A stretch of 64,000 bases of DNA from Zavarzinia marina (GTDB lineage Bacteria > Pseudomonadota > Alphaproteobacteria > Zavarziniales > Zavarziniaceae), in assembly GCF_021568905.1 (NCBI RefSeq), contig NZ_JAKGSB010000002.1, positions 496,001 to 560,000 on the forward strand, in the 5' to 3' direction. The position numbers and the translations under genes were made by a program. The notes below the pieces were generated by a model. The model saw only the letters and a program-made list of their open reading frames with translations. It did no database searches and was not told the origin of the DNA. Shown here in pieces: positions 1 to 64,000 of the stretch. The stretch's first letter is position 1. Every line of letters starts with the position of its first letter.

Positions 1-116
1 ACCCCCTGACCATCGTCGCGCGGGACCGCGATCACCAGGGGTTCCGCCGCGAGGGCGGAGGTGCCACCGAGCAGCAGGCCGGCAAGGGCGAAAATCCGGG
101 TATTGCGCATCATCAT
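1..116 (-). CDS. Exported protein, N-terminal fragment (runs off the window)
   Basis: Only the first 38 codons are visible. They encode MMMRNTRIFALAGLLLGG followed by an Ala-rich stretch ending ALA-A, a clear Sec signal peptide, then EPLVIAVPRDD, where the mature protein begins. Three ATG codons lie in tandem (116-108). The first overlaps the stop codon of the upstream VWA gene in an ATGA arrangement, so translation is probably coupled and the two exported proteins likely act together. The family cannot be identified from this fragment. The start 'LVIAVPRDDGQG' would suit a periplasmic solute-binding or VWA-associated protein, but that is only a guess. Confidence 0.75.
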   Translation of the reverse strand, partial: MMMRNTRIFALAGLLLGGTSALAAEPLVIAVPRDDGQG

Positions 117-2152
117 TCTCCCTTCGCGGCGGCGTTCAGCAGGGCATCGATATCGGCGGGGGTGAGCTTGCGGCCCTCGCTCAGGGATTTGCCTTTCAGG
201 GAGGCGGCGATCGCATCGAAGGCGACGGCGGCCTCATCCGGCACCTGGGCGCTGCGGCACAGGCGGCCGGCGCCAGTCTCCGCGCAATGGGGCACGGCCA
301 TGGCCGCCGCCGGCGGGTTGAGGACGAAGGTTTCCGGCGCGACGCCGGGCCCGGTGAAGCGGGCCGTCACCCCGTCCGGCCCCTCGGCCGGATAATCGGT
401 GAACCAGCCGCCCGGCAGGGTGAAGGCGATGCCCGTCGGCTCATCGGTCACCGTGCAGGCATCGGGGCCGGGGCAGGCATGGCCGACATCCTCGCCCAGC
501 CCCATCTCGCTCATGTCCTCGCCCTCGGGCGCGGGTGCCGCGGGCGCTGCGGGTGCGGTCGGGACCGCGGCCCGTGCCTTGGCCGCCGCATCCACAGCCG
601 CGGCTGCGCCGCCGTCAATGGCGGGAACGGCGGCGGCGCCGGGCGACACCGAAAGGCTTGCGGTCGCGATCGCCACCCGCTTGCCATTGGGGCCTTCGAG
701 GATATAGCGAACCTGATAGGTGCCGGGCGCATCCGGCGCGGTCAGCGTGCCGGGCCCCGAAACGTCGCGGGTGTAGAAATAGGAAAGTTCGCCACTGGTG
801 TCGGTGTAACCCTCGGGCACGAGATCGACGTAATCGCCATGTTCCGCCGGCCCCGACCACTGGACCGGGAATGCGGCGCCCGGCCGGACGGCGGAAGGCA
901 GAGCCAGCGTGGCCTTGGCCTGCGTCACCGAAAGCGGCGCCGTATAGCGCACATGGCGCCCGTCCGCTCCTTCCAGAACCAGGCGGATATCATAGTCGCC
1001 GGCATCCACCGGGGCCTGGATGGTCAGCGGATTGCCGGCCGACAGATAGGTATAGGACAATTCGCCCGAGGTTTCGGTGTAACCATGGGGAACGATGTCG
1101 ATGTAATCCTGATAATCACCACCGCCGCCGTCACGGCCGCGCCACGAGATCTCGAAGCTCTGGCCGCCATTGGCCTTGGCCGGGGCGTCGAGATAGAATT
1201 CGAGGTCGGTGATCTCGATCGCCGTCTCGGCCAGGACCGTATGCTGGCTTTCGCTGTCATGGACATAGCGGATGACGAAGGCGCCGGTCTGGGCCGGCAG
1301 CTTCAGCTTGGCCGGCTGGCCGTCGCGGACATAGGCCCAGGACAGGGAACGCCTGGCGTCCGTTCCCGGCACCACCACGTCGATGTAATCGTCCTTGCCG
1401 GCGGGACCGGTCCAGGCGACCTCGATCACCGAGGTCATGGGGGCCTTGGCCGGCGCCGTCACCGTCGCGGGCGGCGGCGGGGGCGGTTCGGGGGCCGGCG
1501 GCGGCTCGGGCGGCGACGGCGGCGCCTCCGCCAGCACGGTTTCCGTCATCGCTTCGGCCAGCGTGGCGGCATCGCCCGCCTCGATGTAGCGCCCGCCCGT
1601 ATTTTCGGCGAGACAGGCGACCTGCCTGCCCTCGTCCTTCGACAGGCCGAAGCCGATGACATGGGCGGTGAAGTCCAGCCCCGCTTCCTCGAGCGTGCGG
1701 CCCAGGGCGCAGGGGTCGGCGCCGCAGGTCTCCAGCCCGTCGGTGACCAGCACCACGGTCGCCTTGTTCTCGGTATAGCGAAGGGATTCGGCGGCCCGGC
1801 GCACCGCTTCGGAGAGCGGCGTCTTGCCGAGAAACTTCATGCCGTTGACGGCCGTCAGGATGGCATCCGCCGTGCCCTTGGCCGCCGGCACCACCAGTTC
1901 GATATCGGCGCAATTGCCCTTCTCGCGGTGGCCATAGGCAAGGAGGCCCAACTCCCGCTCCGCCGGCAGGCGCGACAGCACGTCGGCCACGGTCTCGCGC
2001 GCGATCTCCAGCTTCGGCCTTCCGTCGATCTGCCCCCACATCGAGCCGGAGCCATCCATGACAATGATGGTGCGTCCCTCGTCCGCCGCCGCCGCCGTGG
2101 CGACCAGCGCCAACAGGCCACTGGCGATGATGGAACAGATTCTTGGCGTCAT
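113..2152 (-). CDS. Secreted VWA-domain protein with three Ig-like repeats
   Basis: A 679-residue protein whose ATG at 2152 is preceded by a GGGGGGG ribosome site; an upstream in-frame ATG at 2302 would destroy the signal peptide. Residues 1-22 are a Sec signal. A von Willebrand A domain follows, with an intact MIDAS start (DGSGS, residues 33-37) and the later TDGLETC element. A Pro-rich linker leads to three tandem beta-sandwich-like repeats of about 85-90 residues that share W-x-G-P/R-x..DYIDVVP..SLSY/ELSYxY..A-G-x-Y-x-I/V-R-Y/L. The C-terminal part has paired cysteines (ACPGPDAC, CAETGAGRLC). VWA domains bind metal and protein ligands, so a periplasmic or surface adhesion or scaffold role is likely. 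It is coupled by ATGA to the next exported gene. The exact partner is unknown. Confidence 0.85.
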   Translation of the reverse strand: MTPRICSIIASGLLALVATAAAADEGRTIIVMDGSGSMWGQIDGRPKLEIARETVADVLSRLPAERELGLLAYGHREKGNCADIELVVPAAKGTADAILTAVNGMKFLGKTPLSEAVRRAAESLRYTENKATVVLVTDGLETCGADPCALGRTLEEAGLDFTAHVIGFGLSKDEGRQVACLAENTGGRYIEAGDAATLAEAMTETVLAEAPPSPPEPPPAPEPPPPPPATVTAPAKAPMTSVIEVAWTGPAGKDDYIDVVVPGTDARRSLSWAYVRDGQPAKLKLPAQTGAFVIRYVHDSESQHTVLAETAIEITDLEFYLDAPAKANGGQSFEISWRGRDGGGGDYQDYIDIVPHGYTETSGELSYTYLSAGNPLTIQAPVDAGDYDIRLVLEGADGRHVRYTAPLSVTQAKATLALPSAVRPGAAFPVQWSGPAEHGDYVDLVPEGYTDTSGELSYFYTRDVSGPGTLTAPDAPGTYQVRYILEGPNGKRVAIATASLSVSPGAAAVPAIDGGAAAAVDAAAKARAAVPTAPAAPAAPAPEGEDMSEMGLGEDVGHACPGPDACTVTDEPTGIAFTLPGGWFTDYPAEGPDGVTARFTGPGVAPETFVLNPPAAAMAVPHCAETGAGRLCRSAQVPDEAAVAFDAIAASLKGKSLSEGRKLTPADIDALLNAAAKGE

Positions 2153-2459
2153 GCCGTTTCCCCCCCCAAGTCTAGACGGCATCCGCCGCGAATCCCGTTT
2201 GCCGCGTAAACATAAGGTCGGGAGACGCTCTGTCTCCCTCAAAAATTGCGATCGGCCATATTCGCCGGACCATTTGTGACGGCGCGCACATCGCGGCGAC
2301 ACGACTGCATCTATACGGAACCCGGGGGCGGGTGATGCCGTTGGTGAAGACCGAATTTTTCACCGGACGATTTCATTCACTCCATTTTACGCCCGTCCCC
2401 GAAAAAGAAGGGCCCCGCCGATGGCGGGGCCCTTCACCGTTTCGCGATGACGGAACGGC
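2153..2459. other. Intergenic region: VWA leader and alaS terminator
   Basis: Just over 300 bases without a gene. It holds the alaS terminator (2402-2432) and the leader and promoter region of the VWA gene. A perfect 7-bp inverted repeat GGGAGAC-GCTCT-GTCTCCC lies at 2220-2238, about 70 bases upstream of the VWA start. It could be an operator or a leader hairpin. I see no convincing ORF or RNA gene. Confidence 0.5.
2402..2432 (-). terminator. Rho-independent terminator of alaS
   Basis: A 10-bp perfect stem, GGGCCCCGCC-ATC-GGCGGGGCCC on the minus strand (2410-2432), is followed by TTCTTTTTC. It lies 28 bases past the alaS stop, the expected position and structure for intrinsic termination. 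Confidence 0.9.
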
Positions 2460-5099
<2,640 letters not shown>

Positions 5100-5134
5100 G
5101 TTCCCTTGAACCGCGAAAACCCTTGTGTCCGGCT

Positions 5135-5164
5135 TTATTAGCCTTTGTCGGCGGGACCTGTCCA
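5135..5164 (-). promoter_or_regulatory. Candidate sigma70-type promoter of alaS
   Basis: The minus strand reads TGGACA, an 18-base spacer, then TAATAA about 35 bases upstream of the alaS ATG. Spacing and both hexamers are close to consensus. No other strong hexamer pair lies in the 86-bp gap. Confidence 0.55.
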
Positions 5165-5185
5165 CCGGGGCATCGCGGCGGACGG

Positions 5186-6376
5186 TCAGGTCCGCTCGAT
5201 CGCCAGCGCCGTCGCCTCGCCGCCGCCGATGCAGAGGCAGGCCACGCCCCGCGACAGGCCCCGGCTGCGCAGCGCATGAAGCAGGGTCACCACGATCCGC
5301 GCGCCCGAGGCACCGATGGGATGACCCAGGGCGCAGGCACCGCCGTTCACGTTGACCCGGTCGCGGGCGATTTCCAACTCGCGCATGGCGGCCATCACGA
5401 CGACGGCGAAAGCCTCGTTGATTTCGAACAGGTCGACGTCGCCGACGCTCCAGCCCGTCTTCTTCAGGAGTTTGCCGATGGCGCCGATCGGCGCGGTCGT
5501 GAACCAGGCCGGATCCTGGGAATGGGTGGCATGGCCGACGATCCGGGCGAGCGGCGCGAGACCCATGGCTTTCGCCGTCGTCTCCCGCATGAGGACGAGG
5601 GCGGCGGCGCCGTCGGCATTGGCGCTGGACGCGGCGGCCGTGATGGTGCCGTCGGGCCGGAACGCCGGCTTCAGGCCGGGGATGCGGGCCGGGTCCAGCC
5701 CGCCCGGGATCTCGTCCGTGTCCATGGTGAGGACGGCTCCCTTGGCGCCGCGGATGGTCAGGGGCGTGATCTCGTCCGCGAAGAGGCCGTCCGTCACCGC
5801 CGCCTGGGCCCGGCGCAGGGTCTCCATCGCGTATTCGTCCTGTTCGGCACGGGTGAAGCCGTATTTCGCCGCCGTATCCTCGCCGAAGGTGCCCATCGGG
5901 CGGCCGCCGTCATAGGCATCCTCGAGCCCGTCCAGAGCCGCGTGGTCGAGGAGCCGGTCGTGGCCGAAGCCATAGCCGCTGCGGGCGTTCTGGATCAGAT
6001 AGGGCGCGGCGGACATGTTCTCCATGCCGCCCGCCGCGACGATGTCGGCGCTTTCCGCCTTCAGGAGGTCATGGGCGATCATCAGCGCCTTCATGCCCGA
6101 GCCGCAGACCTTGTTCACGGTCGTCGCCCCGGTGGCGTCGGGCAGACCGGCATGGCGCATGGCCTGGCGTGCCGGCGCCTGGCCCTGGCCCGCCGGCAGC
6201 ACACAGCCCATGAAGACCTCGTCCACCGCGCCCGGCGCGATGCCGGCGTCGGCGACCGCGGCACCGAGGACGGCAGCGCCGAGACGGGGGGCCGGCGTGC
6301 CGGCGAGCGTGCCCCGGAAGCGGCCCATTGCCGTGCGGCGGGCCGAGACGATGACCACGGAATCTGAAACGGACAT
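5186..6376 (-). CDS. Acetyl-CoA acetyltransferase (thiolase II)
   Basis: A 396-residue thiolase. It condenses two acetyl-CoA to acetoacetyl-CoA, or cleaves acetoacetyl-CoA, depending on conditions. The nucleophilic Cys91 sits in [10 protein letters not shown]. The second-shell motifs [19 protein letters not shown] (catalytic His) and CLCIGGGEA (acid/base Cys) are all present. The start is set by GGAGAG six bases before the ATG. The family includes PhaA, AtoB and other biosynthetic thiolases; without phaB or hmg genes nearby the pathway is open, though the scoAB genes 8 kb away would use acetoacetyl-CoA. It is transcribed alone from a promoter containing an AT-rich near-palindrome. Confidence 0.93.
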
Positions 6377-6393
6377 GACGGGCTCTCCATTGA

Positions 6394-6426
6394 ATTATGA
6401 CCATCATATAATATGACGATCATAAT
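6394..6426 (-). promoter_or_regulatory. AT-rich 33-bp near-palindrome in the thiolase promoter
   Basis: The sequence is dyad-symmetric at 14 of 16 base-pair positions. It also reads as two direct copies of ATGACSATCATA with a period of 16 bp (6397 and 6413). It is much more AT-rich than its surroundings and begins 18 bases upstream of the thiolase ATG. This is the layout of an operator bound by a dimeric repressor, possibly as two dimers. The regulator is not identified. Confidence 0.6.
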
Positions 6427-6476
6427 ATTAAAAGCCCCGACATATGCGCTCGCGGCACAGGGCGACGCGCGGGGCT
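6427..6476 (-). terminator. Probable terminator of ftsK
   Basis: On the minus strand AGCCCCG (6476-6470) pairs with CGGGGCT (6439-6433). The 30-base loop can form an inner GCGC/GCGC stem. The structure is followed by TTTTAATATTA. It overlaps the first base of the ftsK stop codon and abuts the thiolase operator. Confidence 0.6.
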
Positions 6477-8995
6477 CAGAGCACCCGTTCGCCGGCCTCG
6501 TTGATCAGGACCTCGCGCTTGCCGACGTGGTTCGGCTTGCCGACGATGCCGGCGTCCTCCATCTGCTCGATGATGCGGGCGGCGCGGTTGTAGCCGATCT
6601 GCAGATGGCGCTGGATGAAGCTGGTGGAGGCCTTGCCCTCGCGCGCCACGATCGCGACCGCACGGTCGTAGAGGTCGTCGCCGGTGCCGCCCCCGGCCAT
6701 GCCGCCCTCCAGCGCCTCCATGCCCTCGGGCTCCTCGGTGACGGCCTCGACATATTCGGGCTCGCCCTGGGCCTTCAGGAAGGCGATCACGTCCTCCACC
6801 TCCTGGTCGGAGCAGAAGGGACCGTGGACGCGGGTGATGCGCCCGCCGCCGGCCATATAGAGCATGTCGCCCATGCCGAGAAGCTGTTCGGCGCCCTGTT
6901 CGCCGAGGATGGTGCGGCTGTCGATCTTCGACGTCACCTGGAACGAGATGCGGGTCGGGAAATTGGCCTTGATGGTGCCGGTGATGACGTCGACCGAGGG
7001 GCGCTGGGTCGCCAGGATCAGATGCATGCCGGCGGCGCGCGCCATCTGGGCCAGGCGCTGGATCGCGCCTTCGATGTCCTTGCCCGCGACCATCATCAGG
7101 TCGGCGAATTCGTCGACGATGATGACGACGAAGGGCAGGGGCTCCAGCGGGATGTCCTGTTCCTCGAAGATCGGCTTGCCCGTGGCGGGATCGAAGCCGG
7201 TCTGCACCGTGCGCTTCAATTCCTCGCCCTTCTGCTTCGCCTCGGCGATGCGGGCGTTGTAGCCGGCGATGTTGCGCACCCCGAGGCGCGACATCTTGCG
7301 ATAGCGGTCCTCCATCTCGCGGACCGCCCATTTCATGGCGACCACGGCCTTGCCCGGCTCGGTCACCACGGGGGCGAGGAGATGGGGAATGCCCTCGTAG
7401 ACCGAGAGTTCGAGCATCTTGGGATCGACCATGATCAGCTTGCACTGGTCCGGCGGCAGCCGGTAGAGCAGCGACAGGATCATGGTATTGACCGCGACCG
7501 ACTTGCCCGAACCCGTGGTACCGGCGACCAGGAGGTGCGGCATGCGCGCCAGATCGGCCACGATGGGCGCGCCGCCGATATCCTTGCCGAGGGCGAGCGT
7601 CAGGGCCGACGCCGTCTTCTCGTATTCCTGGGACGACAGGATCTCGGACAGCCAGACCGTATCGCGCCTGGCGTTCGGCAGTTCGATGCCGATGGCGTTC
7701 CGCCCCGGCACCACCGAGACGCGGGCCGAGACCGCGCTCATCGAGCGCGCGATATCGTCGGCGAGGCCGATGACGCGGGCGGACTTGGTGCCTGGCGCCG
7801 GCTCCAGCTCATAGAGGGTGACGACGGGGCCGGGGCGCACCTTCACGATGTTGCCGCGCACGCCGAAGTCGTCGAGCACGGATTCGAGCAGGCGGGCGTT
7901 GGCTTCCAGCGCCTCTTCGTCCACCGCGTCGTCGTCGCGCTTGGGCGCCGCCTTCAGCAGCGACAGGGGCGGGAGCTGGTATTCGCCCTCGACCACGCCG
8001 AGATCGAGCGCGGCCTGGCTTTCCTGAACCATGCGGCGCCCCGGCTTGGCCGGTTTCGCCGGGCTTTCCACCAGGCGGCGGCCGTCCGAAGGCGGCTCGG
8101 CGACATGGCGTGCCGCCGGTACCTCGGGGGATGCGTCGACGGGTGCATCAGATGCCGGCGCGAAGGCGGGCTCGCGCCGTTCGGCCCGGCGGGCGGCGCG
8201 GCGCGATTTCGCGCTCTCTACCGGCGCGGCCGCCTCGGGCAGGGGCGCGGCCATGGCGCTTCCGGCGTGACGGGGTTCGTCGCCGCGACGCAGGCGCAGG
8301 TCCGGCACCGAAGGGCGCCGCGCCCAGAGCCGGCTGGCCCGGCCGACGACCCAGCGCGCCCCGCCGGAGCCGGCGCGGGTGCCGGCGCCGACGCCGCGCG
8401 CCATGGCCCGCCATTCGCCGAGGCTGAGGCCCATGGCGCTGACCAGGGTCATCAGGGTCAGCACCAGAAGCACGAAGGAAAGGCCGGTGCCGCCGAGACC
8501 GAGGCCGGCACGCCCGCAGAGCGCCTCCACCCCGGGACCGACCAGGGCTCCGGCCATGCCGCCGAGACCACTGCGAAGCGGCCATCCGTCCGGCACCATG
8601 AAGCCGTTTACGGCGCCTGCCCCGAGCGCCAGCGCCAGCGCCGCGAGCAGCAGGTTCAGCCACCACAGCCGCAACCCCCGATGCGAGAACAGGCGCCAGC
8701 CCCAGGCCCCGAGCAACAGCGGCATCAGGCCGGCGGCAATACCGAGCCACTGGATGGAGAGATCGGCGACCATGGCCCCCGGCAGGCCGAGCAGGTTTCG
8801 GACCGGCACGTCGGTCTCGACGTTCAGACTGGGATCGCCGGGCGCATAGGAGACGAGCGCGAGACCGAGGCCGGTCGCGGCGGCGAAAAGGGCGATGCCG
8901 GCGAATTCCGACAGCCGCGCCCTGAGACCCCGGGACAGGCTCTCGGGCAGGATGCGACGGGGTCTCTCGCTGGACGTGCCGGCCGTCTGGGCCAT
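6476..8995 (-). CDS. ftsK: DNA translocase FtsK
   Basis: An 839-residue FtsK/SpoIIIE translocase that pumps chromosome ends at the division septum. The ATG at 8995 ([14 protein letters not shown]) is chosen because it precedes a basic cytoplasmic tail and four hydrophobic membrane segments (about residues 30-190). A variable Pro/Ala/Arg linker follows, then the RecA-like motor with Walker A GTTGSGKS (about 492-499) and Walker [14 protein letters not shown]. The C-terminal gamma winged helix ends [21 protein letters not shown]...[15 protein letters not shown], the KOPS-reading domain. Length is typical for alphaproteobacteria. Confidence 0.97.
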
Positions 8996-9157
8996 GCGAC
9001 CTCTTACGGTGGCGGCCGGCACGGCATCGAAGGGAGCCTGGGGCCGGCGCGGTGGCGGATGCCGCCGGGGGTGCCGACGGGAACGAATCAACAACCGCGA
9101 GGCTACACGCCCCGCGACGGCATCACAACAGGGCCGCGGGACGGGACGGCGCGAAGA

Positions 9158-9496
9158 TCAGATGGCGTCGACGCCGCTTTCGCCGGTGCGGATGCGGCGC
9201 GCGTCGACGAGATCGGTGACGAACAGCTTGCCGTCGCCGAGCTTGCCGGTATGGGCGGCGGCCTGCACGCGCTCCAGAACCTCGGCCAACTGCCCATCCG
9301 CGACGACGATGTCCAGGCGCAGCTTGGGCACGAAGGCGATCTGATATTCCGCCGAGCGATAGACCTCGGTATGGCCGTGGGAACGGCCGAAGCCGATGGA
9401 CTCGGTGACCGTCATGCCCCGAATGCCCATTTCGTCGAGGGCCGCCCGCACGGGCTCGAGCTTGAGGGGCTTGATGATGGCGATGACCAGCTTCAT
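9158..9496 (-). CDS. glnB: Nitrogen regulatory P-II protein
   Basis: A 112-residue P-II signal protein that senses 2-oxoglutarate, ATP/ADP and, via uridylylation, glutamine. The ATG at 9496 gives the invariant MKLVIAIIKP start. Tyr51, the uridylylation site, sits in the T-loop YRSAEYQIAFVPK. The C-terminal signature TGKLGDGKLFV is present. The T-loop is more divergent than in the classical GlnB/GlnK of this class (RGAEYxVDFLPK), so this may be a paralog. It is not followed by glnA or amtB. Instead it is divergent from a glutamate-synthase-like gene. No clear NtrC or sigma54 site is visible in the 138-bp gap. Confidence 0.9.
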   Translation of the reverse strand: MKLVIAIIKPLKLEPVRAALDEMGIRGMTVTESIGFGRSHGHTEVYRSAEYQIAFVPKLRLDIVVADGQLAEVLERVQAAAHTGKLGDGKLFVTDLVDARRIRTGESGVDAI

Positions 9497-9634
9497 GGAG
9501 ACCATTCTGAAAGCAACTGGAGCGATTCTAGGGCCTGCGGCCCAGCCTGGGTAGGGGTAAGTGCAGGGCTTTTTCCGGATCACCCCTATTATGGTGGCCG
9601 ATCACCGGACGATTCGAAGCGCGAGGCACGCGAA

Positions 9635-11248
9635 ATGCAACTTTCGATGTATGGCCGCTATCTCCCCTTCGCACTCTGTATCGCTTTCGCCATCCTGTCC
9701 CTGCCCTTCGCCTTCGACGGCGGATTCCTGTGGATCGTCACCGTGACGGCGGCGGCCCTCGCCCTGGTCGGCGTCCTGGATCTGCGCCAGCGGCGCCACG
9801 CGGTGCTGCGCAACTACCCGGTCATCGGCCACATCCGCTACATGGCGGAGGCGATCCGCCCCGAGATCCGGCAATATCTGCTGGAGGACGACGACGAATG
9901 CGTGCCCTATTCCCGGGCGCAGCGCAGCCTGGTCTATGCCAGGGCGAAGAACGAGGGCGGCGAGAAGCCCTTCGGCACGCTGATCGACGTCTATGGCCAG
10001 GGCTATGAATTCATCGCCCATTCGGCCCGCCCGGCGCCACTCGCCGATCCCGCCGCCTTTCGCGTCCCGATCGGCGGGCCGGCCTGCCGCCAGCCCTATT
10101 CCGCCTCGATCTTCAACATTTCGGCCATGAGCTTCGGCGCGCTGTCGGCCAACGCCATCCGCGCCCTGAACAAGGGCGCCAGGATGGGCGATTTCGCCCA
10201 TGACACCGGCGAGGGCGGCATCAGCCCCTATCACCGCGAATTCGGCGGCGATCTGATCTGGGAACTGGGCAGCGGCTATTTCGGCTGCCGCACGGCGGAC
10301 GGCGGTTTCGATGCCGACAAATTCGCCGCCCAGGCGCGCAATCCCCAGGTCAAGATGATCGAGATCAAGCTGAGCCAGGGGGCGAAGCCCGGCCATGGCG
10401 GCATGCTGCCCGGCCATAAGGTCAGCCCCGAGATCGCCGCCGCCCGCGACGTGCCGGAAGGCGCCGACTGTATCTCGCCCGCGCGCCACAGCGCCTTTTC
10501 GACCCCGATCGAGATGATGCGCTTCATCGAGCGCCTGCGCGACCTTTCGGACGGCAAGCCGGTCGGCTTCAAGCTCTGCCTCGGCCATCCGTGGGAATTC
10601 ATGGGGATCGCCAAGGCCATGCTGGAGACCGGCATATTGCCCGACTTCATCGTGGTCGACGGCAAGGAGGGCGGCACCGGCGCGGCGCCGGTCGAATTCT
10701 CCAACCATCTGGGCGTGCCCTTGCGCGAAGGCCTGCTGTTCATCCACAACACGCTGGTCGGCACGGGCTTGCGCGACCGCATCAAGATCGGCGCCGCCGG
10801 CCGCGTCGTCTCGGCCTTCGACATCGCCTGCCTGCTGGCGCTGGGCGCCGACTGGGTGAATGCGGCGCGCGGCTTCATGTTCGCGGTCGGCTGCATCCAG
10901 TCCCAGAGCTGCCACACCAACCGCTGCCCGACCGGCGTCGCGACCCAGGATCCCTTGCGCCAGAAGGCCCTGGTGGTGCCCGACAAGGCCGACCGCGTCC
11001 ACAATTTCCACCGCAACACGATGAAGGCCCTGGCCGAAATGCTGGCCGCCGCCGGCCTGACCAAGCCCGAGCAACTGGGCCCGCGCCATCTGGCGAAACG
11101 GGTCAGCGCCAGCGAGATCCGCCTGTTCTCCCAGATCCATTTCGCCATGACGCCCAACGCCCTTCTGGACGGCGGCGTCAGCTCGACCTTCTACGCCGAG
11201 AACTGGCAAACCGCGAGCGCCGACAGCTTCGACCCGCAGCCGGTTTAG
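9635..11248 (+). CDS. Membrane-anchored glutamate-synthase-like FMN protein
   Basis: A 537-residue protein with the central FMN-binding barrel of glutamate synthase (Pfam Glu_synthase) but no amidotransferase or GXGXG domains. Two hydrophobic segments at residues 5-50 should anchor it in the inner membrane, catalytic part inside. Barrel motifs such as ISPARHSAFSTP, VDGKEGGTGAAP and KIGAAGRV are visible. The cysteines in CIQSQSCHTNRCPTG match the [3Fe-4S] ligand pattern of GltB. The start at 9635 follows GCGAGG; 9649 is an alternative. These stand-alone proteins are common but their reaction is not established, and true GltBD activity is unlikely without glutaminase and small subunit. The P-II gene is divergent. 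Confidence 0.85.
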   Translation: MQLSMYGRYLPFALCIAFAILSLPFAFDGGFLWIVTVTAAALALVGVLDLRQRRHAVLRNYPVIGHIRYMAEAIRPEIRQYLLEDDDECVPYSRAQRSLVYARAKNEGGEKPFGTLIDVYGQGYEFIAHSARPAPLADPAAFRVPIGGPACRQPYSASIFNISAMSFGALSANAIRALNKGARMGDFAHDTGEGGISPYHREFGGDLIWELGSGYFGCRTADGGFDADKFAAQARNPQVKMIEIKLSQGAKPGHGGMLPGHKVSPEIAAARDVPEGADCISPARHSAFSTPIEMMRFIERLRDLSDGKPVGFKLCLGHPWEFMGIAKAMLETGILPDFIVVDGKEGGTGAAPVEFSNHLGVPLREGLLFIHNTLVGTGLRDRIKIGAAGRVVSAFDIACLLALGADWVNAARGFMFAVGCIQSQSCHTNRCPTGVATQDPLRQKALVVPDKADRVHNFHRNTMKALAEMLAAAGLTKPEQLGPRHLAKRVSASEIRLFSQIHFAMTPNALLDGGVSSTFYAENWQTASADSFDPQPV

Positions 11249-11263
11249 GGACCTTGTCCGTCA

Positions 11264-11335
11264 CGAGATCCCGGCCTTCGCCGGGATGACGCTGTAACCC
11301 TATTCGTCGCCCCGGCGGAGGCCGGGGCCTTTCGC
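11264..11335. repeat. REP-like palindromic repeat, copy 1
   Basis: Two hairpins: ATCCCGGC-CTTC-GCCGGGAT (11268-11287) and GCCCCGGC-GGAG-GCCGGGGC (11309-11328), the second followed by CTTTCG. It lies between convergent genes and could terminate both. The same CCGGC...GCCGG hairpin pair recurs at 15.4, 17.8 and 43.4 kb. Confidence 0.8.
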
Positions 11336-11349
11336 CGGCAAACGCGCGC

Positions 11350-12096
11350 TCACCCCCGCCCGACGAAGGGCATGCCCGTCGCCGCGATGGCCATGAAGGA
11401 TATATCGGCATCGGCCGGCTGGCTGGCCATGAAGACCACCGCTTCGGCGGCGCGGGTGACATCCATGACGGGTTCGGCGCGGATGCTGCCGTCGGCCTGA
11501 GGCATGCCGACGGACATGAGGGCCGTCATTTCGGTCGCGGCATTGCCGATGTCGATCTGGCCGCCGGTGATGCCGAAGGCGCGGCCGTCGAGGGAGATGG
11601 TCTTGGTCAGGCCGGTGATCGCGTGTTTCGTCGCCGTATAGGCGGCGGAATAGGGGCGCGGGTGATGGGCCGAGATGGAGCCGTTGTTGATGATCCGCCC
11701 GCCCTGGGGGTCCTGCGCCCGCATCTGGCGAAAGGCGGCGGCCGCGCAGAGGAAGCTGCCGGTCAGATTGACCTCGACCATGGCGCGCCAGGCGGCGGGA
11801 TCGATCATGTCGATGGTGCCGCCCGCCCCGAAGGCGCCCGCGTTGTTGAACAGCACGTCGACGCGCCCGAAAGCCGCCACCGCCGCTTCGAACAGCGCCG
11901 CCACCGCCCCCTCGTCGGTCACGTCGGTCGCGATTGCAAGACCCAGCGCCGGATCGGCGAAGAACGCCCGCGTCTCTTCCAGCGCCTCCAGGCGCCGCCC
12001 GGCCAGCACCACGCGGTCACCCCTGGCGGCGAAGGCGATGGCGGCGGCGCGCCCGATGCCGGAGCCGGCGCCGGTGACGACGATGATCTTGCTCAT
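11350..12096 (-). CDS. Short-chain dehydrogenase/reductase
   Basis: A 248-residue classical SDR, an NAD(P)-dependent alcohol/ketone oxidoreductase of unknown substrate. The Rossmann motif is TGAGSGIG (residues 8-15), NNAG is present, and the catalytic site is Ser (NNGSIS) with YSAAYTATK (YxxxK). The Arg residues at the end of strand 2 (VLAGRR) favour NADP(H). The start ATG at 12096 overlaps the stop of the upstream parE toxin gene (ATGA), so it is translationally coupled to a toxin-antitoxin operon, which is unusual for a metabolic SDR. Confidence 0.9.
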
Positions 12097-12404
12097 GTCG
12101 GTTCCTTTCGATCCTCGATCAGGCTTCGGTCGAGCCGGCGCTGGCCTTGCAGCACCCGCAGGATTTCGATGCCTGCCTCGGTGACACGGTAGAGCGTGAG
12201 GTAACGGCCGGCGACCAGATGACGGAGCCCCGGCAGTATGTCGTCACGCGCGACGCCGGAGAAGGGATGCAAGGCCAACTGCTGCCAGCGGCGCTCGATC
12301 GCGTCGAGCACGCGGTCCGCCGCCTCTGGATTGTCCGCGGCGATGAAGCGCCAGATTTCGATCAGGTCTTCGTCCGCGCGCCGCGTGCGGATGATGGAAA
12401 GCAC
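12093..12404 (-). CDS. parE: ParE-family toxin
   Basis: A 103-residue RelE/ParE-fold protein starting at GTG 12404, three bases after the antitoxin stop. Features are [31 protein letters not shown], then [29 protein letters not shown], the typical ParE pattern in which the beta-sheet Arg/Tyr residues contact the target. ParE toxins that have been characterised poison gyrase. The family prediction is firm, but the target here is inferred. It sits between its antitoxin and a coupled SDR gene. Confidence 0.9.
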
Positions 12405-12407
12405 CGC

Positions 12408-12671
12408 TCAGCGGCCCGATCGGCGCCGCGCCTCGGCCTTCACTTCGGCCATGGTGGCATAGGGGCTCGGCCCGCTGTCGATACCGGCCTGGGCCATGTC
12501 CCGCAATTGCCCGGCGGTGAAACCGAGAAGGTCGCGCCGCTCGCGCCATTCGCGCACGGCCTCGCGGATGACTTCGCTGGTCGAGGCATATTCGCCCGAC
12601 TCGACGGCGTGGCGGACGGAGCCGGCCATTTCGGCGGTCAGGGCAATGGTGATCTTCTCGACCTTGGCCAT
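12408..12671 (-). CDS. parD: ParD-family antitoxin
   Basis: An 87-residue antitoxin with an N-terminal ribbon-helix-helix (MAKVEKITIALTAEMAGSV, then SGEYASTSEVIREAVREWRER). The C-terminal tail should wrap the toxin. The ATG at 12671 is chosen over an upstream ATG because it gives a canonical ParD N-terminus and has GGGAG eight bases upstream. RHH antitoxins repress their own promoter alone or with toxin, and a palindrome over the -10 box fits that. Antitoxin-first order with a 3-bp gap to parE is standard. Confidence 0.9.
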   Translation of the reverse strand: MAKVEKITIALTAEMAGSVRHAVESGEYASTSEVIREAVREWRERRDLLGFTAGQLRDMAQAGIDSGPSPYATMAEVKAEARRRSGR

Positions 12672-12699
12672 GGGGCGCTCCCGAATGGATGCAGGCCCC

Positions 12700-12728
12700 A
12701 TGGTAGGCGTTTCGCATACCAGCGGCAA
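12700..12728 (-). promoter_or_regulatory. parDE promoter with overlapping palindromic operator
   Basis: On the minus strand TTGCCG (12728-12723), a 17-base spacer, then TACCAT (12705-12700). A 21-bp palindrome, TGGTA-x-GCG-xxx-CGC-x-TACCA (12701-12721, 8 of 9 pairs), covers the spacer and -10 box. This is the expected site for ParD autorepression. Confidence 0.65.
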
Positions 12729-12739
12729 GCGAGCGCTCG

Positions 12740-12776
12740 AACGAAACCGGCGCGGACTCTGTCGAGCCCACGCCGG
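12740..12776 (-). terminator. Rho-independent terminator of mdh
   Basis: On the minus strand CCGGCGTGGGCTC-GACA-GAGTCCGCGCCGG forms a 13-bp stem with two G-T wobbles, followed by TTTCGTTCG. It lies 22 bases past the mdh stop and immediately upstream of the parDE promoter, separating the two units. Confidence 0.75.
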
Positions 12777-12797
12777 TCGGGAAGGAAAGCGCGGCGC

Positions 12798-13781
<984 letters not shown>

Positions 13782-13869
13782 CATGGATCTCCGGGTACCT
13801 GACATGCTGGGGTACTTGAAATGCGGGGCGCGATCCCCGCGCGAAACGAAGCATCAGGCAGCACAGATG

Positions 13870-13940
13870 GCGACGTTTCGCAACATTCAATTGTCAGCGG
13901 GCCGCCAGACCTTTGCCGCGTTGCGCGAAATGTCGCGGCA
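13870..13940. promoter_or_regulatory. Inverted repeat elements between mdh and scoAB
   Basis: GCGACGTTTCGC (13870-13881) recurs inverted as GCGAAATGTCGC (13925-13936) with one mismatch. The second copy is embedded in a perfect TGCCGCG-N13-CGCGGCA inverted repeat (13914-13940). The pair lies 62-132 bases upstream of scoA and looks like a two-site operator. The factor is unknown. Confidence 0.45.
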
Positions 13941-14001
13941 CTGCATCCTGTCGGCGGGGACGGAATCCCCGCACAAGGCAGCAGACGGGAAGCGAGAGAC
14001 G

Positions 14002-14706
14002 ATGAGCAAGAAGGTCTACCCGGACGCGGTGACGGCCCTGGCGGGCCTGCTCCGCGACGACATGGTGATCATGGCGGGCGGCTTCGGCCTGTGCGGCATA
14101 CCGGAACACCTGATCGAGGGTATCCGCCTGGCCGGCGTGAAGGGCCTCACCGTCATCTCCAACAACGCCGGCGTCGACGGTTTCGGCCTCGGCATCCTGC
14201 TCGAGACCAAGGCCATCAGGAAGATGGTCTCGTCCTATGTCGGCGAGAACAAGCTCTTCGCCCAGCAATATCTCTCGGGCGAGCTGGAACTGGAATTCAA
14301 CCCCCAGGGAACCCTGGCCGAGCGCATCCGCGCCGGCGGCGCCGGCATCCCCGCCTTCTTCACCAAGACCGGCGTCGGCACCCTGGTGGCCGAGGGCAAG
14401 GAACTGCGCGAATTCGGCGGCGAGACCTATGTGATGGAGACCGGCCTGGTCGCCGACCTCTCGATCGTCAAGGCCCATACCGGCGATACCGCCGGCAATC
14501 TCGTCTACCGGAAGACCGCGCGGAACTTCAATCCGATGATGGCCACCGCCGGCACGGTCACCGTGGCCGAGGTCGAGCATCTGGTGCAGCCCGGCATGAT
14601 CGATCCCGATCACATCCACACCCCCGGCATCTTCGTCCAGCGCATCATCCAGGGCACGGACTACGAGAAGCGCATCGAGCAGCGCACCACGCGGAAGCGG
14701 ATCTGA
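14002..14706 (+). CDS. scoA: Succinyl-CoA:3-ketoacid CoA-transferase, subunit A
   Basis: A 234-residue class I CoA-transferase alpha subunit. With ScoB it moves CoA from succinyl-CoA to acetoacetate, letting the cell use ketone bodies or acetoacetate. The ATG at 14002 gives MSKKVYPDAVTALAGLLRD and has a GAGAG element upstream; an upstream in-frame ATG reads through the promoter region. GGFGLCGIPEHLIEGI, VSNNAGVDGFGLG-type sequence (here ISNNAGVDGFGLG) and the C-terminal VEHLVQPGMIDPDHIHTPGI region are family hallmarks. It is followed after 12 bases by scoB. A thiolase 8 kb away would process the acetoacetyl-CoA. Confidence 0.95.
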   Translation: MSKKVYPDAVTALAGLLRDDMVIMAGGFGLCGIPEHLIEGIRLAGVKGLTVISNNAGVDGFGLGILLETKAIRKMVSSYVGENKLFAQQYLSGELELEFNPQGTLAERIRAGGAGIPAFFTKTGVGTLVAEGKELREFGGETYVMETGLVADLSIVKAHTGDTAGNLVYRKTARNFNPMMATAGTVTVAEVEHLVQPGMIDPDHIHTPGIFVQRIIQGTDYEKRIEQRTTRKRI

Positions 14707-14718
14707 GGAGACGACATC

Positions 14719-15360
14719 ATGGCCTGGACCCGTGAACAGATGGCCGCCCGCGCGGCCAAGGAACTGCAGGACGGTTTCTACGTGAACCTCGGCATCGGCA
14801 TTCCGACCCTGGTCGCCAACTACATCCCCGACGGCGTGCATGTCACGCTGCAGTCGGAGAACGGCATGCTCGGCATGGGCCCCTTCCCCTTCGAGGGCGA
14901 GGAGGACGCCGACCTGATCAATGCCGGCAAGCAGACCATCACCGAACTGCCCGACAGCTCGTTCTTCTCCTCCGCCGACAGTTTCGGCATGATCCGCGGC
15001 GGTCATATCGACCTGTCGATCCTGGGCGCCATGCAGGTCGCGGCCAACGGCGATCTCGCCAACTGGATGATTCCGGGCAAGATGGTGAAGGGCATGGGCG
15101 GCGCCATGGACCTGGTCGCCGGGGTCAAGAAGGTCGTCGTCGTCATGGAGCATGTCGCCGGCGGCAAGCCCAAGCTGCTGAAGGCCTGCGACCTGCCGCT
15201 GACCGGCACCAGGGTCGTCGACATGGTGGTCACCGACCTCGGCGTCTTCACCGTCGACAAGCAGGGCGGCGACGGCCTCACCCTGATCCAACTCGCCGAC
15301 GACGTGACGATCGAGGAAATCACGTCGAAGACCGAAGCGCCCTTCAAGACAGCGCTCTGA
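14719..15360 (+). CDS. scoB: Succinyl-CoA:3-ketoacid CoA-transferase, subunit B
   Basis: A 213-residue beta subunit bearing the catalytic glutamate (Glu47 in LQSENGMLG) that forms the glutamyl-CoA thioester. [13 protein letters not shown] and the [21 protein letters not shown] block are diagnostic. The start is set by GAGGAG ten bases upstream of ATG 14719. It forms an operon with scoA and ends ten bases before a REP-like element. Confidence 0.96.
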
Positions 15361-15370
15361 TCCACCTCGC

Positions 15371-15448
15371 GTCGTCCCGGCGAAGGCCGGGACCTTTCGA
15401 CGGAAGAGCGCCCTACGCCGATAAGATCCCGGCCTCCGCCGGGATGAC
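15371..15448. repeat. REP-like palindromic repeat, copy 2
   Basis: GTCCCGGC-GAAG-GCCGGGAC (15374-15393), then the spacer CTTTCGACGGAAGAGCGCCCT, read here only to its first 13 bases as shared with copy 3, then ATCCCGGC-CTCC-GCCGGGAT (15426-15445). It lies directly after scoB and may end the operon transcript. Confidence 0.8.
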
Positions 15449-15538
15449 GCCAATAGGGCGGCGGCGTAGAAGTCTTTGACCATCGGCCGGGTTGCCGGGG
15501 GCCCGTGCGGGGCTTACATCTGGAGGGAGCGACATCGA

Positions 15539-15554
15539 GCGGGGAACACCCCGC
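15539..15554 (+). promoter_or_regulatory. Leader hairpin upstream of the phosphoesterase
   Basis: A perfect GCGGGG-AACA-CCCCGC hairpin ends 32 bases before the GTG start at 15587. There is no T-tract, so it is more likely a leader structure than a terminator. Confidence 0.35.
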
Positions 15555-15586
15555 CCCTCAGGAAACGCCCCCCAGGAAGCAGGCCC

Positions 15587-16333
15587 GTGCAGATCGCGTT
15601 CCTCACCGATATCCACAGCAACAGGGAAGCCCTGTCGGCCGTGCTCGCCCATGTCGCGGCGCGGCCCCGGCCGGTGGATCGTTTCGTCCTGCTGGGCGAC
15701 TACGTCGGCTATGGCGCCGATCCGCAGTGGACGATCGATACCATCGCCGATCTGGTCGACAAGGGCGCCATCGCCATTCGCGGCAATCACGACGAAGCGG
15801 CGATCGGCGCCGCCCACGGCATGAACGCCATGGCGGCCAGCGCCATCGACTGGACCAACCGCCACCTCGACAAGGCGTCGCTGCAATTCCTCGAACGCCT
15901 GCCGCTGACGGCGATCGACGACGACCGGCTCTATGTCCATGCCGATGCCTCGGCGCCCGACCGCTGGCTCTACGTCATGGACGGGGAGGCCGCGCGCCGC
16001 AGCCTGGAGGCGGCGGAGACCCGGCTCGTGTTCTCGGGCCATGTCCATATCCCCGGCATCTACGGGCTCTCCAACATCGGCAAGCTGACGCCGTTCAAGC
16101 CGGTGCCGGGCATCGCCGTGCCGCTGCTGGCCCAGCGCCGCTGGCTGGCGCTGATCGGGTCGGTCGGCCAGCCGCGCGACGGCGATCCCGCCGCCGCCTA
16201 TGCCGTCTACGACACCCATTCGGCGGAAATCGCGTTCCAGCGCGTCCCCTATGACGTCGACCGGGCGGCGGAGAAGATCCGCGCCGCGGGCCTGCCGTCG
16301 GGCCTCGCCAGCCGGCTCTACGCCGGGCGCTGA
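15587..16333 (+). CDS. Metallophosphoesterase (YfcE/PP-like family)
   Basis: A 248-residue calcineurin-like phosphoesterase with an intact two-metal centre: DIH (D8, H10), GDYVGYG (37-43), GNHD (66-69) and the late GHVH. Start GTG 15587 is inferred from AGGA ten bases upstream and from the family beginning directly at the first beta strand (VQIAFLTDIHSN). The substrate is unknown; relatives act on phosphodiesters, nucleotides or phosphoproteins. Only 23 bases separate it from a Ser/Thr kinase gene on the same strand. The pair could be an antagonistic kinase-phosphatase system, which is an inference. Confidence 0.9.
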   Translation: MQIAFLTDIHSNREALSAVLAHVAARPRPVDRFVLLGDYVGYGADPQWTIDTIADLVDKGAIAIRGNHDEAAIGAAHGMNAMAASAIDWTNRHLDKASLQFLERLPLTAIDDDRLYVHADASAPDRWLYVMDGEAARRSLEAAETRLVFSGHVHIPGIYGLSNIGKLTPFKPVPGIAVPLLAQRRWLALIGSVGQPRDGDPAAAYAVYDTHSAEIAFQRVPYDVDRAAEKIRAAGLPSGLASRLYAGR

Positions 16334-16356
16334 GCGCAGGGCGGGAACGGGGGGCC

Positions 16357-17751
16357 ATGGCCACGCCGAAAATCGGCCCCGGCAGCATCGTCGACGGCTG
16401 GCAGATCGATTCCCGGATCCACAAGGGCGGCATGGCCACCCTCTGGGCCGTGAGGACGGCCGAGGGCGACCCCCCCCTGATCATGAAGGTGCCGCGCCTC
16501 GCCGAAGGCGAGGATCCGGCCGCCATCGTCGGCTTCGAGATGGAGCAGATGATCCTGCCGCGCCTGACCGGCCCCCATGTCCCGCGCTTCGTGGCCGCCG
16601 GCGACTTCCGCACCCTGCCCTATATCGTCATGGAGTGGATTCAGGGACAGAGCCTGCACACCCGCCTGCCCGACCTGCCGCTGCCGCCCGACGAAGTGGC
16701 CGACATCGGCAGCCGCGCCGCCACCGCGCTCGACGCCCTGCACCGCCAGCAGGTGGTGCATCTCGACGTGAAACCCTCGAACATCATGGTACGGCCGAGC
16801 GGGGACATGGCGCTGATCGACTTCGGTCTCTCCCATCACCTGCAACTGCCGGACCTGATGGACGAGGAATTCCGCCTGCCCTATGGCACCGCGCCCTATA
16901 TGGCGCCGGAACAGGTGCTGGGCGATCGGTCGGAGCCGCGCAGCGATCTCTTCGCACTCGGCTCCCTGATGTATTTCTTCGTCACCGGCACGCGGCCCTT
17001 CGGCGATCCGCAGAGCCTGAAGGGCCTGAAAAAACGGCTGTGGCGCGATCCGGTGCCGCCGCGCCGCCTGAACGCCGACTGCCCGCCCTGGCTTCAGGAG
17101 ATCGTCCTGCGCTGTCTGGAGGTCAACCCGGAGAACCGGCACCCGACGGCGGCGCAACTGGCGCTCGACCTCCGCACCCCCGACCAGGTGCCCCTGACGG
17201 CGCGTGCCGAGCGCATGGAGCAGGACGGTTTCGTCACCGCCTTCAAGCGCCGGCTGGAGGTCGACACGATCCTGACCGTGAAGCGCGGCCCGGCGGCGGG
17301 CGAAGCCCCGATCATCATGGTCGCGGTCGATTTCACCACGACGGGCGATGCCGCCGCCGACGCCATGCGCGCCATGATCCGCCAACTCATGATCTCCATG
17401 CCGCGCGCGCGCCTTGCCTGCGTCAACGTGCTGCGGCTGCGCCGGATCGGCCTCGACACCACGCTGGACGAGGAAGGCGAGCACAAGCACCTGCAGCGTC
17501 TCATCGAATTGCGCCATTGGGCGCGGCCCCTGGAACTGCCCGAAGGCAGCGTGACCTTCCACGTCCTCGAAGCGACCAAGCCGGCCGACGCCATCCTGGA
17601 TTACGCCCGCAGCAACCATATCGATCACATCGTCATGGGGGCCCGCGAACGTTCCACCATGCGCAGCCTGCTCGGCTCCGTCTCCGGCGAAGTCGCGGCC
17701 GAGGCGCCCTGCACGGTGACCGTGGTCCGCGCGCGAACGGACGAAGGGTGA
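16357..17751 (+). CDS. Ser/Thr protein kinase fused to a universal stress protein domain
   Basis: A 464-residue soluble protein. Residues 15-280 are a Hanks-type kinase: Gly-rich loop HKGGMATLW, Lys44, catalytic loop HLDVKPSN (135-142), DFG (155-157), and an APYMAPEQ activation-segment end. The catalytic loop has HLD instead of HRD, a non-RD type. Residues about 300-464 are a UspA-like domain (IIMVAVDFT, then VMGARERSTMRSLLGSVS and CTVTVVRAR), close to the ATP-binding USP signature but with the second Gly altered. Bacterial PASTA-type kinases are membrane-bound; this one has no membrane segment. It follows a phosphoesterase gene and ends at a REP-like element. Confidence 0.92.
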   Translation: MATPKIGPGSIVDGWQIDSRIHKGGMATLWAVRTAEGDPPLIMKVPRLAEGEDPAAIVGFEMEQMILPRLTGPHVPRFVAAGDFRTLPYIVMEWIQGQSLHTRLPDLPLPPDEVADIGSRAATALDALHRQQVVHLDVKPSNIMVRPSGDMALIDFGLSHHLQLPDLMDEEFRLPYGTAPYMAPEQVLGDRSEPRSDLFALGSLMYFFVTGTRPFGDPQSLKGLKKRLWRDPVPPRRLNADCPPWLQEIVLRCLEVNPENRHPTAAQLALDLRTPDQVPLTARAERMEQDGFVTAFKRRLEVDTILTVKRGPAAGEAPIIMVAVDFTTTGDAAADAMRAMIRQLMISMPRARLACVNVLRLRRIGLDTTLDEEGEHKHLQRLIELRHWARPLELPEGSVTFHVLEATKPADAILDYARSNHIDHIVMGARERSTMRSLLGSVSGEVAAEAPCTVTVVRARTDEG

Positions 17752-17761
17752 GCCTGAAATA

Positions 17762-17845
17762 TTCGTCATCCCGGCGCAGGCCGGGATCTTTCGACGGAAG
17801 GGCGCCCTTGCCTGAGCACGGTCCCGGCCTTCGCCGGGACGACGC
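17762..17845. repeat. REP-like palindromic repeat, copy 3
   Basis: ATCCCGGC-GCAG-GCCGGGAT (17768-17787), a spacer beginning CTTTCGACGGAAG as in copy 2, then GTCCCGGC-CTTC-GCCGGGAC (17821-17840). It lies between convergent kinase and ABM genes. Confidence 0.8.
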
Positions 17846-17854
17846 GTCCCTTTT

Positions 17855-18145
17855 TCAGAAAACTTCCGGCTCGGCCTCGTAGAGGCGGAGCACGCGGTCG
17901 GTCACGCCGATCGCGGGCCAGGCCGCACGCCAGGCGGCGATATGCTCGCTTTTCAGGTGCAGGGCCAGGGCGGCGCGGCTTTCCCAGCGTTCGCTCACCC
18001 GGATCAGGCCGGGATCGAGCAGATCGACGGCATAGGCATAGTCGAGGCAGCCGGCCTCGGCCCGGCTGGCCCTGATCATGGCCTCCATATGAGGGCGCGC
18101 CGCCGCCAGATCGGCCACGCGGATGCTACCTTCGACGATGATCAT
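17855..18145 (-). CDS. ABM-domain monooxygenase (YgiN-like)
   Basis: A 96-residue antibiotic-biosynthesis-monooxygenase-fold protein, usually a dimer that oxidises quinols or other phenolics without cofactors. Typical elements are MIIVEGSIRV, the central EAGCLDYAYAVDLLDPG, SERWESRAALALHLKSEH and a short C-terminal strand. Substrate is unknown. It diverges from a pirin gene across a palindrome, and pirins are often quercetinases or redox sensors, so a shared oxidative or phenolic-stress response is plausible. Confidence 0.85.
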   Translation of the reverse strand: MIIVEGSIRVADLAAARPHMEAMIRASRAEAGCLDYAYAVDLLDPGLIRVSERWESRAALALHLKSEHIAAWRAAWPAIGVTDRVLRLYEAEPEVF

Positions 18146-18172
18146 GCGATGGATCCCTTGAGCGCCCCTTTA

Positions 18173-18189
18173 GTTTCCAAATCGGAAAC
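18173..18189. promoter_or_regulatory. Palindromic operator candidate between ABM and pirin genes
   Basis: A perfect GTTTCC-AAATC-GGAAAC inverted repeat, 28 bases upstream of the ABM start and 105 upstream of pirin. It lies where it could control both divergent genes. The regulator is not encoded next to it. Confidence 0.5.
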
Positions 18190-18293
18190 AATGACTTTCA
18201 TTGCGCCCCGTTTATCCCGTGTCAGGGAAACCTTACCTTCTATCCATCGAGACCGCCACGCCCTAGCGGCGCGGCTCTGACGGAGACGAAACC

Positions 18294-18989
18294 ATGATCG
18301 AACATCGGCCCTTCAATCGCCTCGGCGGCGCCGACCATGGCTGGCTGAAGGCAAAGCATCATTTCTCCTTCGCCAGCTATTACGACCCGAAGCGCCTCGG
18401 CTGGGGCAGCCTCCTGGTCTGGAACGACGATACGATCGCGCCCCAGACCGGCTTTCCGACCCATTCCCATGCCGACATGGAAATCATCACCTATGTCAGG
18501 AAGGGCGCCATCACCCACCGCGACAGCCTGGGCAATCTGGGCCGGACCGAGGCGGGCGACGTACAGGTGATGTCGGCGGGCAGCGGCATCAGCCATTCGG
18601 AATATAATCTGGAGAAGGAGGACACCCAGCTCTTCCAGATCTGGATCCATCCGAAGAGCCGGGGCGACAAGCCGTCCTGGGGTGCCAAGCCCTTCCCCAA
18701 GGGCGATCGCGCCGGCCGCTTCGTCACCCTGGCGTCGGGCTTCGGCGAGGACGACGCCCTGCCGATCCGGACCGATGCCCGCGTCCTGGGGGCCACGCTG
18801 AAGGCGGGCGAGAGCGCAGAATACGCCCTGTCGCCGGAACGCCATGCCTATCTGGTCTCGGCCGGGGGCCGGGTCCGGGTCGGCGACCTGGTGCTGGAGA
18901 CGCGGGACGGCGCCGCCATCACCGGCATCGAGAAACTGACGGTGACCGCCCTCGAGGATGCCGAGATCGTCCTGGTGGACGCGGACTGA
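18294..18989 (+). CDS. Pirin family protein (YhhW-like)
   Basis: A 231-residue bicupin pirin. The metal-binding residues appear in PTHSHADMEIITYV, ITHRDSLGN and GISHSEYN (H-x-H, His, Glu pattern). E. coli YhhW of this subfamily has quercetin 2,3-dioxygenase activity, while other pirins act as iron redox sensors. GGAG eight bases before the ATG supports the start. A flavin reductase gene follows after 76 bases on the same strand, probably co-transcribed. Confidence 0.92.
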   Translation: MIEHRPFNRLGGADHGWLKAKHHFSFASYYDPKRLGWGSLLVWNDDTIAPQTGFPTHSHADMEIITYVRKGAITHRDSLGNLGRTEAGDVQVMSAGSGISHSEYNLEKEDTQLFQIWIHPKSRGDKPSWGAKPFPKGDRAGRFVTLASGFGEDDALPIRTDARVLGATLKAGESAEYALSPERHAYLVSAGGRVRVGDLVLETRDGAAITGIEKLTVTALEDAEIVLVDAD

Positions 18990-19065
18990 AACCAAGGTCA
19001 CCATCCGCGCGGCGGCGCCCGCCGCCGCGCCCCTTTCGCCGCGCTCATTTTGGGGGAGACATGCC

Positions 19066-19617
19066 ATGACCCGCCTGATCGGCCTTTCCGGCAGCCTGCG
19101 CCGGGAGTCCTTCAACACCGCCCTCTTGCGGGCGATGATCCATCACCTGCCCGACGGTGTGACGCTGGAGATCGCCACCCTGCACGGCGTGCCGCTCTAT
19201 GACGGCGACGTAGAGGCGGCGGAGGGCGTGCCGCCCGCCGTCCAGGCCCTGGGCGAGACGATCGCGGCGGCGGACGGGGTGATCCTGTCGACGCCCGAAT
19301 ACAACAACGGCATGCCGGGTGTGTTCAAGAACGCCATCGACTGGCTGTCGCGCGGCGGCGTCCACGGCGGGAAATTATTCGCGGGCAAGCCCGTGGCGCT
19401 CGCCGGCGCGTCGCCCGGCGGCTTCGGCACCATCATGTCGCAGGCCAATTGGCTGCCGGTCATGCGCTCCCTCGGCATGCGCCACTGGTCGGAGGGGCGG
19501 CTTCTGGTCTCGCGCGCCCATAAGGCGTTCGACGCCGAGGGCCAGCTCGCCGACGAGACGGTGGCGGCCCAGCTCGGCCCCTATCTGGCGGGTTTCGCCG
19601 GCTTCATCGGCAGGTGA
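19066..19617 (+). CDS. NADPH-dependent FMN reductase
   Basis: A 183-residue flavodoxin-fold reductase. The phosphate-binding loop is GLSGSLRRESFN, and the signature PEYNNGMPGVFKNAIDWLSR and ASPGGFGT complete the flavin site. It likely reduces quinones, azo compounds or free FMN. The second ATG (19066) follows GGGGGAG and gives the standard MTRLIGLSGS start. It probably belongs with pirin in a small redox operon. Confidence 0.92.
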   Translation: MTRLIGLSGSLRRESFNTALLRAMIHHLPDGVTLEIATLHGVPLYDGDVEAAEGVPPAVQALGETIAAADGVILSTPEYNNGMPGVFKNAIDWLSRGGVHGGKLFAGKPVALAGASPGGFGTIMSQANWLPVMRSLGMRHWSEGRLLVSRAHKAFDAEGQLADETVAAQLGPYLAGFAGFIGR

Positions 19618-19639
19618 AGCCGGCGCATGGCCGGGGCCG

Positions 19640-21142
19640 TCAGGCGGCTTCCTTGGCCGACGGCGTGGCGAAGGGGGCGGCCTGGCGCGGGCGCGCGAAT
19701 TCCATCACGCCGTCGTCGATCTTGCCGTAGCGCAGCGTGAAAATGTCCAGAATGTAGTTCTGGTACAGTTTCCACGGCCGCTTCGAGCCCTGCTTCGGAA
19801 AATCCGCCAGCGCGCGCTGGACGTAACCCGACGAGAAATCGATGAAGGGTTCCGCCTTCACCTCCGGGTCGGTCAGGCGCGGCGTGGCCTGCTTGTAACC
19901 GTGCCGGTCCATGTGGTTCAGCAGCCGGCACACCCGTTCCGCCGTCAGGTCGGCCTTCAGGGTCCAGGAGGCATTGGTATAGCCGAAGGCGGTGACCAGA
20001 TTGGGCAGGTCCGAATACATCATGCCGCGATAGTTGAAGAGTTCGGACTGCACCATCGGCTTGCCGTCGACCGAAAGCGCCATGCCGCCGAGGAACAGCA
20101 GCTTCAGGCCGGTCGCGGAGACGATGATGTCCGCCTCCAACTCCTCGCCCGACTTCAGCTTGATGCCGGTCTCGGTGAAGGTCTCGATATGATCGGTCGC
20201 GACCGAGGCCTTGCCCTGGCGCAGCATCTTGAACATGTCGCCGTCCGGCACCAGGCAGACGCGCTGGTCCCAGGGGTTATAGGACGGCGTGAAATGCTTC
20301 TCGACGTCGAAATCGGGGCCGAGCTGCTTCCTGATCAGGTCGATGATCTTGGCCTTCACCTTGGCCGGGCGGCGGCGCGAAAGCTGGAAGAACAGCATGC
20401 CCAGCAGCACATTCTTCCACCGCGTGATGCCGTAGGACAGTTTGGCCGGCAGGTTGCGGTTCATCCAATTGGCCAGCCCATCCTCGCCCGGGCGGGTGAT
20501 GACATAGGTCGGCGAGCGCTGAAGCATGGTGACATGGGCGGCGGTCTTCGCCATTTCGGGCACCAGGGTGACGGCGGTCGCGCCGGAGCCGATGATGACC
20601 ACCTTCTTGTCGGCGTAGTCCAGATCCTCCGGCCAGTGCTGGGGATGGACGAAACGGCCCTGGAAACGCTCCCGCCCCGGAAATTCCGGCGTGAAGCCTT
20701 CGTCGTAATTGTAATAGCCGCTGCAGCCGTAGAGGAAATTGCAGGAGAAGCGGACGGTCTCGCCCGTTTCCGCCGTCTCGGCCTCCACGGTCCAGGCCGC
20801 GTCTTCCGACGACCAGGACGCCCGCTTCACCTTGAGGCCATAGCGGATGCGTTCGGCGATGTGGTTTTCCTTGGCGACGTCGGTCATGTAGCGAAGGATC
20901 GAGGGACCGTCGGCGATCGCCTTCTTGTCCATCCACGGCTTGAAGGAATAGCCGAGAGTATACATGTCCGAATCCGAGCGGATGCCGGGATAGCGGAACA
21001 GATCCCAGGTGCCGCCGAGGCGCGGCCGCGATTCGAGCAGAAGGAAGCTCTTGCCGGGGCAATTGGCCTTCAGGTGATAGGCGGCGCCAATGCCAGACAG
21101 GCCGGCGCCCACGATCAATACGTCGACATGCTCGATCGGCAT
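19640..21142 (-). CDS. Flavin-containing Baeyer-Villiger-type monooxygenase
   Basis: A 500-residue class B flavoprotein monooxygenase that uses FAD and NADPH to insert oxygen into ketones or oxidise heteroatoms. FAD motif GAGLSG (12-17), the BVMO fingerprint F160-x-G-x-x-x-H166-x-x-x-W170-P, and the NADPH motif GSGATA (185-190) are all present. ATG 21142 is preferred to 21148 because GAGGGG sits six bases before it. It lies downstream of, and on the same strand as, a MalT-like LuxR regulator. Substrate is unknown; relatives next to alkane genes process ketones from subterminal oxidation. Confidence 0.9.
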   Translation of the reverse strand: MPIEHVDVLIVGAGLSGIGAAYHLKANCPGKSFLLLESRPRLGGTWDLFRYPGIRSDSDMYTLGYSFKPWMDKKAIADGPSILRYMTDVAKENHIAERIRYGLKVKRASWSSEDAAWTVEAETAETGETVRFSCNFLYGCSGYYNYDEGFTPEFPGRERFQGRFVHPQHWPEDLDYADKKVVIIGSGATAVTLVPEMAKTAAHVTMLQRSPTYVITRPGEDGLANWMNRNLPAKLSYGITRWKNVLLGMLFFQLSRRRPAKVKAKIIDLIRKQLGPDFDVEKHFTPSYNPWDQRVCLVPDGDMFKMLRQGKASVATDHIETFTETGIKLKSGEELEADIIVSATGLKLLFLGGMALSVDGKPMVQSELFNYRGMMYSDLPNLVTAFGYTNASWTLKADLTAERVCRLLNHMDRHGYKQATPRLTDPEVKAEPFIDFSSGYVQRALADFPKQGSKRPWKLYQNYILDIFTLRYGKIDDGVMEFARPRQAAPFATPSAKEAA

Positions 21143-21291
21143 TCTCATCCCCTCAATCGCTCCGGCGGTTCCCACGTCGGTGGTTCCGCGGTTGTGGCGG
21201 CGCGTCGGCCCCTGCGGACAGAGGCCGAGCGGCACTATGGCATATTCTTGTCAGTCGACAAAGAAAATCGCTGAAGCCGGCACAGCCACGC

Positions 21292-23934
21292 TCAGTGCAG
21301 AAGCCCGCTCTGTCGCGCGATCTGCACCGCATGGGTGCGGTTCCTGGCATTCAGCTTACGCGTGATATTGCGCATATGCCATTTCACCGTTTCCTCGGAG
21401 AGGACGAGGGCGGCGGCGATGTCGCGATTGGTGAGACCCTGCGAAATGAGGTTGAGGACGTGGCTCTCGCGGTGGGAGAGACCATTGGCACCGGTCGGCG
21501 TCGGCGCTTCGGGCATGACGAAGGGCACCGCGGATCCCGCCTGTTCCGAGAGTGGCGCCAGCAGATAGTCCTCGTCGATGATGGCGCGGCGCAGTCCCGC
21601 CTGGGCGGCGGTGAGGCGCGCCTGGGTGGCGAGCCGCCGGCTCTCGGTCTTGTCGCCGTTCTGCCATTGCGCGGCCGCGAGCAGGCAGAGTGCCGAAATC
21701 TCCAGCCGGACATGGCCGGTGGAACGCACCCGGTTCAACAGCGCATTGGCGAGGCGCGCGGCCCGCTGCCCTTCCCCGCGCGACAGCACGAGGCGGGCCT
21801 GGGTCAATTGCCGCATCTCCAGGGAAGCGATGAACTCCTCTGGCGTCGCCAGCGACAGGCCCATCTCCTCGTCGACACGCCAGGCTTCCTCGTTGCGGCC
21901 GAGGCGCAGCAGCAATGTCGCCATCTCGCCCCCCAGCAGATCGACCAGCCGGGGCAGGCCGAAGCGCTCCGCGATGGCGATGGAGCGGCGGATGATGTCG
22001 AGCGCCCGGTCCGGTTCGTCCGCGGCCACGGCAAGGCGCGACAGCAGGCGGGTCGCGGTCTCGCCCAACTCGATGGTGACATGGCCGAGAACCGCCTCCC
22101 CCGCCTCGAGCAGGGCACGGCGCGCCTCTTCCAGGCGGTTGGATTCGTAATGGGCCTCGGCCGCACAGATCGCCAGCAGTTCGCGCACGAGGCCGTCGGG
22201 GCGAAGCGGCGAGGTCCGGCATTCGACCGCGTCGGTGACGATGGTGACGACATCCGCGAGCCGGCCCTCGGTCATAGCGATCCGGGCGCGCACGACCTGA
22301 TTCCAGCCGAACGAATAGGGCGAGCCGGATTCGGCCACCATCTCCTCTGCCTCTTCCGTCAGGCGCCGGGCCTCGCGGATGCGGCCGAGCGCGAGCACCG
22401 CATAGGCGGAGGCGATGAGGATCGAGCCGCGTTCGAAGGGGCCGCTGTTCTCCCAGCGTCGCTCGTAGTTGCGATAGAATTTCACCGCGGCCTGATATTG
22501 GTCGGAGGTGGCGAGGCTGATGCCCCGGATCATGTCGCAGACGGCGCGGGTGTCGCGCGCCTCGACCTCGGAGATCGCGCCGCGTTCGAGCCCGGACTCG
22601 ATCGAATCCTCGACCTCCGCCAGCAGCTTGTCCGCGTCCGCCAGACCGTGGCGGAAGGTGAAGGCCCAGGCGAGGCCGATCTTCAGCGACGGATGGCGGT
22701 CCAGGATCTCGCGCGGCATGTTGGCCATCCAGCGCTGCACCATCTCCAGCTCGCCCCGGCGCAGTGCGATATCGGCGACATGATCGGAGGCCATGGCGGC
22801 GGCAGCGGCATATTCGCCGGCGCGCAGCGCGTGTTCGACCGCCATCTCCACCTCGCCCGCGTCGTGGAACCAGCGACACGCCGTGGACAGGATCTGGCGC
22901 CGGGCGCCCGGCCGGTCGATCTCCAGCCGCGATTCCAGGAATTCGCGGAACAGGGCGTGATATTTGAACCAGCGCCGCTGGCGGTCCAGCGGGATCAGCA
23001 GCAGATGCCGGGTCTCGATCTCCTCCAGAAGGGCGCGGCTGTTCTCGTGACCCGTGAGCAGGGTGCAGAGTTCGGGCGAGAACATGTCGAGCGGCGAAGT
23101 GGCGAGCAGCAGGTCGCGCACCGGCGGCGATTGCAAGTCGAGGGTGACTTCGCAGAGATAGCGCGAGACCTCGACGTCCGTGCCCGAGAATTCCTCGACG
23201 AAGGCGCCGGGATTCTGGCTCGCCTCGAGGGCGAGGCCGGCCATCTGCAGCATGGCGACCCAGCCGCCGGCACGATGGCGCAGCTTCTCGCACTCCTCGG
23301 GCCCGAGCGTACGGCCGCAGATGTTCTCGAGCAGGGCCCGCGACTCGTCCTCGCTGAAGGCGAGATCGCTGTCCTGGAGGCGCATGACGGCACCCGACAG
23401 GCGCGCCTTGGCCATGGCGAGCGGCAGGGCGATGCGGCTGCTGATCACCACCTGCAACCCTTCGGGCGCGCCGGCGATGAGACGTCCCACGGCACGCTGG
23501 ATGGCGCCATTGGCCAGCAGGTGAAAATCGTCGATGAAGAGCACCGCCGGATCATGAGCGAATTCGCGCGACAGCAGGAAATCGACCACGGATTCGAGAT
23601 CGGCCAGTTCGGTCGAGCCGAAGACCACCGACTTGCGGCACAACAGGCGGCAGGCACCGACCACGAGGGATGCGAAGCGTCTCGGTTCGTCATCGGTGGC
23701 GTCGAGGGAAATCCAGGCCGTCCGCCAGCCCTGGCCGCTGCGGATTTCGAGCCATTGGCGCATCACCGTCGACTTGCCGTAGCCAGGCGGCGCCTCCAGG
23801 ACGATGGCCTGGACGTCCGCCGCCTCGGTCAGCAGGCGGTCCATCAAGGCTTCCCGCCGCACGGTCCAATTGCGCAAGGGCGCCGGCCGCAATTTGGCCG
23901 ACCGGGCGAGTGAAGGCATTTCGTCCTTCGCCAT
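21292..23934 (-). CDS. MalT/LAL-type LuxR family transcriptional regulator
   Basis: An 880-residue ATP-dependent activator. Walker A is APPGYGKST (48-56) and Walker B is LFIDD (132-136), together forming the STAND ATPase. A long TPR-like helical sensor region follows (about 330-800), then a C-terminal LuxR HTH: LSHRESHVLNLISQGLTNRDIAAALVLSEETVKWHMRN, read as consecutive helices. These proteins bind inducer in the sensor region and oligomerise on DNA. It faces the DUF1302 operon end and precedes the BVMO gene, so it is the best local candidate to control the hydrophobic-substrate island. That link is inferred from position only. Confidence 0.93.
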   Translation of the reverse strand: MAKDEMPSLARSAKLRPAPLRNWTVRREALMDRLLTEAADVQAIVLEAPPGYGKSTVMRQWLEIRSGQGWRTAWISLDATDDEPRRFASLVVGACRLLCRKSVVFGSTELADLESVVDFLLSREFAHDPAVLFIDDFHLLANGAIQRAVGRLIAGAPEGLQVVISSRIALPLAMAKARLSGAVMRLQDSDLAFSEDESRALLENICGRTLGPEECEKLRHRAGGWVAMLQMAGLALEASQNPGAFVEEFSGTDVEVSRYLCEVTLDLQSPPVRDLLLATSPLDMFSPELCTLLTGHENSRALLEEIETRHLLLIPLDRQRRWFKYHALFREFLESRLEIDRPGARRQILSTACRWFHDAGEVEMAVEHALRAGEYAAAAAMASDHVADIALRRGELEMVQRWMANMPREILDRHPSLKIGLAWAFTFRHGLADADKLLAEVEDSIESGLERGAISEVEARDTRAVCDMIRGISLATSDQYQAAVKFYRNYERRWENSGPFERGSILIASAYAVLALGRIREARRLTEEAEEMVAESGSPYSFGWNQVVRARIAMTEGRLADVVTIVTDAVECRTSPLRPDGLVRELLAICAAEAHYESNRLEEARRALLEAGEAVLGHVTIELGETATRLLSRLAVAADEPDRALDIIRRSIAIAERFGLPRLVDLLGGEMATLLLRLGRNEEAWRVDEEMGLSLATPEEFIASLEMRQLTQARLVLSRGEGQRAARLANALLNRVRSTGHVRLEISALCLLAAAQWQNGDKTESRRLATQARLTAAQAGLRRAIIDEDYLLAPLSEQAGSAVPFVMPEAPTPTGANGLSHRESHVLNLISQGLTNRDIAAALVLSEETVKWHMRNITRKLNARNRTHAVQIARQSGLLH

Positions 23935-24248
23935 CTTGATTTCCCCCCGATGGATCCGGCTTTTTGCCGGTTCTTGGTCTTGTTGGTTTATTGATCTTAT
24001 TGGTGTTCTTGGTGTTGGTACGCTTGACTTCGGCTACTTTCGATCACCACGTGAACTCGGCCATACGAAATCGGCCGATCGAAGGACCGGACGCATTACC
24101 TATCGGCACAGATTATCGTGTCTGTCTGGGAGCGCCCAACGAAAACATACAAGTAGAATTATTATGGGCGCAAAAAAGTGGGAGGAGGCGTGGAGGTGTG
24201 CGTCCTCCTCCCATCAAGTACCGGCTGGGGGGCCGGGGACTGTAAACG
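23935..24248. other. Intergenic region: regulator promoter and DUF1302 terminator
   Basis: It is AT-richer than its surroundings. It holds the leader of the LuxR gene with a perfect CCGGC-TTTTT-GCCGG hairpin (23956-23970), then an imperfect T/G-rich tract built on TTGGT units (23971-24020), and the DUF1302 terminator. A possible 93-codon plus-strand ORF from a TTG codon is not credible. Confidence 0.5.
24172..24212 (-). terminator. Rho-independent terminator of the envelope operon
   Basis: On the minus strand GGGAGGAGG (24212-24204) pairs with CCTCCTCCC (24188-24180) across a 15-base loop and is followed by ACTTTTTT. It marks the end of the MMPL-DUF1329-YCF48-DUF1302 transcript. Confidence 0.8.
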
Positions 24249-26159
24249 TCAGAACTGGTAGGTCACACGCATCGAAATTTCATCGGCATAGTCGACGACG
24301 GTAAGGGCGCTGCGGCCCTGTTCCGGCGCCGAGATGACGGTCGCATAGAGGTTGACTTCCCATTTGTCGTTGGGCTTCCAGCGGATGCCCGGCTGGAACA
24401 GGAAGCCGCCATCGATTTCATAGAGCACCGCCCATTCGAATTTCCATTCCAGGGAGGGCGAAGGCTGGAAACCGGCGAAGGCGACCGCGGCCGAATAATC
24501 GACGCCGGTCGGCGTCGTGGTCGAGGTCGAATTGTAACCCGACAGATGGCGGGTTTCAACATCGAAGATGTCGGAACCGTTCTTGTACATGAACTGCAGC
24601 ACGAGATAGGCGGCCGGAAATTCCTGGCTCCAGCGGTGCCACTTCTCGAACACCGCGGCGAAGGCCCATTGGTCTTCCTTGATGAAGTCCTGGCCCAGCG
24701 TCGGGTTGGTGAAGGTCCGGTCCGGGGTATAGGTCATCTCGACGCGGGCGATGAGCTGTTCGAGGAACGAACCCGGCTCGCCGTCGAAGACATAGTTCAC
24801 GCTGGCGCCGAACACGTTCTCGTAAGGGTAGACGCGTTCGATATGGCCGCGCAGACCGCCCGACAGCCAGAAGAAGGTGTCGAGTTCGCCACGCGCGAGC
24901 GCGTCGCTGTCACCGACGTTATAGGCGGTCACCGCGCCGGTGGCCGGCTGGAAGTCGTCGATCGCGGCATTGAGGCCCTGGGTGCCGTGGAGCCGGACCG
25001 AATTGGAGTACCAATACCATTCCTCCTGGCTCTTCACGCCGTTCTCCTGGTCGACCTCGAACGGGGTTTCGGCCATGGTCGCGCCGGAACCAGGCAGCAC
25101 AGGCAGGTCCTTGTTCACGCCCGACTTGGTCCAGCGGAGGACGCCATGCGGATTGTGGCGGGAAACCGCGATGAACTGCAGGCCGAGATTGCCGAGCTGG
25201 GCACGGACGCGACCGCCGACATTCCACAGGTCGTCGGCGATGCCGTCGTAGCGATCGTGCACCGTGAACTGCTCGGGCACCACGTTGTAGGGCGTCGACG
25301 GATTGGGATAGAGCGTGGGCTCGAACTTCTGGATGAAACCTTCGACTTCCCATTCGGAACTGATCTGATAGGACGCGCGGACGCCGAGGGCGGGAACGCG
25401 CTTGTCGGAATATTCCTCGATCGCCGGTTCGAAGATAAAGTGGCGCCGATAATCGAGGCCGGCGGGCACGTCCATGACGCGGAAGAAGATCGCCTCGCCC
25501 CAGGCGATCTGCTGGTTGCCGGCGCGAACGAACAGCGGACCGTTGATGTAGTCGACCGTCGCCACCGGCAGGTCGATCATGTAGTCGTCCTGGGCGTATT
25601 CGAGCGGCGTGCCGCCACCGCCGTCGCGCTTCTGGGTCTCGAAGAAATCGGTATCGGCATTGTCGTCATAGGCGTTCCAGTCGTAATAGCCGCGGACGGT
25701 CAGCCGGGCGCTCCAGTTCGCGTTGATGGCGGCGGCCATGTTGACCTCGACCCTGGTCGCCATCAGGTTGAACTTGTTGTCTGCCGTGCGGACGTCACGA
25801 AAGCCCGTGGGTGGCAGGGTCAACGCCTTGCCGAAAAGGGGCTGCGTGAGGTCGGTCAGCGCCGGCAGACCGACCGTGGACAGCAGGTTGTTGACGCCCG
25901 CGACCGTGCTCAGGTCGAGGCCCACCGGCTCGAGTGGAACCTCCTCGCCGTTGAACGGGTTACCATGGTTGTTGGCCTGGTTTTCCTTGTCGCTCAGCTT
26001 GATCGCGATCTCGTGGCGGATGAAGCCCGAGATGGAAAAATCGATCGCCAGCGCCGGCCCGACAGCCCCCGCCAGGGCGCCGCTCAACATGCCGCCGCAA
26101 GCGACCACGGCCACATTGCGAACGGCGTTGCCGCGCCGTCCCTGCTTCTTCCTCGTCAT
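24249..26159 (-). CDS. DUF1302 family outer-membrane protein
   Basis: A 636-residue beta-barrel-type protein. ATG 26159 follows AGGGGGAG and gives a basic N-terminus and an Ala/Gly hydrophobic signal ending ALA-ID. The mature chain is rich in alternating aromatic strands and ends in MRVTYQF, with the C-terminal Phe of the outer-membrane insertion signal. DUF1302 proteins occur with DUF1329 and MMPL proteins in clusters for sterol, terpene and aromatic or aliphatic hydrocarbon use. A role as a channel for hydrophobic compounds is inferred, not proven. It is the last gene of a four-gene minus-strand operon. Confidence 0.88.
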   Translation of the reverse strand: MTRKKQGRRGNAVRNVAVVACGGMLSGALAGAVGPALAIDFSISGFIRHEIAIKLSDKENQANNHGNPFNGEEVPLEPVGLDLSTVAGVNNLLSTVGLPALTDLTQPLFGKALTLPPTGFRDVRTADNKFNLMATRVEVNMAAAINANWSARLTVRGYYDWNAYDDNADTDFFETQKRDGGGGTPLEYAQDDYMIDLPVATVDYINGPLFVRAGNQQIAWGEAIFFRVMDVPAGLDYRRHFIFEPAIEEYSDKRVPALGVRASYQISSEWEVEGFIQKFEPTLYPNPSTPYNVVPEQFTVHDRYDGIADDLWNVGGRVRAQLGNLGLQFIAVSRHNPHGVLRWTKSGVNKDLPVLPGSGATMAETPFEVDQENGVKSQEEWYWYSNSVRLHGTQGLNAAIDDFQPATGAVTAYNVGDSDALARGELDTFFWLSGGLRGHIERVYPYENVFGASVNYVFDGEPGSFLEQLIARVEMTYTPDRTFTNPTLGQDFIKEDQWAFAAVFEKWHRWSQEFPAAYLVLQFMYKNGSDIFDVETRHLSGYNSTSTTTPTGVDYSAAVAFAGFQPSPSLEWKFEWAVLYEIDGGFLFQPGIRWKPNDKWEVNLYATVISAPEQGRSALTVVDYADEISMRVTYQF

Positions 26160-26220
26160 GCGCTCCCCCTCTGTGCCCATGCTTTCGCTTATTGATGTTT
26201 TCTCTGTTGCGGCCGCCGCC

Positions 26221-27213
26221 TCAGTCGTGCTTGACCGAGACGATCCGACCGGTGTGACCCGCGACGAGCCAGGAGCCACCCTGGCCGGCGAGGGCCGGCT
26301 GATACCAAGTCGTGGCGACGTCGCCGGCGTCGATGGCGGTCATGCGACCGCTGTCGTCCGTGCCTTGCAGCATGGTGCGGATGCCGGTCACCAGGATCCG
26401 CCCCTTGCCGTCGCGCGCGATGCCGAGGAGATTGGCCTCGGTGCCGCTTTCGACCGGCGACCAGGTGAGCCCGTTGTCGCGCGTGCGCAGCACGGCGCCC
26501 TTCTGGCCGACCGCATAGCCGACCCCATGGGCGTCGATGCGGATGTCGAAGAGCGATGCCTCGCCGATATTGACCACGTCCCAATTGGCGCCGCCGTCGG
26601 TCGAGCGCAGGATCATGGCGAATTCGCCGACCACGGTCATGGTGCCGTCGGCATCGATGCTGGCGGCATAGACATGGGGCTCGAAGCCCTGGTCGTTGGT
26701 GCGCGACCAGTCCATTTCGGCCTTGCGCCAGGTCTTGCCGGCATCGTCCGAGATCAGGATGGTGCCGAAGGCGCCGACCGCGATCGCCCTGCCGGAGTCA
26801 TTCATGTCGACGGAGAAGAGGCGGGCGTCGGTGCCGGGATCGACATGCGCCCAGCCGTCGGCATCGTGCCGGAGAACCACGCCCATCTGGCCGACCACGA
26901 TGGCGACGGGCCCCTTCAGCACGCAACCGAGCAGGGCCCGGTCGCTCTGGATGTCGGTCACCCGGTCCCAGGTCGCGCCCTGATCCTTGCTGGTGAACAA
27001 CAGGTTGGGCACGCCCGCGGCGATCTGCTCCGAACCCTGGCTCGCGAGGCAGTAGATCGCCTCATGGGTGGTGCCCTGGCGAACCGCCTCGAGACTATAG
27101 CCGCCACCGGCCGGCGCACTGCCCGCCGAGGCGCCGCCGCCGGCAAACATCATGGCGCCTGCCAAGAGCATGGCCGCCATCGGCCTCGCCGCCACTCCGT
27201 TCCCTGACTTCAT
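26221..27213 (-). CDS. Periplasmic YCF48/BNR-type propeller protein
   Basis: A 330-residue exported protein with a signal peptide (residues 1-30, ending GASAG). It carries repeated blades with the S-x-D-x-G-x-T-W box, for example TSKDQGATWDRV, SDDAGKTWRKA, STDGGANWDVV and TRDNGLTWSPV. That is the Asp-box/YCF48 (HCF136-like) propeller. HCF136 is an assembly factor for a membrane complex, and here the protein may assemble or gate the MMPL/DUF1302 machinery. The start ATG 27213 is close to the previous gene's stop, 69 bases away. The family and export are firm, the function inferred. Confidence 0.85.
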   Translation of the reverse strand: MKSGNGVAARPMAAMLLAGAMMFAGGGASAGSAPAGGGYSLEAVRQGTTHEAIYCLASQGSEQIAAGVPNLLFTSKDQGATWDRVTDIQSDRALLGCVLKGPVAIVVGQMGVVLRHDADGWAHVDPGTDARLFSVDMNDSGRAIAVGAFGTILISDDAGKTWRKAEMDWSRTNDQGFEPHVYAASIDADGTMTVVGEFAMILRSTDGGANWDVVNIGEASLFDIRIDAHGVGYAVGQKGAVLRTRDNGLTWSPVESGTEANLLGIARDGKGRILVTGIRTMLQGTDDSGRMTAIDAGDVATTWYQPALAGQGGSWLVAGHTGRIVSVKHD

Positions 27214-27282
27214 GTTCCGTCCCCTGGATCTTCGGACCGGCGGCAGGTCGCCGCCGGTCCCGTTTCTTTTTCGTGCTTCGGG

Positions 27283-28662
27283 TCAGGCGCCGAGACGGCG
27301 GATGGCCTGGATGGTCAGGAACTGATCGTGGATCCCGTCACCCTGGTTGAAGCCGGACTCGTAGCCGCCCGTGATCTTCTTCGCCTTCAGCGCACGGCTC
27401 ATCCGGTTCGACTGGATGTCGTGGCAGGTGAAGTGGCCCCACGACCAATGGACGTGATCGCCATCCATGACCTTGGTGTTCGGGGTCTCGTAGAGCGAGA
27501 ACGCCGGCTCGAACGACTTCCACATCTCACCGCGACGGTCGTAGGTCAGATAGGCGACGAACATCATGTTGCGGGTGTCGATGTAGACGCGCTTCTTGCC
27601 GACCGGGGCACGGGGGTAACCGGTCGGTTCGCATTCGACCACCAGCACCTCGGGGCAGAGCTCCATGTTGGAGAGCCAGAAGGTCTGGTCGCCGGGGCCG
27701 CCGTGGGCCGGCTTCTCCCAGTTCGGATCGTCGCCCGCCCAGTTCTCGGAGACGGCGCCGAGGTGCGGCTTGGTCTCGATCACCTTGTAGTTGCCCCACG
27801 TCAGCATCGGATCGCCCGCCGCCCAGGCGTCGGACAGGAAGATGGTGACGCCCGGCACCAGCGGCTCGAAGCGCTGGTTGGTCGGGAACCGGCGTTCGCG
27901 CTTGAAGGCCGGCAGATAGCCGAACAGATCCGGGAACTGGGTCTGGTCGTAGTACCATTCATTGAGGAAGGAGGTCCCCCGCACGTCGTTCGGCGAGGTG
28001 AACCAGACCGACTGATAGCGATTGCGGTCCTTCTTGCCCTGCCAATAGGGGCCGTCCGGGTTGTTGAGGAGACCGATGGTGTTCTGTTCGCACCAGGCGA
28101 AGTCGTACTGATAGGACACGGAGCCGCTCGGCGAAATGTCCCAGTCCTTCACGGCGTAGAGGGTCTGGTCGTGACGCCCCCACGACAGGGTGATGTTGGC
28201 GAAGGCCTGCAGACCGTCCTTGGCGTCCGGGAAGGGATTGCCGCCGATCCAGGGATCGCCGCCGTCGATCACCACGTTGCCGGTCGAGTCGAGCTTCGCC
28301 TTGCCGGCGTTGCGCAGGGTCGCCTCGAGATAGTCGTGCGGGAACATGCGCGTTACATCCGTCGTGGTCTTCACGATGCGGATCTTGCGGCCCATGTCCT
28401 TGACCTGCTTGTAGGCGATGTCGTCCAGGAGGTCCTTGACGACGTCGACGTTGTTGGCGTCGATCATGTCGCCCGTCTTGATCTTGCCCTTGGTGTAGGC
28501 CTCGATCGACAGCAGTTCCTCCGGATAGACCTTGGAGATGTCGGCAGAGCGCGCGATCTCGGGCCACAGGCTGGTCAGCATGCCGAGCGACAGGCCGGCC
28601 TGCGCGCTCTTGTTCATGAACTGACGGCGGGTGTAGTCCTTGCCGAACTTCAGGATATGCAT
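27283..28662 (-). CDS. DUF1329 family exported protein
   Basis: A 459-residue protein with a Tat-like N-terminus (YTRRQFMNKSAQAGLSLGML) and an ADI-type cleavage region. The body has the DUF1329 pattern: YPEELLSIEAYTKGK, GGNPFPDAKDGLQAF, RGTSFLNEWYYDQTQFPDLFGYLP and GYPRAPVGKKRVYID. The fold is LolA/LolB-like, made to carry lipids across the periplasm. It sits between the MMPL pump (39 bases away) and YCF48. A paralog with the same length and high identity lies at 43.5 kb. Likely a periplasmic carrier of hydrophobic ligands between MMPL and DUF1302 proteins; this is inferred. Confidence 0.88.
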   Translation of the reverse strand: MHILKFGKDYTRRQFMNKSAQAGLSLGMLTSLWPEIARSADISKVYPEELLSIEAYTKGKIKTGDMIDANNVDVVKDLLDDIAYKQVKDMGRKIRIVKTTTDVTRMFPHDYLEATLRNAGKAKLDSTGNVVIDGGDPWIGGNPFPDAKDGLQAFANITLSWGRHDQTLYAVKDWDISPSGSVSYQYDFAWCEQNTIGLLNNPDGPYWQGKKDRNRYQSVWFTSPNDVRGTSFLNEWYYDQTQFPDLFGYLPAFKRERRFPTNQRFEPLVPGVTIFLSDAWAAGDPMLTWGNYKVIETKPHLGAVSENWAGDDPNWEKPAHGGPGDQTFWLSNMELCPEVLVVECEPTGYPRAPVGKKRVYIDTRNMMFVAYLTYDRRGEMWKSFEPAFSLYETPNTKVMDGDHVHWSWGHFTCHDIQSNRMSRALKAKKITGGYESGFNQGDGIHDQFLTIQAIRRLGA

Positions 28663-28701
28663 CTTCTTCCTCCCGATGAACTCGTGTGACGTCCTGGCCG
28701 C

Positions 28702-31152
28702 TTATTGGGCAGCGGCCATGGTCTTCATTTCGGCCTCTTCCATGGCGCGGCCTTCGGTGTATTGGCTGAGATCGACGGATTCCCCGACCAGCAGGTCGTC
28801 GCGGGTGACGAAATAGGGCTTCGCCAGCCAGACCAGCAGCGGCACCACGACGATGGAGAGCACCATGTTGATGGTCATGACCATCACCAGGAGCAGGCCC
28901 ATGTCGGCGAGGAACTTCAGGTCAGACAGGAAGTACCAGGGCAGGATGCCGATCGCGACGATGGACGCGGTGAACAGGATCGCCTTGCCCGTGGTCATGA
29001 TCGCGGCCCGGATCGCCGTGTCGTAGTGCTTGGTCGCCTGATATTCCTCGCAGATGCGGGACAGCAGGTAGATGCCGTAGTCGATGCCGACGCCGATGCC
29101 GATCGCCGCGATGGGCAGGGTGTTGACGTCGAGGCCGATGCCCATCTCCACCATCGCCGCGCCCAGGTAGAGATTGGCGAGGTTGACGGGGATCAGCAGG
29201 AAGAAGCCCGCAACGATGGAACGGTAGGCGATCGAGCAGCCGACCAGGATGACGATGTTGAGGGCGCCCAGGATGACGTATTCATACTGCGCGACCGTGT
29301 CGTTGATCGACTGCTGGAGCGCGATGGTGCCGGTGGCGAGGCGCACCCGGAATTCCGGATGGTCCGCGCCGACCAGTTCGACCGCCCGCCGCGCCTGGTC
29401 GAGCGCTAGGTCGACCGTCTCCTGCTTGTTGTTCTTGTACCAGAGCGAGACCGTGGTGTTCTGCTGCTCGAAGTCGGTCACATGCAGGAACGCCTTGGGG
29501 CTGGTGCCGAAGAGCACGGCGCCGACGGCCGCCAATGTGGCCTCGTTGGTGGGATCCAGCGGCGCCCATTTCGGATTGCCACCCGCGAACAGACGGTTTG
29601 CTTCCGGCAGGTAGTCCGAGAAGGAGAGCGTCGCTTCCGGCGGGTTCTCCATATGCTCCAGCGCGTATTGGATCCGCGACATGGTCTGGATGGTTTCCGC
29701 CTGACGCGCCACGCGGCTCGGATTGATGGGATCCTTTGCCTCGAGCACGATCTCCAGGGTGTTCACGCCCGGGAAATTGCGGTTGATGGCGGCGACGGCG
29801 GTGTTGAACTCGCCGTCCTCCCACAGGATGTTCGAGCCTTCGACGGGGTTGCCGATCTTCATCTGCAGGAACTCGTAGACCGAGACGCCGGTGATGATCA
29901 GGAAGACGACGGTGGTGACGCGCGCCGCGCGGCCGTAGGTGACCTTGGCGATATGGCCGAGGAAACGCTTCAGCGCCGCGTGGAAGCCGTGATCGCCGTC
30001 CATGCCGGTGATCTTGCGCACGTTCTTCGGCGCCGGCAGGAAGGACAGGATCAGCGGCGACAGGAACACGTTCGCGGGCACCAGCATGGCCGCCCAGAAG
30101 CCGCAGAACAGCGCGAAGCGTTCCATGGCCGGGATCGGCGCCAGCGCGATCAGCAGGAGCCCCGCGGCATCGGTGAAGATGCCGAGCATGGAGGGCGCCA
30201 TCATGACCGACAGCGCGATCTCGGCCGCCTTACGCTTGTCGCCGACGTGCAGATAGATCTCGTAATAGCGTTCCGTGAACTGCACGCAGTGGCTGAACGA
30301 GCGCGCCACCAGCAAGAGCGGCACGACCATGATCAGCGGCTCGATCGCCAGTCCCAGCCAGCCGACGAAGCCGAAACCCCAGATGGCGGCGATCAGCGAG
30401 GTGGTGATCGGCGTGATCACGCCCGCGAAATTGCGCATGTAGAGGATCAGGCAGGCGAGCAGGGCGATGCCGGTCAGGGCGAAGATGCCGAGCATCTGCT
30501 GCTGATAGCGGTAGACCCAGCCGGTCAGGGCCGGCATGCCCGCCATATGCACTTCATGGTGTTCGTCGCGGGCGTTCTCGACCAGACCCTGCAGATATTC
30601 GAAGGTCTCGCCATAGTCGAGCAGGCGCTCGATGAAGGTCGCCGTGATGATGGTCGCGGTGCCGTCCTCCGAGATGTAGAAGCGCCGCGCCAGCGGCGCC
30701 TTGTCCACCCGGCGGCGGAATTCCTCGACATCCTCGGGACCCGACGGCGGGGCGTCGCCCATCACCGGCTGGGTATCGATGCCGAAGGGCGTGGCCTCGG
30801 CATAGCGGACCTTTTCGGTCGAAATCGAGATCACCTGATCATGGTCGACGGCGGGCGCCAGATCGACGTCGCGGGTCAGGTCCCAGATCTTGTTCAGGGT
30901 CTCGACGTTGTAGATGTCGCCGTCGGTCCGCTTGACCATGATGGTGACGGTCAAGGGATTGCCGAAGTTCGGGTGGTCCTTGAAGGTCTCGACGAAGGGA
31001 TGATCCGCCGGCAGCAGGTCGGAGAAGATGGTCTTCAGTTCGACGTTGCGGCAGCCCCAGGCGAAGAAAGCGGTGATGAGCGCAATGACCAGAACCGAAA
31101 GCTTCCGGTTCGACATGACGGCGCGGGAAAGTCTGTAGCTGAAATTCTGCAC
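28702..31152 (-). CDS. MMPL/RND-family hydrophobic-substrate transporter
   Basis: An 816-residue inner-membrane protein with RND topology: one TM helix at 15-34, a periplasmic domain, a five- to six-helix block (about 215-370), a second TM start at about 400-425, another periplasmic domain, and a closing helix block (about 625-790). Family motifs such as GIGVGIDYGIYLLSRICEEY and TDAAGLLLIALAPIPAM are present. It begins at GTG 31152, the first gene of the operon. MMPL and HpnN-like relatives move lipids, hopanoids and sterols, so substrate uptake or envelope lipid traffic is likely. Energy would come from proton flux. Confidence 0.9.
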   Translation of the reverse strand: MQNFSYRLSRAVMSNRKLSVLVIALITAFFAWGCRNVELKTIFSDLLPADHPFVETFKDHPNFGNPLTVTIMVKRTDGDIYNVETLNKIWDLTRDVDLAPAVDHDQVISISTEKVRYAEATPFGIDTQPVMGDAPPSGPEDVEEFRRRVDKAPLARRFYISEDGTATIITATFIERLLDYGETFEYLQGLVENARDEHHEVHMAGMPALTGWVYRYQQQMLGIFALTGIALLACLILYMRNFAGVITPITTSLIAAIWGFGFVGWLGLAIEPLIMVVPLLLVARSFSHCVQFTERYYEIYLHVGDKRKAAEIALSVMMAPSMLGIFTDAAGLLLIALAPIPAMERFALFCGFWAAMLVPANVFLSPLILSFLPAPKNVRKITGMDGDHGFHAALKRFLGHIAKVTYGRAARVTTVVFLIITGVSVYEFLQMKIGNPVEGSNILWEDGEFNTAVAAINRNFPGVNTLEIVLEAKDPINPSRVARQAETIQTMSRIQYALEHMENPPEATLSFSDYLPEANRLFAGGNPKWAPLDPTNEATLAAVGAVLFGTSPKAFLHVTDFEQQNTTVSLWYKNNKQETVDLALDQARRAVELVGADHPEFRVRLATGTIALQQSINDTVAQYEYVILGALNIVILVGCSIAYRSIVAGFFLLIPVNLANLYLGAAMVEMGIGLDVNTLPIAAIGIGVGIDYGIYLLSRICEEYQATKHYDTAIRAAIMTTGKAILFTASIVAIGILPWYFLSDLKFLADMGLLLVMVMTINMVLSIVVVPLLVWLAKPYFVTRDDLLVGESVDLSQYTEGRAMEEAEMKTMAAAQ

Positions 31153-31623
31153 GACCCGACGAGCCCCCTGTCAGTGAAAAAACCGGGGCTTCGGCCCCAT
31201 GTCGTGTGAATGCCCCGTGGCGTGTCGGTGGCAGGAGCGTCCCATGGGCTCCTGCAACGCGGATCGGCGCGTCATCCTCTTCCTCCCTGGCGGGGCGTCG
31301 CTTGGGCGCGCCCCCTTATTCGTTAGAGGCCGGCGCGTCTTGCGCGGTTCTCGGCCGTCGGGGGGAGGTTGCGCCCATCGATGGCCCCCTCCCTCCCCCC
31401 GTAAGGGGTGGCTGTCGGGGGGAAAACATCCGATTTGGTTGAAAGCCCAGCCATCTGCACACCGACCCGGCGCAGAGCCGGCCACAGCCCCACGATCCGG
31501 GGGGAGGGCGGCGTGCGCGCCTTGGTCGAAGCTGACGTTCGATCAGGTTTCGGTATGCGATCCGTCCACCCGATCCGACAACGCGGCGCCGAAGGTTCGG
31601 CGCGCAACACAGGGAGTGAAGTC
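31153..31623. promoter_or_regulatory. Divergent promoter region between the MMPL operon and CYP153
   Basis: The 471-bp gap should hold both divergent promoters. It has a palindrome-rich GC block: GGGGGGAGG (near 31358) can pair with CCTCCCCCC (near 31394), and nearby GGGG/CCCC tracts add alternative stems. Below it a lower-GC stretch (31430-31445) contains AAAACATCCGATTTGGTTG. No gene is credible. A binding site for the MalT-like regulator would be expected here, but I cannot point to one. Confidence 0.45.
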
Positions 31624-33226
<1,603 letters not shown>

Positions 33227-33309
33227 GATCCTTCCCCACGTCCCGGCCCGGCCGCCCCGCCCCCTTGGGTGCCGGGGCGGGGCGCGGGGGAGGCACCGGA
33301 CAAAAAGAA

Positions 33310-33338
33310 GGGCGGGTCTCGAGGGACCCGCCCTTTCC
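33310..33338. terminator. Bidirectional terminator between ferredoxin and GMC genes
   Basis: GGGCGGGTC (33310-33318) pairs with GACCCGCCC (33325-33333). It is followed by TTTCCC on the plus strand and by TTCTTTTTG on the minus strand, so it can stop both convergent transcripts, best for the GMC gene. Confidence 0.8.
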
Positions 33339-33355
33339 CATGGCAGGACGCCGGA

Positions 33356-34984
33356 TCAGGCGGCGTGACGTTCCTCGCGCGGGAGGGCGGCGCGGCCGAG
33401 GATCATGTCGGCGGCCTTTTCCGCGATCATGATGGTCGGGGCATTGGTGTTGCCCGAGACCAGGGTCGGCATGATCGAGGCATCGACCACGCGCAGCCCC
33501 GCGATGCCATGGACCTTCAGGTCGTCGCCGACCACGGCCATCGGATCGGTCCCCATCTTGGCGGTGCCGACCGGGTGGTAGACGTGTTCGCAATGCTGGC
33601 GGACGGCGGCTTCCAGCTCGGCCTCGCTCCGCACCTCCGCGCCCGGCACCATCTCCTGGTCGACATGTTCGGCGAAGGCCGGCTGGGCCATGATCCGCCG
33701 CACCTGCTTCACCGCCTTCACCAGGCGCTCGACGTCGCGGTCGTCGCTGAGGAGGCCGATGTCGATCGCCGGCGCCTCCATCGGATCGGCGGAGCCGAGG
33801 GTCACGCTGCCCCGGCTGTAGGGCCGGAGGAAACAGGCGTGCAGCGACAGGCCGTGGCGGTTCATGGTTTTCGGATCGCGGCCGTGGTCGAGGAAGATCA
33901 GCGGCACGAAGTGGAGCTGAAGGTCCGGCACCTCGACGCTCGGGTCCGACTTGATGAAGCCGCCGGCCTGGGTGACGGAGCGGCCCAGCATGTTCTCGCG
34001 CGAGCCCAGGGCATAGGACAGGCCGGCCCCCGCCATCTTGAGCATGCCGCCCATGTTCATGGCAAAGCCGTCGCGCTTCTTCGAGGTATAGACCGCCGCG
34101 ACGTCCGGGTGTTCCTGCAGGTTCTTGCCGACGCCCGGCAGGTCGTGGACGACACCGATGCCCTTGGCGCGCAGTTCCTCCGCCGGGCCGATGCCGGAGA
34201 GCAGCATGATCTGCGGCGAATTGAAGGATCCGGCCGAGAGGATGACCTCGCGCGCGGCCTTCAGGATCTCGCGCTTGCCGCCCCGGTCGACGGAGACGCC
34301 GGTGGCGCGGCGCCCGTCCATGACCAGTTTCAGGACCCGCGCATCCGACAGGACGGTCAGGTTCGGGCGCGCCATCACCGGCTCGAGATAGGCGTTGCGC
34401 ACGCCCCAGCGGCGCCCGTCCTTGATGGTGAACTGGAACAGGCCGACCCCTTCGAACTGCGCGCCGTTGAAATCCGGATTGGCGGGGAAGCCCGCCTGCT
34501 GCGCCGCCTCGATGAACTTCAGGTTGGGCACATAGCCGTAGTGGGTGTCGGAGACATGCAGCGGACCGCCGGCGCCGTGATAGTCGTCGGCGCCCCGGCT
34601 GTTGTCTTCCGCCTTGCGGAAATAGGGCAGGACATCGTCATAGGCCCAGCCGCGGTTGCCCGCCTGCGCCCATGTGTCGTAGTCCGAGGCATCGCCCCTT
34701 ATATAGACCATGGCATTGATCGCGGACGAACCGCCGAGGCCCTTGCCGCGCGGCAGGAAATGACTGCGCCCGCCGGTGGCGGGATTGGGCAGCGAGTTGA
34801 AGGCCCAGTTGTGGCGATGGTTCAGCATGTTCATGCCGAACATGCCCGGCCATTTCACCAGGATCGACGATTTGCCCGACCCCGCCTCGATCAGGCAGAC
34901 GCGGTTGCGGCTGTCCGCGCTCAGGCGATTGGCCAGCACGCAGCCCGCCGACCCGCCGCCCACGATGACGTAATCGAATTCCAT
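33356..34984 (-). CDS. GMC oxidoreductase (AlkJ-like alcohol dehydrogenase)
   Basis: A 542-residue FAD enzyme of the glucose-methanol-choline family. ATG 34984 follows GAGGGAG and gives MEFDYVIVGGGSAGCVLANRL, the FAD-binding start. GMC signatures are GKGLGGSSAINAMVYIRG and SAGSFNSPQIMLLSGIGP. The active-site His lies in EHVYHPVGTAKMG and the partner Asn in SGNTNAPTIM. Next to CYP153 it most likely oxidises the alkanol to aldehyde, passing electrons to the respiratory chain, as AlkJ does. Choline and polyethylene glycol dehydrogenases are the closest alternatives. Confidence 0.92.
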   Translation of the reverse strand: MEFDYVIVGGGSAGCVLANRLSADSRNRVCLIEAGSGKSSILVKWPGMFGMNMLNHRHNWAFNSLPNPATGGRSHFLPRGKGLGGSSAINAMVYIRGDASDYDTWAQAGNRGWAYDDVLPYFRKAEDNSRGADDYHGAGGPLHVSDTHYGYVPNLKFIEAAQQAGFPANPDFNGAQFEGVGLFQFTIKDGRRWGVRNAYLEPVMARPNLTVLSDARVLKLVMDGRRATGVSVDRGGKREILKAAREVILSAGSFNSPQIMLLSGIGPAEELRAKGIGVVHDLPGVGKNLQEHPDVAAVYTSKKRDGFAMNMGGMLKMAGAGLSYALGSRENMLGRSVTQAGGFIKSDPSVEVPDLQLHFVPLIFLDHGRDPKTMNRHGLSLHACFLRPYSRGSVTLGSADPMEAPAIDIGLLSDDRDVERLVKAVKQVRRIMAQPAFAEHVDQEMVPGAEVRSEAELEAAVRQHCEHVYHPVGTAKMGTDPMAVVGDDLKVHGIAGLRVVDASIMPTLVSGNTNAPTIMIAEKAADMILGRAALPREERHAA

Positions 34985-35113
34985 GGTTCGCTCCCTCTCG
35001 CGCATTCTCTTTCGGCGTTCCGCCATTTTTGCACCCTTATCTGGTACCGCTCCGGGCCGGCAATGACCAGCACCCAGAATTGGGGGGTGGCGGCGGGCCC
35101 GGACGCCCGTCAT

Positions 35114-35127
35114 TCATTCACGAATGA
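35114..35127 (+). promoter_or_regulatory. Palindrome upstream of the desaturase fusion
   Basis: TCATTC-AC-GAATGA, a perfect inverted repeat, ends 17 bases before the ATG at 35144 and overlaps the likely promoter. An operator for a TetR- or MarR-like repressor is possible. Confidence 0.4.
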
Positions 35128-35143
35128 TACGAGGAGGAACGTG

Positions 35144-36988
35144 ATGGACGCCGCCGAAAACGGGGATTGGGGCCTGGTCGCCGCGCTCAGGGCCGACGAA
35201 CGCCTGCGCGAACTGCATCGCCTGCCGCTGCTGCCGGTGCCGACGATCGCCCTGATGGCGGGCTGCTTCCTCGTCTACGGCCTCTCGTGCTGGGCGTTCC
35301 TGGGCGGCTATCTGCCGGCGCTGGCGACGATCCCGATCGGCGCCGTGGCGATCTACGTCTCCTTCACGCCGCTCCATGACGGCACCCATCGCGCGGTCTC
35401 GCGCAATCCGGTGATCAACGACATCCTGGGCACCCTGTCGGGCCAGATCCTGCTGCCCGGCGTCAGCGTCGAGGTCTATCGCCACCTCCACCTCGAACAC
35501 CACAAGGTGACCGGCGAGCACGGCGACGATCCCGACGACTTCCTGACCGGACCGAAGTGGCGCTCGCTGCCGCTCGGCATGTTCACCGACATCGTCTGGT
35601 TCTTCTGGTACGTGAAGCGTTTCCGCCAGTGGACGCCGCGCCAGAACGCGCGCTTCACCTTCAGCTTCGCCCTGTTCTTCCTGTGGCACGTGGCCTGGAT
35701 CGCCTCGCCCTATGCCATGGAATGGGTGCTGGTCTGGGTGCTGCCGCAGCGTCTCGGCTTCGGCATCCTCACCTATCTCTTCGCCCATATCCAGCATCCG
35801 CCGGGCGTCGAGCAGCACGATCATCCCCTGCATGCGACGGTGATGATCGAGCGTCACCCCCTGGTGCTCTTCGCCATGCTGGGACAGAGCGCGCATCTGA
35901 TCCACCACCTCTATCCGCAGCTGCCGTTCTATCGCCTGGAGGCGGGCTGGGATGCCGTCGGCGACCGCCTGAAGGCGCGCGACATCCGTTTCCAGGGCCT
36001 CCTGAAACCGCGAAAGCCCGTCGATCTCGAAGCCCTGCATCCCTGGATGTGGCTGCGCGTCGCCGCCGTCGAGGACATCGCCGTCGACATCCGCCGCTTT
36101 CGCCTGGCGCCGCCGGCGGGCGGCCCCCTGCCCGCCTATGAGGCCGGCGCCCATGTCGACATCCGCCTGGCCGACGGCACCATCCGGCAATATTCCCTGA
36201 TCGGCCCGCCGGGCCGGCCCGATGCCTATGAGATCGCGGTGCGCCGCGATCCCAAGGGCCGGGGCGGTTCCGTCGCCGTGCACCGCGAACTGCGCGAAGG
36301 CGTGCTGATCGAAGTCGGCAAGCCGCGCAACAACTTCCCCCTGCGGCCGGGTGCCGGGCGCATCATCCTGATCGGCGGCGGCATCGGCGTGACGCCCCTC
36401 CTGTCCATGGCCGCCGCCCTGAAGGGCCGGGATTTCGCCCTGCACATCCATGCGCGCGGCACCGGCCACGTGCCCTTCGGCGCCGGCCTGGAGCGTTTCC
36501 CCTTCGCCGAGCGGATCCGCCTGCATCTCGACAACGGGCGCGGCCCCTCGGCCGAGGCGCTGGCGCGCGACATCGGCCGCCACAAGGCGGGCGACACGAT
36601 CTATCTCTGCGGCCCGGCGCCCTTCATGACCCTGGTCGGGGAGGTCGCGGCCGGCCTCGGCTGGCCGGCGGAAGCGGTGGTGACGGAGAGCTTCGCGCCC
36701 GGCGACGACCGGCCGAAGCCCGCCTTCACGGTCGAACTGGCGCGCAGCGGCCGCCGCCTCGAGGTGGCGGAGAACCAGACCCTGACCGAGGCCCTGGCCG
36801 AGGCCGGCGCACCGGTCGAGACGCTGTGCCGGCGCGGGCTGTGCGGCACCTGCCGCTGCCGCGTCGTGACCGGCACGATCGATCACCGCGACACGGTGCT
36901 GGACGATGCCGAACGGGCGGGCGGCAAGACGATGATGGCCTGCGTCTCACGCGGGACGCCGGACGACGTGCTGGTCCTCGATCTCTGA
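35144..36988 (+). CDS. Membrane di-iron desaturase/hydroxylase fused to flavin reductase and ferredoxin
   Basis: A 614-residue single-chain oxygenase. Residues 1-300 are a fatty-acid-desaturase-family membrane domain with three His boxes: H78DGTH82, H116LEHH120 and H251LIHH255. Residues 303-525 are a ferredoxin-NAD(P)H reductase module (RQYSL 348-352 flavin motif, GGGIGVTP 411-418, CGP 489-491). Residues 527-614 are a plant-type [2Fe-2S] ferredoxin with C562, C567, C570 and C600, the order seen in phthalate dioxygenase reductase. GGAGG six bases before ATG 35144 sets the start. All electron-transfer parts are therefore in one protein. Substrate is unknown; alkanes, fatty acids or terpenoids fit the neighbourhood. 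Confidence 0.93.
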   Translation: MDAAENGDWGLVAALRADERLRELHRLPLLPVPTIALMAGCFLVYGLSCWAFLGGYLPALATIPIGAVAIYVSFTPLHDGTHRAVSRNPVINDILGTLSGQILLPGVSVEVYRHLHLEHHKVTGEHGDDPDDFLTGPKWRSLPLGMFTDIVWFFWYVKRFRQWTPRQNARFTFSFALFFLWHVAWIASPYAMEWVLVWVLPQRLGFGILTYLFAHIQHPPGVEQHDHPLHATVMIERHPLVLFAMLGQSAHLIHHLYPQLPFYRLEAGWDAVGDRLKARDIRFQGLLKPRKPVDLEALHPWMWLRVAAVEDIAVDIRRFRLAPPAGGPLPAYEAGAHVDIRLADGTIRQYSLIGPPGRPDAYEIAVRRDPKGRGGSVAVHRELREGVLIEVGKPRNNFPLRPGAGRIILIGGGIGVTPLLSMAAALKGRDFALHIHARGTGHVPFGAGLERFPFAERIRLHLDNGRGPSAEALARDIGRHKAGDTIYLCGPAPFMTLVGEVAAGLGWPAEAVVTESFAPGDDRPKPAFTVELARSGRRLEVAENQTLTEALAEAGAPVETLCRRGLCGTCRCRVVTGTIDHRDTVLDDAERAGGKTMMACVSRGTPDDVLVLDL

Positions 36989-37005
36989 GTCTCCGGCTCG
37001 GAAGA

Positions 37006-37482
37006 TCAGGAACAGCAGGCGTTGCCTTCGGTCTTTCCGGCGGTCTTTCCGGCGCCATCCACCGGAAAGGCCACGCCGCACAGATCGGGCCGGCCGGCGC
37101 AGCAGTCGCCGGCCATGAACCGCATCAGCCCCGCGAAACCCGCGACGTCGGCCCGATAGAGCATCATGCGGCCCTGGCGCTGCACGGTGCAGAGACCGGC
37201 CCGCTGCAGGATCCGCAGATGCACCGACATGGTGTTGTGGGGCACCGCGAGGCGCGACGCGATCTCGCCCGCCTGCACCGATTGCGGAAAGGCCGCCATC
37301 AGCATCCGGAATACGCCGAGGCGGGTCGCCTGGGCCAGCGCCGACAGCGCCTCGATCGCGCTGGCCTCGTCGAGCGGCTCGACGGCCGAGCCGGTGTCCG
37401 GATCGACGAACGGATCGCCGCGGTTCGAGAAATCCATATCCAACCAATCACGGATTGCCGCCGAACGGGCGGTCTTACGCAT
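37006..37482 (-). CDS. ArsR/SmtB-family repressor
   Basis: A winged-helix regulator of 159 residues from ATG 37482 (MRKTARS), or 144 from ATG 37437 (MDFSNRG). The core ASAIEALSALAQATRLGVFRMLM, IASRLAVPHNTMSVHLRILQRAGL and the beta-wing VQRQGRMMLYRAD is typical. Cysteines in GDCCAGRPDLCG and the C-terminal NACCS could bind metal or arsenite, as in ArsR. No ars genes follow, because the next gene is convergent, so the target is unknown. Three TTGGAT-type elements at 37436-37527 suggest autoregulation. Confidence 0.85.
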   Translation of the reverse strand: MRKTARSAAIRDWLDMDFSNRGDPFVDPDTGSAVEPLDEASAIEALSALAQATRLGVFRMLMAAFPQSVQAGEIASRLAVPHNTMSVHLRILQRAGLCTVQRQGRMMLYRADVAGFAGLMRFMAGDCCAGRPDLCGVAFPVDGAGKTAGKTEGNACCS

Positions 37483-37527
37483 CCCGACCAAAATAGTTGG
37501 ATTGCGGCTACATGCAAATATCCAACC
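37436..37527 (-). promoter_or_regulatory. TTGGAT repeats at the arsR-like promoter
   Basis: ATATCCAACC occurs at 37436-37445 and again at 37518-37527, with the inverted GTTGGAT at 37496-37502. The last two form a 7-bp inverted repeat with a 17-base gap. The first overlaps the alternative ATG at 37437. This looks like a set of half-sites for the repressor. Confidence 0.45.
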
Positions 37528-37548
37528 GGCCGGCGTGGCCGGGCCACC

Positions 37549-38160
37549 TCAGGATTCCGGCGCGAGCGAGCCGACCTGCGCCACGAGTTCCACGGCATTG
37601 CGCACCCCCATCTTCTCGAAGACGCGGGCGCGGTGAACCTCGACCGTGCGCATGGAGACGCCGAGATGGTCGGCGATCTGCTTGTTCAGACGGCCTTCCA
37701 CCAGGCATTGCAGAACTTCGCGTTCGCGCGGGGTGAGACTGGCCATGCGCGCCGCCAGCAGGTCGCGGTCGCGATTGTGGCGGCGGGCGGCGGCGGCCCG
37801 TTCCAGCGCGGCGATCACCGTGTCGACCAGTTGATTGTCGTTGAAGGGTTTCTCGACGAAGTCGAAGGCGCCCTTCTTCAGGGCTTCGACCGCCAGCGGC
37901 ACGTCGGCATGGCCGGTCAGGAAGATCACCGGCAGATCGACTCCCCGCTCGCGCAGGATGTCGAAGACTTCGAGGCCGGAGAGCCCGTCCATGCGGACGT
38001 CCAGGATCACGCAGGCGACTTCGGGCGCGGGCGCCCCGTCCAGGAAGGCCGCGCCGTCGTCCCAGGCGGTCGAGCGCACCCCGCGCGAGCGCAGCAGGAA
38101 ACCGAGCGCGTCGCGGATCGCCGGATCGTCGTCGACGATATGGACGAGGCCCGCGGTCAA
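37549..38160 (-). CDS. dctR: FixJ-family response regulator (DctR-like)
   Basis: A 203-residue regulator. Receiver residues are DDD near the start, phosphoacceptor Asp54 (VILDVRM) and the conserved VEKPF Lys. The output is a LuxR HTH (LTPREREVLQCLVEGRLNK...IADHLGVSMRTVEVHRARV). The start TTG 38160 overlaps the kinase stop TGA as TTGA, which gives a standard receiver N-terminus and coupling. The system is next to dctPQM and should activate it, as DctSR does in Rhodobacter capsulatus. Confidence 0.9.
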   Translation of the reverse strand: MTAGLVHIVDDDPAIRDALGFLLRSRGVRSTAWDDGAAFLDGAPAPEVACVILDVRMDGLSGLEVFDILRERGVDLPVIFLTGHADVPLAVEALKKGAFDFVEKPFNDNQLVDTVIAALERAAAARRHNRDRDLLAARMASLTPREREVLQCLVEGRLNKQIADHLGVSMRTVEVHRARVFEKMGVRNAVELVAQVGSLAPES

Positions 38161-40169
38161 GCCGCCACGCTTTCCCGCGCCACCGGCAGGGTCACGGTGA
38201 AGATGGTGCCGCCGCCGGGCCGGGCCGCGTGCTCGATCCTGCCCTTGTGCAATTCGACGATCGAGCGGCATATGCCGAGGCCCATGCCCATGCCCTCGGG
38301 CTTGGTCGAGACGAAGAGTTCGAACAGATGTTCCGCCTCCTCGGCCTCGATACCGCAGCCGCGATCCGTCACCTTCAGTTCGACGGCACCGCCGCGCGAG
38401 GCGGCCTCGACCGTCAGGCGCCGTTCCTCGACGGGCAGATGGGCCATGGCCTCGATACCGTTGCGGATCAGGTTCAACAGCAATTGTTCCAGCAGGATAC
38501 CGTCGGCGACGACGACCGGCAGGTCGGGCGCGACCTCCGTCTCGATACGCGTGCCGTTCCGCGCGTCGACGGCGGCGAAGGCGACCGTCTCGCGCACCAC
38601 ATGGGCGAGGTCGACGGGCTCGAAGCGGGGCTGGCGCTTGCGCACCAGATCCTGGATGCGGCGGATGATCTCGCCCGCGCGGCTCGCCTGCTGGGCGATC
38701 TTCTCGAGGGCCGCGGGATCGACCGCGTCGCCCGCCCGCATCAGGTTGAGCGTGCCGGCGGCATAGGAGGCGATGGCGGCCAGCGGCTGGTTCAGCTCGT
38801 GCGCCAGGGACGAGGCCATTTCGCCGAGGGTGACCAGACGCCCCGTGCGCTGCAGGCTTTCGGCCTGATTGCGCTTCATTTCGGCCGCCGCCTTGGCTTC
38901 GGTGATGTCGATGATCGAGCCCATCCAGCCGCGATGCCTGCCGTCGGCGTCGATCAGGGGCGCCTCGTAGACCTGGACGTGGAAGGTTTCGCCGCCCCGG
39001 CGCCGGAACCGGGTTTCGAAGGTCTGCGGCGCCGGTTGTTCCATCAGCGCGCGGTGGCGGGCCAGGGTGTCCTCGACCAGGTCCGGATCCCAGTAGGGCA
39101 TGGGCGGCAGGCGGCCCACCAGTTCCTCGACCGGCCAGCCGACCATGCGGGCGAAGGCCGAATTGACGTAGAGCGTGCGACCGTCGAGATCACGGGCGCG
39201 GATGCCCACCGTCAGGCTGTCCTCCATGGCGCGGCGAAAGGCCATTTCGGTCGCGAGGCGATGTTCGGTCGCCAACCGATGGCGGACATGGCGCTGGAGG
39301 ACGACGAGGGAGATGACGGCGAGCACGGCAAGCCCGAGGATCGCGCCGATCAGCAGGTTGTTCAGCCGGTCGGTGGCGATCCGATAGGGCGTCACCGTCA
39401 GATAGGTCCCGCGCAGCGGCGGATCGAAGGCGATGCCGTGGGACGGCGCGTCGCCGTCCGGCACGGTGCGCGTCTTCTCGATCAGGGTGGCGCCATGGGC
39501 GTCGGTCAGGCGGACGGCATATTTCTCGGCGATCCACCACGGCACGTGGCGGGCCAGCAGCACGGAGAGGGAGACGGTGGCGACCACCACGCCCCGCGCT
39601 TCCCCCGCGCCCGCGACCGGCGCCGCCACGTCGACCAGCAGGCCGCCCGCCGGGCCGCGCCGCAGATCGCCATAGACCGGCCGCATCAGGGAGGCGGCGG
39701 CATAGCCGCGCAGGCGCCTCACCTCTTCGGGCAGCGGGCTGTCGGCGCTCGCGGGCGGCAGCGCCAGAATGGGCCGCCCGTCCTCGTCCAGCCGGGCGAT
39801 GGATTCGATTTCCGGGTTATTGGCGAGGATGAGGCGCACACGGCCCAGCCAATCCGCCATGGCGTCGCCCGGCGCCGGCGCATCGAGGGCCAGACGGGCC
39901 AGGTGATCCTCGTCGGTCGAAAGCTGGAAGCGCAGGGTCTGCTCGACCCAGAGGGCATCGTTGATCAGCGAGACCTTGAGCGCCGCCGCCTCGTCCCGCT
40001 CGACGAAATGGAACAGCACGCCGAGCAGCACGACCAGCGCACCGAGCGCCAGCGCCGGCGTCGCCGCCAGGGCCGAGGCGGTGAAGCGGCCGCGCGGCGC
40101 CGTCGTCGGAATGACGTCCCGCCCGATCCCCTTTTCCTCCCCACGCGTCTTGTCCTGCCCGCGCGCCAT
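38157..40169 (-). CDS. dctS: Sensor histidine kinase (DctS-like)
   Basis: A 670-residue membrane kinase. TM1 is about 38-58, a periplasmic dicarboxylate-sensing region is about 60-270, and TM2 is about 273-292. A PAS domain follows (about 310-430), then the HisKA box with His457 in SSLAHELNQPLAAI and an ATPase domain with N box LNLIRNGIEAM, DRGCGI and GMGMGLGICRSIVELH. Divergent placement from dctP and pairing with a FixJ-type regulator support a DctS role in C4-dicarboxylate sensing. Confidence 0.9.
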   Translation of the reverse strand: MARGQDKTRGEEKGIGRDVIPTTAPRGRFTASALAATPALALGALVVLLGVLFHFVERDEAAALKVSLINDALWVEQTLRFQLSTDEDHLARLALDAPAPGDAMADWLGRVRLILANNPEIESIARLDEDGRPILALPPASADSPLPEEVRRLRGYAAASLMRPVYGDLRRGPAGGLLVDVAAPVAGAGEARGVVVATVSLSVLLARHVPWWIAEKYAVRLTDAHGATLIEKTRTVPDGDAPSHGIAFDPPLRGTYLTVTPYRIATDRLNNLLIGAILGLAVLAVISLVVLQRHVRHRLATEHRLATEMAFRRAMEDSLTVGIRARDLDGRTLYVNSAFARMVGWPVEELVGRLPPMPYWDPDLVEDTLARHRALMEQPAPQTFETRFRRRGGETFHVQVYEAPLIDADGRHRGWMGSIIDITEAKAAAEMKRNQAESLQRTGRLVTLGEMASSLAHELNQPLAAIASYAAGTLNLMRAGDAVDPAALEKIAQQASRAGEIIRRIQDLVRKRQPRFEPVDLAHVVRETVAFAAVDARNGTRIETEVAPDLPVVVADGILLEQLLLNLIRNGIEAMAHLPVEERRLTVEAASRGGAVELKVTDRGCGIEAEEAEHLFELFVSTKPEGMGMGLGICRSIVELHKGRIEHAARPGGGTIFTVTLPVARESVAA

Positions 40170-40187
40170 GCTGCCGTCATCGTTCTG

Positions 40188-40203
40188 TTGCGGAAAACCA
40201 CAA
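40188..40203. promoter_or_regulatory. Candidate DctR-binding dyad between dctS and dctP
   Basis: TTGCGG-AAAA-CCACAA, an inverted repeat with one mismatch, lies in the 106-bp gap between the divergent dctS and dctP genes. Its 6-4-6 form resembles sites of LuxR/NarL-type regulators. Confidence 0.4.
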
Positions 40204-40275
40204 TAGCGCGCGCCCGGGGCCTGACCTAGACCTTATCCGCCAAGCCGGGACACGCCGGCCGACGGGAGGACCATC

Positions 40276-41295
40276 ATGACCACCACCACACGCCGTCAGT
40301 TCAACCGCCTGATGGGCGCCACCGCGATCGCCGCCGCCCTGCCCCTGAGCGCGCGCCGGGCCCGGGCCGAGACCATCACCATCAAGTTCAGCCACGTCGT
40401 CGCGCCCGACACCCCGAAGGGCCGGGGCGCCGAGAAGTTCAAGGAACTGGCCGAGAAATACACCGACGGCCAGGTGAAGGTCGAAGTCTATCCGAACTCC
40501 CAGCTCTACAAGGACAAGGAAGAGCTGGAGGCGCTGCAGCTCGGCGCCGTGCAGATGCTCGCGCCCTCGCTCGCCAAGTTCGGCCCGCTCGGCGTCCGCG
40601 CCTTCGAAGCCTTCGACCTGCCCCTGATCTTCCCCGACAAGGATGCGCTGCGCCGCGTCACCAACGGGCCGATCGGCAAGGAGATGCTGGGCATGCTGTC
40701 CGAGAAGGGCATCCTCGGCCTCGCCTTCTGGGACAACGGCTTCAAGATCATGAGCGCGAATTCGCCGCTGCACATTCCCGACGACTTCCTGGGCCTGAAG
40801 ATGCGCATCCAGTCGTCCAAGGTGCTGGAGGCGCAGATGAACGCGCTCGGCGCCATTCCCCAGGTGCTCGCCTTCTCGGAAGTCTATCAGGCGCTGCAGA
40901 CCGGCGTCGTCGACGGTACCGAGAACCCGCCGTCGAACATGTATACCCAGAAGATGCACGAGGTGCAGAAGCACGCCACCCTGTCGCGCCACGGCTACCT
41001 CGGCTATGCGGTGATCGTGAACGCCAAGTTCTGGGCCGACCTGCCGGACGACATCCGCGGCCAGCTCGACCAGGCGATGGCGGAAGCGAGCGACTTCACG
41101 AACGGCATCGCCCTCGAGGAGAACGAGCGCGCGCTGAACGCCATGAAGGAAGCCGGCACGACCGAGTTCTACGAACTCACCGCCGACGAGCGCAAGCAAT
41201 GGGTCGAGACCCTGCTGCCGGTCCACGACGAGATGTCGGACCGCATCGGCGCCGATCTCGTGAAGCGCATCCAGAAGGAAACCGGCGTCGCCTGA
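40276..41295 (+). CDS. dctP: TRAP transporter solute-binding protein DctP
   Basis: A 339-residue periplasmic binding protein with a Tat-type leader (TRRQFNRLMGA, then Ala-rich to ARAE). Family motifs include IKFSHVVAPDTPKG, the carboxylate-binding Arg in GLKMRIQSS, and the C-terminal QTGVVDGTENPPSNMY. C4-dicarboxylates are the most likely ligand, supported by DctSR next door. GGGAGGA before the ATG is strong. A hairpin after it separates it from dctQM, consistent with higher expression of the binding protein. Confidence 0.95.
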   Translation: MTTTTRRQFNRLMGATAIAAALPLSARRARAETITIKFSHVVAPDTPKGRGAEKFKELAEKYTDGQVKVEVYPNSQLYKDKEELEALQLGAVQMLAPSLAKFGPLGVRAFEAFDLPLIFPDKDALRRVTNGPIGKEMLGMLSEKGILGLAFWDNGFKIMSANSPLHIPDDFLGLKMRIQSSKVLEAQMNALGAIPQVLAFSEVYQALQTGVVDGTENPPSNMYTQKMHEVQKHATLSRHGYLGYAVIVNAKFWADLPDDIRGQLDQAMAEASDFTNGIALEENERALNAMKEAGTTEFYELTADERKQWVETLLPVHDEMSDRIGADLVKRIQKETGVA

Positions 41296-41301
41296 CGTAT
41301 C

Positions 41302-41330
41302 GGGGCCGCCCCTTGAGGCGGCCCCTTTCC
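41302..41330 (+). terminator. Hairpin attenuator between dctP and dctQ
   Basis: GGGGCCGCC-CCTTGA-GGCGGCCCC, a 9-bp perfect stem, is followed by TTTCCTTCG. It probably stops part of the transcripts after dctP. Confidence 0.7.
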
Positions 41331-41382
41331 TTCGCCCGACCCGTACCTGCTTTCGGCCCGCCCCGAACCGAGGACAAGAGGC

Positions 41383-42030
41383 ATGCTGCGCCTGCTCGAT
41401 AGGCTCGAGGAGACCCTCGTCGCCGTCTTCATCGCTGCCGCGACCCTGATCATTTTCGCCGCCGTGGTGCACCGCTATTCGCTCAGCCTGCTGGCGGACG
41501 TCGTCGGCTATTCGCGGCGCGAGCAGATCGAATGGCTGAGCGAGCTTTCGCGCTCGGCCTATTTCGGGCTGCGCTCGGTCAACCTGCTCTGGGCACAGGA
41601 GGCCTGCATCTATCTCTTCGTCTGGATGGCCAAATTCGGCGCCGCCTACGGCGTGCGCACCGGCATCCATGTCGGCGTCGACATCCTGCTGAACCGGCTG
41701 CCGCCCGCGCGCCAGCGCGTCATGGTGCTGTTCGGCCTGCTGGCGGGCGCCACCTTCACCGCCATCATCGGCACGCTGGGCGCCGATTTCGTCTGGCACA
41801 TCCGGCTGGCGGGCACCACCTCGCCCGACCTCGAGGTCGAGATGTGGCTGATCTATCTGGCGGTGCCGCTCGGCTCGTTCCTGATGTGCTTCCGCTTCCT
41901 CCAGGTCGCCTGGATCTATCTGCGCACCGGCGATCTGCCCAGCCACGACCACGGCCATGTCGACGGCGTCGACGAGGACGCGGACGCGGCGGCGATGGCC
42001 GCCGGCCACCACCTGCCCCACGACCGCTGA
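41383..42030 (+). CDS. dctQ: TRAP transporter small membrane subunit DctQ
   Basis: A 215-residue inner-membrane protein with four helices (about 11-30, 68-90, 103-125, 145-170) and the DctQ signature EACIYLFVWMAKFGAAYGVRTGIHVGVD. The first loop holds an insert of about 35 residues. The C-terminal tail is His/Asp-rich. It pairs with DctM in the Na+-driven TRAP channel. Confidence 0.93.
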   Translation: MLRLLDRLEETLVAVFIAAATLIIFAAVVHRYSLSLLADVVGYSRREQIEWLSELSRSAYFGLRSVNLLWAQEACIYLFVWMAKFGAAYGVRTGIHVGVDILLNRLPPARQRVMVLFGLLAGATFTAIIGTLGADFVWHIRLAGTTSPDLEVEMWLIYLAVPLGSFLMCFRFLQVAWIYLRTGDLPSHDHGHVDGVDEDADAAAMAAGHHLPHDR

Positions 42031-42046
42031 GCCCGGAGCCTTCACG

Positions 42047-43375
42047 ATGAACGCATTGATCATCTTCGGGTTGCTCTCGGTCCTGATGCTGACCGGCATG
42101 CCCGTCTCCATCGCGCTCGGCCTGACCGTGCTCAGCTTCCTCTTCACCATGACCACGGTGCCGGTCGACACCGTCGCCCTGAAACTGTTCACCGGCATCG
42201 AGAAGTTCGAGATCATGGCGATCCCGTTCTTCATCCTGGCCGGCAATTTCCTGACCCACGGCGGCGTCGCCAAGCGCATGATCAATTTCGCCAGTTCCCT
42301 GGTCGGGCATTGGCACGGCGGCCTCGCGCTCGCCGCCGTGGTCGCCTGCGCGCTGTTCGCCGCCATTTCCGGCTCGTCGCCGGCGACCGTGGTCGCCATC
42401 GGTTCCATCATCCTGCCGGCCATGGTGAAGCAGGGCTATCCGCGCCAGTTCGGCGCCGGCGTGGTCACCACGGCCGGCGGGCTCGGCATCCTGATCCCGC
42501 CGTCGATCGTCATGGTCATGTATACGGTCGCGACCTCCGGCATGATCGCCATCGGCCCGGACGGCACGGAAGTCGCCACCGCCTCGGTCGGGCAGATGTT
42601 CATCGCCGGCGTCATCCCCGGCGCCCTGCTGGGCGGCATGCTGGCCTTCACCACCTGGTACAAGGCCAAGGTGAACGATTATCCGCGCCTGCCGCGCGCC
42701 ACCTGGCGCGAGCGCTTCGACGCCTTCCGCAAGGCGTTCTGGGGTCTCCTCCTGGTGATCGTGGTGATGGGCGGCATCTATACCGGCATCTTCACCCCGA
42801 CCGAGGCGGCGGCCATGAGCGCGGTCTATGCCTTCATCGTCGCCGTCTTCGTCTACAAGGACATGGGGCTGCGCGACGTGCCGAAGGTGCTGCTGTCGTC
42901 CGCCAACATGTCGGCGATGCTGCTCTACATCATCACCAACGCCGTGCTCTTCTCCTTCCTGATGACCCACGAGAACATTCCCCAGGCCATGGGCGAATGG
43001 ATGGTCAACACGGGCCTGACGTGGTGGATGTTCCTGCTGCTCGTCAACCTGCTGCTGCTGGTCGCCGGGACCTTCATGGAACCGTCCTCGATCACCCTGA
43101 TCATGGCACCGATCCTGTTCCCGGTGGCGGTCCGCCTCGGCATCGATCCGGTCCATTTCGGCATCATGATCGTCGTCAACATGGAGATCGGCCTCTGTAC
43201 GCCGCCGGTCGGGCTGAACCTCTATGTCGCCTCGGGGATCACCAAGCTGGGACTGTCGGAACTGACGCGCTCGATCCTGCCGTGGCTGTTCACCATGCTC
43301 GTCTTCCTCGCCATCATCTCCTATGTGCCGGAGGTGACGCTGGCCCTGCCCCGCGCGCTGGGGCTGGTGAACTGA
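42047..43375 (+). CDS. dctM: TRAP transporter large membrane subunit DctM
   Basis: A 442-residue inner-membrane protein with about 12 helices and family motifs such as FAAISGSSPATVVAIGSI, GGLGILIPPSIVMVMY, FTPTEAAAMSAVYAF and MEIGLCTPPVGLNLYV. ATG 42047 follows CCCGGAG. It translocates the substrate delivered by DctP and ends ahead of a REP-like element. Confidence 0.95.
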   Translation: MNALIIFGLLSVLMLTGMPVSIALGLTVLSFLFTMTTVPVDTVALKLFTGIEKFEIMAIPFFILAGNFLTHGGVAKRMINFASSLVGHWHGGLALAAVVACALFAAISGSSPATVVAIGSIILPAMVKQGYPRQFGAGVVTTAGGLGILIPPSIVMVMYTVATSGMIAIGPDGTEVATASVGQMFIAGVIPGALLGGMLAFTTWYKAKVNDYPRLPRATWRERFDAFRKAFWGLLLVIVVMGGIYTGIFTPTEAAAMSAVYAFIVAVFVYKDMGLRDVPKVLLSSANMSAMLLYIITNAVLFSFLMTHENIPQAMGEWMVNTGLTWWMFLLLVNLLLLVAGTFMEPSSITLIMAPILFPVAVRLGIDPVHFGIMIVVNMEIGLCTPPVGLNLYVASGITKLGLSELTRSILPWLFTMLVFLAIISYVPEVTLALPRALGLVN

Positions 43376-43390
43376 CCTCCACGACCATTC

Positions 43391-43475
43391 GTGTCATCCA
43401 GGCAGAAAGCCGGGATGACACGACGAGAAGGCACCCTTGCTTGGAAACGGTCCCGGCCTTCTGCCTGGACGACGC
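43391..43475. repeat. REP-like palindromic repeat, copy 4 (divergent)
   Basis: GTGTCATCCAGGC and GCCGGGATGACAC form a 13-bp stem with one mismatch, followed by a second hairpin GTCCCGGC-CTTCT-GCCTGGAC. It carries CCAGGC variants of the CCGGC core, so it is a drifted member of the family. It lies between convergent dctM and DUF1329 genes. Confidence 0.7.
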
Positions 43476-43483
43476 GAAATGAT

Positions 43484-44860
43484 TCAGTACCCCCGGCGTT
43501 GCAGGGCCGACTGGGTCAGATAGGCGTCGTAGATGTCGGGATCGTTCACGCGCATGACGTCGCCGCTGTCGAGGCGCGGGCGCTGTTCGAGGCGGGTCAT
43601 GGTCCGCGTCTGGGTGTTGAAGGCATGGATATGCGACCACGACCAATAGGGATGGGCGCCGTCCATGACCTTGTTGGTGCCGTCGTCATAGAGCGAATAG
43701 GCACCGTCGAAGGAGCGGAAGGGCTGGCCGCGCCGATCGAAGCTGACCATGGAGACGGGCAGCATGGTGCGCAGGTCGAAGCGCACCCATTTCTTCGAGA
43801 TCGGCGCCCGCGGATAGCCGGTCGGCTCGGATTCGACGACGATGGTCTGGGGCACCAGCTCGACCGCGGTATCGAAGAAGGTCAGGCCCTTCGGCCCGCC
43901 GTGGGTCTTGCGCGTCCAGTCGGGATCGGCGCCCGACCAATTGTCCGCCAGGGGCGCCAGGAACGGCCCGGTCGCCACCACCTTGCAGTTGCCCCAGGTC
44001 AGATAGGGATCGCCCGCCGCCCAGGCATCCGACAGATAGAGATCGGTGCCCGGCAGCATGGGCTCGAAGCGCTGGTTGGTCGGAAAGCGGCGCACGCGCT
44101 TGAAGGTCGGCACGTAACCGAAGAGGTCCGGGAACTTGCGCTGGTCGTAGTACCAGGTGTTCAGGAAGGAGGTGCCGCGCACGTCGTGGGGCGCCGTGAA
44201 ATAGATCGCCTGGAAGCGCAGCAGATCCTCCTGACCCGGGATATGGGGCTTGGGGTCCATCACCAGGCGGCCGGTCGCCTGCATTTCGGCCCAGGCGCCC
44301 TCGTAGCGATAGCGGATGTCGCCATCGACGCTGACGTCGCATTCGGTGATGACGTAGACCGTCGCGTCGTGCCGGCCCCAGGCCAGGGTCTGGCCCGCCA
44401 TGGCCTCGAAGCCGTCCGTCGTCGCCGGGAAGGGATGGCCGCCGATCCAGGGCGTCCCGTCGTCGGTCACGACGTTGCCGTTGCCGTCGATGCGCGCGCG
44501 ACCCTTGTTGCGCAGGGTCGCCTCCATGTACTCCCAGGGACTGAGGCGCATGATGTCGTGGGTCTCGCGAACGAGGCGCAGGCGCCGCCCCATCTCGCGG
44601 ATCTGGGTGACCTGGATCGGGTCCAGGAGATCGGCGACCAGATCGACGTTCTCCGCCGAGATTTCCTGACCCGGTGCCAGCTTACCCTTGGTATATTCCT
44701 CGATCGAGAGGAGTTCGTCCGGATAGGCGGCGTCGGCGCTGCCGGTCGCCGCCAGGGCGTCCCACAGCGGCATGAGCACGCCGGCGGTCACGCAGCCGCG
44801 TGCCGCCTGACCCAGGAAGTGCCGGCGCGTGAAGCCCCGGCCGAACCGCCCGACATGCAT
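43484..44860 (-). CDS. DUF1329 family exported protein, second copy
   Basis: A 458-residue paralog of the protein at 27.3-28.7 kb. It shares the Tat-like start (FTRRHFLGQAARG), YPDELLSIEEYTKGK, RGTSFLNTWYYDQRKFPDLFGYVP, RRFPTNQRFEPMLPG, SDAWAAGDPYLTWGN and GYPRAPISKKWVR. Likely a periplasmic carrier of lipid-like ligands. It is downstream of an unusual exported protein (gap 33 bases), not of an MMPL pump. Confidence 0.88.
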   Translation of the reverse strand: MHVGRFGRGFTRRHFLGQAARGCVTAGVLMPLWDALAATGSADAAYPDELLSIEEYTKGKLAPGQEISAENVDLVADLLDPIQVTQIREMGRRLRLVRETHDIMRLSPWEYMEATLRNKGRARIDGNGNVVTDDGTPWIGGHPFPATTDGFEAMAGQTLAWGRHDATVYVITECDVSVDGDIRYRYEGAWAEMQATGRLVMDPKPHIPGQEDLLRFQAIYFTAPHDVRGTSFLNTWYYDQRKFPDLFGYVPTFKRVRRFPTNQRFEPMLPGTDLYLSDAWAAGDPYLTWGNCKVVATGPFLAPLADNWSGADPDWTRKTHGGPKGLTFFDTAVELVPQTIVVESEPTGYPRAPISKKWVRFDLRTMLPVSMVSFDRRGQPFRSFDGAYSLYDDGTNKVMDGAHPYWSWSHIHAFNTQTRTMTRLEQRPRLDSGDVMRVNDPDIYDAYLTQSALQRRGY

Positions 44861-44893
44861 GACCCGCCTTTCCCGACTCAGTCCGGCCCCATC

Positions 44894-46243
44894 CTACTCC
44901 AGGCTGGGCAGGCCGGGCAGGCCAAGCGTGCTGCCGAGGCGACCGAGGAGGTCGGTCACGGTCGCCGGATCGGTGATGCCCTCGACGATGCCGGGCAGCA
45001 GCAGACTGCTCACCGCTTCCGGCTGCAGGCTGCCGAGAAGGACATAGGTGCCTTCGGCCGGCAGCAGGTTCAGGAGATCGCCGACCAGCGGGATCGCCGC
45101 CAGCGAATTGTCGCCCGTCGGCAGGTCCCCGACCCGGAGCGTTTCGGGCGAGAGCAGGACCGCGACGCTGCCGGCGAGATCGCCGACGATCGGGATGCCG
45201 TCCAGCGGCGTGCCGGTATCACCCGCCGGCAGAATGCCCGCCAGCAGATTGCCGAGCGGCGCCTGATCGCTGTCTGTCGCCAGCAGGTCGTTCAGCAGAT
45301 CGCCGATCGCGGAGTCGGAGCCGGCGAGGGGGCCTTCGTCGCCGGCGCCGCCCGGCATCTGGGTGGTGGCCGGAATCTCGCCGATGGCGCGGCCCTTGGC
45401 GATCGCGCCGCCGACCTGCGAAATGAAGCGGACACCGTTCGCCGACGGATTGGCGAAGAAATAGTTGGGACGGCCCATGTTGCGGTGCCGGTCCATGAGG
45501 GAGAGGGGGGCTTCCTCCCCGTCCTTGGCGCGGGAATCCTCGCCGCCGGCATAGAGCCGCAGGCCCGCCATGCCGAGGGCGCCGTCCTTGTCGTAGGAAC
45601 CGAGGGCGTAGAAGGCGAAGCCGCTCGCGGCGGACAGCATGAATTCGATTTCCGTATCGGCGCCGACTTCGCCGAGTTCGGTGTAGGAAACCCCCAGCCC
45701 GAAGCGGAAGCTGGGCGCGGCGTAATAGGAGAGACCGAGGCGGCCCATGAAACTGCTGGAGACGATGTCGCCGTCCTGCACGCCGGCCAGGGCCTCGATG
45801 GTCATGTTGTCGATGTAATATTCGGCGATGGCGGCGGCGCCATATTGGGTCTGCTCGTCGATCACCACGCCCGACAGGGCGACACCGATGCTGAAGGCGG
45901 TCGGGTCGCGGAAGAAGAGCTGGGCCGCGCCGCCGTAGAAATCCGTATCGGTGCCGACCATGCCGCCGATGCCGTCGAGCTGGAGGCCCAGATTGTCGCC
46001 GAGCGGCAGGGTCACGGTCGGCGCCAGGCCGTAGAATTCGCCGCTTTCGTCGACGCCGGCGAAGGCATCGAGCTGGAAGCTGCTGCTGGCGACGGCGACG
46101 CTGCCGTCGAAGGCGCCGGCCGGCGCCGCCTGCTGCGCCGAGGCGCCGGAGGCGGCCACGACCGCCGCGCCTCCCATCAGCACCGCGCGCCCTACCAGCG
46201 CCGCGCCCTTGGCCAACGGCCGCATACGGATTCTGTGATTCAT
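44894..46243 (-). CDS. Exported barrel-like protein of unknown family
   Basis: A 449-residue protein. ATG 46243 follows GAGGGG, and an alternative in-frame GTG sits just before it. Signal peptide residues 1-35 end ASAQQ. Residues about 40-260 alternate short strands and Gly/Ala turns (GLAPTVTLPLGDN, GGAAQLFFRDP, LSYYAAPSFRFGLGVSYTELG), like an outer-membrane barrel. The last 170 residues are Leu/Gly/Pro-rich with repeats of IP-I/L-VGDL and GxLLxxLLPAxG. I do not recognise a family. Because DUF1302 barrels also precede DUF1329 carriers, it may be a functional analog. Confidence 0.75.
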   Translation of the reverse strand: MNHRIRMRPLAKGAALVGRAVLMGGAAVVAASGASAQQAAPAGAFDGSVAVASSSFQLDAFAGVDESGEFYGLAPTVTLPLGDNLGLQLDGIGGMVGTDTDFYGGAAQLFFRDPTAFSIGVALSGVVIDEQTQYGAAAIAEYYIDNMTIEALAGVQDGDIVSSSFMGRLGLSYYAAPSFRFGLGVSYTELGEVGADTEIEFMLSAASGFAFYALGSYDKDGALGMAGLRLYAGGEDSRAKDGEEAPLSLMDRHRNMGRPNYFFANPSANGVRFISQVGGAIAKGRAIGEIPATTQMPGGAGDEGPLAGSDSAIGDLLNDLLATDSDQAPLGNLLAGILPAGDTGTPLDGIPIVGDLAGSVAVLLSPETLRVGDLPTGDNSLAAIPLVGDLLNLLPAEGTYVLLGSLQPEAVSSLLLPGIVEGITDPATVTDLLGRLGSTLGLPGLPSLE

Positions 46244-46601
46244 CACGAGCCCCTCGTTTCCACCCCTCGTCGCCACGGACACGCCGGCTTTTCGGCCGTT
46301 TCGCTGGGCGCATGCCCGCGGTCGTCTTGTTTGGAAATTTGATAGCCCGGCCCCCCCACCCCGGCAGCCCACCCGAATGGGAGGGCCACCCAAGAGTTGT
46401 TCCCATTTAGGGAGAGGCGATGGGCCACTTTCCCCCAAATATGGAGCTACTTGCCGCCGAACTCGTTGCATCGCGTCCGGTCATTCGGTTCTTGCCGCCG
46501 CCCTGCCCTGCCCAATCGGCCATTGGCCGGGCCGTTCGGGCGGGCTATAGCCGTGAATGCCCCCCGCTCAACCGCGCCGTCTCGAATGGAAGGACGCCAC
46601 C
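46244..46601. other. Intergenic region between the exported protein and the ALDH gene
   Basis: A 358-bp divergent promoter region if the ALDH starts at 46602. It includes a run of CCCATTTAGGG-type and TTTCCCCC tracts (46400-46440). I see no credible ORF, RNA or strong operator. Confidence 0.4.
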
Positions 46602-48152
46602 TTGACCACCGATCGCCCCGGAACCACCGATCGTCCCGGCAGCCCCGAGGCCGTCGCCCGCGAGACCGCCGCCCTCCTCGAAACCCTGGGGGTCGCGACC
46701 GCCGCCGGTGGCCGGCCGGTCCTGTCGCCGATCTCGGGCGGCATCGTCGCCCATGTCGCCGACAGCGCGCCCGACGCGGTGGAGACGGCGATCGCGGCGG
46801 CGACGGCCGCCTTTCGCGACTGGCGCCGCGTGCCCGCCCCCCGGCGCGGCGAATTCGTGCGCCTGATCGGCGAGGAACTGCGCGCGGCCAAGCCGGCGCT
46901 GGGCCGGCTCGTCACCCTCGAGGTGGGCAAGGTCCCGTCGGAGGGCGAGGGCGAGGTGCAGGAGATGATCGACATCTGCGACTTCGCGGTCGGCCTGTCA
47001 CGCCAGCTCCAGGGTCTGGCGATCCCGAGCGAACGGCCCGACCACCGCATGATGGAACAATGGCACCCGGCGGGCGTGGTCGCGGTCATCACCGCCTTCA
47101 ATTTCCCGGTCGCGGTCTTTTCGTGGAATGCCGCGCTGGCCCTCGTCTGCGGCGACCCGGTGATCTGGAAACCGTCCGAAAAGGCGCCGCTGACCGCACT
47201 GGCGGTCCATGCCCTGGTGGCACGCGCGGCGGCGCGCTTCGGCGGCGTGCCCGACGGCCTCGTCCAAGTGGTGACGGGCGGGGCCGAGGTCGGCGGCATC
47301 CTGGTGGACGATCCCCGGATCGCCGTCGTTTCCGCCACCGGTTCCACCCGCATGGGCCGCGTGGTCGGGGAACGGGTGGCGCGGCGCTTCGGCCGCTCCA
47401 TCCTCGAACTCGGCGGCAACAATGCCTCGATCGTCACGCCGTCGGCCGATCTCGACCTTGCGGTCCGGGCCATCGCCTTCGGCGCCATGGGCACCGCCGG
47501 CCAGCGCTGCACCACGCTCCGCCGCCTCTTCGTCCATGAGAGCGTCCGCGATGCCCTGGTGCCGCGCCTGGCCAGGGTCTACGGCGCGGTGACCGTGGGC
47601 AGCCCGCTGGACGACGGCGTGCTGGTCGGCCCGCTGATCGATGCCGCGGCGGGCGAGGCCATGGCATTGGCGCTGTCGGCCGCCCGCGACCTGGGGGCCA
47701 CGGTGGCCGGCGGCGAGGCGGTGACGGTGCCGGGCTTTCCCGATGCCTGCTACCGCCGTCCGGCCCTGGTCGAGATGCCGGAACAGGCCGGCCCCATGCT
47801 GCAGGAAACCTTCGCCCCCATCCTCTATGTCCTGCCCTACCGCGATCTCGATCAGGCGATCGCGCTGCAGAACGGCGTCCCCCAGGGCCTGTCGTCGTCG
47901 ATCTTCACGACGGACCTTCGCGAAGCCGAAGCCTTCCTCTCCGCCGCCGGTTCCGACTGCGGCATCGCCAATGTCAACATGGGCACCTCCGGCGCCGAGA
48001 TCGGCGGGGCCTTCGGCGGCGAGAAGGAGACCGGCGGCGGCCGCGAATCCGGCTCCGATGCCTGGAAAGGCTACATGCGGCGCATGACCTCGGCCATCAA
48101 CTACGGCCGCGACCTGCCGCTGGCCCAGGGTGTCCGCTTCGACATCGTCTGA
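46602..48152 (+). CDS. ALDH7-type aldehyde dehydrogenase
   Basis: A 516-residue NAD(P)-dependent aldehyde dehydrogenase from TTG 46602, which has GGAAGGA eight bases upstream; ATG 46557 would add 15 residues without a ribosome site. Motifs are GVVAVITAFNFPVAVFSWN, ELGGNN (general-base Glu), GQRCTTLRR (nucleophile Cys303 in this numbering) and NMGTSGAEIGGAFGGEKETGGGRESGSDAWK, the last typical of ALDH7 (antiquitin/AmaB, alpha-aminoadipate semialdehyde). Lysine or betaine-type substrates are possible. It ends 60 bp before putA and may not be co-transcribed. Confidence 0.88.
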   Translation: MTTDRPGTTDRPGSPEAVARETAALLETLGVATAAGGRPVLSPISGGIVAHVADSAPDAVETAIAAATAAFRDWRRVPAPRRGEFVRLIGEELRAAKPALGRLVTLEVGKVPSEGEGEVQEMIDICDFAVGLSRQLQGLAIPSERPDHRMMEQWHPAGVVAVITAFNFPVAVFSWNAALALVCGDPVIWKPSEKAPLTALAVHALVARAAARFGGVPDGLVQVVTGGAEVGGILVDDPRIAVVSATGSTRMGRVVGERVARRFGRSILELGGNNASIVTPSADLDLAVRAIAFGAMGTAGQRCTTLRRLFVHESVRDALVPRLARVYGAVTVGSPLDDGVLVGPLIDAAAGEAMALALSAARDLGATVAGGEAVTVPGFPDACYRRPALVEMPEQAGPMLQETFAPILYVLPYRDLDQAIALQNGVPQGLSSSIFTTDLREAEAFLSAAGSDCGIANVNMGTSGAEIGGAFGGEKETGGGRESGSDAWKGYMRRMTSAINYGRDLPLAQGVRFDIV

Positions 48153-48163
48153 CGCCATGGCGC

Positions 48164-48195
48164 GGTTGCACCTTTTCCTGTAGAAAGGTGCAACC
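48164..48195 (+). promoter_or_regulatory. PutA-type operator upstream of putA
   Basis: A perfect 12-bp inverted repeat, GGTTGCACCTTT-N8-AAAGGTGCAACC, contains GTTGCA in both orientations. GTTGCA is the core bound by the RHH domain of E. coli PutA. It lies 17 bases before the putA ATG, where binding would block transcription or initiation. Confidence 0.85.
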
Positions 48196-48212
48196 CAGTC
48201 TGGAGGCGAGCC

Positions 48213-51200
48213 ATGGCGACGACGATCGGCGTGAAGGTGGACGATGCGCTGCGGGCGCGGTTGAAGGCCGCCGCCGAGAGCCTGGGCCGCACGCCCCATT
48301 GGGTGGTGAAGAGCGCCCTGCTCGCCGCTCTCGACCGGATCGAGCGCGGCGAGGTGCCGAACGACGACGCGCCCGAAGTGGAAGACGACATCGCGGAAGC
48401 GCCCTTGCCCTTCCTCGACTTCGCGCAAGGGGTTCAGCCGCAGGGCGTGCTGCGCGCCCGGATCACCGCCGCCTATCGCCGGCCCGAGCCGGAGTGCCTG
48501 CCCTATCTGATCGAACAGGCGAGCCTTTCGCCGGACAGGATGGAGAAGGCGACGGCGCTCGCCCGCGACCTCGTGGTGCGGCTGCGCGCCAAGCAGCGCA
48601 GGGGCGGGGTCGAGGCGCTGATCCATGAATATTCCCTGTCGGCGCCCGAGGGCGTCGCCCTGATGTGCCTGGCGGAAGCCCTGCTGCGCATTCCCGACCG
48701 GGCGACGCGGGATGCCCTGATCCGCGACAAGATCGCGTCCGGCGACTGGCAGTCCCATGTCGGGCACAGCCCCTCGCTCTTCGTCAATGCGGCGACCTGG
48801 GGCCTCGTCGTCACCGGGCGCCTGACCGCGACCACCAGCGAACAGGGCCTGTCCTCCGCCCTGACCCGCCTGATCGGGCGCAGCGGCGAACCCCTGATCC
48901 GCAAGGGCGTCGACATCGCCATGCGCATGATGGGCGAGCAGTTCGTGACCGGCCAGACCATCGCCGAAGCCCTCGCCAATGCCCGCAAGATGGAAGCCAG
49001 GGGTTTCCGCTATTCCTACGACATGCTGGGCGAGGCGGCGACCACGGCGGAGGATGCGGCGCGTTACCTCGCCGCATACGAAACCGCGATCCACGCCATC
49101 GGCAAGGCCTCCGCCGGACGCGGCATCTACGACGGACCGGGGATTTCGATCAAGCTCTCGGCCCTCCATCCACGCTATGCCCGCGCCCAGTTCGACCGGG
49201 TGATGGCGGAACTGCTGCCGCGCCTGAAATCCCTGGCGCTGCTGGCGCGGCGCTACGACATCGGCCTCAACATCGATGCCGAGGAGGCGGAGCGCCTGGA
49301 AATCTCCCTCGACCTCCTCGAGGCACTGTGCTTCGATCCCGATCTGACCGGGTGGAACGGCATCGGTTTCGTGGTCCAGGCCTATGGCAAGCGCTGCCCC
49401 CATGTCATCGATCATCTGATCGACCTCGGCCGGCGCTCGTCGCGCCGGCTCATGGTGCGGCTGGTCAAGGGCGCCTATTGGGACAGCGAGATCAAGCGCG
49501 CCCAGGTCGACGGGCTGGAGGGGTTCCCGGTCTTCACCCGCAAGATCCACACCGACGTCTCCTACCTCGCCTGCGCGCGGAAACTGCTGGCGGCGCCCGA
49601 CGCCGTCTTTCCGCAATTCGCCACCCACAACGCCCATACGCTGGCGACGGTGATGACCATGGCGGGCGACAATTACTATGCGGGACAATATGAGTTCCAA
49701 TGCCTGCACGGCATGGGCGAACCGCTCTACGAGGAACTGGTGGGCAATGGCGGCGCCAAGCGTCCGTGTCGCATCTATGCCCCGGTCGGCACCCATGAGA
49801 CGCTGCTCGCCTATCTGGTGCGGCGCCTTCTGGAGAATGGCGCCAACACCTCCTTCGTCAATCGGATCGCCGACGAGACGGTCCCGGTCGAGGATCTGAT
49901 CGCCGATCCGGTGGCGGCGGCCCGCGCCCTCGATCCCGTCGGCGCGCCGCATCCCGCGATCCGCCTGCCGCGCGACATGTTCGGCGCGGAGCGGGCCAAT
50001 TCGACCGGGCTCGACCTCACCAACGAGCAATATCTGGCCTCGGTCTCCGCCGCCCTCCTGGCCAGCCTCGAGGTCGAGCGTCACGTCGGCCCGGCGGAAG
50101 GGCCGGCGATCGCGCTGCGCAACCCCGCCGATCACCGCGACGTGGTCGGCGGCGCGGTGTTTCCCGATCCGGTGACCGCCCCCGACGCTTTCGGCCCGGC
50201 CCTGGCCGCGGCCCCCATCTGGGCCGCGACGCCGCCGGCGGAGCGGGCCGCCTGCCTCGCCCGCGCGGCGGATCTGCTGGAGGCGCGGATGACCGCCCTG
50301 CTCGGCCTGATCGTGCGCGAGGCGGGCAAATCCCTGCCCAATGCCGTCGCCGAGGTGCGGGAGGCGGTGGACTTCCTGCGCTACTACGGGCTCGAGGCCG
50401 TGCGCCGCTTCGACGGGCACGAGGAACGCCCTCTCGGCCCCGTGGTCTGCATCAGCCCGTGGAATTTCCCGCTGGCCATCTTCACCGGCCAGGTCGCGGC
50501 GGCACTCGCCGCCGGCAATGTCGTGCTGGCGAAGCCGGCGGAAGAGACGCCCCTGATCGCCGCCGCCGCCGTCGCCCTGCTGCACGAGGCGGGCGTGCCC
50601 GAAGGCGCGCTTCAGCTCGTGCCCGGCGGCGGGCCGACGGGTGCCGCCCTGATCGGCGATCCCCGCCTGCGGGGCGTCATCTTCACCGGCTCGACCGAAG
50701 TGGCGCGCCTTATCCACCGCCGCATCGCCGGGCGCCTGACGCCCGAGGGCCGGCCCCTGCCCCTGATCGCCGAGACCGGCGGCCAGAACGCCATGATCGT
50801 CGATTCCTCGGCGCTGGCGGAACAGGTGGTGATCGACGTCGTCACCTCCGCCTTCGACAGCGCCGGCCAGCGCTGCTCGGCGCTGCGCCTGCTGTGCCTG
50901 CAGGACGAGATCGCCGATCGCCTCCTCGCCATGCTGAAGGGCGCCATGGAGGAATTGACGGTCGGCAATCCGGGCCGGCTTTCGACCGACGTCGGCCCCG
51001 TGATCACCCAGGCGGCGAAGGACGGCATCGAAGCCCATGTCGCCGCCATGGCCGAGCGCGGCTTTCCCGTCCATCGCCTCGCCCTCGGCGACGAGACGCG
51101 CCACGGCACCTTCGTCGCCCCGACCCTGATCGAGATCGACGATGTCGCCGCCCTGGGCCGGGAGGTCTTCGGCCCCGTCCTTCATGTCCTGCGCTACAGG

Positions 51201-52034
51201 CGAAAGGATCTGGGCGCCCTGATCGAGGCCATCAACGCCACCGGCTACGGCCTGACCTTCGGCCTGCACACCAGGCTCGACGAGACCATCGCCAATGTCA
51301 CGGGACGGATCGAGGCGGGCAATATCTACGTCAACCGCAATATCGTCGGCGCCGTCGTCGGCGTGCAGCCCTTCGGCGGGCGCGGCCTGTCGGGAACGGG
51401 GCCGAAGGCGGGCGGCCCGCTCTATCTGCGTCGCCTGCTGGCGCGCCGGCCGGATGCCGACGGCGGCCTGCCGCCGGGCCCGGCCCCCGCCCCGGCCGCC
51501 CTTGCCCTCGCCGACCATCTGGCGGCCACGAGACACGGGACCCTGGCGGAAAAGGCCCGCGCCCTCGCGACGCTCTCCCCCCTCGGTCTCGTCCTCGACC
51601 TGCCGGGGCCGGTCGGGGAACGCAACACCTATGGCCTGCGCCCGCGCGGCCGCGTCCTCGCCCGGGCGGCGAGCCTGGAGGGGGCCTTCCTCGCCCTCGC
51701 CGCCACCCTCGCCACCGGCAACAGGTTGGTGGTCGAGGCGGGCGGCGCGATCGCCGGCCATCTCGCCGGCCTGCCGAGGGACGTGACGGCCCATGTGGAA
51801 CCCATCGCATCGCTCGCGGTCGCCAGCGCGCTCGGCGCCGCGCTGTTCGAGGGCGACGGCGATACGCTGGCCGCCTTCGATTGCGATCTCGCCCAACTGG
51901 ACGGACCGATCCTGCAGCCCCGGGTGATCACGGTCGACGGCGAGGTCGATCTCTGCGCCCTTCTGGAAGAGACCGCGATCAGCACCAACACGGCGGCGGC
52001 CGGCGGCAACGCCAGCCTGATGGCGATCGGCTGA
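48213..52034 (+). CDS. putA: Trifunctional proline utilisation protein PutA
   Basis: A 1273-residue flavoenzyme and repressor. Residues 1-47 form an RHH DNA-binding domain (TTIGVKVDDALRARLKAA..TPHWVVKSALLAALDR). A FAD proline dehydrogenase barrel follows (for example GIYDGPGISIKLSALHPRY, RLVKGAYWDSEIKRAQ, FATHNAHTL), then a P5C dehydrogenase (ISPWNFPLAIFTGQ, AETGGQNAMIVDSSA, FDSAGQRCSAL) and the C-terminal ALDH-like cap. It oxidises proline to glutamate at the membrane. The GTTGCA dyad upstream fits autoregulation. The RHH domain is unusual for alphaproteobacteria, where PutA is often bifunctional. Confidence 0.96.
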   Translation: MATTIGVKVDDALRARLKAAAESLGRTPHWVVKSALLAALDRIERGEVPNDDAPEVEDDIAEAPLPFLDFAQGVQPQGVLRARITAAYRRPEPECLPYLIEQASLSPDRMEKATALARDLVVRLRAKQRRGGVEALIHEYSLSAPEGVALMCLAEALLRIPDRATRDALIRDKIASGDWQSHVGHSPSLFVNAATWGLVVTGRLTATTSEQGLSSALTRLIGRSGEPLIRKGVDIAMRMMGEQFVTGQTIAEALANARKMEARGFRYSYDMLGEAATTAEDAARYLAAYETAIHAIGKASAGRGIYDGPGISIKLSALHPRYARAQFDRVMAELLPRLKSLALLARRYDIGLNIDAEEAERLEISLDLLEALCFDPDLTGWNGIGFVVQAYGKRCPHVIDHLIDLGRRSSRRLMVRLVKGAYWDSEIKRAQVDGLEGFPVFTRKIHTDVSYLACARKLLAAPDAVFPQFATHNAHTLATVMTMAGDNYYAGQYEFQCLHGMGEPLYEELVGNGGAKRPCRIYAPVGTHETLLAYLVRRLLENGANTSFVNRIADETVPVEDLIADPVAAARALDPVGAPHPAIRLPRDMFGAERANSTGLDLTNEQYLASVSAALLASLEVERHVGPAEGPAIALRNPADHRDVVGGAVFPDPVTAPDAFGPALAAAPIWAATPPAERAACLARAADLLEARMTALLGLIVREAGKSLPNAVAEVREAVDFLRYYGLEAVRRFDGHEERPLGPVVCISPWNFPLAIFTGQVAAALAAGNVVLAKPAEETPLIAAAAVALLHEAGVPEGALQLVPGGGPTGAALIGDPRLRGVIFTGSTEVARLIHRRIAGRLTPEGRPLPLIAETGGQNAMIVDSSALAEQVVIDVVTSAFDSAGQRCSALRLLCLQDEIADRLLAMLKGAMEELTVGNPGRLSTDVGPVITQAAKDGIEAHVAAMAERGFPVHRLALGDETRHGTFVAPTLIEIDDVAALGREVFGPVLHVLRYRRKDLGALIEAINATGYGLTFGLHTRLDETIANVTGRIEAGNIYVNRNIVGAVVGVQPFGGRGLSGTGPKAGGPLYLRRLLARRPDADGGLPPGPAPAPAALALADHLAATRHGTLAEKARALATLSPLGLVLDLPGPVGERNTYGLRPRGRVLARAASLEGAFLALAATLATGNRLVVEAGGAIAGHLAGLPRDVTAHVEPIASLAVASALGAALFEGDGDTLAAFDCDLAQLDGPILQPRVITVDGEVDLCALLEETAISTNTAAAGGNASLMAIG

Positions 52035-52120
52035 GGCCCACTGCCCCCCTGCCCGCTTCAGGCACTTGCCGGCCTCGCGGGCGGGCTCTAGTCTCTCGGA
52101 AAAACGGGGAGAGCGGTCAC

Positions 52121-52543
52121 ATGGGCCAGCAGAAAATTTCGATCAGCCGCGATTTCAAGATGCCGGTCGGCGAACTCTACGCCTATCTGGCGGAGCATGA
52201 GAACCTGGGCAAGGTCTTCGCCCCGGCCAAGGTGACGCGGGTGCGCGACGGCAACGACACGCGCAACGGCGTCGGTTCCGTGCGCCGCCTGAAACTGCCG
52301 GTCGGCGGCCCCTTCGAGGAGACGGTGACGGCGGCGATCGAGAACGAGCTGATCGAATACCGCATCACCAAGGGCAGCCCCCTGAAGAACCATCTGGGCA
52401 CCATGGTGTTCACCGCCCGCCCCGACGGCGGTTCCCACCTCGACTACACCATCGTCTTCGAGGGCAAGCTGCCGCTGATCGGACCGATCGTGCGCTCCGC
52501 CCTCGAAAAGGCGATCAACGACGGCCTGGGCAAGCTGGCCTGA
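52121..52543 (+). CDS. SRPBCC-fold (polyketide-cyclase/START-like) protein
   Basis: A 140-residue START-like protein that should bind a small hydrophobic ligand. It has the fold's beta-strand pattern (ISISRDFKMPVGELYAYLAEHENLG, VGSVRRLKLPVGGPFEETV, YRITKGSPLKNH) and the C-terminal long helix. ATG 52121 follows GGGGAG. Function is unknown. It is convergent with an efflux operon, 3 bp apart. Confidence 0.85.
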   Translation: MGQQKISISRDFKMPVGELYAYLAEHENLGKVFAPAKVTRVRDGNDTRNGVGSVRRLKLPVGGPFEETVTAAIENELIEYRITKGSPLKNHLGTMVFTARPDGGSHLDYTIVFEGKLPLIGPIVRSALEKAINDGLGKLA

Positions 52544-52546
52544 GGC

Positions 52547-53416
52547 TCACTCCGCCGCCGGCTCGACCACCACGGTCGCGGTCATGCCGGCGGAAAGCAC
52601 CAGATCGGCCGGTAGCGGGTCGAGCGCCACCCGCACCGGAATGCGCTGGGCGAGGCGCACCCAGGAGAAGGTCGGATTGACGTTGGCGACGAGATCGCCG
52701 CCGTCGCTGGCATCGCGATCGACGATGGCGCGGGCGATGCCGGCGACCTTGCCCCGGATCTCGCCGTCGCGCCCCATGAGCCGGATCGACACCGGATCGC
52801 CCTCGCGGATGCGTGGGATCTTGGTTTCCTCGAAATAGCCGACGACGTAATAGGAATCGCTGTCCACCAGGGCGAAGGCGGGCCTTCCCGCGGTGACATA
52901 GTCGCCGAGGTTCAGGTGCAGGTTGGTGACATAGCCGTTGACCGGCGCCCGCACCATGGTGCGTTCCAGATTGAGCCGCGCGCTCGCCAGATCGGCCTCG
53001 GCCTGGCGGAGGCCGGCTTCGGCCTGGACGGCGGCGCTTTCCGCCTGTTCGCGGGATTCGACCGTGATCGCCGAGGTGCCGAGACGGGTGCGCCGCTCGG
53101 CCTCGCGCCGGCGCTGCGCCGCCTGTTCCTTCAACGCCGCGACCGAGGCCTCGGCCCGCGTCAGCGCCAGTTCGTAGCGCGCCCTGTCGACGACGAAGAG
53201 CACGTCGCCGCGCGCCACCGGCTGATTATCCGCGACATGGATCTCGACCACGGCGCCCGCGACGTCCGGCGCGACCTGAATCACCTCGGCCCGGACCCTG
53301 CCGTCCCGGGTCCAAGGGCTGTCCATATAGAGATCCCATAGGAAGATGCCGGCGGCGATGGCGACGGCGACCACCGACAGGGTGACGGCGACGGGAAGAA
53401 GGCGGTTCGGGCGCAT
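52547..53416 (-). CDS. HlyD-type membrane fusion protein (AaeA-like)
   Basis: A 289-residue periplasmic adaptor with one N-terminal TM helix, a lipoyl-like half pair, an alpha-helical hairpin (about 85-145) and a beta-barrel domain. PDVAGAVVEIHVADNQPVARGDVLFVVD and MVRAPVNGYVTNLHLNLGDYV are hallmark halves. It completes the aaeAXB-type exporter with the two upstream genes and probably exports aromatic acids. ATG 53416 has GGAG eight bases ahead. Confidence 0.92.
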   Translation of the reverse strand: MRPNRLLPVAVTLSVVAVAIAAGIFLWDLYMDSPWTRDGRVRAEVIQVAPDVAGAVVEIHVADNQPVARGDVLFVVDRARYELALTRAEASVAALKEQAAQRRREAERRTRLGTSAITVESREQAESAAVQAEAGLRQAEADLASARLNLERTMVRAPVNGYVTNLHLNLGDYVTAGRPAFALVDSDSYYVVGYFEETKIPRIREGDPVSIRLMGRDGEIRGKVAGIARAIVDRDASDGGDLVANVNPTFSWVRLAQRIPVRVALDPLPADLVLSAGMTATVVVEPAAE

Positions 53417-53429
53417 CGGGCGCACTCCC

Positions 53430-53636
53430 TCAGCGGTAGCCGGCGGCGGCGATGCCGGCCAGCAGGATCAGGAACAGGGCGGCATTGAACAGGGGCGGAT
53501 GCCAGACGGCGCGATAGACGCCGAAGCGCGACAGCAGGCGGCGCAGGCCGAGCCAGAGCGCCCCGGCGATCACGACATAGAGCATCATCGGCGCGAGAAA
53601 GACGCCGAACAGGTCGATTTCCTTGAGCATCAGCAT
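53430..53636 (-). CDS. DUF1656 small membrane protein (AaeX-like)
   Basis: A 68-residue protein with two TM helices (about 10-32 and 50-66): KEIDLFGVFLAPMMLYVVIA and HPPLFNAALFLILLAG. It overlaps the end of the FUSC gene by seven bases and precedes the HlyD gene, the normal aaeX place in p-hydroxybenzoate efflux operons. Confidence 0.88.
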   Translation of the reverse strand: MLMLKEIDLFGVFLAPMMLYVVIAGALWLGLRRLLSRFGVYRAVWHPPLFNAALFLILLAGIAAAGYR

Positions 53637-55663
53637 GGCACGGCCTCGGTCATCGCCCGCGCCGGCGGCGCGGGCTCCAGGCGAAAGAACCCGGTGTGTT
53701 CCGCCAGGCTGGTGCGGATTCCGGACAGGGCGACGAGGATGGTGGTGACCGCGCCGTCCGCCCCCTCGATCCCGGCGACACGGTCGGCGACGGTATCGAG
53801 CACCGCGACGGGATCGCCGCCGCGTCCGGCGAAATGCCGCGCCAGGGCGTCGAGCCCCGCCGTCGCGGCATCGCCGAGCGGCGGCGGCAGATGCGGCAGC
53901 TCGCGCCGGAGGAGGAGGATGTTGAGGCCGATACGCAGCGACGCGAGGGCGCCGAGCAGGATTTCGCGATGCGCCGTATCCTCGGCCCCGAGGCGCGAGA
54001 TCAGGGCGTTGATGTGATCGAACATCCGGCTTTCGAAGGCGGTGCGGGCTTCGGGCGCGCGTTCGGCGGCAAGGCGCGAGAGCGCCAGGCGGACACCCCG
54101 CAGGTGGCGCCGCACCGCCCATTCGACGCCGAAGGGACGCAGCAGGCGCAGACAGCCGACGGCGAAGCCGACCCCGACGATCAGGGCCAGCCCGCCGTTG
54201 ACGAAGCCTTCGAAGCCGAGCCGGCTGTCGTTGCCGAGACCGCTGATGGCGATGGTGGTCATCACCGTCGGCAGCACCAGCATGCCGAGCCGGCCGACCG
54301 GGATCAGCGCGCCGAGCGGCACGAGCACGAGACCGAAGGCAAGGACGAAGAGCGGAAAGCCGGCGATCGCCGGAAACACCGCGAAATTATAGAGCCCGGC
54401 GAGACCGAGCGCGGCGACGCTGGCGAGGAGGAAGAGCACCGCGCCCCGGGCCGGACTGTCCTGGCTGGCCATGATCGAGCAGACGACGGCGACCAGGACG
54501 ACGGCCGATCCGCCCTCGGGCCAGCCGGTGGCGATCCAGAAGAGCGCGGTCAGGCCGATCGAGAGGGCGGCCACCAGCCCCCCGACCAGGGCCTGGGTGT
54601 GATCGCGATAGGGATTGAGCGCCGGTCCCGGCCCTTCGCTGCCCGTGTCGGGCTCGCCCCGGCGCAGCGCGGCGAGGCGGCGGCGCAATTCGCGGTCGAG
54701 GCGCAGGATGTCACCGAGGCGGGCGACCATGATGTGCTCGATCCGGCGCGCGGGATCGGCGCGCATGGCGTCGAGATCCGGCAGGGCCGCCGCGATCCGG
54801 GCGTGCAGGTCCGCGTCCTCGGCCATGCGGCCGCCCTCGATCCGTTCCGCCAGATCGTCCATCAGGGGCTCGAGGGCCGCGAGACGTTCCGGCCGGTCGC
54901 GGCGCAGCAGGCGCAGACGGTCCTGGACCGAGACCAGCATCGACATCAGCGTGAGCAGCGTCGCCTGGATCCGGCGCAGGGCGGCATCCCCGGCCCGGAC
55001 CGCCGGCGTGTCGAGGCGGGCGTTGACGCGCAACTGGTCCAGCATCATGACGTCGCCGAGGAGACGGCGGCGGTCCGGCAGGCGGCGGGCGTCGTCGCTC
55101 CGCCCGCGCAGCACGTCACAGCCCCAGGCCCGCGCCGCCGCCAGGCATTCCGCCAGCGTCCGGCGCAGCAGGCCGCCCGTGGTCCGCGGCAGGACGAGAC
55201 GGCTGACCACCGTCGCGCAGGCGATGCCGAGGCTGATTTCGGTGCAGCGGGCGACGGCGACGTCGAAAGCCGAGAGCGGCGCCGCGACCGAGCCGAAGCC
55301 GACGATCACCGCCGTATAGCCGGCCAGCATGGCGCCATAGGACGACGACGCCTCGCGCAGCAGGATCGAGACATAGAGACAGGCCCCGACCCAGAGCGCG
55401 ATCGCCGGAATGAAGACTTCCCGGGCCCCGGAAAAGGCGGCGACCAGCGCGACCGCGACCGTGGCGCCGACGAAGGTGCCGGCGAAACGCGCCAGCGATT
55501 TGGCGAGGACGGCGCCCGAAAGCGGCTGCGAGACGATATAGGCGGTGAGCAGGGCCCAGCCCGGCTGCCCGAGGTCGAGACGGAAGGCGATATAGATCGC
55601 CAGCATGCCGGCGGCGAAGGTCTTCACCGAGAACAGCAGGTCACGCGGTCTCGGCCCCACCAT
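53630..55663 (-). CDS. FUSC/AaeB-like aromatic acid exporter permease
   Basis: A 677-residue inner-membrane permease with two hydrophobic blocks (about 10-160 and 350-490) joined by soluble segments, as in AaeB. The start ATG 55663 (MVGPRPRDLLFSVKTFAAGML) follows GGGGAG. AaeB exports hydroxylated aromatic carboxylic acids with AaeA. Regulation by a LysR AaeR is usual, but none is next to it. Confidence 0.92.
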   Translation of the reverse strand: MVGPRPRDLLFSVKTFAAGMLAIYIAFRLDLGQPGWALLTAYIVSQPLSGAVLAKSLARFAGTFVGATVAVALVAAFSGAREVFIPAIALWVGACLYVSILLREASSSYGAMLAGYTAVIVGFGSVAAPLSAFDVAVARCTEISLGIACATVVSRLVLPRTTGGLLRRTLAECLAAARAWGCDVLRGRSDDARRLPDRRRLLGDVMMLDQLRVNARLDTPAVRAGDAALRRIQATLLTLMSMLVSVQDRLRLLRRDRPERLAALEPLMDDLAERIEGGRMAEDADLHARIAAALPDLDAMRADPARRIEHIMVARLGDILRLDRELRRRLAALRRGEPDTGSEGPGPALNPYRDHTQALVGGLVAALSIGLTALFWIATGWPEGGSAVVLVAVVCSIMASQDSPARGAVLFLLASVAALGLAGLYNFAVFPAIAGFPLFVLAFGLVLVPLGALIPVGRLGMLVLPTVMTTIAISGLGNDSRLGFEGFVNGGLALIVGVGFAVGCLRLLRPFGVEWAVRRHLRGVRLALSRLAAERAPEARTAFESRMFDHINALISRLGAEDTAHREILLGALASLRIGLNILLLRRELPHLPPPLGDAATAGLDALARHFAGRGGDPVAVLDTVADRVAGIEGADGAVTTILVALSGIRTSLAEHTGFFRLEPAPPARAMTEAVPC

Positions 55664-55795
55664 CGCAATGTCTCCCCCTCGTTCCCGTCGGCCCGATGGT
55701 GCCCGCCGCATTGCGCGCCGTCCAGTCACGCAAGCGGTTTGACGGCGCGCGGCGGCATGCCTAGTGTCCTGCTTCCGCCCCAGAAGGAAACCGGT

Positions 55796-56092
55796 ATGGC
55801 GTTCACGGTCAGGCTGCCCCAATACGACCTCGAGATCGAGGTGCCGCGCGGCATGACCATCCTGGATGCCGCGCTGGACGAGGATCTGGACTGGCCGTTC
55901 TTCTGCCGGGGCGGCACCTGCGGCAAATGCAAATCCGTCCTGGTCTCGGGCGAGGTCGACCTGAAGCCCTATGCCGGTTTCGCCCTGACCGAGGCGGAGC
56001 GGGCGTCGGGCCTGATTCTGGCCTGCCGCGCCCTGCCGCTTTCCGACTGCGAAGTCATCCATCTCGAGCCGGGCGACGACGTTCTCGGCTGA
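55796..56092 (+). CDS. Plant-type [2Fe-2S] ferredoxin
   Basis: A 98-residue electron carrier with C37-x4-C42-x2-C45 (FFCRGGTCGKCKS) and C77 (LACRAL). AAGGA eight bases before the ATG sets the start. No partner reductase or oxygenase adjoins it. The next gene, xthA, starts ten bases downstream in the same operon. Confidence 0.93.
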   Translation: MAFTVRLPQYDLEIEVPRGMTILDAALDEDLDWPFFCRGGTCGKCKSVLVSGEVDLKPYAGFALTEAERASGLILACRALPLSDCEVIHLEPGDDVLG

Positions 56093-56102
56093 AGGACCGT
56101 CC

Positions 56103-56906
56103 ATGGCCCCCCTGACCATCGCCACCTGGAACATCAATTCCGTCCGTCTGCGCATCGGCCTGGTCGAGCGTTTCCTGGCCGAACAGGCGCCCGACGTGCT
56201 GTGCCTGCAGGAAATCAAGACGATCGAGGACGCTTTCCCGCGGAACGCCCTGATCGAGGCCGGCTATCCCCATCTGGCGATCGCCGGGCAGAAGGGCTAT
56301 CACGGCGTCGCCATCGCCTCGAAGCGCCCCTTCACCCGGATCGAGAAGGACGACTGGTGCGAGATGGGCGATGCCCGCCACCTGCGCGTCGCCTTCGAGG
56401 ACGGCCTGCTGCTCGACAATTTCTACATTCCGGCCGGCGGCGACGTGCCCGACCCCATGGTCAATCCCAAGTTCGACCATAAATTGCGTTTCCTGCGCGA
56501 AATGGTGGCCTGGGGCGAGGCGCGGCGGACCCGGGAGACGCGCGCCATCGTGGTCGGCGATTTCAATGTCGCGCCCCTAGAGCACGACGTCTGGAGCCAC
56601 AAGAAACTGCTCGACGTGGTCAGCCACACCCCGGTCGAGACCGAGCTTCTGGCCGAGGTCCAGGCCGCCCACGACTGGGTCGACGCGGTCCGCCATTTCG
56701 TGCCGGAAACCGAGAAACTCTATTCCTGGTGGTCCTATCGCGCCGCCGACTGGAGCGCCGCAGACAAGGGCCGCCGCCTCGATCACATCTGGGTGACGCC
56801 GGCCCTGAAGGACGGTCTGGTCGCCACCAGGACGCTGCGCGAGGCGCGCGGATGGCCCCAGCCGTCGGACCACGCACCGGTCATTCTGGAATTGGACGCA
56901 GGTTAG
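56103..56906 (+). CDS. xthA: Exodeoxyribonuclease III
   Basis: A 267-residue Mg-dependent AP endonuclease and 3'-5' exonuclease for base excision repair. Catalytic features are ATWNINSVR (Asn), CLQEIK (metal Glu), GDFNVAP, and the C-terminal RLDHIW and SDHAPV (catalytic His). Length is standard. It shares a transcript with the ferredoxin gene. Confidence 0.97.
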   Translation: MAPLTIATWNINSVRLRIGLVERFLAEQAPDVLCLQEIKTIEDAFPRNALIEAGYPHLAIAGQKGYHGVAIASKRPFTRIEKDDWCEMGDARHLRVAFEDGLLLDNFYIPAGGDVPDPMVNPKFDHKLRFLREMVAWGEARRTRETRAIVVGDFNVAPLEHDVWSHKKLLDVVSHTPVETELLAEVQAAHDWVDAVRHFVPETEKLYSWWSYRAADWSAADKGRRLDHIWVTPALKDGLVATRTLREARGWPQPSDHAPVILELDAG

Positions 56907-56986
56907 GTTTAATCCCATTCAGGGAATTTTAGCGTTTATTGCACCCAAAATGGCGTCATCGCACTGTCAAGCGGGACACCAGAACG

Positions 56987-59341
56987 ATGCAGACCAGAAA
57001 ATTCCCGACGGGCCGCTTCATCGGCCACTGTGCCTCCATTTCCCTGCTGGCCCTTCTCGCCGCCTGTGGCGGCGGGGGTGGCGTCGACGTCCAGGCCACG
57101 TCCGTCACCAGTTCGAGTTCGGCCGGCAAGAGCCCGGCCGACCCCTCGGATCCGCTGGGCGAGACGGTCGATACCGTGATCGAGCTGATCACCGCCCCGG
57201 TCGCGAGCTTCGAGACCCGCGAATATTACCGCGAGATCGCGCTGGCCATGATCAACGCCAGCACCGGCTATTCGACCGGGGCTTCGGGCCAGGGCGTCGT
57301 CGTCGCCGTGAACGACGGCCAGGTCGATACCGGGATCGCGGAGCTGGCGGGGCGGATCGTCGGCGACAATGCCAATTGGACCGGCGACGCCACGGTCAGC
57401 ACCCATGCCACCCATCTGGCCGGCACCATCGCCGCCGCGCGTGACGGCAAGGGCATGATCGGCGTCGCCTGGTCGGCGTCCATCCTGCCGCTGACCAGTT
57501 TCGTCACCGACGACGAGGGCGCCACCTCGGGCTATGGCAGCGCGCCCTATGACGCCATCCGCTATGCCGCCGACGTCGGCGCCGACATCGTCAACAACAG
57601 CTGGGGCTCGACGCCGGACTCGGCGATCCCGAACGCCCTCGTCTCGGCCGTGCGCCATGCCACCGACCGCGACACCATCGTCGTGTTCTCCACCGGCAAT
57701 GCCGGCGCCGACCAGCCGAATGCCACCGCCATGGTGCCTTCGGTCGACGCGACCACCCGGGCGCTGACGGTGGCGGTCACCGCCGTCGACGACGACGGGC
57801 GCCTCGCCTCCTATGCCAATGCCTGCGGCGATGCCGCCGCCTGGTGCCTGGCCGCCCCCGGCACCAGGATCTATGCGACCGATACCGACGGCGACTACAC
57901 CACCATGACCGGTACCTCGATGGCGGCCGCCGTCACCTCGGGCGCGCTGGCGGTGGTCAAGTCGCGCTTTCCCGAGCTTTCGGCGGAACAGATCGTCGAC
58001 CGCGTCCTGACCACCGCCAAGGACAACGGCATCCATGCCAATCAGGCGCTCTACGGCCATGGCCTGCTGGACCTCGGCGCGGCGACCCGGCCGATCGGCA
58101 CCCTGGTCGCCAATGCCGTCGGCGACAATGTCTACACCGACGGCGCGGTCGCCGGCGAAGGGACCGCCATCGCCGGCAACGCGGTGATCGGCGATGCCGT
58201 GGCCGCGGCCCTCGGCGGCCTCCCCGTCGCGATGTTCGACGATTACGACGGCGCCACCTTCACCGTCGACATGGCCGGTCTCGTGGTGCTGGACCAGAGG
58301 CCGGACTACGCCGGCCGCGCCTTCGGCGATTTCGGCCGGGGCCATTTCGCCGATGTCGACGGCCTGCCCGGCATGCGCATGTCCCTGTCGTCGCGATCGC
58401 GACAGGTCGGCGCCGGCGCGGCGCTGTCCGGCGCCACAAGAGACGGGCGGGAGACGGTGGCGGCGCTGCGCCTCGCCCTCGACGACCGGACCCTGCTCTT
58501 CGCCGGCCTGAACACCGGCTTCGCCGAGGCGCTGCCGGCCAACGACTCGCTGCCCACCGAAGCCGGGCTCTCCCTGTTGCCGGATACGATGGTGCCCGGC
58601 GCCCTGTCGCTGGCCGACGGGGGCGCGGTGCTCGGCATCGAAACCGCGCTGTCGCCCTTCACCGCGCTGTCGGTCGCGGTCATGAACGAAGGCCCGGAAG
58701 AAACCGGCTTCGTCGGCGCCGAAGCCTTCTCGAAAGGCGCCAGCGCCATGCAGGCCTCGCTGCGCCACGACCTCGGCCACGGCCTGACGGTGGAGGCCGG
58801 CATCGGCTTCATCCGGGAAAGCGGCCAGATGCTGGGCGCCAGCGGCACGGGCGCCCTCGCGCTCGGCGGGGCGGAGACGGTGCAATTCTCGGTCGGCGCG
58901 CGCTATGCCATCGGTCCCGACGTGGCGCTGGTCGCGCGCTACGACCGCGCCGTCACCGACGCCGGCGAAACCGGCGCCTTCATCAGCGAAGCCCGCGACC
59001 TGACCAGCGATTCCTGGACCGTCGGCCTGCTGGGCCGGAACGGCGTGGTCGGGGGCGACCACTGGGGTTTCACCAGCCATCAGCCCCTGCGCGGCCAGAG
59101 CGGCACCCTGGTACTGGCCCGCCCGACCGGGCGCGACGCCGACGGCACGGTGCTGGGCGACATGGTGACCGTGGCGCTGGACGGCGGCGGGCGCGAGATC
59201 GACTGGGAGGCGTTCTATGCCCTGCCGGTGGGCGAACAGGCGCTGCTCGGCTTCAACCTGCTCTATGTCATGGATCCGGGCAACAGCGCCACGGCGCCCG
59301 ACGAGATGCTGGGCATGCTGCGCTACCGGCTGCGCTTCTGA
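56987..59341 (+). CDS. Subtilase-type autotransporter lipoprotein
   Basis: A 784-residue surface protease. The lipobox LLAAC places Cys27 as the lipid site, followed by a Gly run. The S8 domain (about 100-350) has Asp110 (AVNDGQVD), His140 (STHATHLAG), oxyanion Asn237 (STGNAG) and Ser310 (GTSMAAA), so the triad is complete. After a linker, residues about 490-784 form an autotransporter beta-barrel ending LRYRLRF. This is the SphB1/NalP layout, in which such proteases trim other surface proteins. The start ATG 56987 lacks a strong ribosome site. Confidence 0.92.
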   Translation: MQTRKFPTGRFIGHCASISLLALLAACGGGGGVDVQATSVTSSSSAGKSPADPSDPLGETVDTVIELITAPVASFETREYYREIALAMINASTGYSTGASGQGVVVAVNDGQVDTGIAELAGRIVGDNANWTGDATVSTHATHLAGTIAAARDGKGMIGVAWSASILPLTSFVTDDEGATSGYGSAPYDAIRYAADVGADIVNNSWGSTPDSAIPNALVSAVRHATDRDTIVVFSTGNAGADQPNATAMVPSVDATTRALTVAVTAVDDDGRLASYANACGDAAAWCLAAPGTRIYATDTDGDYTTMTGTSMAAAVTSGALAVVKSRFPELSAEQIVDRVLTTAKDNGIHANQALYGHGLLDLGAATRPIGTLVANAVGDNVYTDGAVAGEGTAIAGNAVIGDAVAAALGGLPVAMFDDYDGATFTVDMAGLVVLDQRPDYAGRAFGDFGRGHFADVDGLPGMRMSLSSRSRQVGAGAALSGATRDGRETVAALRLALDDRTLLFAGLNTGFAEALPANDSLPTEAGLSLLPDTMVPGALSLADGGAVLGIETALSPFTALSVAVMNEGPEETGFVGAEAFSKGASAMQASLRHDLGHGLTVEAGIGFIRESGQMLGASGTGALALGGAETVQFSVGARYAIGPDVALVARYDRAVTDAGETGAFISEARDLTSDSWTVGLLGRNGVVGGDHWGFTSHQPLRGQSGTLVLARPTGRDADGTVLGDMVTVALDGGGREIDWEAFYALPVGEQALLGFNLLYVMDPGNSATAPDEMLGMLRYRLRF

Positions 59342-59350
59342 TCGAAAGGG

Positions 59351-59794
59351 TCAGCCGCGGTCGCGCAGCAGCGTGGTCGACCGGTCGAGGCGGCGCGCCA
59401 GTTCGCGCATCACCGCGATCCCGACCGAGGGGAATTCCTGCACCAGGTCGAAGAACAGATCGGCCCCGAGGCGCAGCACCACCATCTCGGTCTCGGTCTT
59501 CACCGTCGCCGTGCGCGCCACGTCGGCCAGCAGCGCGACCTCGCCGAACAGGGTACCGGCCGGCACGGTGCCGACCGGGATGGCGCCGCCGTCGGCGGTG
59601 TCGACATGGACCGACGCCTCGCCCGACAGCACCACGAAGACCGCGTCCCCCGGCTCGCCCTGGCGCACCAGCACCGTGCCCGCCGGCACCGTCTGCCGTT
59701 CGGCCGTGAAGGCGATCAGTTTCAGCCGCGCCGGATCGACTCCTTGAAACAGCGGCACCGCCGCCAGGGTCGCGGCATCCTCACTCAAGCTCAT
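59351..59794 (-). CDS. Cyclic-nucleotide-binding domain protein
   Basis: A 147-residue single CRP-like sensor domain (VLVRQGEPGDAVFVVLSGEASV, then the binding cassette FGEVALLADVARTATV). It has no HTH, so it is not a transcription factor. Arg in RTATV is where cNMP phosphate normally binds. Its ATG 59794 overlaps the stop of the ABC gene (ATGA), so it is made with the transporter and may gate it. Confidence 0.9.
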   Translation of the reverse strand: MSLSEDAATLAAVPLFQGVDPARLKLIAFTAERQTVPAGTVLVRQGEPGDAVFVVLSGEASVHVDTADGGAIPVGTVPAGTLFGEVALLADVARTATVKTETEMVVLRLGADLFFDLVQEFPSVGIAVMRELARRLDRSTTLLRDRG

Positions 59795-62394
59795 TTGACA
59801 TCCCCGTCCGCGGACCGGACGATCCGGCCGCGTTCGATAGTTATCACACGATCGAACCCCAAGGCGTGGTCCATGTCACCGAAAGAGGCGATCACCGTCA
59901 CCCCTTCGGCCGCCAGTTCGCGCAGGATGGCGATGACGGTCATCCGACAGGCACTGTCCAACGCGCCGAGCACGTCGTCCAGCACGATCACGTCCGGGCG
60001 GCGCAGAAGCGCCCGGCCGATCGCGATCCTGAGGCGTTCCCCCGGCGCCAGGCGCGCCCCGGCGATGCCGACCGGATAGGCGAGGCCGGCGCGCATCACC
60101 GCCTCGCCGAGGCCCATCTCCTCGAGCACGGCCGCCGCCGCCCGGCGCACCCGCGTCGCCGCCCCGACCCGGTCGGCGGCGATCCGGCCGTCCAGGATAT
60201 TGTCCAGCAGGCTGGCGGCGGGATTGACCGCGTCCGGCCGGAAGCGCGCGATCGTACCCGCCAGTTTCGGCGGCATCCGTGCCGCCAGCAGGGCGCGGGC
60301 CTCGACCACGGCGGCCTTCAGGCCCGGGTCCACCGCGTCCAGCCGGTGGCGGGCCGCAATCACCCGGAACGGCAGGTTGACCAGCATCAGCCGGTCGTCG
60401 CGGGTCTGCGCCGTCTCGCCGAGACCGGCGAGAACGCGCAGGCGCCGCAGTTCGGGCGGCGTCACCAGGGCGAAGCGGCGCACCATCTCGTGATCGGGAT
60501 CGACGCCGGCGAAGATGTCGATCATCACCGCCGCGATCCGCTCGCCGGCGGCGCGGAGCGGCTCGATCAGGGAGCAATCGGTCAGGAACGACAGCATGAA
60601 GCCGCTGTCGGTCATGCGGTCGACATTGAAGGTACCGTCGGTCGGCATGCCGAACAGCAGGTTTTCCGCGAGACTGGCGTGATCGTTGTAGAGCGCGGGA
60701 TCGAAATGGACCACCAGATCCGCCTCGCCTTGTTCCGTCAGCCGGCGTTCGAGCAGAGCGCGGGCGGCGATCACCGCGGGCGCGATCTCGGCCGCGACGC
60801 CGTCCGGCAGGCGCGAATGAAGGCCGAGTCGGAACAGGGTGTCGCCGAAGCCGAGGCGCTTCATCACATCGATCATGCGCTGCCGCAGGCCGGCCGCGTC
60901 GGCCACGCCGGCCGCGTCGTAATCGATCCAGTCGGCATCGAGCGGATCGGCCGGATTGCCGCAGCGCCGGGCGTCGCGCTGTTCCGGCGTCTCGGCGGTG
61001 CCCTCGAGGCGCGGCACGCGTTGCAGGCCGAAGGCGAGATTGTCGGCGATGGTGCGGGACTGGAGGCCGGTCCCCGTGCCCGTGCCGACATAGGCGATAC
61101 GCCGGTTGCGCAGCGACGGCGCCATGGCGGCGACGTCGCGCCCGCCGATGGCGATGCGCCCGCCCGTCGGCTCGATCAGCCCGGCGAGCGCCTGGGCCAG
61201 CGCTTCGCGCCCGCCGCCGGCCGGGCCGACCAGCGCGGTCGAGCTGGCGGGCGCGATGGTGAGACGCAGGCGGTCGAGGAGACGGCTGTCGCTTTCGTCG
61301 CGCAGGATCACATCCTCGACCACGATCGCCTCGCCGCGCAGGCTGATCGCCTCGGGCGGGGTGTCGGACGGCGGCGGGCGCAGGTCGGGGCGATTGTAGA
61401 GACGCAGGGTGTTTTCGTATTTCACCTGCGCGTCCTCCCGCGCCTGATACCATTCGAGGAGTTCGCGCCAGGGCGTCGCCATGTCCTTGTGGGCCGCGAT
61501 CACCGCGACCAGGGTTCCGATGTCGAGGCGGCCCTGGAACACCAGCCAGCCGCCGAGGGCATAGAACGCCACCGGTCCCGCCTGCTGCACCAGCGTATTC
61601 ACGGTGGCGATGGTGAAGCGAAGCCGGTCCAGCGCCACCCGCGTGCGGAACACTTCGCCCAGCCGCGCACCGAGGAAGGCCCGGGTCCAGCGCGTCTGGT
61701 CGTTGGCGTGGATGTCGGTGATCAGGCGGAAGGTCTCGTCCACCCGCTCGCCGAGGCCGCGCATCAGGCGGCTGCGGTCGCGCGACAGGCGGTTCACCCG
61801 GCGCTGCAGGCCCGGCACGATGATCATGGCGAGGGGATAGAGCACCGCCGCCGCGACCGCCAGCAGGGGATCCTGCAACAGGAGGAAGGTCATGATCACG
61901 ACGATCGTGCCGCCCTGATAGGCCGGCACGGCGACCGCATCGCCGACATGGACGCTCAGCGCCTCGATCTCGCCGCCCATGGAAGCCATGGTTTCTGCCG
62001 CCGTCCGCTGGCGAAAGGCCGCCTGGGGAAAACGCAGCACCAGGGCCAGGGCCTGGAAGCGGATACGGCGGAGCGCGCTTTCCGCCGTATCGATGCGGCG
62101 CCGCTCGATCGCGAGGCGAAAGCGCTGATTGACGACGACCAGCGCCAGAAGCAGAAAGCACTGCGTCCCGAGCAGGACGCCCGCCGTCACCTCGATCCCG
62201 AGCACATGCGACGGCAGTTCGATACCGAAGAGGTGGCGCGGCAGTCCCATGTCGCCGCCGATCAGAGCGACGATCTCCTTCGGCATTTCGTAATAGAGCC
62301 AGAGGAAGGGAAAGGAGGCGAGGGCGAGCGCCAGCAGGGAGAGCTGCGCGCGCAGCGAATAGCGCCACAGAAAGCGCCGGAAGTCCGGTTCCAA
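59791..62394 (-). CDS. Divergent ABC half-transporter with degenerate ATPase
   Basis: An 867-residue protein with an ABC exporter-type TM domain (1-320; helices near 15-35, 70-90, 160-195, 260-300). Its nucleotide-binding domain starts about 350, but Walker A is GPAGGGRE (390-397), with Arg396 for the essential Lys. The signature is LAPGE (782-786) instead of LSGGQ, Walker B ends DD (DVIVLDD, 801-807), and the switch His region reads SFGDMDH. About 340 residues are inserted between Walker A and the signature. The ATPase is probably weak or inactive. It is coupled to a cNMP-binding protein. Substrate unknown. Confidence 0.85.
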   Translation of the reverse strand: MEPDFRRFLWRYSLRAQLSLLALALASFPFLWLYYEMPKEIVALIGGDMGLPRHLFGIELPSHVLGIEVTAGVLLGTQCFLLLALVVVNQRFRLAIERRRIDTAESALRRIRFQALALVLRFPQAAFRQRTAAETMASMGGEIEALSVHVGDAVAVPAYQGGTIVVIMTFLLLQDPLLAVAAAVLYPLAMIIVPGLQRRVNRLSRDRSRLMRGLGERVDETFRLITDIHANDQTRWTRAFLGARLGEVFRTRVALDRLRFTIATVNTLVQQAGPVAFYALGGWLVFQGRLDIGTLVAVIAAHKDMATPWRELLEWYQAREDAQVKYENTLRLYNRPDLRPPPSDTPPEAISLRGEAIVVEDVILRDESDSRLLDRLRLTIAPASSTALVGPAGGGREALAQALAGLIEPTGGRIAIGGRDVAAMAPSLRNRRIAYVGTGTGTGLQSRTIADNLAFGLQRVPRLEGTAETPEQRDARRCGNPADPLDADWIDYDAAGVADAAGLRQRMIDVMKRLGFGDTLFRLGLHSRLPDGVAAEIAPAVIAARALLERRLTEQGEADLVVHFDPALYNDHASLAENLLFGMPTDGTFNVDRMTDSGFMLSFLTDCSLIEPLRAAGERIAAVMIDIFAGVDPDHEMVRRFALVTPPELRRLRVLAGLGETAQTRDDRLMLVNLPFRVIAARHRLDAVDPGLKAAVVEARALLAARMPPKLAGTIARFRPDAVNPAASLLDNILDGRIAADRVGAATRVRRAAAAVLEEMGLGEAVMRAGLAYPVGIAGARLAPGERLRIAIGRALLRRPDVIVLDDVLGALDSACRMTVIAILRELAAEGVTVIASFGDMDHALGFDRVITIERGRIVRSADGDVK

Positions 62395-62421
62395 ATCGCG
62401 GCTCCGGCGCTCTTGCCTTGA

Positions 62422-63801
62422 TCAGCCGGTCGCGCGGGCGACGTCGGCGGCGGGCACGGTTCCGTCGGCGGGCGCGGCGGGCGGCGGCAGGATCTCGCTG
62501 ATCGCGCCGGGCGCCCGCCATTCCAGGCTGTCGAAGGAATGACAGGCCGGGCAATGGGGCGACCATTTCACCGGCGTGTGACCGCATGTGTGGCAGAACC
62601 AGCGCGGTTCCGATTCGCCGGTCGCGGCCTTTTCCTGCCATTCGGCGGCGCGGCGCTGATCGCCCTTCTCGCGCCGTTCCAGTTCGGCCAGCAGGTCGTA
62701 GGTCCGGCGCGTCGCCTCGCTGTTGGCGACGAGCACCATCAGGGCTTCGCGCGCCTCGGCCCACTGGCGCCGCACCAGGGCCTGTTCGGCGGCGAGGAGC
62801 CGGCTTTCGCGCGCCGCCGGATTGATCGACGCCAGGGTGGCGAGGCGCTTGGCGCGCTCCTCCTCCGGAAGGTCGGGGGCGATGGCGCCGTAAACCTCGG
62901 CGATGTCGGGATGGGGCTGATGGGCCCAGGCATTCTCCAGCAGGCGGTCGGCCTTGCGCTGTTTGCCGGCATCGGCCAGCAGGCGCGCCAGACGGGTCGT
63001 CGCCGGCACCAGATCGGGCGCCAGGGCATGGGCGGATTCGGCCAGCGTCAGGGCCTCGCGGGAATCGCCCCGGGCGATCGCGGCATCGACCTGGCCCAAT
63101 TGCACCACGGCACGGTGGCGCTTGCCCTTGGCGCCTTCGATCAGCTTGTGGCGGAGCGCGCCGGCAAGGGTCTCTTCCGCCGCGCTCCATTCGCCGAGCG
63201 CCGCCTGCAAGCCGAAGATCTCGCTCGCCACCCAGGGCGCGCCGGGGCGCAACGCCTGGGCCTCGCGGGCATGGGCCAGCGCCATGTCGTTGTCGCCGCG
63301 CCGCCGCGCCAGCACGATCAGGCCGCGCAACCCGAGGAATTTCGTCTCGTCATTCTCGAGCATCAGCTTGTAGGCGCGTTCGGCGGCCCCGCTGTCGCCG
63401 TTGAGCTGGGCCGCCTGGGCCGCCAGCAGCAGCGACAGAGGCGAGCCGTCGGTCGCCGTCTCGGCCGCGATCGCCTGTTTCTTGGCATCCCGCGCATCAC
63501 CCGCCGCGACCGCGACGAGGCCGCGCACCAGGGCGCGTTCCGCCGTCTGCCGGCGCTTGGCCCGGCGCCTTCCCGCGAGATAGCGGGGCCCGCGCGCGGC
63601 AAACAGCGCGAGGCGCGCCAGCGCCGCAAGCACGGCCGCCAGCACGATGATGATGGCGATCAGCACCCCGACCGAGGTTTCGATCCGATAGCCGAGCCAG
63701 TCGACGGCGATGACCCCCGGCCGATCCGCCATCCAGGCGGCGACCAGCGCCAGGACGAGGACGAGAACGACCGCGATGGTGATCTTCAGGACCGCGCGCA
63801 T
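62422..63801 (-). CDS. hemY: HemY-like TPR membrane protein
   Basis: A 459-residue inner-membrane protein with two TM helices (about 5-25 and 42-70), HemY N-terminal domain and TPR repeats to about 380. A C-terminal rubredoxin-like zinc ribbon follows: CHTCGHTPVKWSPHC and CPAC (about 402-422). The role in heme synthesis is not well defined; it is the TPR protein that follows hemCD-hemX. It begins two bases after the upstream gene's stop. Confidence 0.9.
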   Translation of the reverse strand: MRAVLKITIAVVLVLVLALVAAWMADRPGVIAVDWLGYRIETSVGVLIAIIIVLAAVLAALARLALFAARGPRYLAGRRRAKRRQTAERALVRGLVAVAAGDARDAKKQAIAAETATDGSPLSLLLAAQAAQLNGDSGAAERAYKLMLENDETKFLGLRGLIVLARRRGDNDMALAHAREAQALRPGAPWVASEIFGLQAALGEWSAAEETLAGALRHKLIEGAKGKRHRAVVQLGQVDAAIARGDSREALTLAESAHALAPDLVPATTRLARLLADAGKQRKADRLLENAWAHQPHPDIAEVYGAIAPDLPEEERAKRLATLASINPAARESRLLAAEQALVRRQWAEAREALMVLVANSEATRRTYDLLAELERREKGDQRRAAEWQEKAATGESEPRWFCHTCGHTPVKWSPHCPACHSFDSLEWRAPGAISEILPPPAAPADGTVPAADVARATG

Positions 63802-63803
63802 GC

Positions 63804-64000
63804 TCAGTTCGCCTCCGCGAAGCGGGCGGAAACCTCGCCGTCGAGAAGATCGACGGCGGCCTCGGCGGCGAGCCGCGCCTCCGCCTTGGCCTTCCAGGCC
63901 GAAAGCGCCTCGGCCGCGCCGCCCTGCAACGCCGCGACTTCCGCCAGGGCGTCTTCGAGATCGCCCCGATCCAGCCGGCGCTCGGCCCGGGCGATGCGGG
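63804..64000 (-). CDS. Mitofilin/HemX-like protein, C-terminal fragment
   Basis: The last 65 codons of a gene entering from the right edge, with TGA at 63806-63804. It reads DLEDALAEVAALQGGAAEAL followed by an Ala/Glu-rich helical tail ending SARFAEAN. Length and composition match the C-terminus of alphaproteobacterial mitofilin-like (COG4223) proteins, which precede hemY. The assignment rests on position. Confidence 0.7.
   Translation of the reverse strand, partial: RIARAERRLDRGDLEDALAEVAALQGGAAEALSAWKAKAEARLAAEAAVDLLDGEVSARFAEAN

Follow-up and report, generated by a model that had tools for sequence, protein, structure and literature searches.

Architecture of the fusion protein

Membrane di-iron hydroxylases and desaturases are awkward to use because they require separate, often unknown, redox partners. 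The window analysed here, a stretch of 64,000 nucleotides from Zavarzinia marina (contig NZ_JAKGSB010000002.1), contains a gene that raises the question of whether such an enzyme can carry its electron donors in its own chain. The gene occupies positions 35144–36988 of the forward strand: an ATG at 35144, closely preceded by a ribosome-binding site (AGGAGG, 35132–35137), opens a reading frame devoid of internal stops, which ends at a stop codon (36986–36988) and encodes a protein of 614 residues (67.7 kDa). The original prediction described this protein as a three-domain single chain (desaturase, flavin reductase and ferredoxin), a description borne out by the reading frame, the Pfam matches and the match to phthalate dioxygenase reductase (PDR) detailed below. 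Likewise, the three His boxes, the reductase motifs and the four ferredoxin cysteines that it had placed in frame could all be located and are invariant or nearly so.

The N-terminal part (residues 57–282, positions 35312–35989) matches the FA_desaturase family (PF00487, E-value 1.8e-29) with 103.7 bits for a cut-off of 29.7 and, with its nine invariant histidines and four membrane helices, belongs to this superfamily. The histidines are distributed between (i) box 1, HDGTH (residues 78–82, positions 35375–35389), with H78 and H82; (ii) box 2, HLEHH (residues 116–120, positions 35489–35503), with H116, H119 and H120; (iii) an extra histidine, H218 (positions 35795–35797); and (iv) box 3, HLIHH (residues 251–255, positions 35894–35908), with H251, H254 and H255. 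The resulting pattern, HX3H, HX2HH and HX2HH plus one additional histidine, is found in all 25 desaturase sequences aligned.

The C-terminal part comprises PDR-type flavin and NAD(P)H domains (residues 302–525, positions 36047–36718) followed by a plant-type [2Fe-2S] ferredoxin domain (PF00111, Fer2, E-value 1.8e-13; residues 532–603, positions 36737–36952). Residues 302–614 cover PDR (PDB code: 2PIA) over its whole length, with an E-value of 2.2e-56 (6e-57 in a further search), which confirms the PDR-type tail announced by the original prediction; the next structure matches are the PDR tails of the CYP116B-type P450s 6LAA and 6KBH. The sequence signature of the PDR family (RxYS, GGxGxTP and CGP, then a C-terminal CX4CX2C...C) is present in this order, with RQYSL at residues 348–352, RGGS, GGGIGVTP at 411–418, CGP at 489–491 and the cluster ligands at Cys 562, 567, 570 and 600. 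All four cysteines are conserved in the 32 reductase sequences aligned, across which the flavin and NAD motif residues are near-invariant. The fusion thus keeps all the flavin, NAD and [2Fe-2S] motifs of 2PIA, but the latter is a stand-alone soluble protein whereas the PDR module described here is joined to a membrane domain. Homology suggests that this module binds FMN and uses NADH.

An AlphaFold2 model built on 48 sequences, which supersedes an earlier one built on eight (pLDDT 64.5), has a pLDDT of 91.2 and a pTM of 0.75. It displays four long membrane helices (predicted at residues 32–53, 59–81, 165–187 and 191–217), with the His boxes at or past the helix ends, then the PDR fold; the linker (residues 281–300) is modelled with lower certainty. 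In the predicted arrangement, the C-terminal PDR module shares one face of the membrane, presumably the cytosolic one, with the His boxes. The Foldseek matches listed for the PDB are reductases and a search of the PDB with the desaturase profile gave no match, while giant-virus desaturases were matched among viral models.

A conserved genomic island around the fusion gene

Each of the six genomes searched within the genus carries at least one full-length copy of the fusion. The eight copies form two paralogue groups: group A, which comprises the gene at 35144–36988 and copies in four other genomes (G001, G003, G004 and G005), and group B, represented in G002, G004 and G005. The seven other copies encode proteins 56–62% identical to that of the window and contain no internal stop.

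At the five group A loci, the gene order is DUF1302–BNR–DUF1329–MMPL, CYP153–ferredoxin, GMC and fusion. In the window, the first set (24249–31152, reverse strand), identified by Pfam matches and synteny in the five genomes as DUF1302, YCF48/BNR, DUF1329 and MMPL genes, probably represents an envelope and transport set for hydrophobic compounds. It is followed on the forward strand by a cytochrome P450 gene (31408–32886, Pfam p450; true start probably downstream of 31408), whose product we take, from the look of its sequence, to be a CYP153, and by a [2Fe-2S] ferredoxin gene (32906–33226, Pfam Fer2), both found in synteny. Then comes, on the reverse strand, the gene of a GMC oxidoreductase of the alcohol dehydrogenase type (33356 to about 34984, Pfam GMC_oxred_N/C), which diverges from the fusion and is kept in synteny in five genomes with 83–86% identity. 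These coordinates agree with the adjacency to CYP153 and GMC genes noted in the original prediction. Group A fusions are 59–62% identical, most of their island neighbours 73–93% and the BNR gene product 62–67%; since the fusion has diverged further than most of the genes beside it, their linkage is no proof that they serve one pathway.

The spacer between the divergent GMC and fusion genes contains a 24-bp imperfect palindrome, CCAGCACCCAGAATTGGGGGGTGG (35067–35090), recognisable at all five group A loci and with the exact pattern at four of them. It has one match within the window, for 0 expected by chance, and is a candidate operator, possibly for a LuxR-type regulator encoded at 21292–23934. 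This regulator, of the MalT/AlkS type, adjoins a flavin monooxygenase gene, the pair (19640–23934) lying upstream of the DUF1302-to-fusion set; the likeness of these genes to almA and alkS is our own reading, on which they add to the hydrocarbon type of the island. DUF1302, DUF1329 and RND genes have been reported close to an almA-like gene in an oil-isolated Pseudomonas (PMC7145413). Farther along the window, region 43484–46471 contains another DUF1329 gene, which shares 50% identity with that at 27283–28662, and a neighbour encoding 525 residues without Pfam match.

The group B fusions (L074, L075 and L076) lie outside the CYP153 island, directly after a TetR-type gene, a placement that suggests an inducer or a substrate differing from that of group A.

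Proposed activity

The single chain, its cofactor motifs, the conservation of the fusion, the confident fold and the conserved island are all observed. We propose, with a probability of roughly 0.7, that the fusion works as a membrane di-iron oxygenase that draws on NAD(P)H without external redox partners and oxidises a hydrocarbon-like substrate. The notion of a self-sufficient enzyme of this kind, already put forward in the original prediction, appears sound in view of the anatomy, the motifs and the conserved fusion, while chemistry and substrate are what we infer. NAD(P)H would reduce the flavin of the PDR module, and electrons would then pass in single-electron steps through the C-terminal [2Fe-2S] cluster to a di-iron centre, held by the nine putative histidine ligands on the predicted cytosolic side of the four-helix desaturase fold. 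This centre would activate O2 and oxidise a C–H bond of a hydrophobic, membrane-derived substrate, and the resulting alcohol may be oxidised by the divergent GMC enzyme.

Two points lead us to prefer hydroxylation to desaturation: the curated models that come nearest are those of CrtR and GntB, and the GMC neighbour would oxidise alcohols. Both of these models, the best ones for the desaturase domain, describe hydroxylases, but with 78.7 of 475 bits for CrtR and 58.2 of 380 for GntB the matches lie far under the cut-offs and do not fix the chemistry of the fusion. In particular, 78.7 bits for an NCBIfam equivalog cut-off of 475 does not make the protein a CrtR β-carotene hydroxylase. The CrtR/GntB branch of FA_desaturase, in which GntB is an arginine hydroxylase, holds the nearest curated relatives of the N-terminal domain, with the difference that CrtR and GntB are stand-alone and need separate electron donors, whereas the fusion has donor modules in its chain. 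The substrate is probably a hydrocarbon or a related lipid; some members may act on something other than a hydrocarbon, since group B lies beside a TetR gene, outside the hydrocarbon-type island.

The main alternative, clearly less likely but to be taken seriously, is a self-sufficient desaturase, in which the same electron chain would serve to remove two hydrogens from an acyl chain, of a membrane lipid or a fatty acid, without insertion of oxygen. The Pfam family is indeed FA_desaturase and the His motifs are common to desaturases and hydroxylases, but the weak match of the N-terminal domain to a DesA-type desaturase model scores far below those to CrtR and GntB. Moreover, the genome has no fewer than five further FA_desaturase matches that pass the cut-off, one of them next to a separate reductase gene (contig C12), and the neighbours of group A are CYP153, GMC and hydrocarbon-type envelope genes.

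A second alternative, which we consider improbable, is that the reductase tail also or mainly feeds the neighbouring CYP153. In the CYP153 operon of Alcanivorax, arranged as ferredoxin–P450–AlkJ2 (alcohol dehydrogenase)–ferredoxin reductase (PMC6850023), the last gene is the ferredoxin reductase ABO_0203, and here the fusion takes that place, after the GMC gene; no separate ferredoxin reductase was seen within the island. Yet a putidaredoxin-reductase-type gene (PF14759) is found elsewhere in the genome (contig C14) and the group B copies have no CYP153 alongside. Besides, PDR modules bring their own built-in plant-type ferredoxin and do not act as reductases of a separate one, which argues against such a role.

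Conservation and origin of the fusion

That the reading frame is an assembly join or two genes read through, the misassembly by which the original prediction could have failed, is hardly conceivable: nine full-length sequences from seven separate assemblies share an identical junction with purifying selection on both sides, and no evidence supporting such an artefact was found. The ninth sequence comes from a gammaproteobacterium (G852); it is 41% identical over 593 residues and joined at the same place. Ka/Ks ratios for three pairs (0.27–0.31 for the whole gene, 0.18–0.38 within the halves) indicate purifying selection in both halves, and GC content by codon position is coding-like on either side of the desaturase–PDR junction.

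Using the desaturase domain as a query against 385 genomes of Alphaproteobacteria, 399 of Pseudomonadota, 369 of Gammaproteobacteria (three samples that overlap one another) and 397 of Actinomycetota, we found no PDR-type desaturase fusion beyond the genus and G852; the five desaturase matches in the Actinomycetota sample are all unfused. The rarity of the fusion is a statement on these sampled genomes. Viral contigs contained no relative, no plasmid record covered 80% of the query (the matches being separate reductases or separate desaturases), and the phage records among the matches listed are reductase-only. A scan of contigs yielded PDR relatives and P450–PDR fusions but no desaturase fusion; as its queries were mostly reductase peptides, it says little about the absence of desaturase fusions.

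The closest unfused desaturases, in genomes G024 and G253, are 37% identical. Within the flanks examined, no PDR or other reductase gene lies beside them, and no split version of the fusion was found. A tree built from the reductase halves places the nine fusion tails in one clade (support 98/92) and the P450-fused tails in a separate one (100/100). For the desaturase halves, too, the same nine sequences group (89/71), inside a well-supported clade shared with the G024 and G253 proteins (99/98). A second species of the genus of G852 (G964) has a different fusion (L115:1–1863, reverse strand), in which a desaturase of another branch, placed elsewhere in the desaturase tree and away from the nine, is joined to a PaaE-type reductase and to the apparent start of a ferredoxin domain, where the contig ends; it adjoins PPIase, DUF1302 and fatty acid hydroxylase genes. 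The simplest reading of these trees is that fusion occurred once for the nine sequences, once for the P450s and once more for G964.

Relation to known self-sufficient oxygenases

The fusion differs from AlkB hydroxylases, whose boxes are HELXHK, EHXXGHH, NYXEHYG and RHSDHHA instead of HDGTH, HLEHH and HLIHH, and its desaturase domain gave no significant alignment with the AlkB domain encoded in the same genome. CYP116B enzymes (class IV self-sufficient P450s; 6LAA, 6KBH) have the same PDR-type C-terminal module behind an N-terminal oxygenase, but this oxygenase is a soluble haem P450 whereas that of the fusion is a membrane FA_desaturase domain; the protein is therefore not a CYP116B. As the CYP116B tails fall in a separate clade, the fusion to PDR was independent, so that P450s and membrane di-iron enzymes would each have acquired the same tail separately. 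In the AlkB–rubredoxin fusions of Dietzia, Prauserella and Fontimonas (PMC8918992, PMC10113152), an iron-sulfur donor also lies C-terminal to a membrane di-iron hydroxylase, but they belong to the AlkB clade and carry a rubredoxin and no reductase, where the fusion carries a ferredoxin and a reductase and is non-AlkB.

The nearest functional analogue is the three-domain alkane monooxygenase Fd–FNR–AlkB (ferr_ferrR_AlkB; Nie 2014, Williams 2021), which is known and reported active (PMC8918992). Like the 614-residue fusion, it unites a membrane di-iron hydroxylase, a flavin reductase and a [2Fe-2S] ferredoxin in one chain; its ferredoxin and reductase are N-terminal, however, whereas both are C-terminal here. 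With this reversed order and a hydroxylase that is not AlkB, the fusion falls outside that family. The original prediction's candidate for a new enzyme type is new in its domain order, in the clade of its desaturase and in having a reductase of the PDR type, but the term is too strong, since three-domain hydroxylases of the Fd–FNR–AlkB kind were already known (PMC8918992) and one is encoded in this very genome. No published description of the desaturase–PDR architecture was found in the open-licence literature, nor any characterised homologue with this exact architecture, many of which would have undone the claim of novelty, in the literature and genome samples searched.

The fusion is real, conserved and under selection, and apparently represents an undescribed form of self-sufficient oxygenase. 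We lean, with less assurance than for the activity itself, towards regarding this family as the first recognised desaturase-clade membrane oxygenases with a C-terminal PDR, in which a non-AlkB di-iron enzyme would have become self-sufficient in a further, independent event, through gain of a flavin/[2Fe-2S] tail, and which, in the CYP153/GMC island, would act on a hydrocarbon or lipid. A 2022 review (PMC8918992), citing work of 2001, states that desaturases fused to a ferredoxin had not been found, a statement to which the family would be, by sequence, a counter-example. A membrane di-iron enzyme that occurs in nature as a single chain, with a PDR tail that is well understood, would be a ready biocatalyst, as well as a test system for the docking of a [2Fe-2S] domain on a desaturase-type di-iron site.

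The Fd–FNR–AlkB protein of the same genome has 757 residues (L098:3583–5856, reverse strand; contig C10, about 222.1–224.4 kb). Its boxes are HELTHR, EHVYGHH, NYMEHYG and RHSHHHA and its reductase is closest to BenC/MmoC, in contrast to the PDR type of the 614-residue fusion. Two differently built membrane oxygenases of the putative self-sufficient type thus coexist in this genome.
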